A stretch of DNA of 33,580 nt from Lachnospiraceae bacterium (GTDB lineage Bacteria; Bacillota; Clostridia; Lachnospirales; Lachnospiraceae). Below are positions 1-33,580 of the stretch, piece by piece. The translations under genes and the position numbers were made by a program. Positions within the stretch are counted from its first letter, which is position 1. The number at the start of each line of letters is the position of its first letter. The notes beneath the pieces were generated by a model that was given only the letters and a program-made list of their open reading frames with translations, did not search any database and had not been told where the DNA came from. The DNA is taken from the NCBI GenBank assembly GCA_017617395.1, contig JAFZWG010000046.1:1-33580 (forward strand). Direction: 5' to 3'.

Positions 1-46
1 GTCATCTTTGGCCGAGATGACAACTGGGGACTGTCCCTCTGTCATC
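1..46. repeat. REP-like palindromic element
   Basis: Nested inverted repeats fill the first 46 bases. An outer pair GATGACA (16-22) / TGTCATC (40-46) encloses GGGAC-T-GTCCC (27-37). A second hairpin pairs GTCATCT (1-7) with AGATGAC (15-21). GGGGACTGTCCC-type palindromes are, from general knowledge, common dispersed intergenic elements in Clostridia. The element lies inside the last codons of the DNA glycosylase gene and contains its stop codon. It could also work as a weak terminator-like hairpin, but no T-tract is visible inside the window. Confidence 0.55.
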
Positions 47-1204
47 AACGCCAAGATATTCGTTAAACCTGCGGATGGCGTCATCGATCGCGCCCTGCAG
101 CTCGTCCGTCACGGTGACCCCGGGCTCCCACCACCAGTTTTTGATACGGAGCGGCTCGCGGCCGTCATTTTTCTCGGGCTCGAAGCGCGCGACGAAACGG
201 TTCCCGTACAACACGGGCAACACGTAGTAGCCGTACTGGCGCTTCGCGGCCGGCGTATACACTTCCCAGGAATACGAAAAATGAAACAATTCCTCCGTCA
301 CGCCGCGGTCCCAGATGAAGTTGTCAAGCGGCGCAATGAAGTGCGCGACGGGATTTTCCACGCGCTTTTCGAGGTACGGCTCGTCCTCCGCGCGAATGTA
401 AAACGGCTCCTTCGAGCCCTCCACGGACAGTTCGATCAGCTCGCCGTCCGCAACCAGCTCGCGGATGATCTCCTCGCGGGGATGCCGGCTGTACAGAAAA
501 TGCCACAGCCACGCGCCGGTGTTTTTGTTCCACACCATGCCGATGCTGCCGATCCGGCGCTTGACGTACCACCGAAGAAACTCGTGCTCCGACGAAAACG
601 GGTCCGCAGCGCCCAGAATCTCCGGCGTGTACAGCCGCTCCGCCACGTCATACACCTTCTGCGCACGAACTTTCGAGTGGATGCCTAATTTGCCGCTGTG
701 ATAGAGGTAGTCGAGCGCCGCGCTCGAGAGCTTGCCGTGCCCCCAGCGCCCCTTCTCCGCGCGGCCGCCGATGTCGATTTTGTTCGCCGGAAGCGGGCCG
801 TTCGCACGCACATACGAAAGCACCTCGTCGAGGATCTCCAGCGCCTCCGAAGAACCGCGCTTGGCCAAAACGCCGACCAGCTCGTCGGTTGTCGCCTTGC
901 GCACGCGCACCATGCTCGGATAATCCTCCATCAAAATGATCGAGATCACTTTGTCGAAGCCGTCGACCAGAAAGCGCTCCTTGTACAGAAGGTCGGTGAG
1001 GATTTGCGGACGATAGCCCGCAACGCGCGACTGCAGCACGAGATCCGGATTTCTGCCAACAACATTGAGCGGGTCGTATTGAATACAACGCACCCGCTCC
1101 ATAAAACGCTTCGCGCCCTCGCAGCCCTCGAACTGCCCGAAGTCGCCAAGCCCCTGATAATTCACCAAAAAATTCCTGGCCGTCTCGTTGGAAATCTCAC
1201 GCAT
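2..1204 (-). CDS. YcaQ/AlkX-type winged-helix DNA glycosylase
   Basis: A 400-aa member of the HTH_42 family (YcaQ/AlkZ/AlkX), monofunctional glycosylases that excise alkylated bases and unhook interstrand crosslinks. Residues 42-44 read QYD, matching the QxD catalytic motif of the AlkX/YcaQ branch rather than the QxQ of AlkZ. The C-terminal core has the family signature PLDNFIWDR and a Trp-rich KNWWWEPG segment. The ATG at 1204 is chosen because upstream in-frame codons are Arg-rich read-through of the HAD gene's other frame. The start overlaps the HAD stop by 8 bp, with a GGGGG run upstream, so translation is probably coupled. The last ~14 residues (from DDRGTV) are encoded by the REP-like palindrome and are probably not native. 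It is the last gene of a long operon. Confidence 0.85.
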   Translation of the reverse strand: MREISNETARNFLVNYQGLGDFGQFEGCEGAKRFMERVRCIQYDPLNVVGRNPDLVLQSRVAGYRPQILTDLLYKERFLVDGFDKVISIILMEDYPSMVRVRKATTDELVGVLAKRGSSEALEILDEVLSYVRANGPLPANKIDIGGRAEKGRWGHGKLSSAALDYLYHSGKLGIHSKVRAQKVYDVAERLYTPEILGAADPFSSEHEFLRWYVKRRIGSIGMVWNKNTGAWLWHFLYSRHPREEIIRELVADGELIELSVEGSKEPFYIRAEDEPYLEKRVENPVAHFIAPLDNFIWDRGVTEELFHFSYSWEVYTPAAKRQYGYYVLPVLYGNRFVARFEPEKNDGREPLRIKNWWWEPGVTVTDELQGAIDDAIRRFNEYLGVDDRGTVPSCHLGQR

Positions 1205-1958
1205 CGCCAAAACCCCCGAAATCGACAAGCGCAGGGATGTCCGCCGGCGCTTCCGCAAGGAAATCCGCCCCTGCGCCCCGAAGCTCCTCCTCCGGGCCGT
1301 ACCCCCACAAAACGCCGACGCTCGCAAGCCCGTTGGCCTTCGCACCATTCACGTCCTGGTCGCGGTCGCCGATCATCACAAACTCTGCCCTGTCCGCAGC
1401 GCCAAGGCGCGGCAGAAGGTCCGCGATCACGTCCGCCTTTTTGCTGATGCGGCCGTCCATCGTCGCAGCGCCGAAAAAGTCAAAATAATCATAGAGCGAA
1501 AAATGCTCCAGAATCCGCACGGCAAACTCATACGGCTTCGACGTCGCCAGAGCAACCGTCACGCCCGCGCGCCTGAGCGCCGAAAGCATCTCCGGGATGC
1601 CCTCGTAAACCTTGTTCTCAAAGATTCCGCGGTCGCGAAAATACTCGCGGTAATACTCCACCGCCTTCGCCGCCTGCTCCTCCGAGAAGCCGTAATACTT
1701 CCTGAACGAATCCGGAAGCGGCGGGCCGATGAACGGAAACAAAACGCTCCGGTCCTCCACATGAACGCCGAATCGATCAAGCGCATACATGACCGAATTC
1801 GTGATTCCGATCGCCGGGTCGGTCAGTGTGCCGTCGAGGTCGAACAGGAAGTACCGAAACTTCCCGGTTCCACCGTTTGCCCCGCCGATTGATCCGCCGA
1901 TTGCGCCGCCCGCGGTGCTCTGTTCTACAACGGTAGTATCATTTGCCTTCAATAACAT
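1197..1958 (-). CDS. HAD-family phosphatase, phosphoglycolate phosphatase-like
   Basis: A 253-aa cytosolic HAD hydrolase of the Gph/PpaX type. Motif I is DLDGTLT with nucleophile D40 and D42; motif II is T139-S140; motif IV is IGDRDQD with D198 and D202 binding Mg2+. Residues 55-125 form the helical cap. The substrate cannot be read from the sequence; phosphoglycolate, pyrophosphate or a nucleotide are all possible. The start at 1958 is supported by GGGGG and AAGGCGG upstream. It carries an unusual N-terminal extension of about 33 residues that is Gly-rich (GGAIGGSIGG) before the catalytic domain; most family members start within a few residues of motif I. It lies 20 bp after bcp and overlaps the glycosylase gene. 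Confidence 0.88.
   Translation of the reverse strand: MLLKANDTTVVEQSTAGGAIGGSIGGANGGTGKFRYFLFDLDGTLTDPAIGITNSVMYALDRFGVHVEDRSVLFPFIGPPLPDSFRKYYGFSEEQAAKAVEYYREYFRDRGIFENKVYEGIPEMLSALRRAGVTVALATSKPYEFAVRILEHFSLYDYFDFFGAATMDGRISKKADVIADLLPRLGAADRAEFVMIGDRDQDVNGAKANGLASVGVLWGYGPEEELRGAGADFLAEAPADIPALVDFGGFGDA
1882..1905. repeat. 12-bp tandem repeat in HAD gene 5' end
   Basis: CCGCCGATTGAT is followed directly by CCGCCGATTGCG and then CCGCCC. On the coding strand this encodes the Gly-rich GGAIGGSIGG stretch. Slippage at such repeats would explain the N-terminal extension of the phosphatase. Confidence 0.6.
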
Positions 1959-1978
1959 CCGCCTTATCCCCCGATTCT

Positions 1979-2437
1979 TCAGGCATCCACTTCCTTAAGC
2001 ATTTTCTCCGGATCCTCCGCGGCCTTTACCTTGTCGTTGGCGCGGATGATGACGCCGTTTTCGTCGATCAGATAGGTGGTTCGCGCGACGCCCATGGAGA
2101 CTTTGCCGTAGTTTTTCTTCTCCTTCCAGACATCATACGCTTCAAGCACTTTGCGCTCCGGGTCCGAGAGAAGCGTGAACGCAAGGCTGTATTTTTCTTC
2201 GAATTTCTTGTGCGATTCCACGCTGTCCTTGCTGACGCCGAGAACCTCCACGCCCTTCTCCGAAAAATGAGGATACCGCTCCGAGAACCCGCAGGCCTGC
2301 TTCGTACAGCCCGACGTGTTGTCCTTGGGATAAAAATACAAAATGACCTTCTTCCCGCGGTAATCCGCAAGCGAATGCATGGTTCCGTTCTGGTCCGGCA
2401 GCGTAAAGTCCGGTGCCTTGGTTCCGACTTCCAACAT
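1979..2437 (-). CDS. bcp: Thiol peroxidase Bcp (peroxiredoxin)
   Basis: A 152-aa AhpC/TSA-family peroxiredoxin of the Bcp/PrxQ group. It reduces hydrogen peroxide and organic hydroperoxides in the cytosol with thioredoxin as electron donor. The thioredoxin fold begins with GTKAPDFTLPDQNG. The peroxidatic cysteine is C44 in TSGCTKQAC and the resolving cysteine is C49, the five-residue spacing of atypical 2-Cys Bcp. Length is normal for the family. An RBS (GGGAGG) lies about 9 nt before the ATG. It follows the SUFU-domain gene after a 71-bp gap, the largest in this operon, and precedes the HAD gene by 20 bp. Confidence 0.95.
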   Translation of the reverse strand: MLEVGTKAPDFTLPDQNGTMHSLADYRGKKVILYFYPKDNTSGCTKQACGFSERYPHFSEKGVEVLGVSKDSVESHKKFEEKYSLAFTLLSDPERKVLEAYDVWKEKKNYGKVSMGVARTTYLIDENGVIIRANDKVKAAEDPEKMLKEVDA

Positions 2438-2508
2438 GAATTTCAGCCTCCCGCAAACTCATTTGACCTACAATACCATTTCGACTGCTCCCGCAAGAAG
2501 CCGAAAGT

Positions 2509-3195
2509 CTAAACAATCGACGCTCTCTTCCAGTCGGTCACGTCCGTGCCGAGCTTTTCGTAGATCTCCGCCACGGAATCATGCGACTTCAGAGTCTTAA
2601 GCTCCGCATCCGTCATGCCGACGAGCTCGCGGAATTCGACGCGGCCGTTGAAGGTCTCCAGAGTCTCGACGGTCGGGTCCTTGACCACGATAAAGCCCGT
2701 GAGCAGCGACTGCTGCTTCGAGTCCATGCCCGCGGTCTGGCCGGTGTAGATGAACTCGTTCGGGAAGAAGCACTCATTTTTCGTGAACGTGATTCTCGCC
2801 ACCGTCTGCAGGATGCTGCAGATGTTGCGGATCTCGGCCTCAGGGTCCTCGAGCCCTTCCTTCTTAAGCTTCAAGGTCATCTCGTAACCGTAGCCGCTCA
2901 GCTCGGTGTTTCGGCTCTGCTTGTCGTAGAGCTCGGTCAGGCCGAACGTGACAAAGTGATAAAAATCACCGCCGTCGTAGATGCTGATGCCGTCCAGCGG
3001 ATCGTTGCCGCCGAACACCCATTTGACCAGCGTTCCGTAGTGCTTCGGCTCGGTCTGGCCCGGGTAGACGCGCAAAAATTCTGCCTCGATGGCGTCCCAG
3101 CCAACCGTACCGGGTTCCTTCTCGGTCTCGGGCGGAAGCTCCACCGACACCGGTTTCTCATCCTTTTTCTTCTTGAATCTGTCGAACAATCCCAT
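2509..3195 (-). CDS. Suppressor-of-fused (SUFU) domain protein
   Basis: A 228-aa protein with a Lys-rich N-terminus (FKKKKDEK) followed by a SUFU-like domain from about residue 32: GWDAIEAEFLRVYPG, then HYGTLVKWVFGGNDPLDGISIY, then the FHFVTFGLTELY-like segment. Bacterial SUFU-fold proteins are known mainly as immunity proteins of polymorphic toxins and as uncharacterised housekeeping proteins. No toxin gene or secretion signal is adjacent, so an immunity role is not supported here. It is probably cytosolic. An RBS (GGAGGG) precedes the ATG, and it starts 30 bp after the GrpB gene. Confidence 0.75.
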   Translation of the reverse strand: MGLFDRFKKKKDEKPVSVELPPETEKEPGTVGWDAIEAEFLRVYPGQTEPKHYGTLVKWVFGGNDPLDGISIYDGGDFYHFVTFGLTELYDKQSRNTELSGYGYEMTLKLKKEGLEDPEAEIRNICSILQTVARITFTKNECFFPNEFIYTGQTAGMDSKQQSLLTGFIVVKDPTVETLETFNGRVEFRELVGMTDAELKTLKSHDSVAEIYEKLGTDVTDWKRASIV

Positions 3196-3225
3196 GTTTT
3201 TTCCCTCCTCAATATATGCTCATTG

Positions 3226-3744
3226 TTACTTTGTAAGACCGATTTCCGCGTAAATCCGCTCGATGAACGGCGACTTGTGCGCGATGTAACCGTCGATGTC
3301 GTACGGATACAGCGCGGCCGCCTCCTCCTTGATGCGGCTGTATTCCCGCACCGCCTCGGCATCTGCGCGCAGATAGTCGCGAAATGCAAGGTGCCTTCGA
3401 AGCTCCGGGGAGTCCTCGGTGCAGACGTACAGATGATGCGTCCGCAAATGCTCCTTCCCCTCGTACTTAAATGCCTCTCGCCCGACGATTCCGAGGTTTC
3501 CCTCGTGCTGGTAACCGATGGACCCGAGCGCAGCGACCACGTCGTCGAACACCTCATAGTCCCGGATCACAATGTCGATATCGATGATCGGCTTCGCCGA
3601 CAGCCCCGGCACGGATGTGCTCCCGACATGCTCGATGCGCAGCGCAAGCCCGCCGAGCGCCTCCGAAAGCTCGTCCCGGATCGTCTCAAAATCCAGCCTC
3701 CATGCCGCATCGTACGGCAGGACCACCACATGTTTTGCGCCCAT
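3226..3744 (-). CDS. GrpB family protein (UPF0157, nucleotidyltransferase fold)
   Basis: A 172-aa GrpB/UPF0157 protein, a family with a minimal nucleotidyltransferase fold and no settled function; some family members are fused to dephospho-CoA kinase. Diagnostic segments are VVVLPYDAAW near the N-terminus, RIEHVGSTSVPGLSAKPIIDIDI at about residues 36-58 with the paired Asp residues expected for metal binding, and HHLYVC with the RDYLR helix further on. Length is normal. A GGGGGAG run sits before the ATG at 3744. It lies 21 bp after the serine hydrolase-RlmD gene. Confidence 0.88.
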   Translation of the reverse strand: MGAKHVVVLPYDAAWRLDFETIRDELSEALGGLALRIEHVGSTSVPGLSAKPIIDIDIVIRDYEVFDDVVAALGSIGYQHEGNLGIVGREAFKYEGKEHLRTHHLYVCTEDSPELRRHLAFRDYLRADAEAVREYSRIKEEAAALYPYDIDGYIAHKSPFIERIYAEIGLTK

Positions 3745-3765
3745 ACACTCCCCCTGTTGTATAAC

Positions 3766-5799
3766 TCATTTGCCGCGCTCCAAAAGGCAGACCGTCTCGA
3801 CATGACGCGTGTACGGGAACATGTCGACCGGCTGAATCGCCCGGACCGCCCAGCCCTTCTTCGTAAAGAGCTTGAGGTCGCGCGCCAGTGTCTCCGGATC
3901 GCACGAAACGTAGACAACGCGCGCGGGCTTTAAAGTGTTCACCGCCGTGATGAACTCCGGTGTGCTGCCGCTTCTCGGCGGGTCCAGGATGACCACGTCG
4001 GCCGACTCGCCGTCCGCCGCAAGACGCATCATGTACGCGCCCGCGTCCTCGTTTCGGAATCGGATATTCGTGATTCCGTTCGCCTTCGCGTTGGCGATCG
4101 CGTCGCGCACCGCATCGCGGTTTAGCTCCACACCGACGACCTCGCCGGCCTTCGCCGCCGCGCACATGCCGATGGTTCCGATGCCGCAGTACGCGTCGAT
4201 CACGCGCTCCTTTCCGGTCAGCCCGGCGAACTCAATCGCCCTTTGGTACAACACCTCGGTCTGCTCCGGATGAATCTGATAAAACGAAGACGGCGAGATA
4301 CGGAAGCGAAGCCCGCACAGCACATCCTCGATGTAACCCTTGCCGTATAAAACGATGTTCCGCTCCCCGAGCACCATACTGGTGTCGCGGTCATTGATGT
4401 TCAAAACGACCGTCGAGACCTCCGGATGGCGTCTCCGAAGCTCCTTTGTAAAATTGTTCTTCGACGGGAAGATCGGGTCCGTCACAACTAAAACGACCAT
4501 GACCTCGCCCGTGGTGCGACCCACTCGGATCAGCGCGTGCCGCAACATTCCCGTGCCGCGGTCCTCATCGTAAACGCGAACCTTGAAGGATTTTGCCAGC
4601 TCGCACAGCGTCTTTAAAATAGCGCCTGCGCCCGCATCCTCGATCATGCAGCCGCTGACCGGAACGATGCGATGGCTCTTCTCCTCGTAGATTCCCGTGA
4701 AGATATTTCCCTTCTTGTCGCGCCCGAACACCCCGTGCACCTTGTTGCGGTAGTGCGTCGGATGCTCCGCGCCGAGAATCGGCTCCACCCGGCAGAACGA
4801 ATCGAGCAAAATTCTCTCCGCCTTCTGCTTCTTCTGCAGCTGCTCCTCGTACGGCACACCCTGATAATCGCAGCCGCCGCACTTCTTAGCAAAGGGGCAG
4901 GCCGCGGGCGTCTGCTGCTTCGGAGCCTCCGCGGGCTTCTCATCAAGAAGGAATCTGCGCATGGCAGCTTCCAGCGCATCGCCGCCCTCCTCGTTGTTCC
5001 CGAGCCACGTGATCACAAGGCTTTTATCGGAAAATGCAAAGCATCGCTGGCCCAGTTTTCCGCTGATGCGGTTCCCACTTCCGAAGCGCCACAGAAAATA
5101 TCCGTAGCCGCCCTCGCGGCACGGCGTCAGCGCTGCCTTCATGCGGCGGACATACGCTGCGGAGACGAGCTGTGTTCCCTCCCAGGCCCCGTCCGCGGCG
5201 ATCAGCAGGCCGAAGCGGCTCAGCTCCTCAACCGTGAGCTCCATGCCCGTAGCGCCGTAGAAATAGCCGTTCGGGCACCTCTGGCAGGTTGCGCCCTCGA
5301 TGTGCAAAGGCGTCAGGAGATTTTCGGTGATGAATGTAAAGGCATCCCCGCCGACGGCCTCCGCTAGGGCAACGCCCACGAGGTACGCCGGAATGTTGCT
5401 GTATGCAAAGGTCTTCTTCTGCGGCTCCGGAATCGGGCAGGCAAGCGCAAAGCGAAGCCAGCTCTCCCCCTCCGCGCGGAAGGGGAATCCCTCCACCGAC
5501 ATGGTCATCAGCCGGTGGATCGTGAGGGTCCGGAACGTCTCCTCCTGCTCTTTTGACATCTCCTTTACGAATTTGTCCGGAATATAGTCAAGGACTGACC
5601 GACCGACGTCGATCAGCCCCCGATCTGCTGCAATACCGACGGCAAGCGCCAGAATCGATTTCGTCGCCGAATAAAGCGGATACCGCTTCTTGTTCGTGTC
5701 TCCGAAACTGTGGACCAATGTCCCGTCGAGGTGCACCGTGGCGCCGTAAACCGTGTGTTTTCCTGCCTCGATCTCGTTTACAAATGCAGTAAAATCCAT
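3766..5799 (-). CDS. Fusion: serine beta-lactamase-like hydrolase + RlmD-type 23S rRNA (uracil-5) methyltransferase
   Basis: One uninterrupted 677-codon frame holds two proteins. Residues 1-285 form a class C beta-lactamase-like serine hydrolase: SxxK at S44-K47 (SATK), YSN at 133-135, and a KLG in the third-motif position at 248-250. Residues 300-677 form a TrmA/RlmD-type SAM methyltransferase: iron-sulfur cysteines C301, C307, C310 and C384, SAM loop DAYCGIGTIG at 535-544, catalytic C633 in VSCDP, and general base E668 in HVET. The RlmD part lacks an N-terminal TRAM domain, as many lachnospiral homologues do. A short linker, KPAEAPKQQTPAA, joins the two; no stop or obvious RBS separates them. 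The hydrolase has no signal peptide, so it should be cytosolic. It modifies 23S rRNA; the hydrolase substrate is unknown. Confidence 0.85.
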   Translation of the reverse strand: MDFTAFVNEIEAGKHTVYGATVHLDGTLVHSFGDTNKKRYPLYSATKSILALAVGIAADRGLIDVGRSVLDYIPDKFVKEMSKEQEETFRTLTIHRLMTMSVEGFPFRAEGESWLRFALACPIPEPQKKTFAYSNIPAYLVGVALAEAVGGDAFTFITENLLTPLHIEGATCQRCPNGYFYGATGMELTVEELSRFGLLIAADGAWEGTQLVSAAYVRRMKAALTPCREGGYGYFLWRFGSGNRISGKLGQRCFAFSDKSLVITWLGNNEEGGDALEAAMRRFLLDEKPAEAPKQQTPAACPFAKKCGGCDYQGVPYEEQLQKKQKAERILLDSFCRVEPILGAEHPTHYRNKVHGVFGRDKKGNIFTGIYEEKSHRIVPVSGCMIEDAGAGAILKTLCELAKSFKVRVYDEDRGTGMLRHALIRVGRTTGEVMVVLVVTDPIFPSKNNFTKELRRRHPEVSTVVLNINDRDTSMVLGERNIVLYGKGYIEDVLCGLRFRISPSSFYQIHPEQTEVLYQRAIEFAGLTGKERVIDAYCGIGTIGMCAAAKAGEVVGVELNRDAVRDAIANAKANGITNIRFRNEDAGAYMMRLAADGESADVVILDPPRSGSTPEFITAVNTLKPARVVYVSCDPETLARDLKLFTKKGWAVRAIQPVDMFPYTRHVETVCLLERGK

Positions 5800-5824
5800 G
5801 CTGTCTTTCCTCTGTCAACCGCTG

Positions 5825-6436
5825 CTACTCCGCAGCTTTCGCGTTGACAACCGTATTCTGTGTCACCAGATAGGCCGCAACCTTCTCAAGCAGCAGCTCG
5901 TCGCGGATCTCCTCCAGATTCACCTCTCTGGCGAACTGCGTCTCGTCCGTGTAGCCGTATGCCTCCAAAAGGTAGGGCATCACCTTCTCAAGCTCCTCGT
6001 CCGAGAACGTGATCTTCTCCTTCTCCGCAACCGCGTGCAGCACCGCGCTGAGCTTCATCTCATCGCGCGTCGCACTCTCGACCTTTTCGCGGAACTCGGC
6101 TTCGGTCATGTCGTATTTTTCGCGAAGATATGTCGCAAAATCCTGCTTCAGATACTCCGCCTCCGCGGTGAACACCTTCATCGCGTCCTCCACGGATTTC
6201 TTCAGTTCCTCGTCGAACTTTCGTCCGAACCGCGTCTTTGATACGACCGCCTCGGCGACCGCATCCTCCGCTTCCTTACCTTTGGCGTCGACCGTGAGAC
6301 CCTGGTATTTGCCGAGCCGCGTCACCAGATGGGAATTTGAATAATCCCGGTACAGCACGGCTAACACCACGCCGAGAACGATAATCAACACCGCTCCTGT
6401 GATCAACATCCATTTTCGTATTGCCGACTTTCTCAT
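5825..6436 (-). CDS. Membrane-anchored trigger-factor C-domain-like protein
   Basis: A 203-aa protein. One N-terminal membrane helix lies at about residues 8-28 (MLITGAVLIIVLGVVLAVLY) after the basic MRKSAIRKW. The rest resembles the helical C-terminal chaperone domain of trigger factor: YDMTEAEFREKVESATRDEMKLSAVLHAVAEKEKI and IRDELLLEKVAAYLV follow the family pattern closely. The ribosome-binding and PPIase domains are absent. The chaperone part is predicted outside the membrane, suggesting a role in folding exported proteins. The ATG at 6436 has GGGAGGT about 10 nt upstream; a TTG at 6472 in the same frame has no advantage and reads through the RBS. It follows the sugar kinase by 37 bp. Confidence 0.75.
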   Translation of the reverse strand: MRKSAIRKWMLITGAVLIIVLGVVLAVLYRDYSNSHLVTRLGKYQGLTVDAKGKEAEDAVAEAVVSKTRFGRKFDEELKKSVEDAMKVFTAEAEYLKQDFATYLREKYDMTEAEFREKVESATRDEMKLSAVLHAVAEKEKITFSDEELEKVMPYLLEAYGYTDETQFAREVNLEEIRDELLLEKVAAYLVTQNTVVNAKAAE

Positions 6437-6473
6437 GAAGCGCAATACCTCCCACACACATGTATTTAGCAAA

Positions 6474-7400
6474 CTACTCCTGACGTAGTAATGCTACGAT
6501 ATTTTCCTTCGTCGGCGGCTGCGAGCCCTCCGACATGCAGGCCGCCGCGGACACCGCCATCGCATAGCGGATGATGTCGCGGAAATGAAGGCCCGAATCC
6601 AGGCAGTACGCGATCGCGGCCGTCATGGCGTCGCCCGCACCGACCGGGGATTTGACTTCAATCTTCTTCGCGGGCACATGAACGGTCTCGACACCGTCGC
6701 AAAATACAGCCCCGTCTCCGCCGAGCGAGACGGCGACGAACTTCGGTCCCTTTGAGAAGAGATCCATCGCCTTCTCCTTCACCCATGCGATCATCGCGTC
6801 GCGGCTGACGAACTTGCTGCGCACGCCGTACAGTCCCATCAGCTCCGCAAGGTTCGGCTTGATGTAATCCGGCGGAGCCTCCAGACCGCGCCGCAAAAGC
6901 GCACCGCTCGTATCGAGGAAGACCTTGCAGCCGCACTGATGCAGCATGTCGGCCATCTTCTTGTAGGTGTCCTCGGGAACGCCCGCCGGGGCGCTGCCGC
7001 TAAGAACGAACAGACTTCCCGCCTTCGCGTGGAATTTGATGCGGTCGTAGAGCTGCTTGAGCTCGTCCGCCGAGATATTCGGGCCGGGCTCGTCGAACGC
7101 GGTCATGCCGAACGCGCTGCGAACTTTTAAGTTGCATCTCGTCTCGCCCTCAACCGTGATGAAGTCGGACATGATCATCTGCTTCTGCAGCTGACGGTTG
7201 ATGTCCTCACCCATGTTGCCGCCGATGAAGCCGCAGGCCATATTCGGTTTGTTCAGCACGCGGAGCGTCTTGGAAACGTTGATACCCTTTCCGCCCGCAT
7301 CCACGCGGATATTTTTCAATCGGTTTACACCCCCGACCACAAAATCGTCAACCTCCGCCGTCTTGTCGATGGCGGGGTTCATGGTCACAGTAACAATCAT
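6474..7400 (-). CDS. PfkB-family sugar kinase, 1-phosphofructokinase-like
   Basis: A 308-aa kinase of the FruK/LacC branch of the PfkB (ribokinase) family. It has the N-terminal signature MIVTVTMNPAIDKT, GGKG at 36-39 in the sugar-binding region, and the C-terminal GAGD at 254-257 with catalytic D257. It would phosphorylate fructose-1-phosphate or tagatose-6-phosphate with ATP. No PTS fructose transporter or FruR lies nearby, so the exact substrate is open and no symbol is given. The RBS GGGGAGGAG precedes the ATG. The start overlaps the stop of the preceding gene by 4 bp (ATGA), indicating translational coupling. Confidence 0.88.
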   Translation of the reverse strand: MIVTVTMNPAIDKTAEVDDFVVGGVNRLKNIRVDAGGKGINVSKTLRVLNKPNMACGFIGGNMGEDINRQLQKQMIMSDFITVEGETRCNLKVRSAFGMTAFDEPGPNISADELKQLYDRIKFHAKAGSLFVLSGSAPAGVPEDTYKKMADMLHQCGCKVFLDTSGALLRRGLEAPPDYIKPNLAELMGLYGVRSKFVSRDAMIAWVKEKAMDLFSKGPKFVAVSLGGDGAVFCDGVETVHVPAKKIEVKSPVGAGDAMTAAIAYCLDSGLHFRDIIRYAMAVSAAACMSEGSQPPTKENIVALLRQE

Positions 7401-8212
7401 TTCGTCTCCTCCCCTTCCGGTCTGCCGCCGAACGTGTACTCCACATACTCGGGCAACTCCGTCTTCCGGAACAGATAGTCCCGGTACTCCTCGATCGCTG
7501 CGCCCGCCGCCGGGACAGCCTCGTCAAATGCAGCCTGCAGCTCGCGGATCACCGGCTCGCAGCTCTCGCTCGCCGTGTGCGACATCAACAGGCTCGCAAC
7601 CATATCGTTCTTGTCCGCCGCGCCGCAAACCTTGCACACGGCTCTGCGCAGCACCGGATTCGTCGTTCTGGTCAGATGCAGCGACGCCTTCATTCCGATG
7701 AGGCACTGCATGATATCGTCCGCGCTCACCCCGAGATAGAACGGTGCGATCACCTCCGCACACTCGCGGAACACCGCGATGTGTCCGGCTGCCTTGAACG
7801 TCATCGGATTCTTGCCGTCCCGCTTCATGAGATAGCGCTCATACTCCATCTCGAGTTTGCCGTGCGTCACGCCGATATCACCCTTGCGGCCGTTCACGAT
7901 CGGATGGCAGTACGCATCCAGGTACAGGTGGCACAAAACGCCGTAGTAGTACACTAGCGCACGGTCGTCCTCGGAGTTGCGGATCACCATGGAAGCGTTC
8001 GCGTAAAACTCCGCAAACTGCGTGTGGTGAAGCTTATGACCGAACTTGGAAACCGAGGATTCCACGCCGAAATGATGGTAGAACAAAAGGTCCGGTCCGT
8101 GCAGCCCGATGAGATAATACGGCAAATGCTCCCGGATCAGGCGCCTCGTATCCGGCGACAACTGTTTGAAAACGTCGATTCCGAACCGACGATGAGCATA
8201 ACACGACGGCAT
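7397..8212 (-). CDS. Zinc-dependent phospholipase C-like protein
   Basis: A 271-aa protein of the zinc-dependent phospholipase C/S1-P1 nuclease-like fold (PF00882 type), seen in many Clostridia as a cytosolic protein beginning MPSCYAHRRFG. Candidate zinc ligands are clustered: H4-region MPSCYAH, GLHGPDLLFYHH, KLHHTQF, and GVLCHLYLDAYCHP. No signal peptide is present, so it is not a classical secreted phospholipase; the real substrate is unknown. The ATG at 8212 is preceded by AAGGAGA at 8 nt. An upstream in-frame stretch of 69 codons is rejected because it contains the promoter and the neighbouring terminator. It is the first gene of the long operon. Confidence 0.78.
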   Translation of the reverse strand: MPSCYAHRRFGIDVFKQLSPDTRRLIREHLPYYLIGLHGPDLLFYHHFGVESSVSKFGHKLHHTQFAEFYANASMVIRNSEDDRALVYYYGVLCHLYLDAYCHPIVNGRKGDIGVTHGKLEMEYERYLMKRDGKNPMTFKAAGHIAVFRECAEVIAPFYLGVSADDIMQCLIGMKASLHLTRTTNPVLRRAVCKVCGAADKNDMVASLLMSHTASESCEPVIRELQAAFDEAVPAAGAAIEEYRDYLFRKTELPEYVEYTFGGRPEGEETK

Positions 8213-8272
8213 ATCAACACTCTCCTTTATCCCCACGGAAGTCTCAAAAGACTCCGGTATATTCGCCATAAT

Positions 8273-8301
8273 AGTATAGCATAGATGTCGTCCGTGTGCA
8301 A
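8273..8301 (-). promoter_or_regulatory. Promoter of the ten-gene operon
   Basis: On the minus strand the -35 box TTGCAC (8296-8301) and the -10 box TATACT (8273-8278) are separated by exactly 17 bp. The -10 lies about 60 bp before the ATG at 8212. Confidence 0.75.
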
Positions 8302-8346
8302 TGAAAAGCCCGATTTCAGGCGGAAAAATCCGCCTCTTTTGCGCAC

Positions 8347-8383
8347 AAAAAGCACCCCCGTCCGTTCGCAGGGCGGGAGTGCT
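8347..8383 (-). terminator. Rho-independent terminator after the GH9 gene
   Basis: On the minus strand AGCACTCCCG pairs with CGGGGGTGCT (one G-T wobble), with two further pairs inside, followed by TTTTT. It ends the SDR-ADH-GH9 operon and lies just upstream of the next promoter. Confidence 0.85.
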
Positions 8384-8442
8384 GTAAAGTTCGAGTCTCA
8401 TTTTCCGCGGAAAATCCATTCCGCACTTAGCGCTAACCTTCC

Positions 8443-10224
8443 CTAGCGGGCGGTCAGCGAGTTGAAATACGCCGCCACGAACACCGCGGGCGAATTCCAG
8501 TAGATCGCGATCTCGTTCATGTCCGCAAAGTCGGTCTCGTCGATGAAATGCTTGGCCGCAGGCGTGTCGCCGAGGCGGTCGCGCACCGTCGGATAATTCA
8601 TCTTGTTGTTCGGACCTCCCGAGATCAGACCGGGCACAGGCGCGTCGATTTCGTCCGCCGCCGAAGGCCGGTGGTGCGGGAACAACACCTGCCGCTCGCC
8701 GTAGCCGGTGATGAAGGAGATGTCCAAAGCGTTACGTCCGAGCGCGTAATCCAGCTGCCCGAGCGCCGCCTCCTTCATGTCCTCGCGGCCCGTGAGAAGC
8801 GTGTTCATGATCATCGCCATGCCGTTGCTCATCGACGTTAAGATGCTGCCCCACTCGTACTTCGTCAGGGGGATAGCGGTCCCGTAGCCCGAGGCCTTTG
8901 TAACCAACAGCGCCCATTCACTACGGCGCAGGAATGCCTGCTTCAAGTCATCGTACAAAACATCGCCGCCCTTCTCACCGAGGTCAAAGAGGCAGCACAA
9001 CGCACCGAGTCCCGACACGTCCGTCCAGCCGAATTGCGTGAGTTTGCGAACCTCGCGGTAGAAGCCCTCCGCAGCCTCGCGGTACACATCCTCGCCCGTC
9101 GTCGCAAACAGCTCGCACGCGGCCCAGAAGCGCTCGTCGTGGTCCTCGCCGTCGCCGTAGTAGCCGGTCTGCAACCCCATCGGATTGCGGTAAGGCCGTC
9201 TTTCCGGATGCGCGGCAAGCCACTCCCAGCCGAACTTCGCCGAAGCCAGACACCGGTCCGCAAATGCCTCGTCATACGCGCGGTACACGCGCGCCGCTAA
9301 CGCCAGCGCCGCCACCGCATCGCCGGTCGCACAGCGCGAGATCGGCGAGAGATACTCCGGCATCGTGTCCTCCTCGGGCATGATGAACGGCGCGAACTTC
9401 TCCGTCGTCAGCTTATGGTAAAATGCTCCGTCCGCCCGCTGCATCTGCAGCATCCACTCGAGCTCGAAGCGCGTCTCGTTCAGAATATCCGGCACGCCGT
9501 TGCCGGTCTCGGGAATGTTCAGGTCGTCGCCGCAGCCGTTCGGGAACAGCTTCCACGCGTACAAAAGATGACCAACCGTAACCGCGCCGGGGCCGACGTA
9601 TTTGCCGTAATCGCCGGCGTCATGCCAGCCGCCCTTGATCCTGCGCGGCGCAGGCGCCTCGCCGTACGGCTCCTCGAGCGGGATCTCCAGCATCTTAAGA
9701 AAATGCGGCGGAATCTTCGCCTTTGCCTCCTCCGGAATCGGCGGCTCGGGCCTTCTCCACTCCTCGACAAGCCCGGTGTGGCACGCCGGATGCTTGTAAG
9801 CACCCGCATGCTCCTCCAACAGCTCGTCGCACCGCTGAAAATACAACCCCTTGATCAGCGCGTTCGTCACATCCTTCCACGGCTGCTCCGCAACGGTGAT
9901 CTCACGGCTCTCGCCGCCGCCCGTCAGCGTATACAGTCCGGGAGCAAGCTCCCCGAGCGACAGAAGCGCCACCGTGTCGCCGGATGCTTCGTCCGCCTTC
10001 GGCGCAACGCCCGCAAACTCCTTCACAACCGTGCCGTCCGCTGCCGTGAGGACGTAGTCCCCCGCTGCGGTCACCGCCACCTGCTTCGGAAGTCCCGCGG
10101 CGTAGCCGAGCTGATCGACGCGGATCACCGGCAACGGACCTCCCGTGACCGGATCCTGCCACGTAAGCGGCTTCGCGCCTGCGGTGCAGGCTGCATTTTC
10201 CGCGTTTGCATTGTCAAAACTCAT
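8443..10224 (-). CDS. Cytosolic GH9 glucanase / cellodextrinase
   Basis: A 593-aa family 9 glycoside hydrolase that inverts the configuration while cleaving beta-1,4-glucan or cello-oligosaccharides. An N-terminal Ig-like CelD-N domain spans about 30-115 (IRVDQLGYAAGLPK). The (alpha/alpha)6 catalytic domain follows: GGWHDAGDYGKYV carries D202 and catalytic base D205, HHRPS is at 517-521, and DMNEIAIYWNSPA carries acid E571. There is no signal peptide, carbohydrate-binding module or dockerin. It is therefore best read as an intracellular enzyme for imported cellodextrins, like the Butyrivibrio Ced1 type. An AGGGGG RBS precedes the ATG. It is the last gene of an operon with an iron alcohol dehydrogenase and an SDR; no sugar transporter is in the window. 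Confidence 0.9.
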   Translation of the reverse strand: MSFDNANAENAACTAGAKPLTWQDPVTGGPLPVIRVDQLGYAAGLPKQVAVTAAGDYVLTAADGTVVKEFAGVAPKADEASGDTVALLSLGELAPGLYTLTGGGESREITVAEQPWKDVTNALIKGLYFQRCDELLEEHAGAYKHPACHTGLVEEWRRPEPPIPEEAKAKIPPHFLKMLEIPLEEPYGEAPAPRRIKGGWHDAGDYGKYVGPGAVTVGHLLYAWKLFPNGCGDDLNIPETGNGVPDILNETRFELEWMLQMQRADGAFYHKLTTEKFAPFIMPEEDTMPEYLSPISRCATGDAVAALALAARVYRAYDEAFADRCLASAKFGWEWLAAHPERRPYRNPMGLQTGYYGDGEDHDERFWAACELFATTGEDVYREAAEGFYREVRKLTQFGWTDVSGLGALCCLFDLGEKGGDVLYDDLKQAFLRRSEWALLVTKASGYGTAIPLTKYEWGSILTSMSNGMAMIMNTLLTGREDMKEAALGQLDYALGRNALDISFITGYGERQVLFPHHRPSAADEIDAPVPGLISGGPNNKMNYPTVRDRLGDTPAAKHFIDETDFADMNEIAIYWNSPAVFVAAYFNSLTAR

Positions 10225-10274
10225 GTTTGTAAACCCCCTGGTGTATCATTTTGCGCCGCAAGGGCGCTTGTAAA

Positions 10275-11453
10275 CTACAGCATCATGCGGTAGATTTCCG
10301 CACACTGCTCCGCCGAGAGCGACAGGAAACCGTGGATGCTACCGCTGCCGCCGTCACCGTAGCAAAGCACTTCCGTAAGCTTCGGAATGTCCGCCTCGCT
10401 GCCGCCGAGCTCGCCGATCGTGCGCGGCATGCCGAGCGACGTGAGGAAGCTGCGCAACGCCTCGATGCCGGCCTTCGCCGTCACCTCCGGATTCGCAAAA
10501 TCCATCGGGCATCCCCATACGCGGTTCGCCACCTGCGCAAAGCGCATCACCGCATGCGGAAGCTCATACGTGAACACCGCGGGCATCGCCACGGCCAGAC
10601 CCGCGCCGTGCGCGCAGTCGTACAAAGCCGAGAGCTCATGCTCCATCATGTGGCTGATCCAGTCCTGGCTCCGGCCGACGCCGCAGGAATTGTTGTGCGC
10701 CATCGTGCCCGCCCACATAATGTTGGCGCGCGCCTCATAGTTGTTCGGATCCTCGATGACACGCGGTCCCTCGTGGATCAGCGTCATCATCAGTGCCTCG
10801 ATCATGCGGTCGGTCACCTCGACCTCCGCCGTGTTCGTCATATAACGCTCATACAGATGCGCCATGATGTCCGTGATGCCGGCCGCCGTCTGATGCGGCG
10901 GAAGCGTCTGCGTGAGCGCCGGATTCAGGATACTGAACTTCGGCCGCAGCGCATTGCTGCCGGTCCCGCGCTTGAACATGCCCTCTTCCTTCGTGATGAC
11001 GCTGTCGCCGCTGCCCTCACTGCCGGCCGCCGCGATCGTCAGCACCGTACCAACCGGAAGCGCCTTCTTCACAAACGCCTTCCCGCAGTAAAAATCCCAG
11101 AAATCGCCGTCGTACAGCACGCCCGCCGCGATCGCCTTCGACGAGTCGATCGTGCTGCCGCCGCCCACGGCCAGAATAAAGTCAACGCCCTCCTTGCGGC
11201 AGAGCTCGATGCCCTCATACACGAGCCCGCTTCTCGGATTCGGCTTCACGCCGCCGAGAGCCACATACGGAATGCCCTCCTTCACAAGCGACGCCTCCAC
11301 ACGGTCCAGAAGTCCCGACCGCACCACGCTGCCGCCGCCGTAATGAATCAACACCTTTGTGCCGCCGAAACGCTTCACCAGCTCCCCGGCCCGATTCTCC
11401 TGTTCCTTACCGAACGCAAAGTACGTCGGCGAGTAAAAGTCAAAGTTTTGCAT
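10275..11453 (-). CDS. Iron-containing alcohol dehydrogenase (YqhD/BdhA type)
   Basis: A 392-aa group III alcohol dehydrogenase that reduces aldehydes such as butyraldehyde to alcohols with NAD(P)H. The nucleotide-binding loop is GGGSTIDSSKA (97-107). Metal ligands correspond to D195, H199, H268 and H282; the 14-residue spacing of the last two matches E. coli YqhD (H267/H281). The N-terminal MQNFDFYSPTYFAFG is typical of butanol dehydrogenase homologues. It likely serves redox balance in fermentation. The RBS is AAAGGGG. It sits between the SDR gene, after a 207-bp structured gap, and the GH9 gene, before a 50-bp gap with a small GCGCC/GGCGC hairpin. Confidence 0.92.
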   Translation of the reverse strand: MQNFDFYSPTYFAFGKEQENRAGELVKRFGGTKVLIHYGGGSVVRSGLLDRVEASLVKEGIPYVALGGVKPNPRSGLVYEGIELCRKEGVDFILAVGGGSTIDSSKAIAAGVLYDGDFWDFYCGKAFVKKALPVGTVLTIAAAGSEGSGDSVITKEEGMFKRGTGSNALRPKFSILNPALTQTLPPHQTAAGITDIMAHLYERYMTNTAEVEVTDRMIEALMMTLIHEGPRVIEDPNNYEARANIMWAGTMAHNNSCGVGRSQDWISHMMEHELSALYDCAHGAGLAVAMPAVFTYELPHAVMRFAQVANRVWGCPMDFANPEVTAKAGIEALRSFLTSLGMPRTIGELGGSEADIPKLTEVLCYGDGGSGSIHGFLSLSAEQCAEIYRMML

Positions 11454-11463
11454 TTGTTACCCC

Positions 11464-11480
11464 TTTCTTCCGGCCGCGCC
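11464..11480 (-). other. Hairpin just before the ADH ribosome binding site
   Basis: On the minus strand TTCCGGC-GCG-GCCGGAA is a perfect 7-bp stem with a 3-nt loop, ending a few bases before AAAGGGG of the ADH gene. It may be an mRNA processing or stability element; no T-tract follows. Confidence 0.4.
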
Positions 11481-11500
11481 GGAACTTCCAATTACCACGG

Positions 11501-11538
11501 GATGTCTGACAAACCCGCGGCTAACACCCCCGAGTTTC
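11501..11538. repeat. Copy A of a short repeat shared with the RT upstream region
   Basis: Bases 11501-11522 match 20967-20988 at 18 of 22 positions (shared core CCCGCGGCT), and CCGAGTTTC (11530-11538) matches 21007-21015 exactly in the same order. Further along, ATGCTGCGC at 11601-11609 matches 21144-21152. The spacings differ between the copies. This is the main content of the non-coding stretch 11454-11660; a CCGGCG/CGCCGG hairpin also lies near 11632-11646. Confidence 0.5.
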
Positions 11539-11660
11539 GGGTTCTTGCATCGCTCCTCCACCACGCCTCCGCCCGCGCCCCGTGCAGTTGACGAGCGGAA
11601 ATGCTGCGCGATTCTGCCATGTCATAACCCACCGGCGCTTCGCCGGCAAGCCCCACCCCC

Positions 11661-12413
11661 CTACATCGCGTAGGGGCTGTCAAACTCCGCTTCGCACTTG
11701 CGGACGGCGGCGTCAAGCGTCATGCCTGTGAAGGACTGCGCCCCCAGATGCCGCCCCGACTTCTTGTCGTCGGCGAAGACACCGACCACGATGCCCGGGA
11801 TCGTGCTCTCCGGCGAGTTCGGTGCGCCGGGACCGCCGAGGTCCGTGCGGCACCAGCCGGGATCCGCGAGGTTGATCATCACGTCGGTTCCCTGAACGGT
11901 CGACCCGAGGTCGATGGTAATCTTGTCGAGCGCTGCCTTGCTGGCCGAGTAGCCGGCCTGGCACACGTCGAGCGCGATGCCGCTTGTGGTGTTGACGATG
12001 CGGCCCGTGCCGCGCTCGATCATTTTCGGCATGAAGTGATAGCAGATCATGGCCGGAGCGATTGTGTTGACCGCGAAGCTCACTGTGTAATCCTCCACCG
12101 GCGTCGCAAAATAATTCTTGCGGTACGCAATCTGCAGTCCCGCGTTATTGAGAACGATGTCGACCGGGACTTCGAGTCCGTCGATTTCCTCGCACATGCG
12201 GCGCACGGCCTCGAGATCGCCGAGATCCGCCTCCACCGCGTATGCCTGCACACCGTACGCCTTCACCTCGCGAAGCACCTTCTCCGTGTGCTCGAGGCTT
12301 CTGCTGTGTAAGATCAGGTTGCATCCCTGACGCGCCATAAACTGTGCCGTCAGAAATCCGATGCCGCGTGCGGCGCCCGTAATCAGCGCCCATTTTCCTT
12401 TGACGTCGTACAT
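11661..12413 (-). CDS. Short-chain dehydrogenase/reductase
   Basis: A 250-aa classical SDR. The cofactor loop is TGAARGIG (12-19), NNAG is at 89-92, and the catalytic residues are S144, Y155 and K159 (YSASK). The substrate is unknown; FabG-like and steroid- or sugar-reducing SDRs share these motifs. The ATG at 12413 is preferred over an in-frame extension of 33 codons because it has an AGGA sequence 6 nt upstream and the SDR fold starts at once after it. It is the first gene of the SDR-ADH-GH9 group and is divergent from the sigma factor. Confidence 0.85.
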   Translation of the reverse strand: MYDVKGKWALITGAARGIGFLTAQFMARQGCNLILHSRSLEHTEKVLREVKAYGVQAYAVEADLGDLEAVRRMCEEIDGLEVPVDIVLNNAGLQIAYRKNYFATPVEDYTVSFAVNTIAPAMICYHFMPKMIERGTGRIVNTTSGIALDVCQAGYSASKAALDKITIDLGSTVQGTDVMINLADPGWCRTDLGGPGAPNSPESTIPGIVVGVFADDKKSGRHLGAQSFTGMTLDAAVRKCEAEFDSPYAM

Positions 12414-12528
12414 AGTTAATCCTGCCCTTCCCAATATTGTACACCAAAACGCCCGCAAAAGATACCGGAAAAAGACATTCCGCAATCCGGCTTTGCGACC
12501 GTACGAACTCAAAGTATAACTCTTTTAC

Positions 12529-12557
12529 TTGATTTTCAATGGATTTAGGAATACACT
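12529..12557 (+). promoter_or_regulatory. Candidate promoter of the sigma/anti-sigma operon
   Basis: TTGATT (12529-12534), a 17-bp spacer and TACACT (12552-12557). It lies within the AT-rich 311-bp divergent region 12414-12724, which holds no gene. The leader of about 165 nt contains a tandem repeat and two small palindromes. Confidence 0.45.
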
Positions 12558-12566
12558 TTATGTTGA

Positions 12567-12590
12567 ATGTTTTCTTCGATGTTTTCTTCG
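12567..12590. repeat. Perfect 12-bp tandem repeat in the sigma-factor leader
   Basis: ATGTTTTCTTCG occurs twice without a gap (12567-12578 and 12579-12590), just downstream of the candidate -10 box. It could be a regulator-binding site or a slippage product. Confidence 0.65.
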
Positions 12591-12639
12591 GAAAATGCTC
12601 CGCAAAAAAACTTTCAAAATCTTGCCATAAATCCGCGCC

Positions 12640-12664
12640 GCTTCTGCGTTACTAGGGCAGAAGC
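12640..12664 (+). promoter_or_regulatory. Hairpin in the sigma-factor leader
   Basis: GCTTCTGC (12640-12647) and GCAGAAGC (12657-12664) form a perfect 8-bp stem with a 9-nt loop. A second palindrome GGGAAG/CTTCCC follows at 12679-12692. No T-tract follows, so it is not a standard terminator; a regulatory leader is possible. Confidence 0.5.
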
Positions 12665-12724
12665 ACAGATATACCGCAGGGAAGAGCTTCCCGGAGGACG
12701 CGCGGATTCGGGAAAGGAGTTCTC

Positions 12725-13255
12725 ATGACGGATCGCGAGTTCTCGAATTGCATCGAGGACATCCGACAGCGCCGACAGGACGGGCTGGTACGCATATACA
12801 ACGAGTATTCTGCGTATCTGTTTCAAGTCGTCCTCGCGGTCCTCGGGCAGCGGGAAGACGCGGAGGATGTGACGTCCGACGTGTTCTTAAAGTTGTGGGA
12901 AAATCCTCCCTCATACACGCCCGGCAACGGGCACCGCGGTTTTCTCGCAACGATTGCACGCAACCGGGCCGTCGACCGTCTTCGCAAGGAGAACCGGACC
13001 ATCGCCGTCGATATGACGGAGGAGGATGCCCTGGGCTCCGTGCCCTCCTCGGAGGAGGAGATCGTAAACGAGATCGCTGTCGAGGAAGTGCTCGCCATGA
13101 TGTCTCCCGCGGAGCGCGAGATCGTCTCGATGAAGCATCTGATGGGCCTGACGTTTAAGGAGATCGCGGAGGCGACGGGCAAGCCGCAGGGAACCGTGGC
13201 ATGGATTTATCGCGAGTGCGTAAAGAAGATAAGGAGGTGCGGATATGACCGATGA
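12725..13255 (+). CDS. ECF-type RNA polymerase sigma factor
   Basis: A 176-aa sigma-70 family factor of the extracytoplasmic-function class. Region 2 spans about residues 20-88, including REDAEDVTSDVFLKLW and FLATIARNRAVDRLRKE. Region 4 spans about 125-172 (MMSPAEREIVSMKHLMGLTFKEIAEATGKPQGTVAWIYRECVKKI) with its helix-turn-helix. It directs RNA polymerase to a small stress or envelope regulon. A very strong RBS, GGAAAGGAG, precedes the ATG by 5 nt. Its end overlaps the next gene by 11 bp, so sigma and anti-sigma are translationally coupled. Confidence 0.93.
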   Translation: MTDREFSNCIEDIRQRRQDGLVRIYNEYSAYLFQVVLAVLGQREDAEDVTSDVFLKLWENPPSYTPGNGHRGFLATIARNRAVDRLRKENRTIAVDMTEEDALGSVPSSEEEIVNEIAVEEVLAMMSPAEREIVSMKHLMGLTFKEIAEATGKPQGTVAWIYRECVKKIRRCGYDR

Positions 13256-14009
13256 CAATCGAAAACTTCCGGAATGGGAAGAAGCGTTCACCGAGTACGC
13301 CAAAAAAGACGCACCCGATCTTCTGCCCGGAATTCTTGCGAAGATCAACGCCGAAGCGGAAACCCCGCTGACGGCAGTTTCAACCAAAGAATCAGCAAAG
13401 CCTGCAAAGAAGCCGTTCTGGATGCGGCGGCAGTTCCTGCTCTCCGCATCGGCATTTGCCGCAACGCTTTTGCTGATCGCAATTCTGATCCGAATCCCGC
13501 ACGGGATCAAGCAATCAGACGAAACTTCCTCGAGCGAGCCTGTGCCTACCACGGCGGCAGCCGACCTCGAGTATGACGATCGTCCGAACCAGCTGGTGGA
13601 TCCGGCCAATCAGGAAAAGCGCGGGGACAGGGGCGTCTCAATGAAGGAGAAACGGTACGTCACATTTTCCGTGGACGGCTGGAAGACTTTCCTCGGGACG
13701 CAGACTATTACGGCCGGCGAGCCCGCAAACGATGTGACAGATGGAACCAAGTCGGAAACCGCGACTTCGCAGTACTCCCTCACGACACCGTCCATCGAGA
13801 AAGTCGCCATCGGCGAAGCGGTCGTCACGTCAAAGGAAACCCTGTATCACATCGTCGTTGACGGCACGGTTCATCCGACGATTCTCATCCGCTCCGACGA
13901 AGCTAAGACCGGCGACACGTACGACAGCGTATACCTCACGCCGACGCAGGAAGGCATCGAGATCGACAACACGACGTACCTGATCTGCACAATGGTGATC
14001 AAGAAGTAA
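13245..14009 (+). CDS. Membrane anti-sigma factor (putative)
   Basis: A 254-aa single-pass membrane protein. Residues 1-60 are a charged cytosolic segment that would bind the sigma factor; the membrane helix is about 63-84 (FLLSASAFAATLLLIAILI); residues 85-254 are extracytoplasmic. There is no HxxxCxxC zinc motif, so it is not a ZAS-type anti-sigma. No sequence family is recognised for the outer domain. The role is inferred from the 11-bp overlap with the sigma gene and the topology. The RBS AAGGAGGTG lies within the end of the sigma gene. A strong terminator follows. Confidence 0.75.
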   Translation: MTDDNRKLPEWEEAFTEYAKKDAPDLLPGILAKINAEAETPLTAVSTKESAKPAKKPFWMRRQFLLSASAFAATLLLIAILIRIPHGIKQSDETSSSEPVPTTAAADLEYDDRPNQLVDPANQEKRGDRGVSMKEKRYVTFSVDGWKTFLGTQTITAGEPANDVTDGTKSETATSQYSLTTPSIEKVAIGEAVVTSKETLYHIVVDGTVHPTILIRSDEAKTGDTYDSVYLTPTQEGIEIDNTTYLICTMVIKK

Positions 14010-14036
14010 TCGATACAAAATCACACCGGATATAAA

Positions 14037-14064
14037 AATGCCGCAGCCTTATCGCTGCGGCATT
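14037..14064. terminator. Bidirectional terminator between convergent genes
   Basis: AATGCCGCAGC and GCTGCGGCATT form a perfect 11-bp stem with a 6-nt loop. T-richer sequence lies on the minus-strand side (ATTTTTATA). It ends both the anti-sigma gene and the trigger-factor-like gene. Confidence 0.92.
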
Positions 14065-14099
14065 TGTCATGTTCATTTTTCGAAAGACCGGTTGAACTC

Positions 14100-15071
14100 T
14101 CAATCGTGGTTGTGCTCAAACTCCGGCACCGGAATCAGCGCCTTGAGCGCCTGCACCGCCTTGTAGGTCTTGCACTCAAGCATCATGTAGTTCTCGCCGT
14201 AACGCTCCTTGATGTCCTCAATCGTAGTGTCGGCCGTCACATAGGAATCGGTGATGTACTGGTCCAGATCCTCCTTCGTGCAGGAGAGGCCGAGCTTGTC
14301 AAATACTGCCAGAAGCGCGAGATCCTGCTTCACGACCTCCGTCGCAGACTCTTCCATCGCCTTCTTGAACGCCTTCTTGCCGCCGTAGCTCTCGTACACG
14401 TTGTTGTCCGTAATCAGACCGAGCTCTTTGTAGGTCTCGAAGGTGTTCTTGGTGTTGTTCGAATAAATCTGCGTCCAGTTGTCAACGTACTTTTTCGGGA
14501 GCGATGCAAACGTTGCTTTTTCGGCAACATACGTTGTAATCGCCTTGTTGATGCTGCTCTCAAACGAAGTATGATTGAGCGTGTCCTTCACATACGTACG
14601 GTAACCTTCCGCCGTATGAGGATACTTGTCTCCGAGCTCCTCGGCAAAATACTTCTCCACATTCTCATCCGTCACAAGCGCGATGTACGCTGCCTTGATC
14701 GCGGCCTCATCCTCGCCGGTCGGACGCTCGTCCTCCGGAATCTTGGCCTTCAGCTCGATGGCAATCTGATCCTCGATGCCCTGACTCTCCGGCGCAAAAT
14801 CCTCGTACTTGATGTTCATCGCCTCGTATGTCAACTCGGGGAGCGTAACTTCCTTCGACAGATCGTAACCCTCAACATAACCGTCGGCGGTCAGATGCTT
14901 GCTGTAGTCGATTTCCTGCGACTTGATATTGTTGATAACAATAAATACGATCACCAGAACCACAACCGGGATCAGGATGATCAACGCGAGGTCAACTGCC
15001 GCCTTCACCTTTGCTTTCTTTCTTGCTTTAGCGCTTCTCTTCTTCGCTGCAAGTCTGTTCTCAATACTCAT
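14100..15071 (-). CDS. Membrane-anchored trigger-factor-like chaperone
   Basis: A 323-aa protein with a strongly basic N-terminus (KKRSAKARKKAKVK), one membrane helix at about 26-47 and a large extracytoplasmic helical part. YDLSKEVTLPELTYEAMNIK and the C-terminal helices (KQDLALLAVFDKLGLSCTKEDLDQYI) follow the trigger factor/SurA pattern. No complete PPIase domain is recognised. It probably helps folding of exported proteins near the membrane. The His-containing tail FEHNHD is unusual. The RBS is GGGGGAGG, 6 nt before the ATG. It is monocistronic, with a clear promoter and terminator. A shorter relative lies at 5825-6436. Confidence 0.7.
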   Translation of the reverse strand: MSIENRLAAKKRSAKARKKAKVKAAVDLALIILIPVVVLVIVFIVINNIKSQEIDYSKHLTADGYVEGYDLSKEVTLPELTYEAMNIKYEDFAPESQGIEDQIAIELKAKIPEDERPTGEDEAAIKAAYIALVTDENVEKYFAEELGDKYPHTAEGYRTYVKDTLNHTSFESSINKAITTYVAEKATFASLPKKYVDNWTQIYSNNTKNTFETYKELGLITDNNVYESYGGKKAFKKAMEESATEVVKQDLALLAVFDKLGLSCTKEDLDQYITDSYVTADTTIEDIKERYGENYMMLECKTYKAVQALKALIPVPEFEHNHD

Positions 15072-15131
15072 GAAAAACCTCCCCCGCCCGTTCGCGGGTT
15101 ACATAATAGTTGTCTGCATACAGACTTGAAT

Positions 15132-15160
15132 AGTTTAGCACGTTTTTGCGAAAAATGCAA
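15132..15160 (-). promoter_or_regulatory. Promoter of the trigger-factor-like gene
   Basis: Minus-strand TTGCAT (15155-15160), a 17-bp spacer and TAAACT (15132-15137), about 61 bp before the ATG at 15071. Confidence 0.7.
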
Positions 15161-15194
15161 CTTTCTTCCGTGGAATTCCCCCGCCCGAAACCGC

Positions 15195-16100
15195 CTACTT
15201 TTGCGGAATTTCTGTGGAAAATTCCGGGATAAAGCTCTCCGATGCCGTCGCCCCGATCTGGATGAATCCGTTTTCCACGGGAAGGCTTCTCGCAAACTCC
15301 ACAACCTTGTCGTACTCGTACCGCGTGAGGCGCCGCATAAGCTCCGGATACGGCAGCTTCTTCGCGGGCGGCGTGTACTGGTTTAAGATGCTGATGTAGA
15401 TGCGGTCTCCGTACGTCTCGTGCAGATATGAGATGACCCGGCAGGCCTCGTCGCGGTGCCCCGGCAGCACCAACACACGCACGATCACGCCTCGCGTCAT
15501 ATAGCCGTCCTCATCAAACCCGGGCTCCCCTGCCGCCTCGACCATCCGCGCGATTGCGCGCTTCGCAACCTCCGGATAATCCTCCGCGTTTGAGAACTTC
15601 TTCGCAAGCTCATCGCTTACGTACTTTAAGTCCGGCAGATAGACGTCGATGTCGTCGCGAAGAAGCGCCAGCGTATCCTCGCTCTCGTAGCCGCTTGAGT
15701 TCCACACGACCGGCAGCGTCAGACCCTGTTCCCGCGCAATCCGAAGCGTCTTTCGCACCTGTGTCGCCCACTGGCCGGCCGTCACCAGATTGATGTTCGC
15801 TGCTCCCTCGCCCTGCAGGCGAAGGCACTCGCGTGCAAGCTCCGCGGGCGTGTACGCTCGCCCCGTGTCGCCGCGGCTGATGGCCGCGTTCTGACAAAAG
15901 ATACAATGCAGCGGACACCCCGCAAAGAAGACTGCTCCTGAGCCTCGCTCTCCGCTTAAGCACGGTTCCTCCCACATGTGCAGCGCCGCTCTCGCCACAT
16001 ACATCGTGTCGCCGCAGCCGCACACGCCGTGCCGCATGCTGCGGTCGACGCCGCATGCGCGCGGGCAGAGGTTACATTGTCGCATGGTGGGGTTTTGCAT
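15195..16100 (-). CDS. PflX-like radical SAM protein
   Basis: A 301-aa radical SAM enzyme resembling putative pyruvate-formate-lyase-activating proteins (PflX/YgiQ-like group). The 4Fe-4S motif CPLHCIFC places ligands at C62, C66 and C69. An extra N-terminal Cys set (C9, C12, C16, C27, C29; CNLCPRACG and CGCG) is typical of the group and may bind a second metal or cluster. Its target protein is unknown; no pyruvate formate-lyase gene is nearby. The RBS is GGGAGAG. It follows the LD-carboxypeptidase gene by 24 bp. No terminator is evident after it. Confidence 0.87.
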   Translation of the reverse strand: MQNPTMRQCNLCPRACGVDRSMRHGVCGCGDTMYVARAALHMWEEPCLSGERGSGAVFFAGCPLHCIFCQNAAISRGDTGRAYTPAELARECLRLQGEGAANINLVTAGQWATQVRKTLRIAREQGLTLPVVWNSSGYESEDTLALLRDDIDVYLPDLKYVSDELAKKFSNAEDYPEVAKRAIARMVEAAGEPGFDEDGYMTRGVIVRVLVLPGHRDEACRVISYLHETYGDRIYISILNQYTPPAKKLPYPELMRRLTRYEYDKVVEFARSLPVENGFIQIGATASESFIPEFSTEIPQK

Positions 16101-16124
16101 TTTCCGCTCTCCCTGGTATCGTTA

Positions 16125-17168
16125 TTACAGCTTCATCGTGATTGTCAGGCCCTCGTCCGCCGTCACGCTCGCGTGGCTGCCCATCAACAGGGGCATCTGC
16201 GGCGGAAGGTGTCCGATGTCCGCGTCCATCACGATCGGCACACCGAGTCCTCCAAGCACGTCGATGACCGCACGGTAATGATCGAGGCCCATCGCCTCCT
16301 GGCCGTAGCAAAGCGGGCGTCCGATCAAAAAGCCCTTCACGTTCACAAACCAGCCGGCCTCACGGAGCTGCCACAATGCTCTGCGGATTGAGAAGACCGT
16401 AAGGTCGCAGCTCTCCAGAACCCACACGATTCCCTCGTCCTTATGCTTCTCTGCGTAGCCGACCGGGTCCGCGTACGGAGTTCCGCACAACACCTGCAGG
16501 CAATCGAGGCAACCGCCCACAAGGCGACCCTCAAAGCGAACGGTTTCATTCGTTTGTTCTACGCCTGTAGAATTGTTAACATACTTGCGGATTCCTGCCG
16601 TCTGCACACAGTTGTACGGCTCGAGCGGATGCTCCTCATCCTTCTTCCCGTCCTCGATTCCCTGCCATGCATCGTAGCTTGAAACCGTACTGATCTTGCC
16701 CTGCAAAAGCGCCAGAGCATGCTCGAGCGACACATGCCACGGCTCCATACCGAACGCAGCCGCGCTGGGACCGTAGAGTCCGTAGCCGCCGAACTTCGTC
16801 ACGTACGGGAAGATGAAATTCGTGATGTCCGAGTAGCCCATCAACAGCTTCTGCTTCGCCGTGCGGATCTTCTCCCAGTCAACGCAGCCGATCGTCTCAC
16901 ACATCAGCTCTCCGCCGCCGCACGCCATCAAAACGTCGATATCGTCTCTTCCGAACATCTCCGTAAGCTCCGCCGCGCACTCTGCGGGCGGCGCCGAAAT
17001 TCCGATGCCGTCGGCCCGATAACAGTTCGGTCCGAGCACCAGATTAAATCCGCGCTCACGAAGCTTCCGAAGCGCGTTGTCAAATGTTGTCTTATACGGC
17101 TCTGTGGCACATCCGAACGATGGTGCCACGAACCCGATAGTTCCGCCATCCCGCAGGAAAATCCCCAT
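16125..17168 (-). CDS. S66-family LD-carboxypeptidase / MccF-like serine peptidase
   Basis: A 347-aa S66 serine peptidase. The nucleophile is S113 in GYSDITN, followed by E252 in WVLESCDL and H320 in DIGHLPPQ, matching the Ser-Glu-His triad of LdcA and MccF. LdcA cleaves the terminal D-Ala of peptidoglycan tetrapeptides during recycling; MccF destroys microcin C. The sequence does not decide between these; the length and the ddh gene upstream slightly favour cell-wall recycling. There is no signal peptide, so it is cytosolic. The ATG at 17168 is chosen because its promoter lies just upstream at 17216-17244, inside the longer frame. Confidence 0.87.
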   Translation of the reverse strand: MGIFLRDGGTIGFVAPSFGCATEPYKTTFDNALRKLRERGFNLVLGPNCYRADGIGISAPPAECAAELTEMFGRDDIDVLMACGGGELMCETIGCVDWEKIRTAKQKLLMGYSDITNFIFPYVTKFGGYGLYGPSAAAFGMEPWHVSLEHALALLQGKISTVSSYDAWQGIEDGKKDEEHPLEPYNCVQTAGIRKYVNNSTGVEQTNETVRFEGRLVGGCLDCLQVLCGTPYADPVGYAEKHKDEGIVWVLESCDLTVFSIRRALWQLREAGWFVNVKGFLIGRPLCYGQEAMGLDHYRAVIDVLGGLGVPIVMDADIGHLPPQMPLLMGSHASVTADEGLTITMKL

Positions 17169-17215
17169 ACTCTTCCGCCTTTCCGTCCGCGATCTCGTTC
17201 CCGCGGCTTTGCAAA

Positions 17216-17244
17216 AGTATATCATAAACATCCGCCGCACGCAA
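17216..17244 (-). promoter_or_regulatory. Promoter of the LD-carboxypeptidase gene
   Basis: Minus-strand TTGCGT (17239-17244), a 17-bp spacer and TATACT (17216-17221). The -35 box begins 2 bp after the ddh terminator stem. Confidence 0.72.
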
Positions 17245-17246
17245 TA

Positions 17247-17275
17247 AGCGCGGCTCCCGAAACGGAAACCGCGCT
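17247..17275 (-). terminator. Terminator of ddh
   Basis: Minus-strand AGCGCGG pairs with CCGCGCT (7 bp perfect), with a CCG/CGG inner stem. The T-run is weak (TATT), and the sequence runs straight into the next promoter. Confidence 0.6.
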
Positions 17276-17319
17276 CTTGCTCCAAAGGTTCATTTCTGTT
17301 GTCAGGCTTTCCCGATTGC

Positions 17320-18303
17320 TTACAGAAGGTGTGCGCGAATCTCATCGCCGCTAAGCGGACTGAGGTAAGCCGGTGCAATGTCAAATACGGTCTTGCAGCC
17401 GCTTACGCCCTCCTTCTGCAGTCTTGCGATCGCACGCGCGTACGCGATGATGACGCTCGACGTAAACTCGGGGTTCGAGTCAAGCTTTAAGCTGTACTCG
17501 ATGACGTGCTTATTTTCCTTGTTCCAGCCGGTCTGACCGGTACGGATCACGAAACCGCCGTGAGGAATGCCCGCGTGGTCGCGCGCAAGCTCCTCCTCCG
17601 AGATGAAGTGAACGGTCGTGTCATAGTCCGCGAAGTAGTTCGGCATCGTCTTGATGGCCGTCTCCACAGCCACCGGATCCGCGCCCTCCTCGAGCACTAC
17701 GAAGCACTCTCTCGTGTGCTTCTCGCGCGTCGTCAGCTCGGGGTTTTTGCCGGAGCGAACCGCCTCGAGAGCGGCCTCAACCGGAACCGTATACTGCTTT
17801 CCGTTCTTGACACCCGGAACGCGGCGAATCGCGTCGGAGTGGCCCTGGCTTACGCCCTTGCCCCAGAACGTGTAATCCTTGCCGTCCGGCAGGATGCAGT
17901 TCGCATACAGGCGGTTTAAGGAGAACATGCCCGGATCCCAGCCGCACGAGATCAGTGCGACCTTGCCGGCAGCCTTTGCCGCCGCATCGACATTCGCAAA
18001 ATGCTCCGGGATGCGTGCATGCGTGTCGAAACTGTCTACGACATTGAACAACTTCGCATACTCCGGCGTCTGCTTCGGCAGATCCGTTGCGCTGCCGCCG
18101 CAGATGATCATTACATCAATTTTGTCCTTCCAGTCCGCAACATCCGCAACGGACGCCACGGTAACTCCCGGCGTCAGCACCTTGACGGTCGAGGGGTCTC
18201 TGCGAGTGAACACCGCAACAAGCTCCATATCGTCATTCTGCTTGACTGCGCACTCAACGCCCCGGCCCAGATTGCCGTAACCGATGATTCCTATTCTTGT
18301 CAT
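17320..18303 (-). CDS. ddh: Meso-diaminopimelate D-dehydrogenase
   Basis: A 327-aa NADPH-dependent enzyme that converts tetrahydrodipicolinate, ammonia and NADPH to meso-diaminopimelate in one step, feeding both lysine and peptidoglycan synthesis. The Rossmann motif GIIGYGNLGRG is at 5-15. Family signatures are SFDTHARIPEHF, ISCGWDPGMFSLNR and WGKGVSQGHSDAIRRVPGVK. Length is normal for Ddh. The RBS GGAGGG lies 9 nt before the ATG. It has its own promoter, overlapped by palindromes, and its own terminator. Confidence 0.96.
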   Translation of the reverse strand: MTRIGIIGYGNLGRGVECAVKQNDDMELVAVFTRRDPSTVKVLTPGVTVASVADVADWKDKIDVMIICGGSATDLPKQTPEYAKLFNVVDSFDTHARIPEHFANVDAAAKAAGKVALISCGWDPGMFSLNRLYANCILPDGKDYTFWGKGVSQGHSDAIRRVPGVKNGKQYTVPVEAALEAVRSGKNPELTTREKHTRECFVVLEEGADPVAVETAIKTMPNYFADYDTTVHFISEEELARDHAGIPHGGFVIRTGQTGWNKENKHVIEYSLKLDSNPEFTSSVIIAYARAIARLQKEGVSGCKTVFDIAPAYLSPLSGDEIRAHLL

Positions 18304-18365
18304 GATACAACACCCTCCGAAGAAGTAATTGCAGGTACGACTGATTTCGCCTGCTCACGACACAT

Positions 18366-18394
18366 AGAATACCACCGATGATTGCATTTGTAAA
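18366..18394 (-). promoter_or_regulatory. Promoter of ddh
   Basis: Minus-strand TTTACA (18389-18394), a 17-bp spacer and TATTCT (18366-18371). The -35 box lies inside a near-palindrome. Confidence 0.6.
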
Positions 18395-18418
18395 TACAAA
18401 ATTAATACTTGTATACAA
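18387..18418. promoter_or_regulatory. Two operator-like palindromes at the ddh promoter
   Basis: TTTGTAAATACAAA (18387-18400; arms TTTGT/ACAAA) covers the -35 box. The perfect palindrome TTGTATACAA (18409-18418) lies upstream. Their centres are 20 bp apart, about two helical turns. TTGT-n-ACAA half-sites are typical of GntR-type repressors; the regulator is not in the window. Confidence 0.55.
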
Positions 18419-18439
18419 AAATACATTTTGCCGCCGCGA

Positions 18440-19711
18440 TCACTCTGCACCGAGCTCGTATCCCGAGCGCACGGTCCACTCGCCGTCGCCCGACTCGCAG
18501 ATCTCCACCATGCGGATGAGTCTGCCGCTCTGATACTCGAAAAATGTATTGTACTTGTGCGTGTCGTCTCCCGTGATCGTCATCACGACGTTTTTAAGGA
18601 GCTCTCCGTCATAGTTCATATCCAGGCGGCAGTACGGGCTTCCCATGGAGATACTGTCGTTATAGTGGTACGCGAGCACCGTCTCCGGATGACCCTCCTC
18701 GCCGAAGATCAGCGCGCGGCTGTCGCCCTTTAAGACGAACTCATACTCCACGACGCGGCTTCCGTCCGAGGACGTTCCCAGGCGCCAGCAATCGTACGGT
18801 GTCGCACCCTCGTCGGTCAGGATAAACTCCTGCACATACACCTGCTTGTCATCGTTGTCGTAGCCGATTGCCACCAGGTTCTGCTCTTCGTTTCTCGGAT
18901 TGATGTACAAGCGCGTGTACGCAATCTCGTTGTAGGTGATGTTCTGGTACAGACGGTTCATGCGGCCGGTCTCAAAGCGGAAGCGCTTCTTGTAGCCGGC
19001 GATTGCCTGTGCACTGTCGTCCGCGGGCTTCGTCACAAGACCGTTGCCCTCGTCGGCATGCTTCTTCCAGTAGTCCGTAAGAATCGACTGATACAGAGAA
19101 ATCCAGTCATCCGCATCGAGCGCGTACAGTCCCGCCGTGACGGACGATGCCGGAATCGCATTGGTCGCAGCCTTGCGGTCCATGTATCCGAAGGTCTTGT
19201 TGCGGTACTGCACCATGTACCATTCCTCGTCGCCGTAGACGCTGTTGTCAAGTCCGATTGCGACAAATTCACCCGCCTGCGCGGTGTCCAGAATCCTCGA
19301 ATCCTCGGTCGGCTCCGCGTAGATGTTGGCCTCGCGGGTCACATACACGATGCCCGTCAGCCGGTACGTTTCTTCGCCGATCGGCGTCGGTGTCGGTGTC
19401 GGCGTCTCCACGGCCTCCGTGGGCGTCGGCTCCGGCTCTTCGGTCGGCGTAGGCGTCGCGGGCTCCGGGGTCGGTGTCGGCGTTTCCGTCGGCGTAGCAG
19501 CCGCCTCTGTCGGTGTCACCACTGCCTCCGTGGGCGTCGGTGTCTCCGGCTCGGGTGTCGACGTTGCGACCTCCGTGGGCGTTGCGGCCTTCTTCGTCGG
19601 CGTCGGCGTCGAATCCTGATCACCGCCTCCTCGCTCGCACGCGGCAGCCAGAACAATCATGGCCGCGCACAAAACAAAGAGGCTCAGCTTGCGAAACAAT
19701 TTCATCTTCAT
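18440..19711 (-). CDS. Thr-Pro-rich lipoprotein with SH3-like domain
   Basis: A 423-aa surface lipoprotein. The signal peptide ends at LAAAC with lipid-attached C25. Residues about 34-110 form a Thr/Pro/Glu-rich linker. Residues about 113-180 look like a bacterial SH3-like domain (VTREANIYAEPTEDSRILDTAQAGEFVAIG...). Residues 190-423 are a beta-rich domain of unknown family. The start is only 6 bp after the RT stop, and its RBS AAGGAG lies beside that stop codon, so the two are probably co-translated, although no functional link is known. The linker DNA (about 19380-19620) is a GTCGGYGTC-type low-complexity repeat. Confidence 0.8.
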   Translation of the reverse strand: MKMKLFRKLSLFVLCAAMIVLAAACERGGGDQDSTPTPTKKAATPTEVATSTPEPETPTPTEAVVTPTEAAATPTETPTPTPEPATPTPTEEPEPTPTEAVETPTPTPTPIGEETYRLTGIVYVTREANIYAEPTEDSRILDTAQAGEFVAIGLDNSVYGDEEWYMVQYRNKTFGYMDRKAATNAIPASSVTAGLYALDADDWISLYQSILTDYWKKHADEGNGLVTKPADDSAQAIAGYKKRFRFETGRMNRLYQNITYNEIAYTRLYINPRNEEQNLVAIGYDNDDKQVYVQEFILTDEGATPYDCWRLGTSSDGSRVVEYEFVLKGDSRALIFGEEGHPETVLAYHYNDSISMGSPYCRLDMNYDGELLKNVVMTITGDDTHKYNTFFEYQSGRLIRMVEICESGDGEWTVRSGYELGAE

Positions 19712-19717
19712 CTCTCC

Positions 19718-20935
19718 TTATCCCACTGAATTTTCCGCTGTTTCGCGCCCGAGATAATACTCGTGCACAAGGCTGCGGAAGCCGTAGTCCTTGATCGTGT
19801 CGTAGCGAAGGCGGTAGTTCGCCTTCGTATGCTTTCCGGTCGCGATGAACCGGATGCAGGAAACCATATAGCGGTCCAGCACACCGAGGCTGTCCGCGGT
19901 TGTAATCACGGGGAAAAACCATCTCGCCCACGTGAGCTCATTTTCGTTGTGATTGTCGTAAAATTTCGCGTTGTAATGCCGGATGTACGCGCGGATCGCG
20001 CGCTCGTCGGACGCGCCGTTTCGGCATTTCCAGCGGTAGAGCTTGCGCGCCTTCCGGCGCATCTTGCCCTTCAGTTTACGCACGGACGCCTCCGAGACAT
20101 CGACCGTGCCGTCGCAGTATGTAACGCCCAGGAAAGTCCACGCCTCGTGCGCCGCGGACGTCGCAACCTTCTTCGGATTGACCGTGAGGCCCTTCTCCGC
20201 GAGGAACGCTTCGATGTATTCCTTATGCTTCGCCAGCTCCTCCCCGGAGTCCGCGAAGACGATGATGTCGTCCGAATAGCGGGCGTACAATACGCCCTCG
20301 TCGTACATGTGATGATCGAGCTCGTTTAAGTACAGATTCGCTAAAAACGAGGACAGCGGAATGCCCGCCATGATGCCCTTTCGGTCCTCCCGGACCTCAC
20401 CCTCGTCGAGGACGTAGGGGTTTGTGAGGATCTCCTCGATCAGGCCGCACAATAGCGGCTCCTCCGCGAGCACCTCGCGGACCATCGGCAGGATCTTCGC
20501 GACGTCGACCGAGTTGAAGTAATCGTGGATGTCAAGCTTGTACGACAGTCTCTCCGCAAGCGCCTGACGCCTCGTCAGGTAAGCCATCGCCTTCTTCACG
20601 CCGCTGTTGACGCGGAACGAAAAAAGGTTCGGCGCAAAGATGTCGTCGTAGCGGTGAAGGTGATATGCGATTGCCTTCATGAGAAGGTTCTCCGCCTCGC
20701 CGAACGTGTACACGACACGCTTTTTGTCGCTGCCCATCTTGTTGATGATGCGGCGGTTTGCGTACGGAAACGTTCCGTTCGCAAGCCACTGTTCCAGCGG
20801 CTCCGCGTACGCCTTCGCGTCGATCAGGCGGCGCATCTGCGACAGCTCGCGCTTCGTCACATGCTCTCGCCCCGCGAAGTACTCGTAGAATCGTTCCCAT
20901 ACATCGGGATCCCGAAGTGTCTGCAGATATTCCAT
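19718..20935 (-). CDS. Stand-alone group II intron-like reverse transcriptase
   Basis: A 405-aa RNA-directed DNA polymerase. Palm motifs: FSFRVNSG (105-112), the first catalytic Asp D135 in KLDIHDYFNS, motif 4 GIMAGIPLSSFLANLYLNELD (from 187), YSDD at 220-223 with D222 and D223, and NPKK at 253-256. The catalytic triad is intact. Residues 285-395 resemble a group II maturase thumb: a basic helix, WARWFFPV, LGVLDRYMVSCIRFIATG. There is no HNH endonuclease and no recognisable intron domain V around it. It lacks the NAxxH and VTG marks of retron RTs. It may belong to the group II-like (G2L) or another unclassified class. The ATG at 20935 has GGGAGGG upstream. It is cotranscribed with an unknown gene before it and a lipoprotein after it. 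Confidence 0.88.
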   Translation of the reverse strand: MEYLQTLRDPDVWERFYEYFAGREHVTKRELSQMRRLIDAKAYAEPLEQWLANGTFPYANRRIINKMGSDKKRVVYTFGEAENLLMKAIAYHLHRYDDIFAPNLFSFRVNSGVKKAMAYLTRRQALAERLSYKLDIHDYFNSVDVAKILPMVREVLAEEPLLCGLIEEILTNPYVLDEGEVREDRKGIMAGIPLSSFLANLYLNELDHHMYDEGVLYARYSDDIIVFADSGEELAKHKEYIEAFLAEKGLTVNPKKVATSAAHEAWTFLGVTYCDGTVDVSEASVRKLKGKMRRKARKLYRWKCRNGASDERAIRAYIRHYNAKFYDNHNENELTWARWFFPVITTADSLGVLDRYMVSCIRFIATGKHTKANYRLRYDTIKDYGFRSLVHEYYLGRETAENSVG

Positions 20936-20966
20936 CCGTTCCCTCCCGCGGTTCCCCGGATATTGC

Positions 20967-21015
20967 GAAGTGTGAGAAGCCCGCGGCTGCCCGCGAACGT
21001 CCCACACCGAGTTTC
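20967..21015. repeat. Copy B of the short repeat shared with the ADH upstream region
   Basis: Bases 20967-20988 and 21007-21015 match copy A at 11501-11522 (18/22) and 11530-11538 (9/9). Here the two blocks are 18 bp apart; in copy A they are 7 bp apart. Confidence 0.5.
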
Positions 21016-21163
21016 ATGCGTACCCGCCCGGGGGTAGCCCGGGCGGTACTTCGTAATAAAGAGAAGAAATCTTTAAAGTTCGGAAAATTTCCGAACTTAC
21101 CAGGCGATACATGGCCGACTACCTGCAAAGTACCACTGGGACCATGCTGCGCCCGCTGCAGGT
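20967..21163 (-). ncRNA. Candidate structured RNA upstream of the RT gene
   Basis: The 256-bp gap 20936-21191 has no gene but four hairpins. In transcript order they are: ACCTGCA/TGCAGGT (21163-21157 with 21127-21121); a perfect 11-bp palindrome with a 1-nt centre (21098-21076, AAGTTCGGAAA arm); a 12-bp GC-rich stem with one bulged G (21049-21020, GTACC and GCCCGGG); and an 8-bp stem GTGTGGGA/TCTCACAC (21007-21000 with 20977-20970) enclosing CGCGG/CCGCG. The position directly before an RT is where retron- and DRT-type RNAs lie, but that role is inference. Parts recur at 11501-11609. Confidence 0.45.
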
Positions 21164-21191
21164 GCAAAATGCGTTCTTCCCGAATTACCGA

Positions 21192-21710
21192 TCAAAATGC
21201 CAGATTCTCGCGGATTCTGTTCACCACATAATCCTCGTGATCCGGATACTCAATAAAGAAATTGATGTGCTTCAGTCCGGCCTTCCACTCGCAGTACGTG
21301 TGCAGGCCCTTCTCGTACTTATACTTGCTCTGCAGCGAAATCACCAGAGCGATCGCGCCGTTCTTGCGCAGCACGAACGTGTACGGGGAATGAATCCAGC
21401 GGCAGTCCGGAACGAGCGTCTTGAACGGAACGTTCTCCTCTACACTGTACTCCGGAAAATACTTCGCCAGAATCGGGCGGAAGTAGTCGATGCCGTGATT
21501 GTAATCGATGTCCCACTCATTTTCCGGGGACGTGACCTGCTGTGCAACCTGTGCCGCAACCGGAGTGGCAACCGCTCCCGGAGCCGGTGCCGCAGGCTGT
21601 GTCGTCTTCTGGGTCGGGTTCAGCGCAGAGTGAACCGCATCCGTGACAACATCTTCCACTTTGTTCTCGACTTCTCGTCTCAGAATCCTCTTAAGCAACG
21701 ATGACAACAT
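21192..21710 (-). CDS. Hypothetical protein upstream of the RT
   Basis: A 172-aa protein of no recognised family. Residues 1-28 form a charged amphipathic helix (LLKRILRREVENKVEDVV), 30-62 an Ala/Pro/Thr/Gln-rich linker, and 65-172 a compact domain (WDIDYNHGIDYFRPILAKYFPEY ... RKNGAIALVISLQSKYKYEKG ... HINFFIEYPDHEDYVVNRI). The second half has an alternating beta pattern that could be an endonuclease-like fold, but no catalytic motif is certain. The ATG at 21710 has GGAGGG 7 nt upstream; earlier in-frame ATGs have no RBS. It opens the transcript that continues through the RT. Confidence 0.7.
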   Translation of the reverse strand: MLSSLLKRILRREVENKVEDVVTDAVHSALNPTQKTTQPAAPAPGAVATPVAAQVAQQVTSPENEWDIDYNHGIDYFRPILAKYFPEYSVEENVPFKTLVPDCRWIHSPYTFVLRKNGAIALVISLQSKYKYEKGLHTYCEWKAGLKHINFFIEYPDHEDYVVNRIRENLAF

Positions 21711-21795
21711 ACGCAAACCCTCCATGTCAATACCGAATAGTAGCCCTCCGCCCCGCGCCGGATTTCCGACAGCTCGGGCGAAACACCCTACCGTC

Positions 21796-21824
21796 ATTAT
21801 ATCGGTTCTCACAGCCTTTTGCAA
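21796..21824 (-). promoter_or_regulatory. Promoter of the hypothetical-RT-lipoprotein operon
   Basis: Minus-strand TTGCAA (21819-21824), a 17-bp spacer and TATAAT (21796-21801). It lies in the 161-bp gap after copA, which has no clear terminator. Confidence 0.8.
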
Positions 21825-21871
21825 CTTAAAACACGCAATTCCGTGGCAAATGCAAAAAGCGACAAATTATC

Positions 21872-22075
21872 TTACACTACCTTGTATCCCTGCGCCTCCA
21901 CGGCCGCCTTGAGCGTCTCTGCAGAAACGCTGCCGTCCGTTGTGACAAGCGCGGTTCCCTCCTTGTGGCTTACCTCCGCACCGCTCACGCCCGGAAGCTC
22001 CTCAAGACACTTCTTGACGCGCGCCTGGCAGTGCTCGCACATCATTCCTTCCACATGCAACAAAATCTCACTCAT
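21872..22075 (-). CDS. Possible separate CopZ copper chaperone from an internal start
   Basis: In-frame codons 790-856 of copA encode a complete 67-aa heavy-metal-associated domain (MSEILLHVEGMMCEHC...). It starts at an ATG preceded by AAAGGAG at 6 nt, stronger than many true starts in this window. It would pass Cu(I) to the ATPase N-terminal domain. Either the two genes fused recently and the old start survives, or both forms are made on purpose, as E. coli makes a chaperone from copA by frameshifting. Confidence 0.55.
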   Translation of the reverse strand: MSEILLHVEGMMCEHCQARVKKCLEELPGVSGAEVSHKEGTALVTTDGSVSAETLKAAVEAQGYKVV

Positions 22076-24442
22076 GGTGTTCTCCTTTCCCTGCGCCGCC
22101 TCCGCGGCCATCGTTGCGACCTCTGTTTCCGCGGTCGCCGTTACAACCTCAGCCCCTGTGGCCACCGTTACAACCTCCGCCTCATGCACCTCCGCGACGA
22201 CTCCGTCCGTCTGCGGGTACTTCCAGCGGTTTAACCGAAGCGCATTCATCACGACGATAAAGCTCGAGACGCTCATCGCCGCCGCGCCGAACATCGGATT
22301 TAACTCCCATCCGAACAATTTGACAAATGCACCCGCAGCCAGCGGGATTCCGAACAGATTGTAGACAAGCGCCCACGCCAGATTCTGCCGGATGATCCGC
22401 AGCGTGCTCCGGCTCACATCAATCGCCGCGCACACATCCGCGAGGCACCGGTTCATCACGACGACGTCTGCCGCATCGATGGCGACCTCGGTTCCCGCGC
22501 CGATCGCGATACCGATGTCCGCCGCGGTCAATGCCGGGGCATCGTTGATGCCGTCACCGACCATCGCCACAAGCTTGTCGCTGCTGCCCTGAAGGTCACG
22601 GATCACCTGCTGCTTGCCGTCCGGAAGCACCTCCGCGCGGATCTCGTCGATGCCGACCCTCTGCCCGATCACCTTCGCCGTCGCAGCCCGGTCACCGGTC
22701 AGCATGACGGTGCGTACGTTCATTTTCCGAAGAAGAGCTACGGCCGCGGTGCTGTCCTCACGGAGCGTGTCCGCCACAGCGATCATGCCGAGGTACCGCC
22801 CGTCATACGCAAAGAACAACGGCGTCATTCCTTCGCCGGCCGCAACAGCTGCTGCCTCCGTCGCACTCGCGGGGATCAGGTCCGACAAAAGCTCGCGCTT
22901 GCCGCCCGCAAACGACTTGCCTTTGTAGGTTCCCTCCACGCCGCTTCCGGAGAGTGCGCGGAACACCTCCGGCCGCTCGACCTGCCCGGGTGCCGCAACC
23001 AGGATTGCCTTCGCAAGCGGATGCTCGCTGCCGCTCTCCATAACCGCTGCAAGTGTAAGCAGCTCGTCCTTCGTCACACCCTCGGCCGGCACTGCGTCCG
23101 TCACCTTCGGCATGCCCTCGGTGATCGTTCCGGTCTTGTCCAGCGCGACCCTTCCGACGCGCCCGCAATTCTCGAGCGCGACCGCATTTTTAAAGAGAAT
23201 GCCGTGCTTTGCACTGACGCCGCTGCCGACCATGATGGCCACCGGCGTCGCCAGTCCGAGTGCGCACGGACAGCTGATTACAAGTACCGAAACGCCGCGC
23301 GCCAGCGCATAGCCGAAGGTCTGTCCGACCAAAAGCCACACAGCCGCGGCAAAGACCGCGATCACGATCACAATCGGCACAAACACGCCCGCAATGCGGT
23401 CCGCCGTGTTGGCGATCGGCGCCTTCGTCGCCGAGGCATCGGTCACCATGCGGATGATCTTCGAGAGCGTATTGTCCTCCCCGACCGCAGTCGCCCGACA
23501 CCGGAGATTGCCCGATTGATTCATCGTCGCCGTCGCAACCGCATCGCCCGCCTTCTTGTCGACGGGGATGCTCTCGCCGGTCAGCGCGGACTCATCGACC
23601 GCACTCTCGCCCTCGACGACCTCGCCGTCCGCAGGAAAGGCATCTCCCGGCCGCACCTCAAAGATATCGCCGACCTTCACTTCCGATACCGACACGGTCA
23701 CGATCTCGCCGTCCCTCACAAGCCGCGCCTGCTTCGGCGCCAGGTTGTAAAGGCTTCGAAGCGCATCGGTCGTGCGGCCCTTCGAGTATGCCTCCAATGT
23801 CTTTCCGACCGTGATGAGTGCTAATATCATCGCCGCGGAATCAAAATACAGATTCGACAGCAGCTCCATAGCCCTCGCCGCATCGCCCGCGGATGTCGCC
23901 CGCAGGATGCCGATCAGTCCTGCCACGCTGTAGAGATACGAGGCTCCCGAGCCCATCGCCACGAGTGTGTCCATGTTCGGCGCGCCGTGCAGCACGCCCT
24001 TAAGCCCGTTTCGGAAGAAGCGGTTGTGGATCACCAAAACGATCAGCGACAGCACCGCCTGCGTGATGGCGTTGACCGCCGGTTTACGCAGGAAATCCGG
24101 CATGGGAAGGCCGAACATTTTCCCCATGGAGAGGTACATCAATACAATAACAAAACCGACCGAGAGAAACAGATTCCTCCGCAGTCGGTAAAATTCCGTG
24201 TTCGCAAACAGACTTTCTCCCGCCGCGGGCGCATCGCTCCCGCTCTTCTCCTGCCGTCCGATGCCGTAGCCCGCATCGGTCACAGCGCGGAAGATGTCTG
24301 CTTCGGCGCCGCCCTCGACGCCGAGTTGTCCCGTTAAGAGATTGACCGCGCACGAAGTCACACCGGGAACGCCGGAGACCGCCCGTTCCACGCGTGCGCT
24401 GCACGCCGCACAACTCATTCCCGTGACTTTATATGTCTTCAT
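21872..24442 (-). CDS. copA: Copper-translocating P-type ATPase with C-terminal CopZ domain
   Basis: An 856-aa P1B-type ATPase exporting Cu(I) across the cytoplasmic membrane. In order: N-terminal metal-binding domain with C11 and C14 (MSCAAC); eight predicted membrane helices; TGE at 288-290; CPC at 391-393 (the Cu(I) site); D435 of DKTGT (phosphorylated); HP in SEHPLA; GDGIND at 629-634; a linker at about 748-788 rich in Ala, Val, Thr and Glu; and a second metal-binding domain with C802 and C805 (MMCEHC). The ATG at 24442 overlaps the GNAT stop by 14 bp. The longer upstream frame is read-through of the GNAT gene. The last 67 codons can also be translated alone. Confidence 0.93.
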   Translation of the reverse strand: MKTYKVTGMSCAACSARVERAVSGVPGVTSCAVNLLTGQLGVEGGAEADIFRAVTDAGYGIGRQEKSGSDAPAAGESLFANTEFYRLRRNLFLSVGFVIVLMYLSMGKMFGLPMPDFLRKPAVNAITQAVLSLIVLVIHNRFFRNGLKGVLHGAPNMDTLVAMGSGASYLYSVAGLIGILRATSAGDAARAMELLSNLYFDSAAMILALITVGKTLEAYSKGRTTDALRSLYNLAPKQARLVRDGEIVTVSVSEVKVGDIFEVRPGDAFPADGEVVEGESAVDESALTGESIPVDKKAGDAVATATMNQSGNLRCRATAVGEDNTLSKIIRMVTDASATKAPIANTADRIAGVFVPIVIVIAVFAAAVWLLVGQTFGYALARGVSVLVISCPCALGLATPVAIMVGSGVSAKHGILFKNAVALENCGRVGRVALDKTGTITEGMPKVTDAVPAEGVTKDELLTLAAVMESGSEHPLAKAILVAAPGQVERPEVFRALSGSGVEGTYKGKSFAGGKRELLSDLIPASATEAAAVAAGEGMTPLFFAYDGRYLGMIAVADTLREDSTAAVALLRKMNVRTVMLTGDRAATAKVIGQRVGIDEIRAEVLPDGKQQVIRDLQGSSDKLVAMVGDGINDAPALTAADIGIAIGAGTEVAIDAADVVVMNRCLADVCAAIDVSRSTLRIIRQNLAWALVYNLFGIPLAAGAFVKLFGWELNPMFGAAAMSVSSFIVVMNALRLNRWKYPQTDGVVAEVHEAEVVTVATGAEVVTATAETEVATMAAEAAQGKENTMSEILLHVEGMMCEHCQARVKKCLEELPGVSGAEVSHKEGTALVTTDGSVSAETLKAAVEAQGYKVV

Positions 24443-25430
24443 CCTCGTTCTCCCTTCGGTCCGCTTTGCCGTGGTAGTGCATCTCCAGTAACTCATAGGC
24501 AACCGAGTAGTCCAGCTTGCGGTACAGCCGGATTGCCGGCAGATTGTCACCGTATACGGTAAGCCTTGCACAACGCGCCTCGGCGTCATACAGCTTGCCG
24601 AATACATATTTAAGAAGCCGCGTCGTGATTCCCTTGCGGCGGTAATCCGGGTCGCAGAATATATTTTCCGTCGCGTACACGCCGTCGGCCACCGGCCACG
24701 TGGACGCGGCCGCAACCAGCCGGTCATCCGCAATCGCCACCCACACGTGCGCGTTCGGATTCTTCAGACGGAAGCGCATCTCGTTCTCGCTGTCGGGCTC
24801 ACCGAAGCTGCGGGCATTTGCCGCAAAATACTGCCTCCACTCGCTCTCACTGTCGTAAAATTCGCGAAGCTCGATGTCCGTCTCTGCCTTCGCCGCGAGG
24901 TCCGCATCGTCCGCCAACAGCGGCTCGTACGCCGGCCCGCGATTCTCCTCCGCAAGCACCTCCGCGGTCTCGTCCTCGAGCCATTCGTCGGTCTCGTCGA
25001 TGTCCCTGGCCATAACGGTCATCACGCTGCCCACGCGGAAGCCCTCGTCGAAGAGAAGCTCCGTGTACGCGGTGTCCTCCGACTTGACCCACACGCGCAT
25101 CACCGGCTTGCGGCCGTCCGTTTGGCGCAGCCGGTCAAAGCGGTACTGCAGCTCCTCCAGAAGAAGGATCGACGCCTCCGCCTCCTCATCGGTTCCGGGA
25201 AGGACCGCAAATTCCGCGCGCAGGTACCGCACCGCCTCATCGCCCGCATCGACCCGGTAAGGATTGGCCTCCGCCAAAAAGCCCGCACCGATGAAGACGC
25301 CGTCGCTTAAGGCGACGCACGCCGTCTCCCGGACGACATCCGGGTGCATTCGAAGCTCCCGCGCCATCTCCGGCTGTAACTTTTCCAGATCGCTTTGATA
25401 CCGTTCTCTGTAGTTGACGATGGTTACCAT
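24429..25430 (-). CDS. Tandem GNAT-family acetyltransferase
   Basis: A 333-aa protein with two GNAT-like halves, similar in layout to mycothiol synthase-type enzymes. The C-terminal half (about 195-320) has the acetyl-CoA loop CDPDYRRKGITTRLLKYVF and the terminal AIRLYRKLDY. The N-terminal half (1-145) is more diverged (SDGVFIGAGFL ... AYTELLFDEGFRVGSV) and may only bind substrate. A very acidic linker lies at about 145-190. The substrate is unknown. The RBS GGAGGGAAAGGAG is strong. It lies 21 bp after the TM1266-type gene and overlaps copA. Confidence 0.82.
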   Translation of the reverse strand: MVTIVNYRERYQSDLEKLQPEMARELRMHPDVVRETACVALSDGVFIGAGFLAEANPYRVDAGDEAVRYLRAEFAVLPGTDEEAEASILLLEELQYRFDRLRQTDGRKPVMRVWVKSEDTAYTELLFDEGFRVGSVMTVMARDIDETDEWLEDETAEVLAEENRGPAYEPLLADDADLAAKAETDIELREFYDSESEWRQYFAANARSFGEPDSENEMRFRLKNPNAHVWVAIADDRLVAAASTWPVADGVYATENIFCDPDYRRKGITTRLLKYVFGKLYDAEARCARLTVYGDNLPAIRLYRKLDYSVAYELLEMHYHGKADRRENEDEDI

Positions 25431-25451
25431 ACCGCGCTCCTTTCCCTCCGA

Positions 25452-25727
25452 TCACTCCTTCGGAGGCTCGCCCGCCTGATGTACCACATTGGAAAATGCT
25501 GTCTTTCCGGTTACGCCCGGCAGCCTCCCGATCTTGCCCGAGAGTGCCGAGATGATGTCCTGCGGCGCATCCACGGCGACGCAGATGATGTTCACGCCGC
25601 ATGCGCGATACGGCAGGCCCATGCGACCGATGATATACTCCCCGTACTCATGCAGGATCGCGTTTAACCGCTCCGCCGAGTCCGTCTGTTCCACGATGAT
25701 ACTGATGACCGCAACGCGATTGTCCAT
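25452..25727 (-). CDS. TM1266-type iron-only hydrogenase system regulator
   Basis: A 91-aa ACT-like/NikR C-domain-like protein. The segments MDNRVAVISIIVEQTDSAERLN, HEYGEYIIGRMGLPYR and VDAPQDIISALSGKIGRLPGV match the family annotated as putative regulator of the Fe-only hydrogenase system. No hydrogenase or maturase gene is nearby, and the molecular role is not proven in any organism known to me. It has no DNA-binding domain, so a ligand-sensing role is likely. The ATG at 25727 has GGAGGAAAG upstream; the longer frame runs into rarA. Confidence 0.82.
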   Translation of the reverse strand: MDNRVAVISIIVEQTDSAERLNAILHEYGEYIIGRMGLPYRACGVNIICVAVDAPQDIISALSGKIGRLPGVTGKTAFSNVVHQAGEPPKE

Positions 25728-25741
25728 GTTGCTTTCCTCCG

Positions 25742-27097
25742 TTATCCCTTCTCGGTGCTCCACTCGTCCTTGTGCGCTTCCTTCCACGCCTTGATCTCCT
25801 CAAGGCGCTTCGCAACCGCCTCCTCCGCGCCGGAATTTTTCGGCCGATAGTACTCGCGTCCCGCGAGCGACTCCGGCAGGCACGGCATCGGCGTGAGCGC
25901 TCCCTCGTAGTTGTGCGCGTAGCGGTACCCCTTGCCGTAGTCAAGGTCCGCCATCAGCTTCGTCGGCGCGTTCCGGATCCACAGCGGAACCGGCGCGGCC
26001 TGACCGCCCCGAAGGTCCGCATTGACCTCCATCGTGGCGACCTCAAGCGCGTTGGACTTCGGCGCCATCGCCAGGTACGCCGCTGCATGCGCGATGTGGA
26101 CGTTGCACTCCGGCACGCCCAGGTAATGGCACGCCTGGTAGACGTTGATCGCCACCGCAAGCGCATTCGAATCCGCGATTCCGACGTCCTCGCTCGCAAA
26201 TCGCACCATGCGCCTTGCGATGTACAGCGGGTCGTCGCCGCTGTCGAGCATCCGGAGCGCCCAGTAAATGGCCGCATCCGGGTCGGAGTTTCGCATCGAC
26301 TTGTGAAGCGCGGAGATCAGGTTGTAATGCTCCTCGCCGTTTTTATCGTACAGAAGCGACTTGCGGCTGATGCACTGCGTCACCTGCTCGTCCGTGACCG
26401 TGATGCCCGAAGCGCTGATCGTGCCGTTCAACACAGCCATCTCGAGCGTGTTGAGCGCCGTTCTCGCATCTCCGTTGGCAAATGCCGCGATCGCCCCGAT
26501 CTGGTCGTCGCTCATCGTCACGTTGTTGTTTCCGAAGCCGTCGGGCGATGTGAGCGCGTGCTTTAGCAATGTCTTTATATTCTCTTCCGTCAAGGGCTTT
26601 AAGACAAATACCTTGCAGCGGGACAAAAGAGCCCCGTTGACCTCGAAGGAAGGATTTTCCGTTGTCGCGCCGATCAGGATGATGCTGCCCTTCTCAACAT
26701 ACGGGAGGAACGCGTCCTGCTGCGCCTTGTTGAAGCGATGGATCTCGTCCACGAACAAAACGGTGCGGATCCCGCGCATGGCGGCGTCCTCGGACTGTTT
26801 CATGACGTCCTTGATCTCCTTGATGCCGCTCGTGACCGCGCTGAAGTTGATGAACTCGGACTTCGTCTGCCCCGCGATGATGCTCGCGAGCGTCGTCTTG
26901 CCGACGCCGGGCGGGCCCCAGAAGATCATCGAGGAGATCCGGTCGTTCTCAATCAACGTGCGCAGCATGCACCCCGGCCCCAGCAAATGCTCCTGCCCGA
27001 CGAACTCCTCCAGCGTCTTCGGGCGCACTCGTCCGGCCAGCGGCATGGTCCGCATCGTCGGCTCTCCCATCATGTCAAACATCGATAGCTGTTGCAT
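25742..27097 (-). CDS. rarA: Replication-associated recombination protein RarA (MgsA)
   Basis: A 451-aa AAA+ ATPase that acts at stalled replication forks and interacts with SSB and the replisome. Walker A GPPGVGKTT is at 61-69; Walker B LFVDEIH is at 114-120; sensor and Arg-finger segments TTENPSFEVNGALLSRC follow; the C-terminal part is the tetramerisation domain (YLAMAPKSNAL). Residues 3-7 read QLSMF, close to the sliding-clamp binding consensus QL(S/D)LF. The ATG at 27097 has GGAG at 8 nt; a GTG three codons earlier is less well placed. It starts 30 bp after the membrane protein gene. Confidence 0.95.
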   Translation of the reverse strand: MQQLSMFDMMGEPTMRTMPLAGRVRPKTLEEFVGQEHLLGPGCMLRTLIENDRISSMIFWGPPGVGKTTLASIIAGQTKSEFINFSAVTSGIKEIKDVMKQSEDAAMRGIRTVLFVDEIHRFNKAQQDAFLPYVEKGSIILIGATTENPSFEVNGALLSRCKVFVLKPLTEENIKTLLKHALTSPDGFGNNNVTMSDDQIGAIAAFANGDARTALNTLEMAVLNGTISASGITVTDEQVTQCISRKSLLYDKNGEEHYNLISALHKSMRNSDPDAAIYWALRMLDSGDDPLYIARRMVRFASEDVGIADSNALAVAINVYQACHYLGVPECNVHIAHAAAYLAMAPKSNALEVATMEVNADLRGGQAAPVPLWIRNAPTKLMADLDYGKGYRYAHNYEGALTPMPCLPESLAGREYYRPKNSGAEEAVAKRLEEIKAWKEAHKDEWSTEKG

Positions 27098-27127
27098 CGT
27101 TTCCACTCCGTTCCCGCATTTGACGGG

Positions 27128-28126
27128 CTACTTCTTTCCGGGCTTTTTCCCGGATGACTTTCCGTCCTTCTTACCGCCGGTCTTTTCGCCGGATGCATTT
27201 TCCCCGGATGTCTTTTCGCCGGATGCATTTGTCTCCGACGATTTTTTCTCCTGCGATTTCTTCGCTGCCGGCTTCTTCCCGCGCGGACCTTTCCGCCCGT
27301 CCTCGGAGTACACCACCTGCAGTTTCTTGCGCTTCTGGTGCAGGTTGTAGCGCCGGATGGCGAACAACACGATCCAGACGAGCAACAATCCGCCGACCGC
27401 GGCACAGATGACGTACACAGCCTTTCTGGTCAGACCGACCTGCTCGTACAGGGGCTCCTTTTTGTTCTTCGCATCCTCGTCCTTCGTTAACGACTCCGGT
27501 GCAAAGATGACCACGGCATCGATTGCTACGCCGCCCTCGTACGTCTTGTTGTCGGCAATCTTGACGTACCGGGGCTTCAGGGAAGCGGGGATGTTGGTGT
27601 ACTTATCCGCCCCCGTGAACTCCGTGTTCTTGAGCTCGAGCTCATACCATTTCGAGCCGTCCTGCGACAGCGCAACCGACATCTGGTCCGAGTTCGCACC
27701 CGTCGTAAACACGTGCAAAAATACTCCCGCCGAATCGCGGACAACCGCGTTAAAATCTAGTATTACAGATCCTCCGACCCCGAGTTTCAAAGCCCCCGCG
27801 CCGGTCTCCGCGTCATAGTCGGGCCAGCCGAGAACCATTTCCATCTCGCCCTTCGTGACTTCCTTATCGCGCCCGGTCCCCGGCAGAAACCGGAGTACAC
27901 CGCTCGCGCTAAGCGACCCCGCAAGCAGGATCTCGTTGCCGAACGCATCCGTGTGCATCGCCTCGTGCTCCTTCGCGACGCTCACGTACACCGGCCCGTA
28001 CTCCGCGGGCGGCGTCGGCGTCGCCGTCGGCTCCGGCGTCGGTGTCGAGCCCGCAAGTGCTGCGCCGCACATCAACAGCGCAAGCAATGTGCAAATCCAT
28101 GCAATTGTCGAAAGCTTCCTTCGCAC
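27128..28126 (-). CDS. Type I membrane protein with Lys-rich cytosolic tail
   Basis: A 332-aa protein of unknown family. The signal peptide is about 1-25 (CTLLALLMCGAALAG), then a Thr/Pro linker at 27-40, a beta-rich extracellular domain at 42-212 resembling a carbohydrate-binding or discoidin-like jelly roll (SVILDFNAVVRDSAGVFLHVF ... YVKIADNKTYEGGVAIDAVVIFAP), a membrane helix at 237-257, and a very basic cytosolic tail at 258-332 with repeats of SGEKT/SGENA. The start is GTG with AAAGGAG at 9 nt. It lies 15 bp after the pyroglutamyl-peptidase fusion. A surface-sensing role is possible but not shown. Confidence 0.7.
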   Translation of the reverse strand: MRRKLSTIAWICTLLALLMCGAALAGSTPTPEPTATPTPPAEYGPVYVSVAKEHEAMHTDAFGNEILLAGSLSASGVLRFLPGTGRDKEVTKGEMEMVLGWPDYDAETGAGALKLGVGGSVILDFNAVVRDSAGVFLHVFTTGANSDQMSVALSQDGSKWYELELKNTEFTGADKYTNIPASLKPRYVKIADNKTYEGGVAIDAVVIFAPESLTKDEDAKNKKEPLYEQVGLTRKAVYVICAAVGGLLLVWIVLFAIRRYNLHQKRKKLQVVYSEDGRKGPRGKKPAAKKSQEKKSSETNASGEKTSGENASGEKTGGKKDGKSSGKKPGKK

Positions 28127-28141
28127 GCGCCGGTGCTCCTT

Positions 28142-29881
28142 TCACTCCGTATAATCTTCCAGCCGGATCTCGTACGTATCCGGGTCGCAGACAATCTTTT
28201 TATTCTCCGTCAGGGCAAAGAAGAGGTAGTAATTTTCGTACTCCGCAGCATACGTCGGCAGAACGCCGATCGGGCGTCCCTTCGGGTTCGCCTTCGTCTC
28301 CTGCTCGCGAATCTTGTACGCCACGATGTTGCCGTTTTCCTCGATGCTGGTGAACAGAAGAAGGTGGATGTCGCCGTCGATCATCACGTTTTTGTTGAGC
28401 GTCTTGCCCATCGCGCGCATCGTGTCGGACATGACGAACAGATCGCCGTAGAACTCATGCGGCTTCTGCGCTTCCTTCTCGGCAGCCGCCTTCCGCAACT
28501 CCTCGCGCTCCGCGTAGCTTCTCTTGTCGCGCGAGTCCGTCTTGTGGATCAGCGTGCGCCTCTCTTCCTCCTTGATCTCCGCAAGCGTCTTCTTGCGCTC
28601 GGGGATGAACGTATCCATGTACTCCGTGAGCGTCATCTTGTCGACCGGCGTCCCGTCCGGCTCCGACGGCCGATACTTTTCCTTGACGGAAAATACACGG
28701 TAATCGTTCGTGTCAACCTTATACCGCTCCTGTGCCGGTGCAAACAGCGTCTCTCTCGGCGCCTCGCTTCCCAGATACTCGATCTTCTCGGGAACGCTCC
28801 CCGAAATCCTGCGAAGCACATCGCCGGTCTTCGTCCCGTCCGAAGCCGCGTCCGTCCGCTTCGGCGAGCCGTTGTAGTAGAGGTATGCTTCCTCCTCCGC
28901 CTTGCTCAGTTTCTCCTTCTCCGTGCGGATCTTCCGGAAATACTGTGCCGCCGCCTGCGCCGCACTCATCGTGTGCGCTCCCTCGGCCTGCGCGTTCTCC
29001 GGCGCGCTTTCCGCGGCGACCGGCGCGACGTCAGGCGCAACCTCCGGTACCGCTTCCGGCACAACCTCGGACGCTGCTTCTGCGGCGACCTCCGCTGCTG
29101 CTTCCAACACCACAACCGGTTCCGCTACCGGCTCGGTCACGGCCTCAGCCGCTTCGGCAACTGTCTCCGCTACCGCCTCAACCACAGGCTCGGCAATCGC
29201 CTCAACCGCAGTCTCAACAGCCTCCGCTGCCGGCGTCTCCGCGGGCACCTCGGCAACGTCCAAAACGCCGTCGCCGTCCGGTTCAATCACCGTGGCGATG
29301 GCAATCGAAAGCGCCTTCGCAATCTGCGAAGCGCTCATATTCGGTTCCTTTTCGGGTTCGGCGCACTGCTCCGGGAGAGCCGGTACATGAATGAATCCGC
29401 AGGGCACCGTCGGAAAATCCGCCTCGCTCGCGCGAAGTAATTGATACATCAGACAGTTGCACACAAACGTGCCGGCCGAGTGCGATACCTCCGCAGGAAT
29501 GTCGGCCGCATGAAGATTCTTTACGATCGCCTCGATCGGCAGCGTCGAACGGTACGACGGCGCTCCGCTCATATCGATGGAACGGTACAGCCACAGATTG
29601 TGGTCGTTGTCCTCGGACTCCGAGTGAGCATAGTTGCCCGCCGTGGACTCGACGCGGATGTCCGCACAGCCGGCATTTTGCCCGACGCAAATAACCGCAT
29701 CCGGCGAAATCGCACGGATCCGCTCCAAAAGCAGCTTGTCACTTCTGGTGTAGGACACCGGAAGTATCATCGTCTCGATCGTATGTCCTCCGAGCGTCTG
29801 CGGCAGCATCGCCACCGCGCTCCCGGACGAATTGACTGTCTGGCCGCCGAACGGCTCAAAACCGGTCACCAAAATCTTCAT
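28142..29881 (-). CDS. Pyroglutamyl peptidase I fused to an unknown C-terminal protein
   Basis: A 579-aa fusion. Residues 1-200 are a pyrrolidone-carboxylate peptidase that removes N-terminal pyroglutamate: VTGFEPFGG at the start, E78, catalytic C141 in SAGTFVCN and H165 in GFIHVPALPEQ. Residues about 201-303 are almost only Ala, Glu, Val and Pro. Residues 305-579 are a charged, partly coiled-coil protein of no recognised family ending in a beta-rich domain (GDIHLLLFTSIEENGNIVAYKI). The codon for M305 (28969) has GAGGGAG at 8 nt, so a separate 275-aa product is possible. The main start at 29881 has GGAGGGG. It follows the GH39 gene by 51 bp. Confidence 0.78.
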   Translation of the reverse strand: MKILVTGFEPFGGQTVNSSGSAVAMLPQTLGGHTIETMILPVSYTRSDKLLLERIRAISPDAVICVGQNAGCADIRVESTAGNYAHSESEDNDHNLWLYRSIDMSGAPSYRSTLPIEAIVKNLHAADIPAEVSHSAGTFVCNCLMYQLLRASEADFPTVPCGFIHVPALPEQCAEPEKEPNMSASQIAKALSIAIATVIEPDGDGVLDVAEVPAETPAAEAVETAVEAIAEPVVEAVAETVAEAAEAVTEPVAEPVVVLEAAAEVAAEAASEVVPEAVPEVAPDVAPVAAESAPENAQAEGAHTMSAAQAAAQYFRKIRTEKEKLSKAEEEAYLYYNGSPKRTDAASDGTKTGDVLRRISGSVPEKIEYLGSEAPRETLFAPAQERYKVDTNDYRVFSVKEKYRPSEPDGTPVDKMTLTEYMDTFIPERKKTLAEIKEEERRTLIHKTDSRDKRSYAEREELRKAAAEKEAQKPHEFYGDLFVMSDTMRAMGKTLNKNVMIDGDIHLLLFTSIEENGNIVAYKIREQETKANPKGRPIGVLPTYAAEYENYYLFFALTENKKIVCDPDTYEIRLEDYTE

Positions 29882-29932
29882 AAACCCCTCCGTAAGTAAC
29901 ACCCCTGTTATTCTCTCTCTTTCCGAACCGCC

Positions 29933-31435
29933 CTAGAATCTGCGGTCGAAGTCAAATCCTCTGTCTCCCTCGAACTCACGCTCGGTGATGTCGACGTACA
30001 CAACGCCCTGTCCGCGCACCGGAACCGTAAGAGAAATGTTGCCGCGGCTTCTCTTCGCGATCTCACTCTGCGCAAACGGCAGCGCGAACCGGCGGATTAA
30101 CTCGACCTGCCCGTCCGAAGGATTTTTCGGCTCGCCCAGATCGTGCCATGCCTTTCTCGGGTTGCAGGTCACCGGATCCACGATCTCGCGAAGCACGGAA
30201 TACTCCTTTGCGCCGGCCGCGAGCTTCACGGAAATCTCCGTATCCTCGTCGGTCATGTTCCAGAACACGCCGCGGTATCCGCCGCCGGGCTTCTTCACGA
30301 TCACGGCATTCTTTCCCTTGTAGACGCAGGCTTCCGTGGCGTCCTGCAGGCGCTTAAAGAACGCAAACGTCCAGAACGTGGGCTTTGCAATGCAACCGTG
30401 GGCCACCAGGCCGAAGCCGCCGTGGAACAGAGAGAACGGCACGCCGGCCTCCTCGAACACATCGCCGAAGGTCCAGTAGGAGTAGCTGTAGGAAGTCTCC
30501 CCGAGACGGGCCAGCTGGTATGCGAGGTAGGCTGCATTTTCATTCGTATCATGCAACGGGTTGGTAGGCGTGTACGAAGTGTTGAACTCCGTCAGATGCA
30601 TCTCCATCCCCTTGAATTCCTTGTAGGAATCGATGATGTCCCGGCTCGACTGCAGGTTCGCAAATCCCGCCTCCGGGTCGGACAGCTTCTGGTAGGTGTA
30701 ATGCCCGGAATAGTCCGGCATCTCCGTCGTATAGTGGTGTCTCGTAGCAAAGTCGGGCTTGATCTTCTCCTTCTTGCAGAAGTCGAAAAATGCCTTCATC
30801 CACTCGGCGTCGCGCACACCGCAGATGGCCGGTCCGCCGATGCGGAAGCGCTTGTCCAAAGCCTTGATGGCAAGGAACGTCTCCTTAAAGAGGCGGAAGT
30901 ACTCCTCCATGTTCGCATCCTTCCAGAATCCCGGAAGGTTCGGCTCGTTCCATACCTCGATGGGCCAGGTGTACACGCGCTCGCCGTAGCGCTTCACAAG
31001 GTGCGAGAGCGTCGTCGTCACAAGCGTCGTCCAGTCCTCGTAGCTCGTCGGAGGCGTCGTGTTGCCTCTCCAGTAGAAGATCGTGTTGTCGCCCGAAGCC
31101 ATCGCCTTGGGCATGAAACCGAGCTCTAAAAACGGCTCGATGCCGCGCGCAAGATATGCGTCCATCACGCGGTCAAGATACGTAAAATTATACTCCACCG
31201 TGACCTTGCCGGTCTTCCAGTCCTTGCGCTTTTGATAAATCGCCATATCGTCCGTGAAGAGTCCGTGGCCGCGGATGTGCTTGAATCCGATGATGTCCTG
31301 CACAAACGACAGCTCCTTTAAGTACTCTTCGGTGAGCGCCAACCCCATGCGCCCCGTGCCGACGCAGAAATCGACATTGTTGTGAAATGCCACATTTTCC
31401 GTGCCGTTAACCGATATTTTTATCTGTTTGCTCAT
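29933..31435 (-). CDS. GH39-type glycosidase (beta-xylosidase-like)
   Basis: A 500-aa retaining glycoside hydrolase of clan GH-A, closest in layout to GH39 beta-xylosidases (XynB). The acid/base is E164 in VWNEPNL and the likely nucleophile is E283 in MHLTEFNTSY. The N-terminal half is a TIM barrel (FKHIRGHGLF, FLELGFMP); a C-terminal beta domain follows from about 390. There is no signal peptide, so it acts on imported xylo-oligosaccharides or related glycosides. The ATG at 31435 has GGAGGAAAA. It is the first gene after a strong promoter and opens the seven-gene operon. Confidence 0.87.
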   Translation of the reverse strand: MSKQIKISVNGTENVAFHNNVDFCVGTGRMGLALTEEYLKELSFVQDIIGFKHIRGHGLFTDDMAIYQKRKDWKTGKVTVEYNFTYLDRVMDAYLARGIEPFLELGFMPKAMASGDNTIFYWRGNTTPPTSYEDWTTLVTTTLSHLVKRYGERVYTWPIEVWNEPNLPGFWKDANMEEYFRLFKETFLAIKALDKRFRIGGPAICGVRDAEWMKAFFDFCKKEKIKPDFATRHHYTTEMPDYSGHYTYQKLSDPEAGFANLQSSRDIIDSYKEFKGMEMHLTEFNTSYTPTNPLHDTNENAAYLAYQLARLGETSYSYSYWTFGDVFEEAGVPFSLFHGGFGLVAHGCIAKPTFWTFAFFKRLQDATEACVYKGKNAVIVKKPGGGYRGVFWNMTDEDTEISVKLAAGAKEYSVLREIVDPVTCNPRKAWHDLGEPKNPSDGQVELIRRFALPFAQSEIAKRSRGNISLTVPVRGQGVVYVDITEREFEGDRGFDFDRRF

Positions 31436-31465
31436 CCCGTTTTCCTCCGAAAATGATATAGTTAT

Positions 31466-31494
31466 ATTATACCCGAATTTACCGCGTTGCACAA
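31466..31494 (-). promoter_or_regulatory. Promoter of the GH39-to-copA operon
   Basis: Minus-strand TTGTGC (31489-31494), a 17-bp spacer and TATAAT (31466-31471), about 30 bp before the ATG at 31435. Confidence 0.72.
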
Positions 31495-31495
31495 G

Positions 31496-31523
31496 AAAAA
31501 CCCTGTCCGAAGACAGGGCTTTT
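31496..31523 (-). terminator. Terminator of the DUF3298-type lipoprotein gene
   Basis: CCCTGTC and GACAGGG form a 7-bp stem closed by a TTCG tetraloop on the minus strand, followed by TTTTTC. The A-run on the other side allows pairing to extend and makes it symmetric. Confidence 0.92.
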
Positions 31524-31536
31524 CACATTGTTTAAT

Positions 31537-32967
31537 TCAATCTCCGTAATAGTGCGCGATTGTCACATCGGCAACCAGTCCGAAGTCATCCACGTTGTCA
31601 AAGGCTACGGCGATCACTCGATCATAATCATCTCTGATCCAGGGATCCACCAGCACATACCGGGTCGGAAGCGAACCGTACGCGCAGTCAAAGAACATGT
31701 GCGCGCCGTAGTTTTTGAACGTTACGCTCTCAAGCTGCTCCTCGACGCCTTCCGTAAACGGCCAGAACATCAAATAGTACGTATATTCGGTCGCCGGATC
31801 GGTGAACTGCAAGTATCCGTTCTCCTCGTAGTCCATCGCCTCAGCCGCATTCATACCCTCGAAATAAATGTCTTTTTCCTTCAAAAGCAATGCAGCCTGC
31901 GTCCAGGTCATGGTCTTGATTCCCTTGGCAAATTCGGAAATCACCGCATTGTACATTTTCGAGTGAGCGCTTGCGTAATCCGGAACCTTCCGTTTGATCG
32001 AGCCGTCATAACCGCCGACCCACTCCGGAGCAAACAACTCCGGATGGTCCGCTATGCGGACGTGCACCGTCACTTCGCCGACGGACATCGCCGTGATCTC
32101 ACCCTCGTTGAGCCAGATTTCCAGACCGTCGTCCACGGCCACCCAGCCGATGGTTTCCCCGCGGAACAATCCCGCGATCCTGTCCTTCCAATTGTCAAAC
32201 ACGAATGCATCCTTGTAGTCCGGATTTTCCTCAACGCTCTTGATGACGAGGTCGCGAAGCGCATCGTAGTCCGTCACCATCTGCTTCAAGGCGAGGTGTG
32301 TTCCGGTCTTGGTATCATAGTTCCAGCCTCTCCGACTGTAGTTCGGGTGCGCGCCTCCCTTGTAGGAGTACGTCCCGCGTGAATAGCTGAAGACAAGCGA
32401 ATCCGCTCTGCCGATCTTGGCGCTGCCGATGTAGAACCACTCGGAAGTATCAATTCCTTCGTCATTTGCCGCTCTCGCGGTGGAATCGATAAATGCAATG
32501 TAATCGCCGGCGGCAATATACGCCTCCCCTTCTACGGCTTCTGAAAGCGCCGCGCATTCCGGCTCAACGATGTAGATAAATGCCTGATGTCCTCCCTTGT
32601 TCGGGTCGGACTCATCCATCTCAGCCCGATACCAGTCGGCATGGCCGATCACGTATGCCGGGCCTGTCGTCGCCGCAACCTTCGGCATCGCAGGTGCAGG
32701 CGTCGGCGAAGGAGTCGTAGTTGCCGCCTCGGTGGGCGTCGGGGTTGCCTCCGGGGTCGCTGTCGCCTCCGGAGTCGGCGTCGCCGTCGGTTCGCCGGTC
32801 GGTTCACCCGTAGGGGCCGTCGTCACATCCGGCTCGTTCGTCGGTGTCACCGTGCCGGTAATATCATCCTTCTTCCCGTCGTCATCACGACGCGTCGGCT
32901 TGTCGCCGCACGCCGAGAGCATACTGACCAGAAGAACCAAAATCAAAAACAAACTGAGCTTTTTCAT
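31537..32967 (-). CDS. Lipoprotein with DUF3298/RsiV-like domain
   Basis: A 476-aa surface lipoprotein. The lipobox LSAC has C20. Residues 35-98 are a Thr/Pro/Glu/Ala linker. Residues about 105-310 match the DUF4163-DUF3298 arrangement known from RsiV, including the hallmark GGAHPN at 204-209; the remaining C-terminal part (FEGMNAAEAMDYEENGYLQF...) is unrecognised. RsiV binds lysozyme through this domain, so a ligand-binding or sensing role is possible, but there is no anti-sigma segment here. The ATG at 32967 has GGAGGAAAT. It has its own promoter and terminator. Confidence 0.82.
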   Translation of the reverse strand: MKKLSLFLILVLLVSMLSACGDKPTRRDDDGKKDDITGTVTPTNEPDVTTAPTGEPTGEPTATPTPEATATPEATPTPTEAATTTPSPTPAPAMPKVAATTGPAYVIGHADWYRAEMDESDPNKGGHQAFIYIVEPECAALSEAVEGEAYIAAGDYIAFIDSTARAANDEGIDTSEWFYIGSAKIGRADSLVFSYSRGTYSYKGGAHPNYSRRGWNYDTKTGTHLALKQMVTDYDALRDLVIKSVEENPDYKDAFVFDNWKDRIAGLFRGETIGWVAVDDGLEIWLNEGEITAMSVGEVTVHVRIADHPELFAPEWVGGYDGSIKRKVPDYASAHSKMYNAVISEFAKGIKTMTWTQAALLLKEKDIYFEGMNAAEAMDYEENGYLQFTDPATEYTYYLMFWPFTEGVEEQLESVTFKNYGAHMFFDCAYGSLPTRYVLVDPWIRDDYDRVIAVAFDNVDDFGLVADVTIAHYYGD

Positions 32968-33017
32968 GTATTTCCTCCAAATTCCACGCGCTGTACGCAC
33001 TTTTCCATGTGTCAGAT

Positions 33018-33046
33018 ATTATACACTTTTTTGCTCTTACACGCAA
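33018..33046 (-). promoter_or_regulatory. Promoter of the DUF3298-type lipoprotein gene
   Basis: Minus-strand TTGCGT (33041-33046), a 17-bp spacer and TATAAT (33018-33023), about 50 bp before the ATG at 32967. Confidence 0.8.
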
Positions 33047-33080
33047 GGAAAAAAGGGCCGCCGAAGGGGCCCCGAGGAGC

Positions 33081-33109
33081 AAAAAAAGAGACCGCAAAAC
33101 CGCGGTCTC
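33081..33109 (-). terminator. Terminator of tuf
   Basis: Minus-strand GAGACCGC and GCGGTCTC form a perfect 8-bp stem with a 6-nt loop, followed by seven T. Confidence 0.93.
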
Positions 33110-33145
33110 TTTCCATCGCCTTTCGGCGTTTTTGTTTGTCTAGTC

Positions 33146-33580
33146 TTACTCGATGATCGTAGCAACACGGCCCGAACCAACGGTACGGCCACCCTCACGG
33201 ATAGCGAAGGTAAGGCCCTGCTCCATAGCGATCGGGTGAATGAGCTCGATGGTCATCTCTACGTTGTCACCAGGCATGCACATCTCGGTACCAGCCGGGA
33301 GCTCGCAAACACCGGTAACGTCCGTTGTACGGAAGTAGAACTGAGGACGATAGTTGTTGAAGAAAGGCGTATGACGGCCACCCTCGTCCTTAGTAAGAAC
33401 GTACACCTGAGCGGTGAACTTCTTGTGGCACTTTACACTGCCGGGCTTAGCCAAAACCTGACCACGCTCGATCTCGGTTCTCTGAACACCACGAAGGAGA
33501 GCACCGATGTTATCACCGGCCTGAGCCTCATCAAGGAGCTTACGGAACATCTCGATACCGGTAACAACGGTCTTGCGGGA
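33146..33580 (-). CDS. tuf: Elongation factor Tu, C-terminal part (cut by the window edge)
   Basis: The last 144 codons of EF-Tu, the GTPase that delivers aminoacyl-tRNA to the ribosome. The segment covers the end of domain 2 and domain 3: [66 protein letters not shown], and the terminal [14 protein letters not shown]. The 5' part lies beyond base 33580. Codon use is biased toward GGT, CGT and GTT, less GC-rich at third positions than the neighbours, as expected for a highly expressed gene. Confidence 0.97.

Follow-up and report, generated by a model that had tools for sequence, protein, structure and literature searches.

On the minus strand of the 33,580-nt stretch of Lachnospiraceae DNA analysed here (the window), we find a three-part cassette in which the gene for a small protein, ACC, a structured noncoding RNA of the RT-5 family and a reverse transcriptase (RT) gene follow one another in this order. 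The RT is encoded by an intact open reading frame at 19718..20935 (405 residues from its ATG) and features a YSDD active site, a group II-like thumb and a conserved C-terminal block that ends near an HEYY motif, in agreement with the intact enzyme of group II-like architecture described in the initial annotation. Directly 5' of it and on the same strand lies the RT-5 ncRNA at 21060..21172, a 113-nt element as delimited by R1, a search model that we made from 17 RNAs (Rfam RF03026 core at 21065-21167), and 5' of the RNA the ACC gene at 21192..21710 (minus strand) encodes 172 residues from a start codon placed by comparison with relatives. A sigma-70-like promoter upstream of ACC (TTGCAA-17-TATAAT, 21796..21824, minus strand), recognised by consensus match only, is a possible start for an ACC-RNA-RT transcript; it agrees with the consensus at 10 of 12 positions, and the scan returned one such site where 0.4 were expected. 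Between the RNA and the RT, inspection by eye reveals a GC-rich hairpin without a U-run (21020..21049, minus strand), which we infer could act as a terminator from the terminator-like hairpins seen by eye at about the same place in several relatives; a terminator scan found none after the window RNA. The cassette is flanked on one side by a copper-type ATPase gene and on the other, just 3' of the RT, by a gene (18440-19711) whose ATG follows the RT stop codon by 6 nt, suggesting co-transcription. Its product is a predicted lipoprotein that contains an extended T/P/E linker and matches SH3 below threshold.

RVT_1 is the sole Pfam match of the window RT, and the genome that it comes from, 85% complete, gave no other RVT_1 match. 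Against the PADLOC models, residues 1-397 match RT_UG26 (PDLC03764, catalogued under DRT) at 536 bits, with a general RT model (117 bits), UG27 (110) and UG17 (99) as runners-up, and RT_UG26 is likewise matched by 78 of 78 sequences scanned (the window RT and 77 relatives), so that the unnamed class suggested earlier gives way to a named one. Judged by profile scores and fold comparison, on which the placement is based, the window RT is a member of UG26, a catalogued group among the UG/DRT reverse transcriptases. Its scores fall far under the cut-offs of the NCBIfam models for group II introns (TIGR04416, 109 bits against 300), Drt3a (74 against 200) and retron St85 (59.5 against 235). The proposal of an intron-less RT devoid of an endonuclease domain is borne out by RVT_1 alone being matched in Pfam and by the lack of any Rfam match to group II intron RNA (domain V) in the window. 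Its separation from retrons and from DGRs stands as well: the retron motifs NAxxH and VTG named in the initial annotation are absent by eye from the translation, and no direct repeat of at least 50 nt that could represent DGR template and variable repeats occurs in the 33.6-kb window. The closest relative comes from a Lachnospiraceae MAG (L002, 96% identity), and dN/dS values of 0.045, 0.103 and 0.158 in three pairs reveal purifying selection, as expected of the host-kept enzyme that had been proposed. As far as seen, it does not group with any RT defence system that has been characterised; the catalogue lists UG26 alongside defence RTs, and the open literature searched yielded no paper on the function of UG26 or of the RT-5 RNA.

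The RT-5 match in the window scores 81.3 bits (E 1e-14, gathering threshold 45.7) and is the only one there above any Rfam gathering score; the RNA folds with an MFE z-score of -2.45, equalled in 3 of 200 shuffles. An Rfam scan of chosen relatives placed RT-5 upstream of the RT in 16 of 16 (selected from 80), and across the window and all 80 relatives R1 detected the RNA at 76 of 81 UG26 loci, with one additional match (L090, of 77 in all) outside UG26 loci. Two further loci, L047 and L073, where the RNA lies farther along the same contig, bring the count to 78 of 81, two of them weak (L043 at 26.2 bits; L080 at 28.6 bits, partial and 1.3 kb from its ACC). As for the three misses, L038 and L041 start less than 100 nt from the RT, and L035 carries masked bases across the RNA, yet its 3' half is readable. 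At 71 of the 76 loci the RNA precedes the RT by 12-235 nt and shares its strand; at the others it is found 1.4-2.3 kb 5' of the RT (L080, L081) or 3' of it (L050, L062, L074). Within the family, RT-5 occurs in 17 of 150 genomes, in 16 of them with a score that passes the Rfam cut-off, and these 17 are also the genomes that have the RT; in G089 the pair is apparently divided by a contig break. R1 gave 18 matches over 392 genomes of the order, a survey that overlaps the family one in some genomes, and all 17 loci fetched from it, the window excluded, encode an RT matching the UG26 alignment, 12 of the 17 together with ACC. The RT and the RT-5 RNA almost certainly form a dedicated unit, and the stand-alone RT of the initial annotation, which overlooked both neighbours, has an ncRNA of its own and, at most loci, a partner protein as well. 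A second RT-5 candidate in the window's own genome (G000:C13; 35 bits with Rfam, 26.6 with R1) was rejected as a chance match, being located within an ORF that resembles an ABC transporter, with no RT ORF apparent in the 9 kb fetched; the weak R1 matches of L080 and L043 have scores close to that of this candidate.

Across 76 distinct rows of the RNA alignment, 91.4% of cells in the five helices are paired compared with 73.8% in shuffles, both sides change in 25 of 28 pairs, and a shift of the partners by one column lowers pairing to 39.5 and 44.5%; P1 is the weakest helix (82.6% paired, with the outer pair broken in 42 of 76 rows). To the RF03026 consensus line as printed by Rfam, which holds nested pairs only, we add a conserved pseudoknot in which, according to the helix alignment, a 5' strand (ACCUGCA, 21157..21163, minus strand) pairs with a strand in the apical loop (UGCAGGU, 21121..21127, minus strand). 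Its cells are 99.2% paired, and 6 of its 7 pairs show compensatory changes; its columns were picked from the window sequence, but the R1 structure lacks the pseudoknot, which therefore had no part in shaping the alignment. It recurs with at least six contiguous pairs in 25 of 25 RNAs beyond the alignment, some of them identical or close to earlier ones.

Between P2 and P3, the alignment delimits an unpaired and hypervariable segment, J, which in the window reads CCAGUGGU (21132..21139, minus strand). Once 11 of 77 rows had been set aside for insertions or weak alignment, J measures 8-13 nt and takes 56 unique sequences in the remaining 66, and its columns carry 0.07-0.63 bits of information, as against 1.1-2.0 bits for the conserved unpaired GUA and UUAA. 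We regard J as the natural candidate for a template, an assignment rendered uncertain by long insertions nearby (L033, L036, L056, L062, L074 and others) and by the failure of a clear repeat pattern to emerge; the alternative candidate is the conserved pyrimidine-rich tail, which follows the P4 hairpin (21076..21098, minus strand) and the conserved UUAA. An A-B-A' repeat, which would point to repeat synthesis of the DRT10 kind, was weakly enriched in the 56 unique J sequences and not in a second set, so that we make no claim for it: in the first set, letter and column shuffles gave p values of 0.046 and 0.021 for the longest repeat and of 0.057 and 0.018 for repeats of at least 3, whereas 5'-anchored repeats gave 0.457 and 0.21, and J taken with P3a gave 0.275; 20 new sequences gave 0.13 and 0.29, and all 76 gave 0.018 and 0.05. 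In one relative, the RT-5 match is enlarged to 206 nt by added hairpin-like sequence in the J/P3 arm (L074:5982-6187).

The partner protein consists of an N-terminal helix, a low-complexity linker and a C-terminal PD-(D/E)XK-like domain. After searches of Pfam, NCBIfam and the PDB, ACC had been taken for an unannotated protein, an idea dropped when a PADLOC scan returned RTasCOG2852 (PDLC03793, catalogued under DRT) over residues 14-170, albeit weakly for the window protein (25.6 bits, E 3.3e-6). The same model is matched by 58 of 62 ACC members at E 0.01 or better (best 4.7e-61; 192 bits for the Ruminococcus-type ACC of L039), and by these profile matches the window ACC is a divergent member of the RT-associated family RTasCOG2852. 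It accompanies the RT at 66 of 77 evaluable UG26 loci and is missing from the other 11. ACC is predicted to adopt the PD-(D/E)XK fold, with an alpha-beta-beta-beta-alpha-beta core, but without catalytic residues: D is present at position 110/111 in 5 members and E or D at position 125 in 26, and the two occur together in 0 of 62, in contrast to PD-(D/E)XK nucleases of the Vsr and NGO0050 types. Foldseek alone gave no match for ACC at E 0.001, a PHROGs search with the window protein none either, and a literature search on COG2852 with reverse transcriptase nothing relevant. In L048, L021 and L077, zinc-ribbon-like N-termini precede the ACC domain (by eye; one is a Pfam zinc-ribbon member), suggesting that the N-terminal part is variable while the nuclease-like domain is kept. 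Two ACC members match Pfam ACT_4 and two match RelA/SpoT, and an apparent ACT-like tail is present at the C terminus of the ACC of L023:3066-3728 and L032:279-941 (loci assigned by eye). In L025, which is related to these two, the ACC gene is closely preceded by the end of a long and perhaps RelA-like ORF (974-3211), which suggests that the cassette could have inserted close to the end of a relA gene.

Comparison of neighbouring genes in relatives, as had been proposed, shows that the cassette keeps its synteny within the window's clade, where the RT diverges about as much as the adjoining copper ATPase. Six relatives gave a match to the ATPase; for these, RT identities of 95.6, 81.9, 73.8, 63.3, 62.2 and 61.9% correspond, in the same order, to ATPase identities of 90.3, 74.3, 69.6, 68.9, 69.5 and 71.9%; DapDH, two genes off, is better conserved (92.7-99.4% in four relatives). 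No defence island was seen in a scan of 105 flanking proteins, in which 72 PADLOC models were matched at 1e-10: none of the 25 models listed among these was matched by more than two flanking proteins, and the matches listed were mostly to UvrD/GajB helicase models and by a single protein, RTasHel, a DRT-associated helicase model, being matched by the same helicase protein or another. The flanking Pfam families are mostly ordinary ones among the 25 of 161 listed. Among 65 phage records with a match to the RT, none reached 80% query coverage, a scan of viral contigs with two peptide patterns found no relative, and plasmids held no UG26 RT match at 1e-30, the plasmid matches listed being mostly group II RTs. 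One report on cold-seep viruses places UG26 among their RTs (PMC10504277), which counts against the absence of UG26 from our viral searches.

Taken as a whole, ACC, the RT-5 ncRNA and the UG26 RT would on balance make up a three-part, DRT-like ribonucleoprotein cassette. In this model, the RT would bind the RT-5 ncRNA as a dedicated scaffold and template, as in DRT2, DRT9 and DRT10, and copy a short unpaired stretch of it into single-stranded cDNA, which might be repetitive and protein-primed; ACC, as a dead nuclease fold, may bind the RNA or the cDNA and serve as a holding or sensing subunit. That the ncRNA templates cDNA synthesis appears reasonably likely by analogy with these systems. As the nearest profile relatives include DRTs, the most likely use of such a cDNA would be anti-phage immunity, a role that on profile kinship we consider evenly balanced. 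Counting against this picture are the absence of a defence island among the flanking genes listed, the stable synteny and ATPase-like divergence within the window's clade, the negative phage, viral-contig and plasmid searches, the missing DRT10-like repeat pattern and the 11 loci that have no ACC.

The RT could instead be a housekeeping enzyme, an ncRNA-bound counterpart of the G2L4 (group II-like) RTs, for which a role in DNA repair or genome maintenance has been proposed. This is a credible but rather unlikely reading, against which speak the patchy distribution in the family, the profile placement of the RT in UG26 among the DRTs and of its partner under DRT, and the presence of a dedicated structured ncRNA, which G2L4 RTs are not known to require. 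More improbable still, UG26 may constitute a separate and largely vertically kept RT machine with a dead-nuclease subunit, in which the variable segment by the pseudoknot is the template, for a cellular purpose that might be other than defence; each lineage would then write its own short DNA from an RNA of telomerase-like layout.

The remaining alternatives concern the nature of the RNA. Its position a short distance 5' of the RT at most loci would also suit an RNA that is neither template nor scaffold and instead regulates the RT mRNA in cis as its leader, but this seems quite improbable given the order RT-ACC-RNA in L050, L062 and L074, the location of RNA and ACC kilobases 3' of the RT in L047 and L073, and the terminator-like hairpins that by eye separate RNA from RT in several loci. 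A retron-like element, with the RNA as an msr-msd copied into RNA-linked msDNA, would share with retrons the ncRNA upstream of the RT and the partner protein, and could accommodate the roughly 90 nt inserted into one RNA arm of L074; we hold it to be very improbable. That the RT is a group II intron maturase, domesticated or in decay, and the RNA a remnant of the intron is hardly credible: the TIGR04416 score is far too low, the window holds no group II RNA, and RT-5 is a separate conserved RNA family with its own covariation.

A close parallel to the favoured three-part cassette is DRT10 (UG17 RT, SLATT protein and ncRNA; PMC12632851), likewise a combination of ncRNA, small protein and RT in which an ncRNA with a variable unpaired loop lies upstream. 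The two differ in UG group, in the partner, which has a nuclease-like fold in ACC and is a SLATT protein in DRT10, in the placement of the UG26 RNA between ACC and RT, and in that J shows no convincing A-B-A' repeat. DRT9 (UG28 RT and ncRNA; PMC12483538) and DRT2 belong to profile families separate from UG26, and no conserved poly-U loop is seen in the RT-5 RNA. Group II intron and G2L4 RTs differ from the window RT, which lacks an endonuclease domain and lies in a window without intron RNA. Class 2 DRTs are reported to use a cis-encoded ncRNA as template (PMC13174585), which is what the UG26 cassette would most resemble in its way of working. The characterised DRT families make strikingly different DNAs, namely poly-dA (DRT9), tandem repeats (DRT10), dinucleotide repeats (DRT3) and a de novo gene (DRT2); a search for literature on DRT11-DRT14 returned nothing relevant. 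The RT, the RNA and the partner each stand in databases under separate names, the PADLOC UG26 model covering the RT only; by adding the adjoining RNA we join them into a defined, clonable cassette and extend the RT-5/UG26 description by a pseudoknot and a variable candidate template. Should the product be non-defensive, rumen bacteria would be putting an RNA-bound RT to an unusual use in the cell.

Profile searches for other families gave some incidental results. No RT of UG27 or Drt3a type that could serve as a reference matched the profiles at 1e-40 and 1e-60. The PADLOC RT_UG17 profile matches at E < 1e-40 RTs of which a single genome can carry as many as 8 nearly identical copies (G201, G326, G238 and others); these are probably group II introns, and a stricter cut-off may be needed where the profile is used to detect DRT10. 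The Drt9 profile strongly matches (E 3e-206) a single locus, G229:C16:4100-5578 (L101), in 1 of 299 genomes of the phylum.
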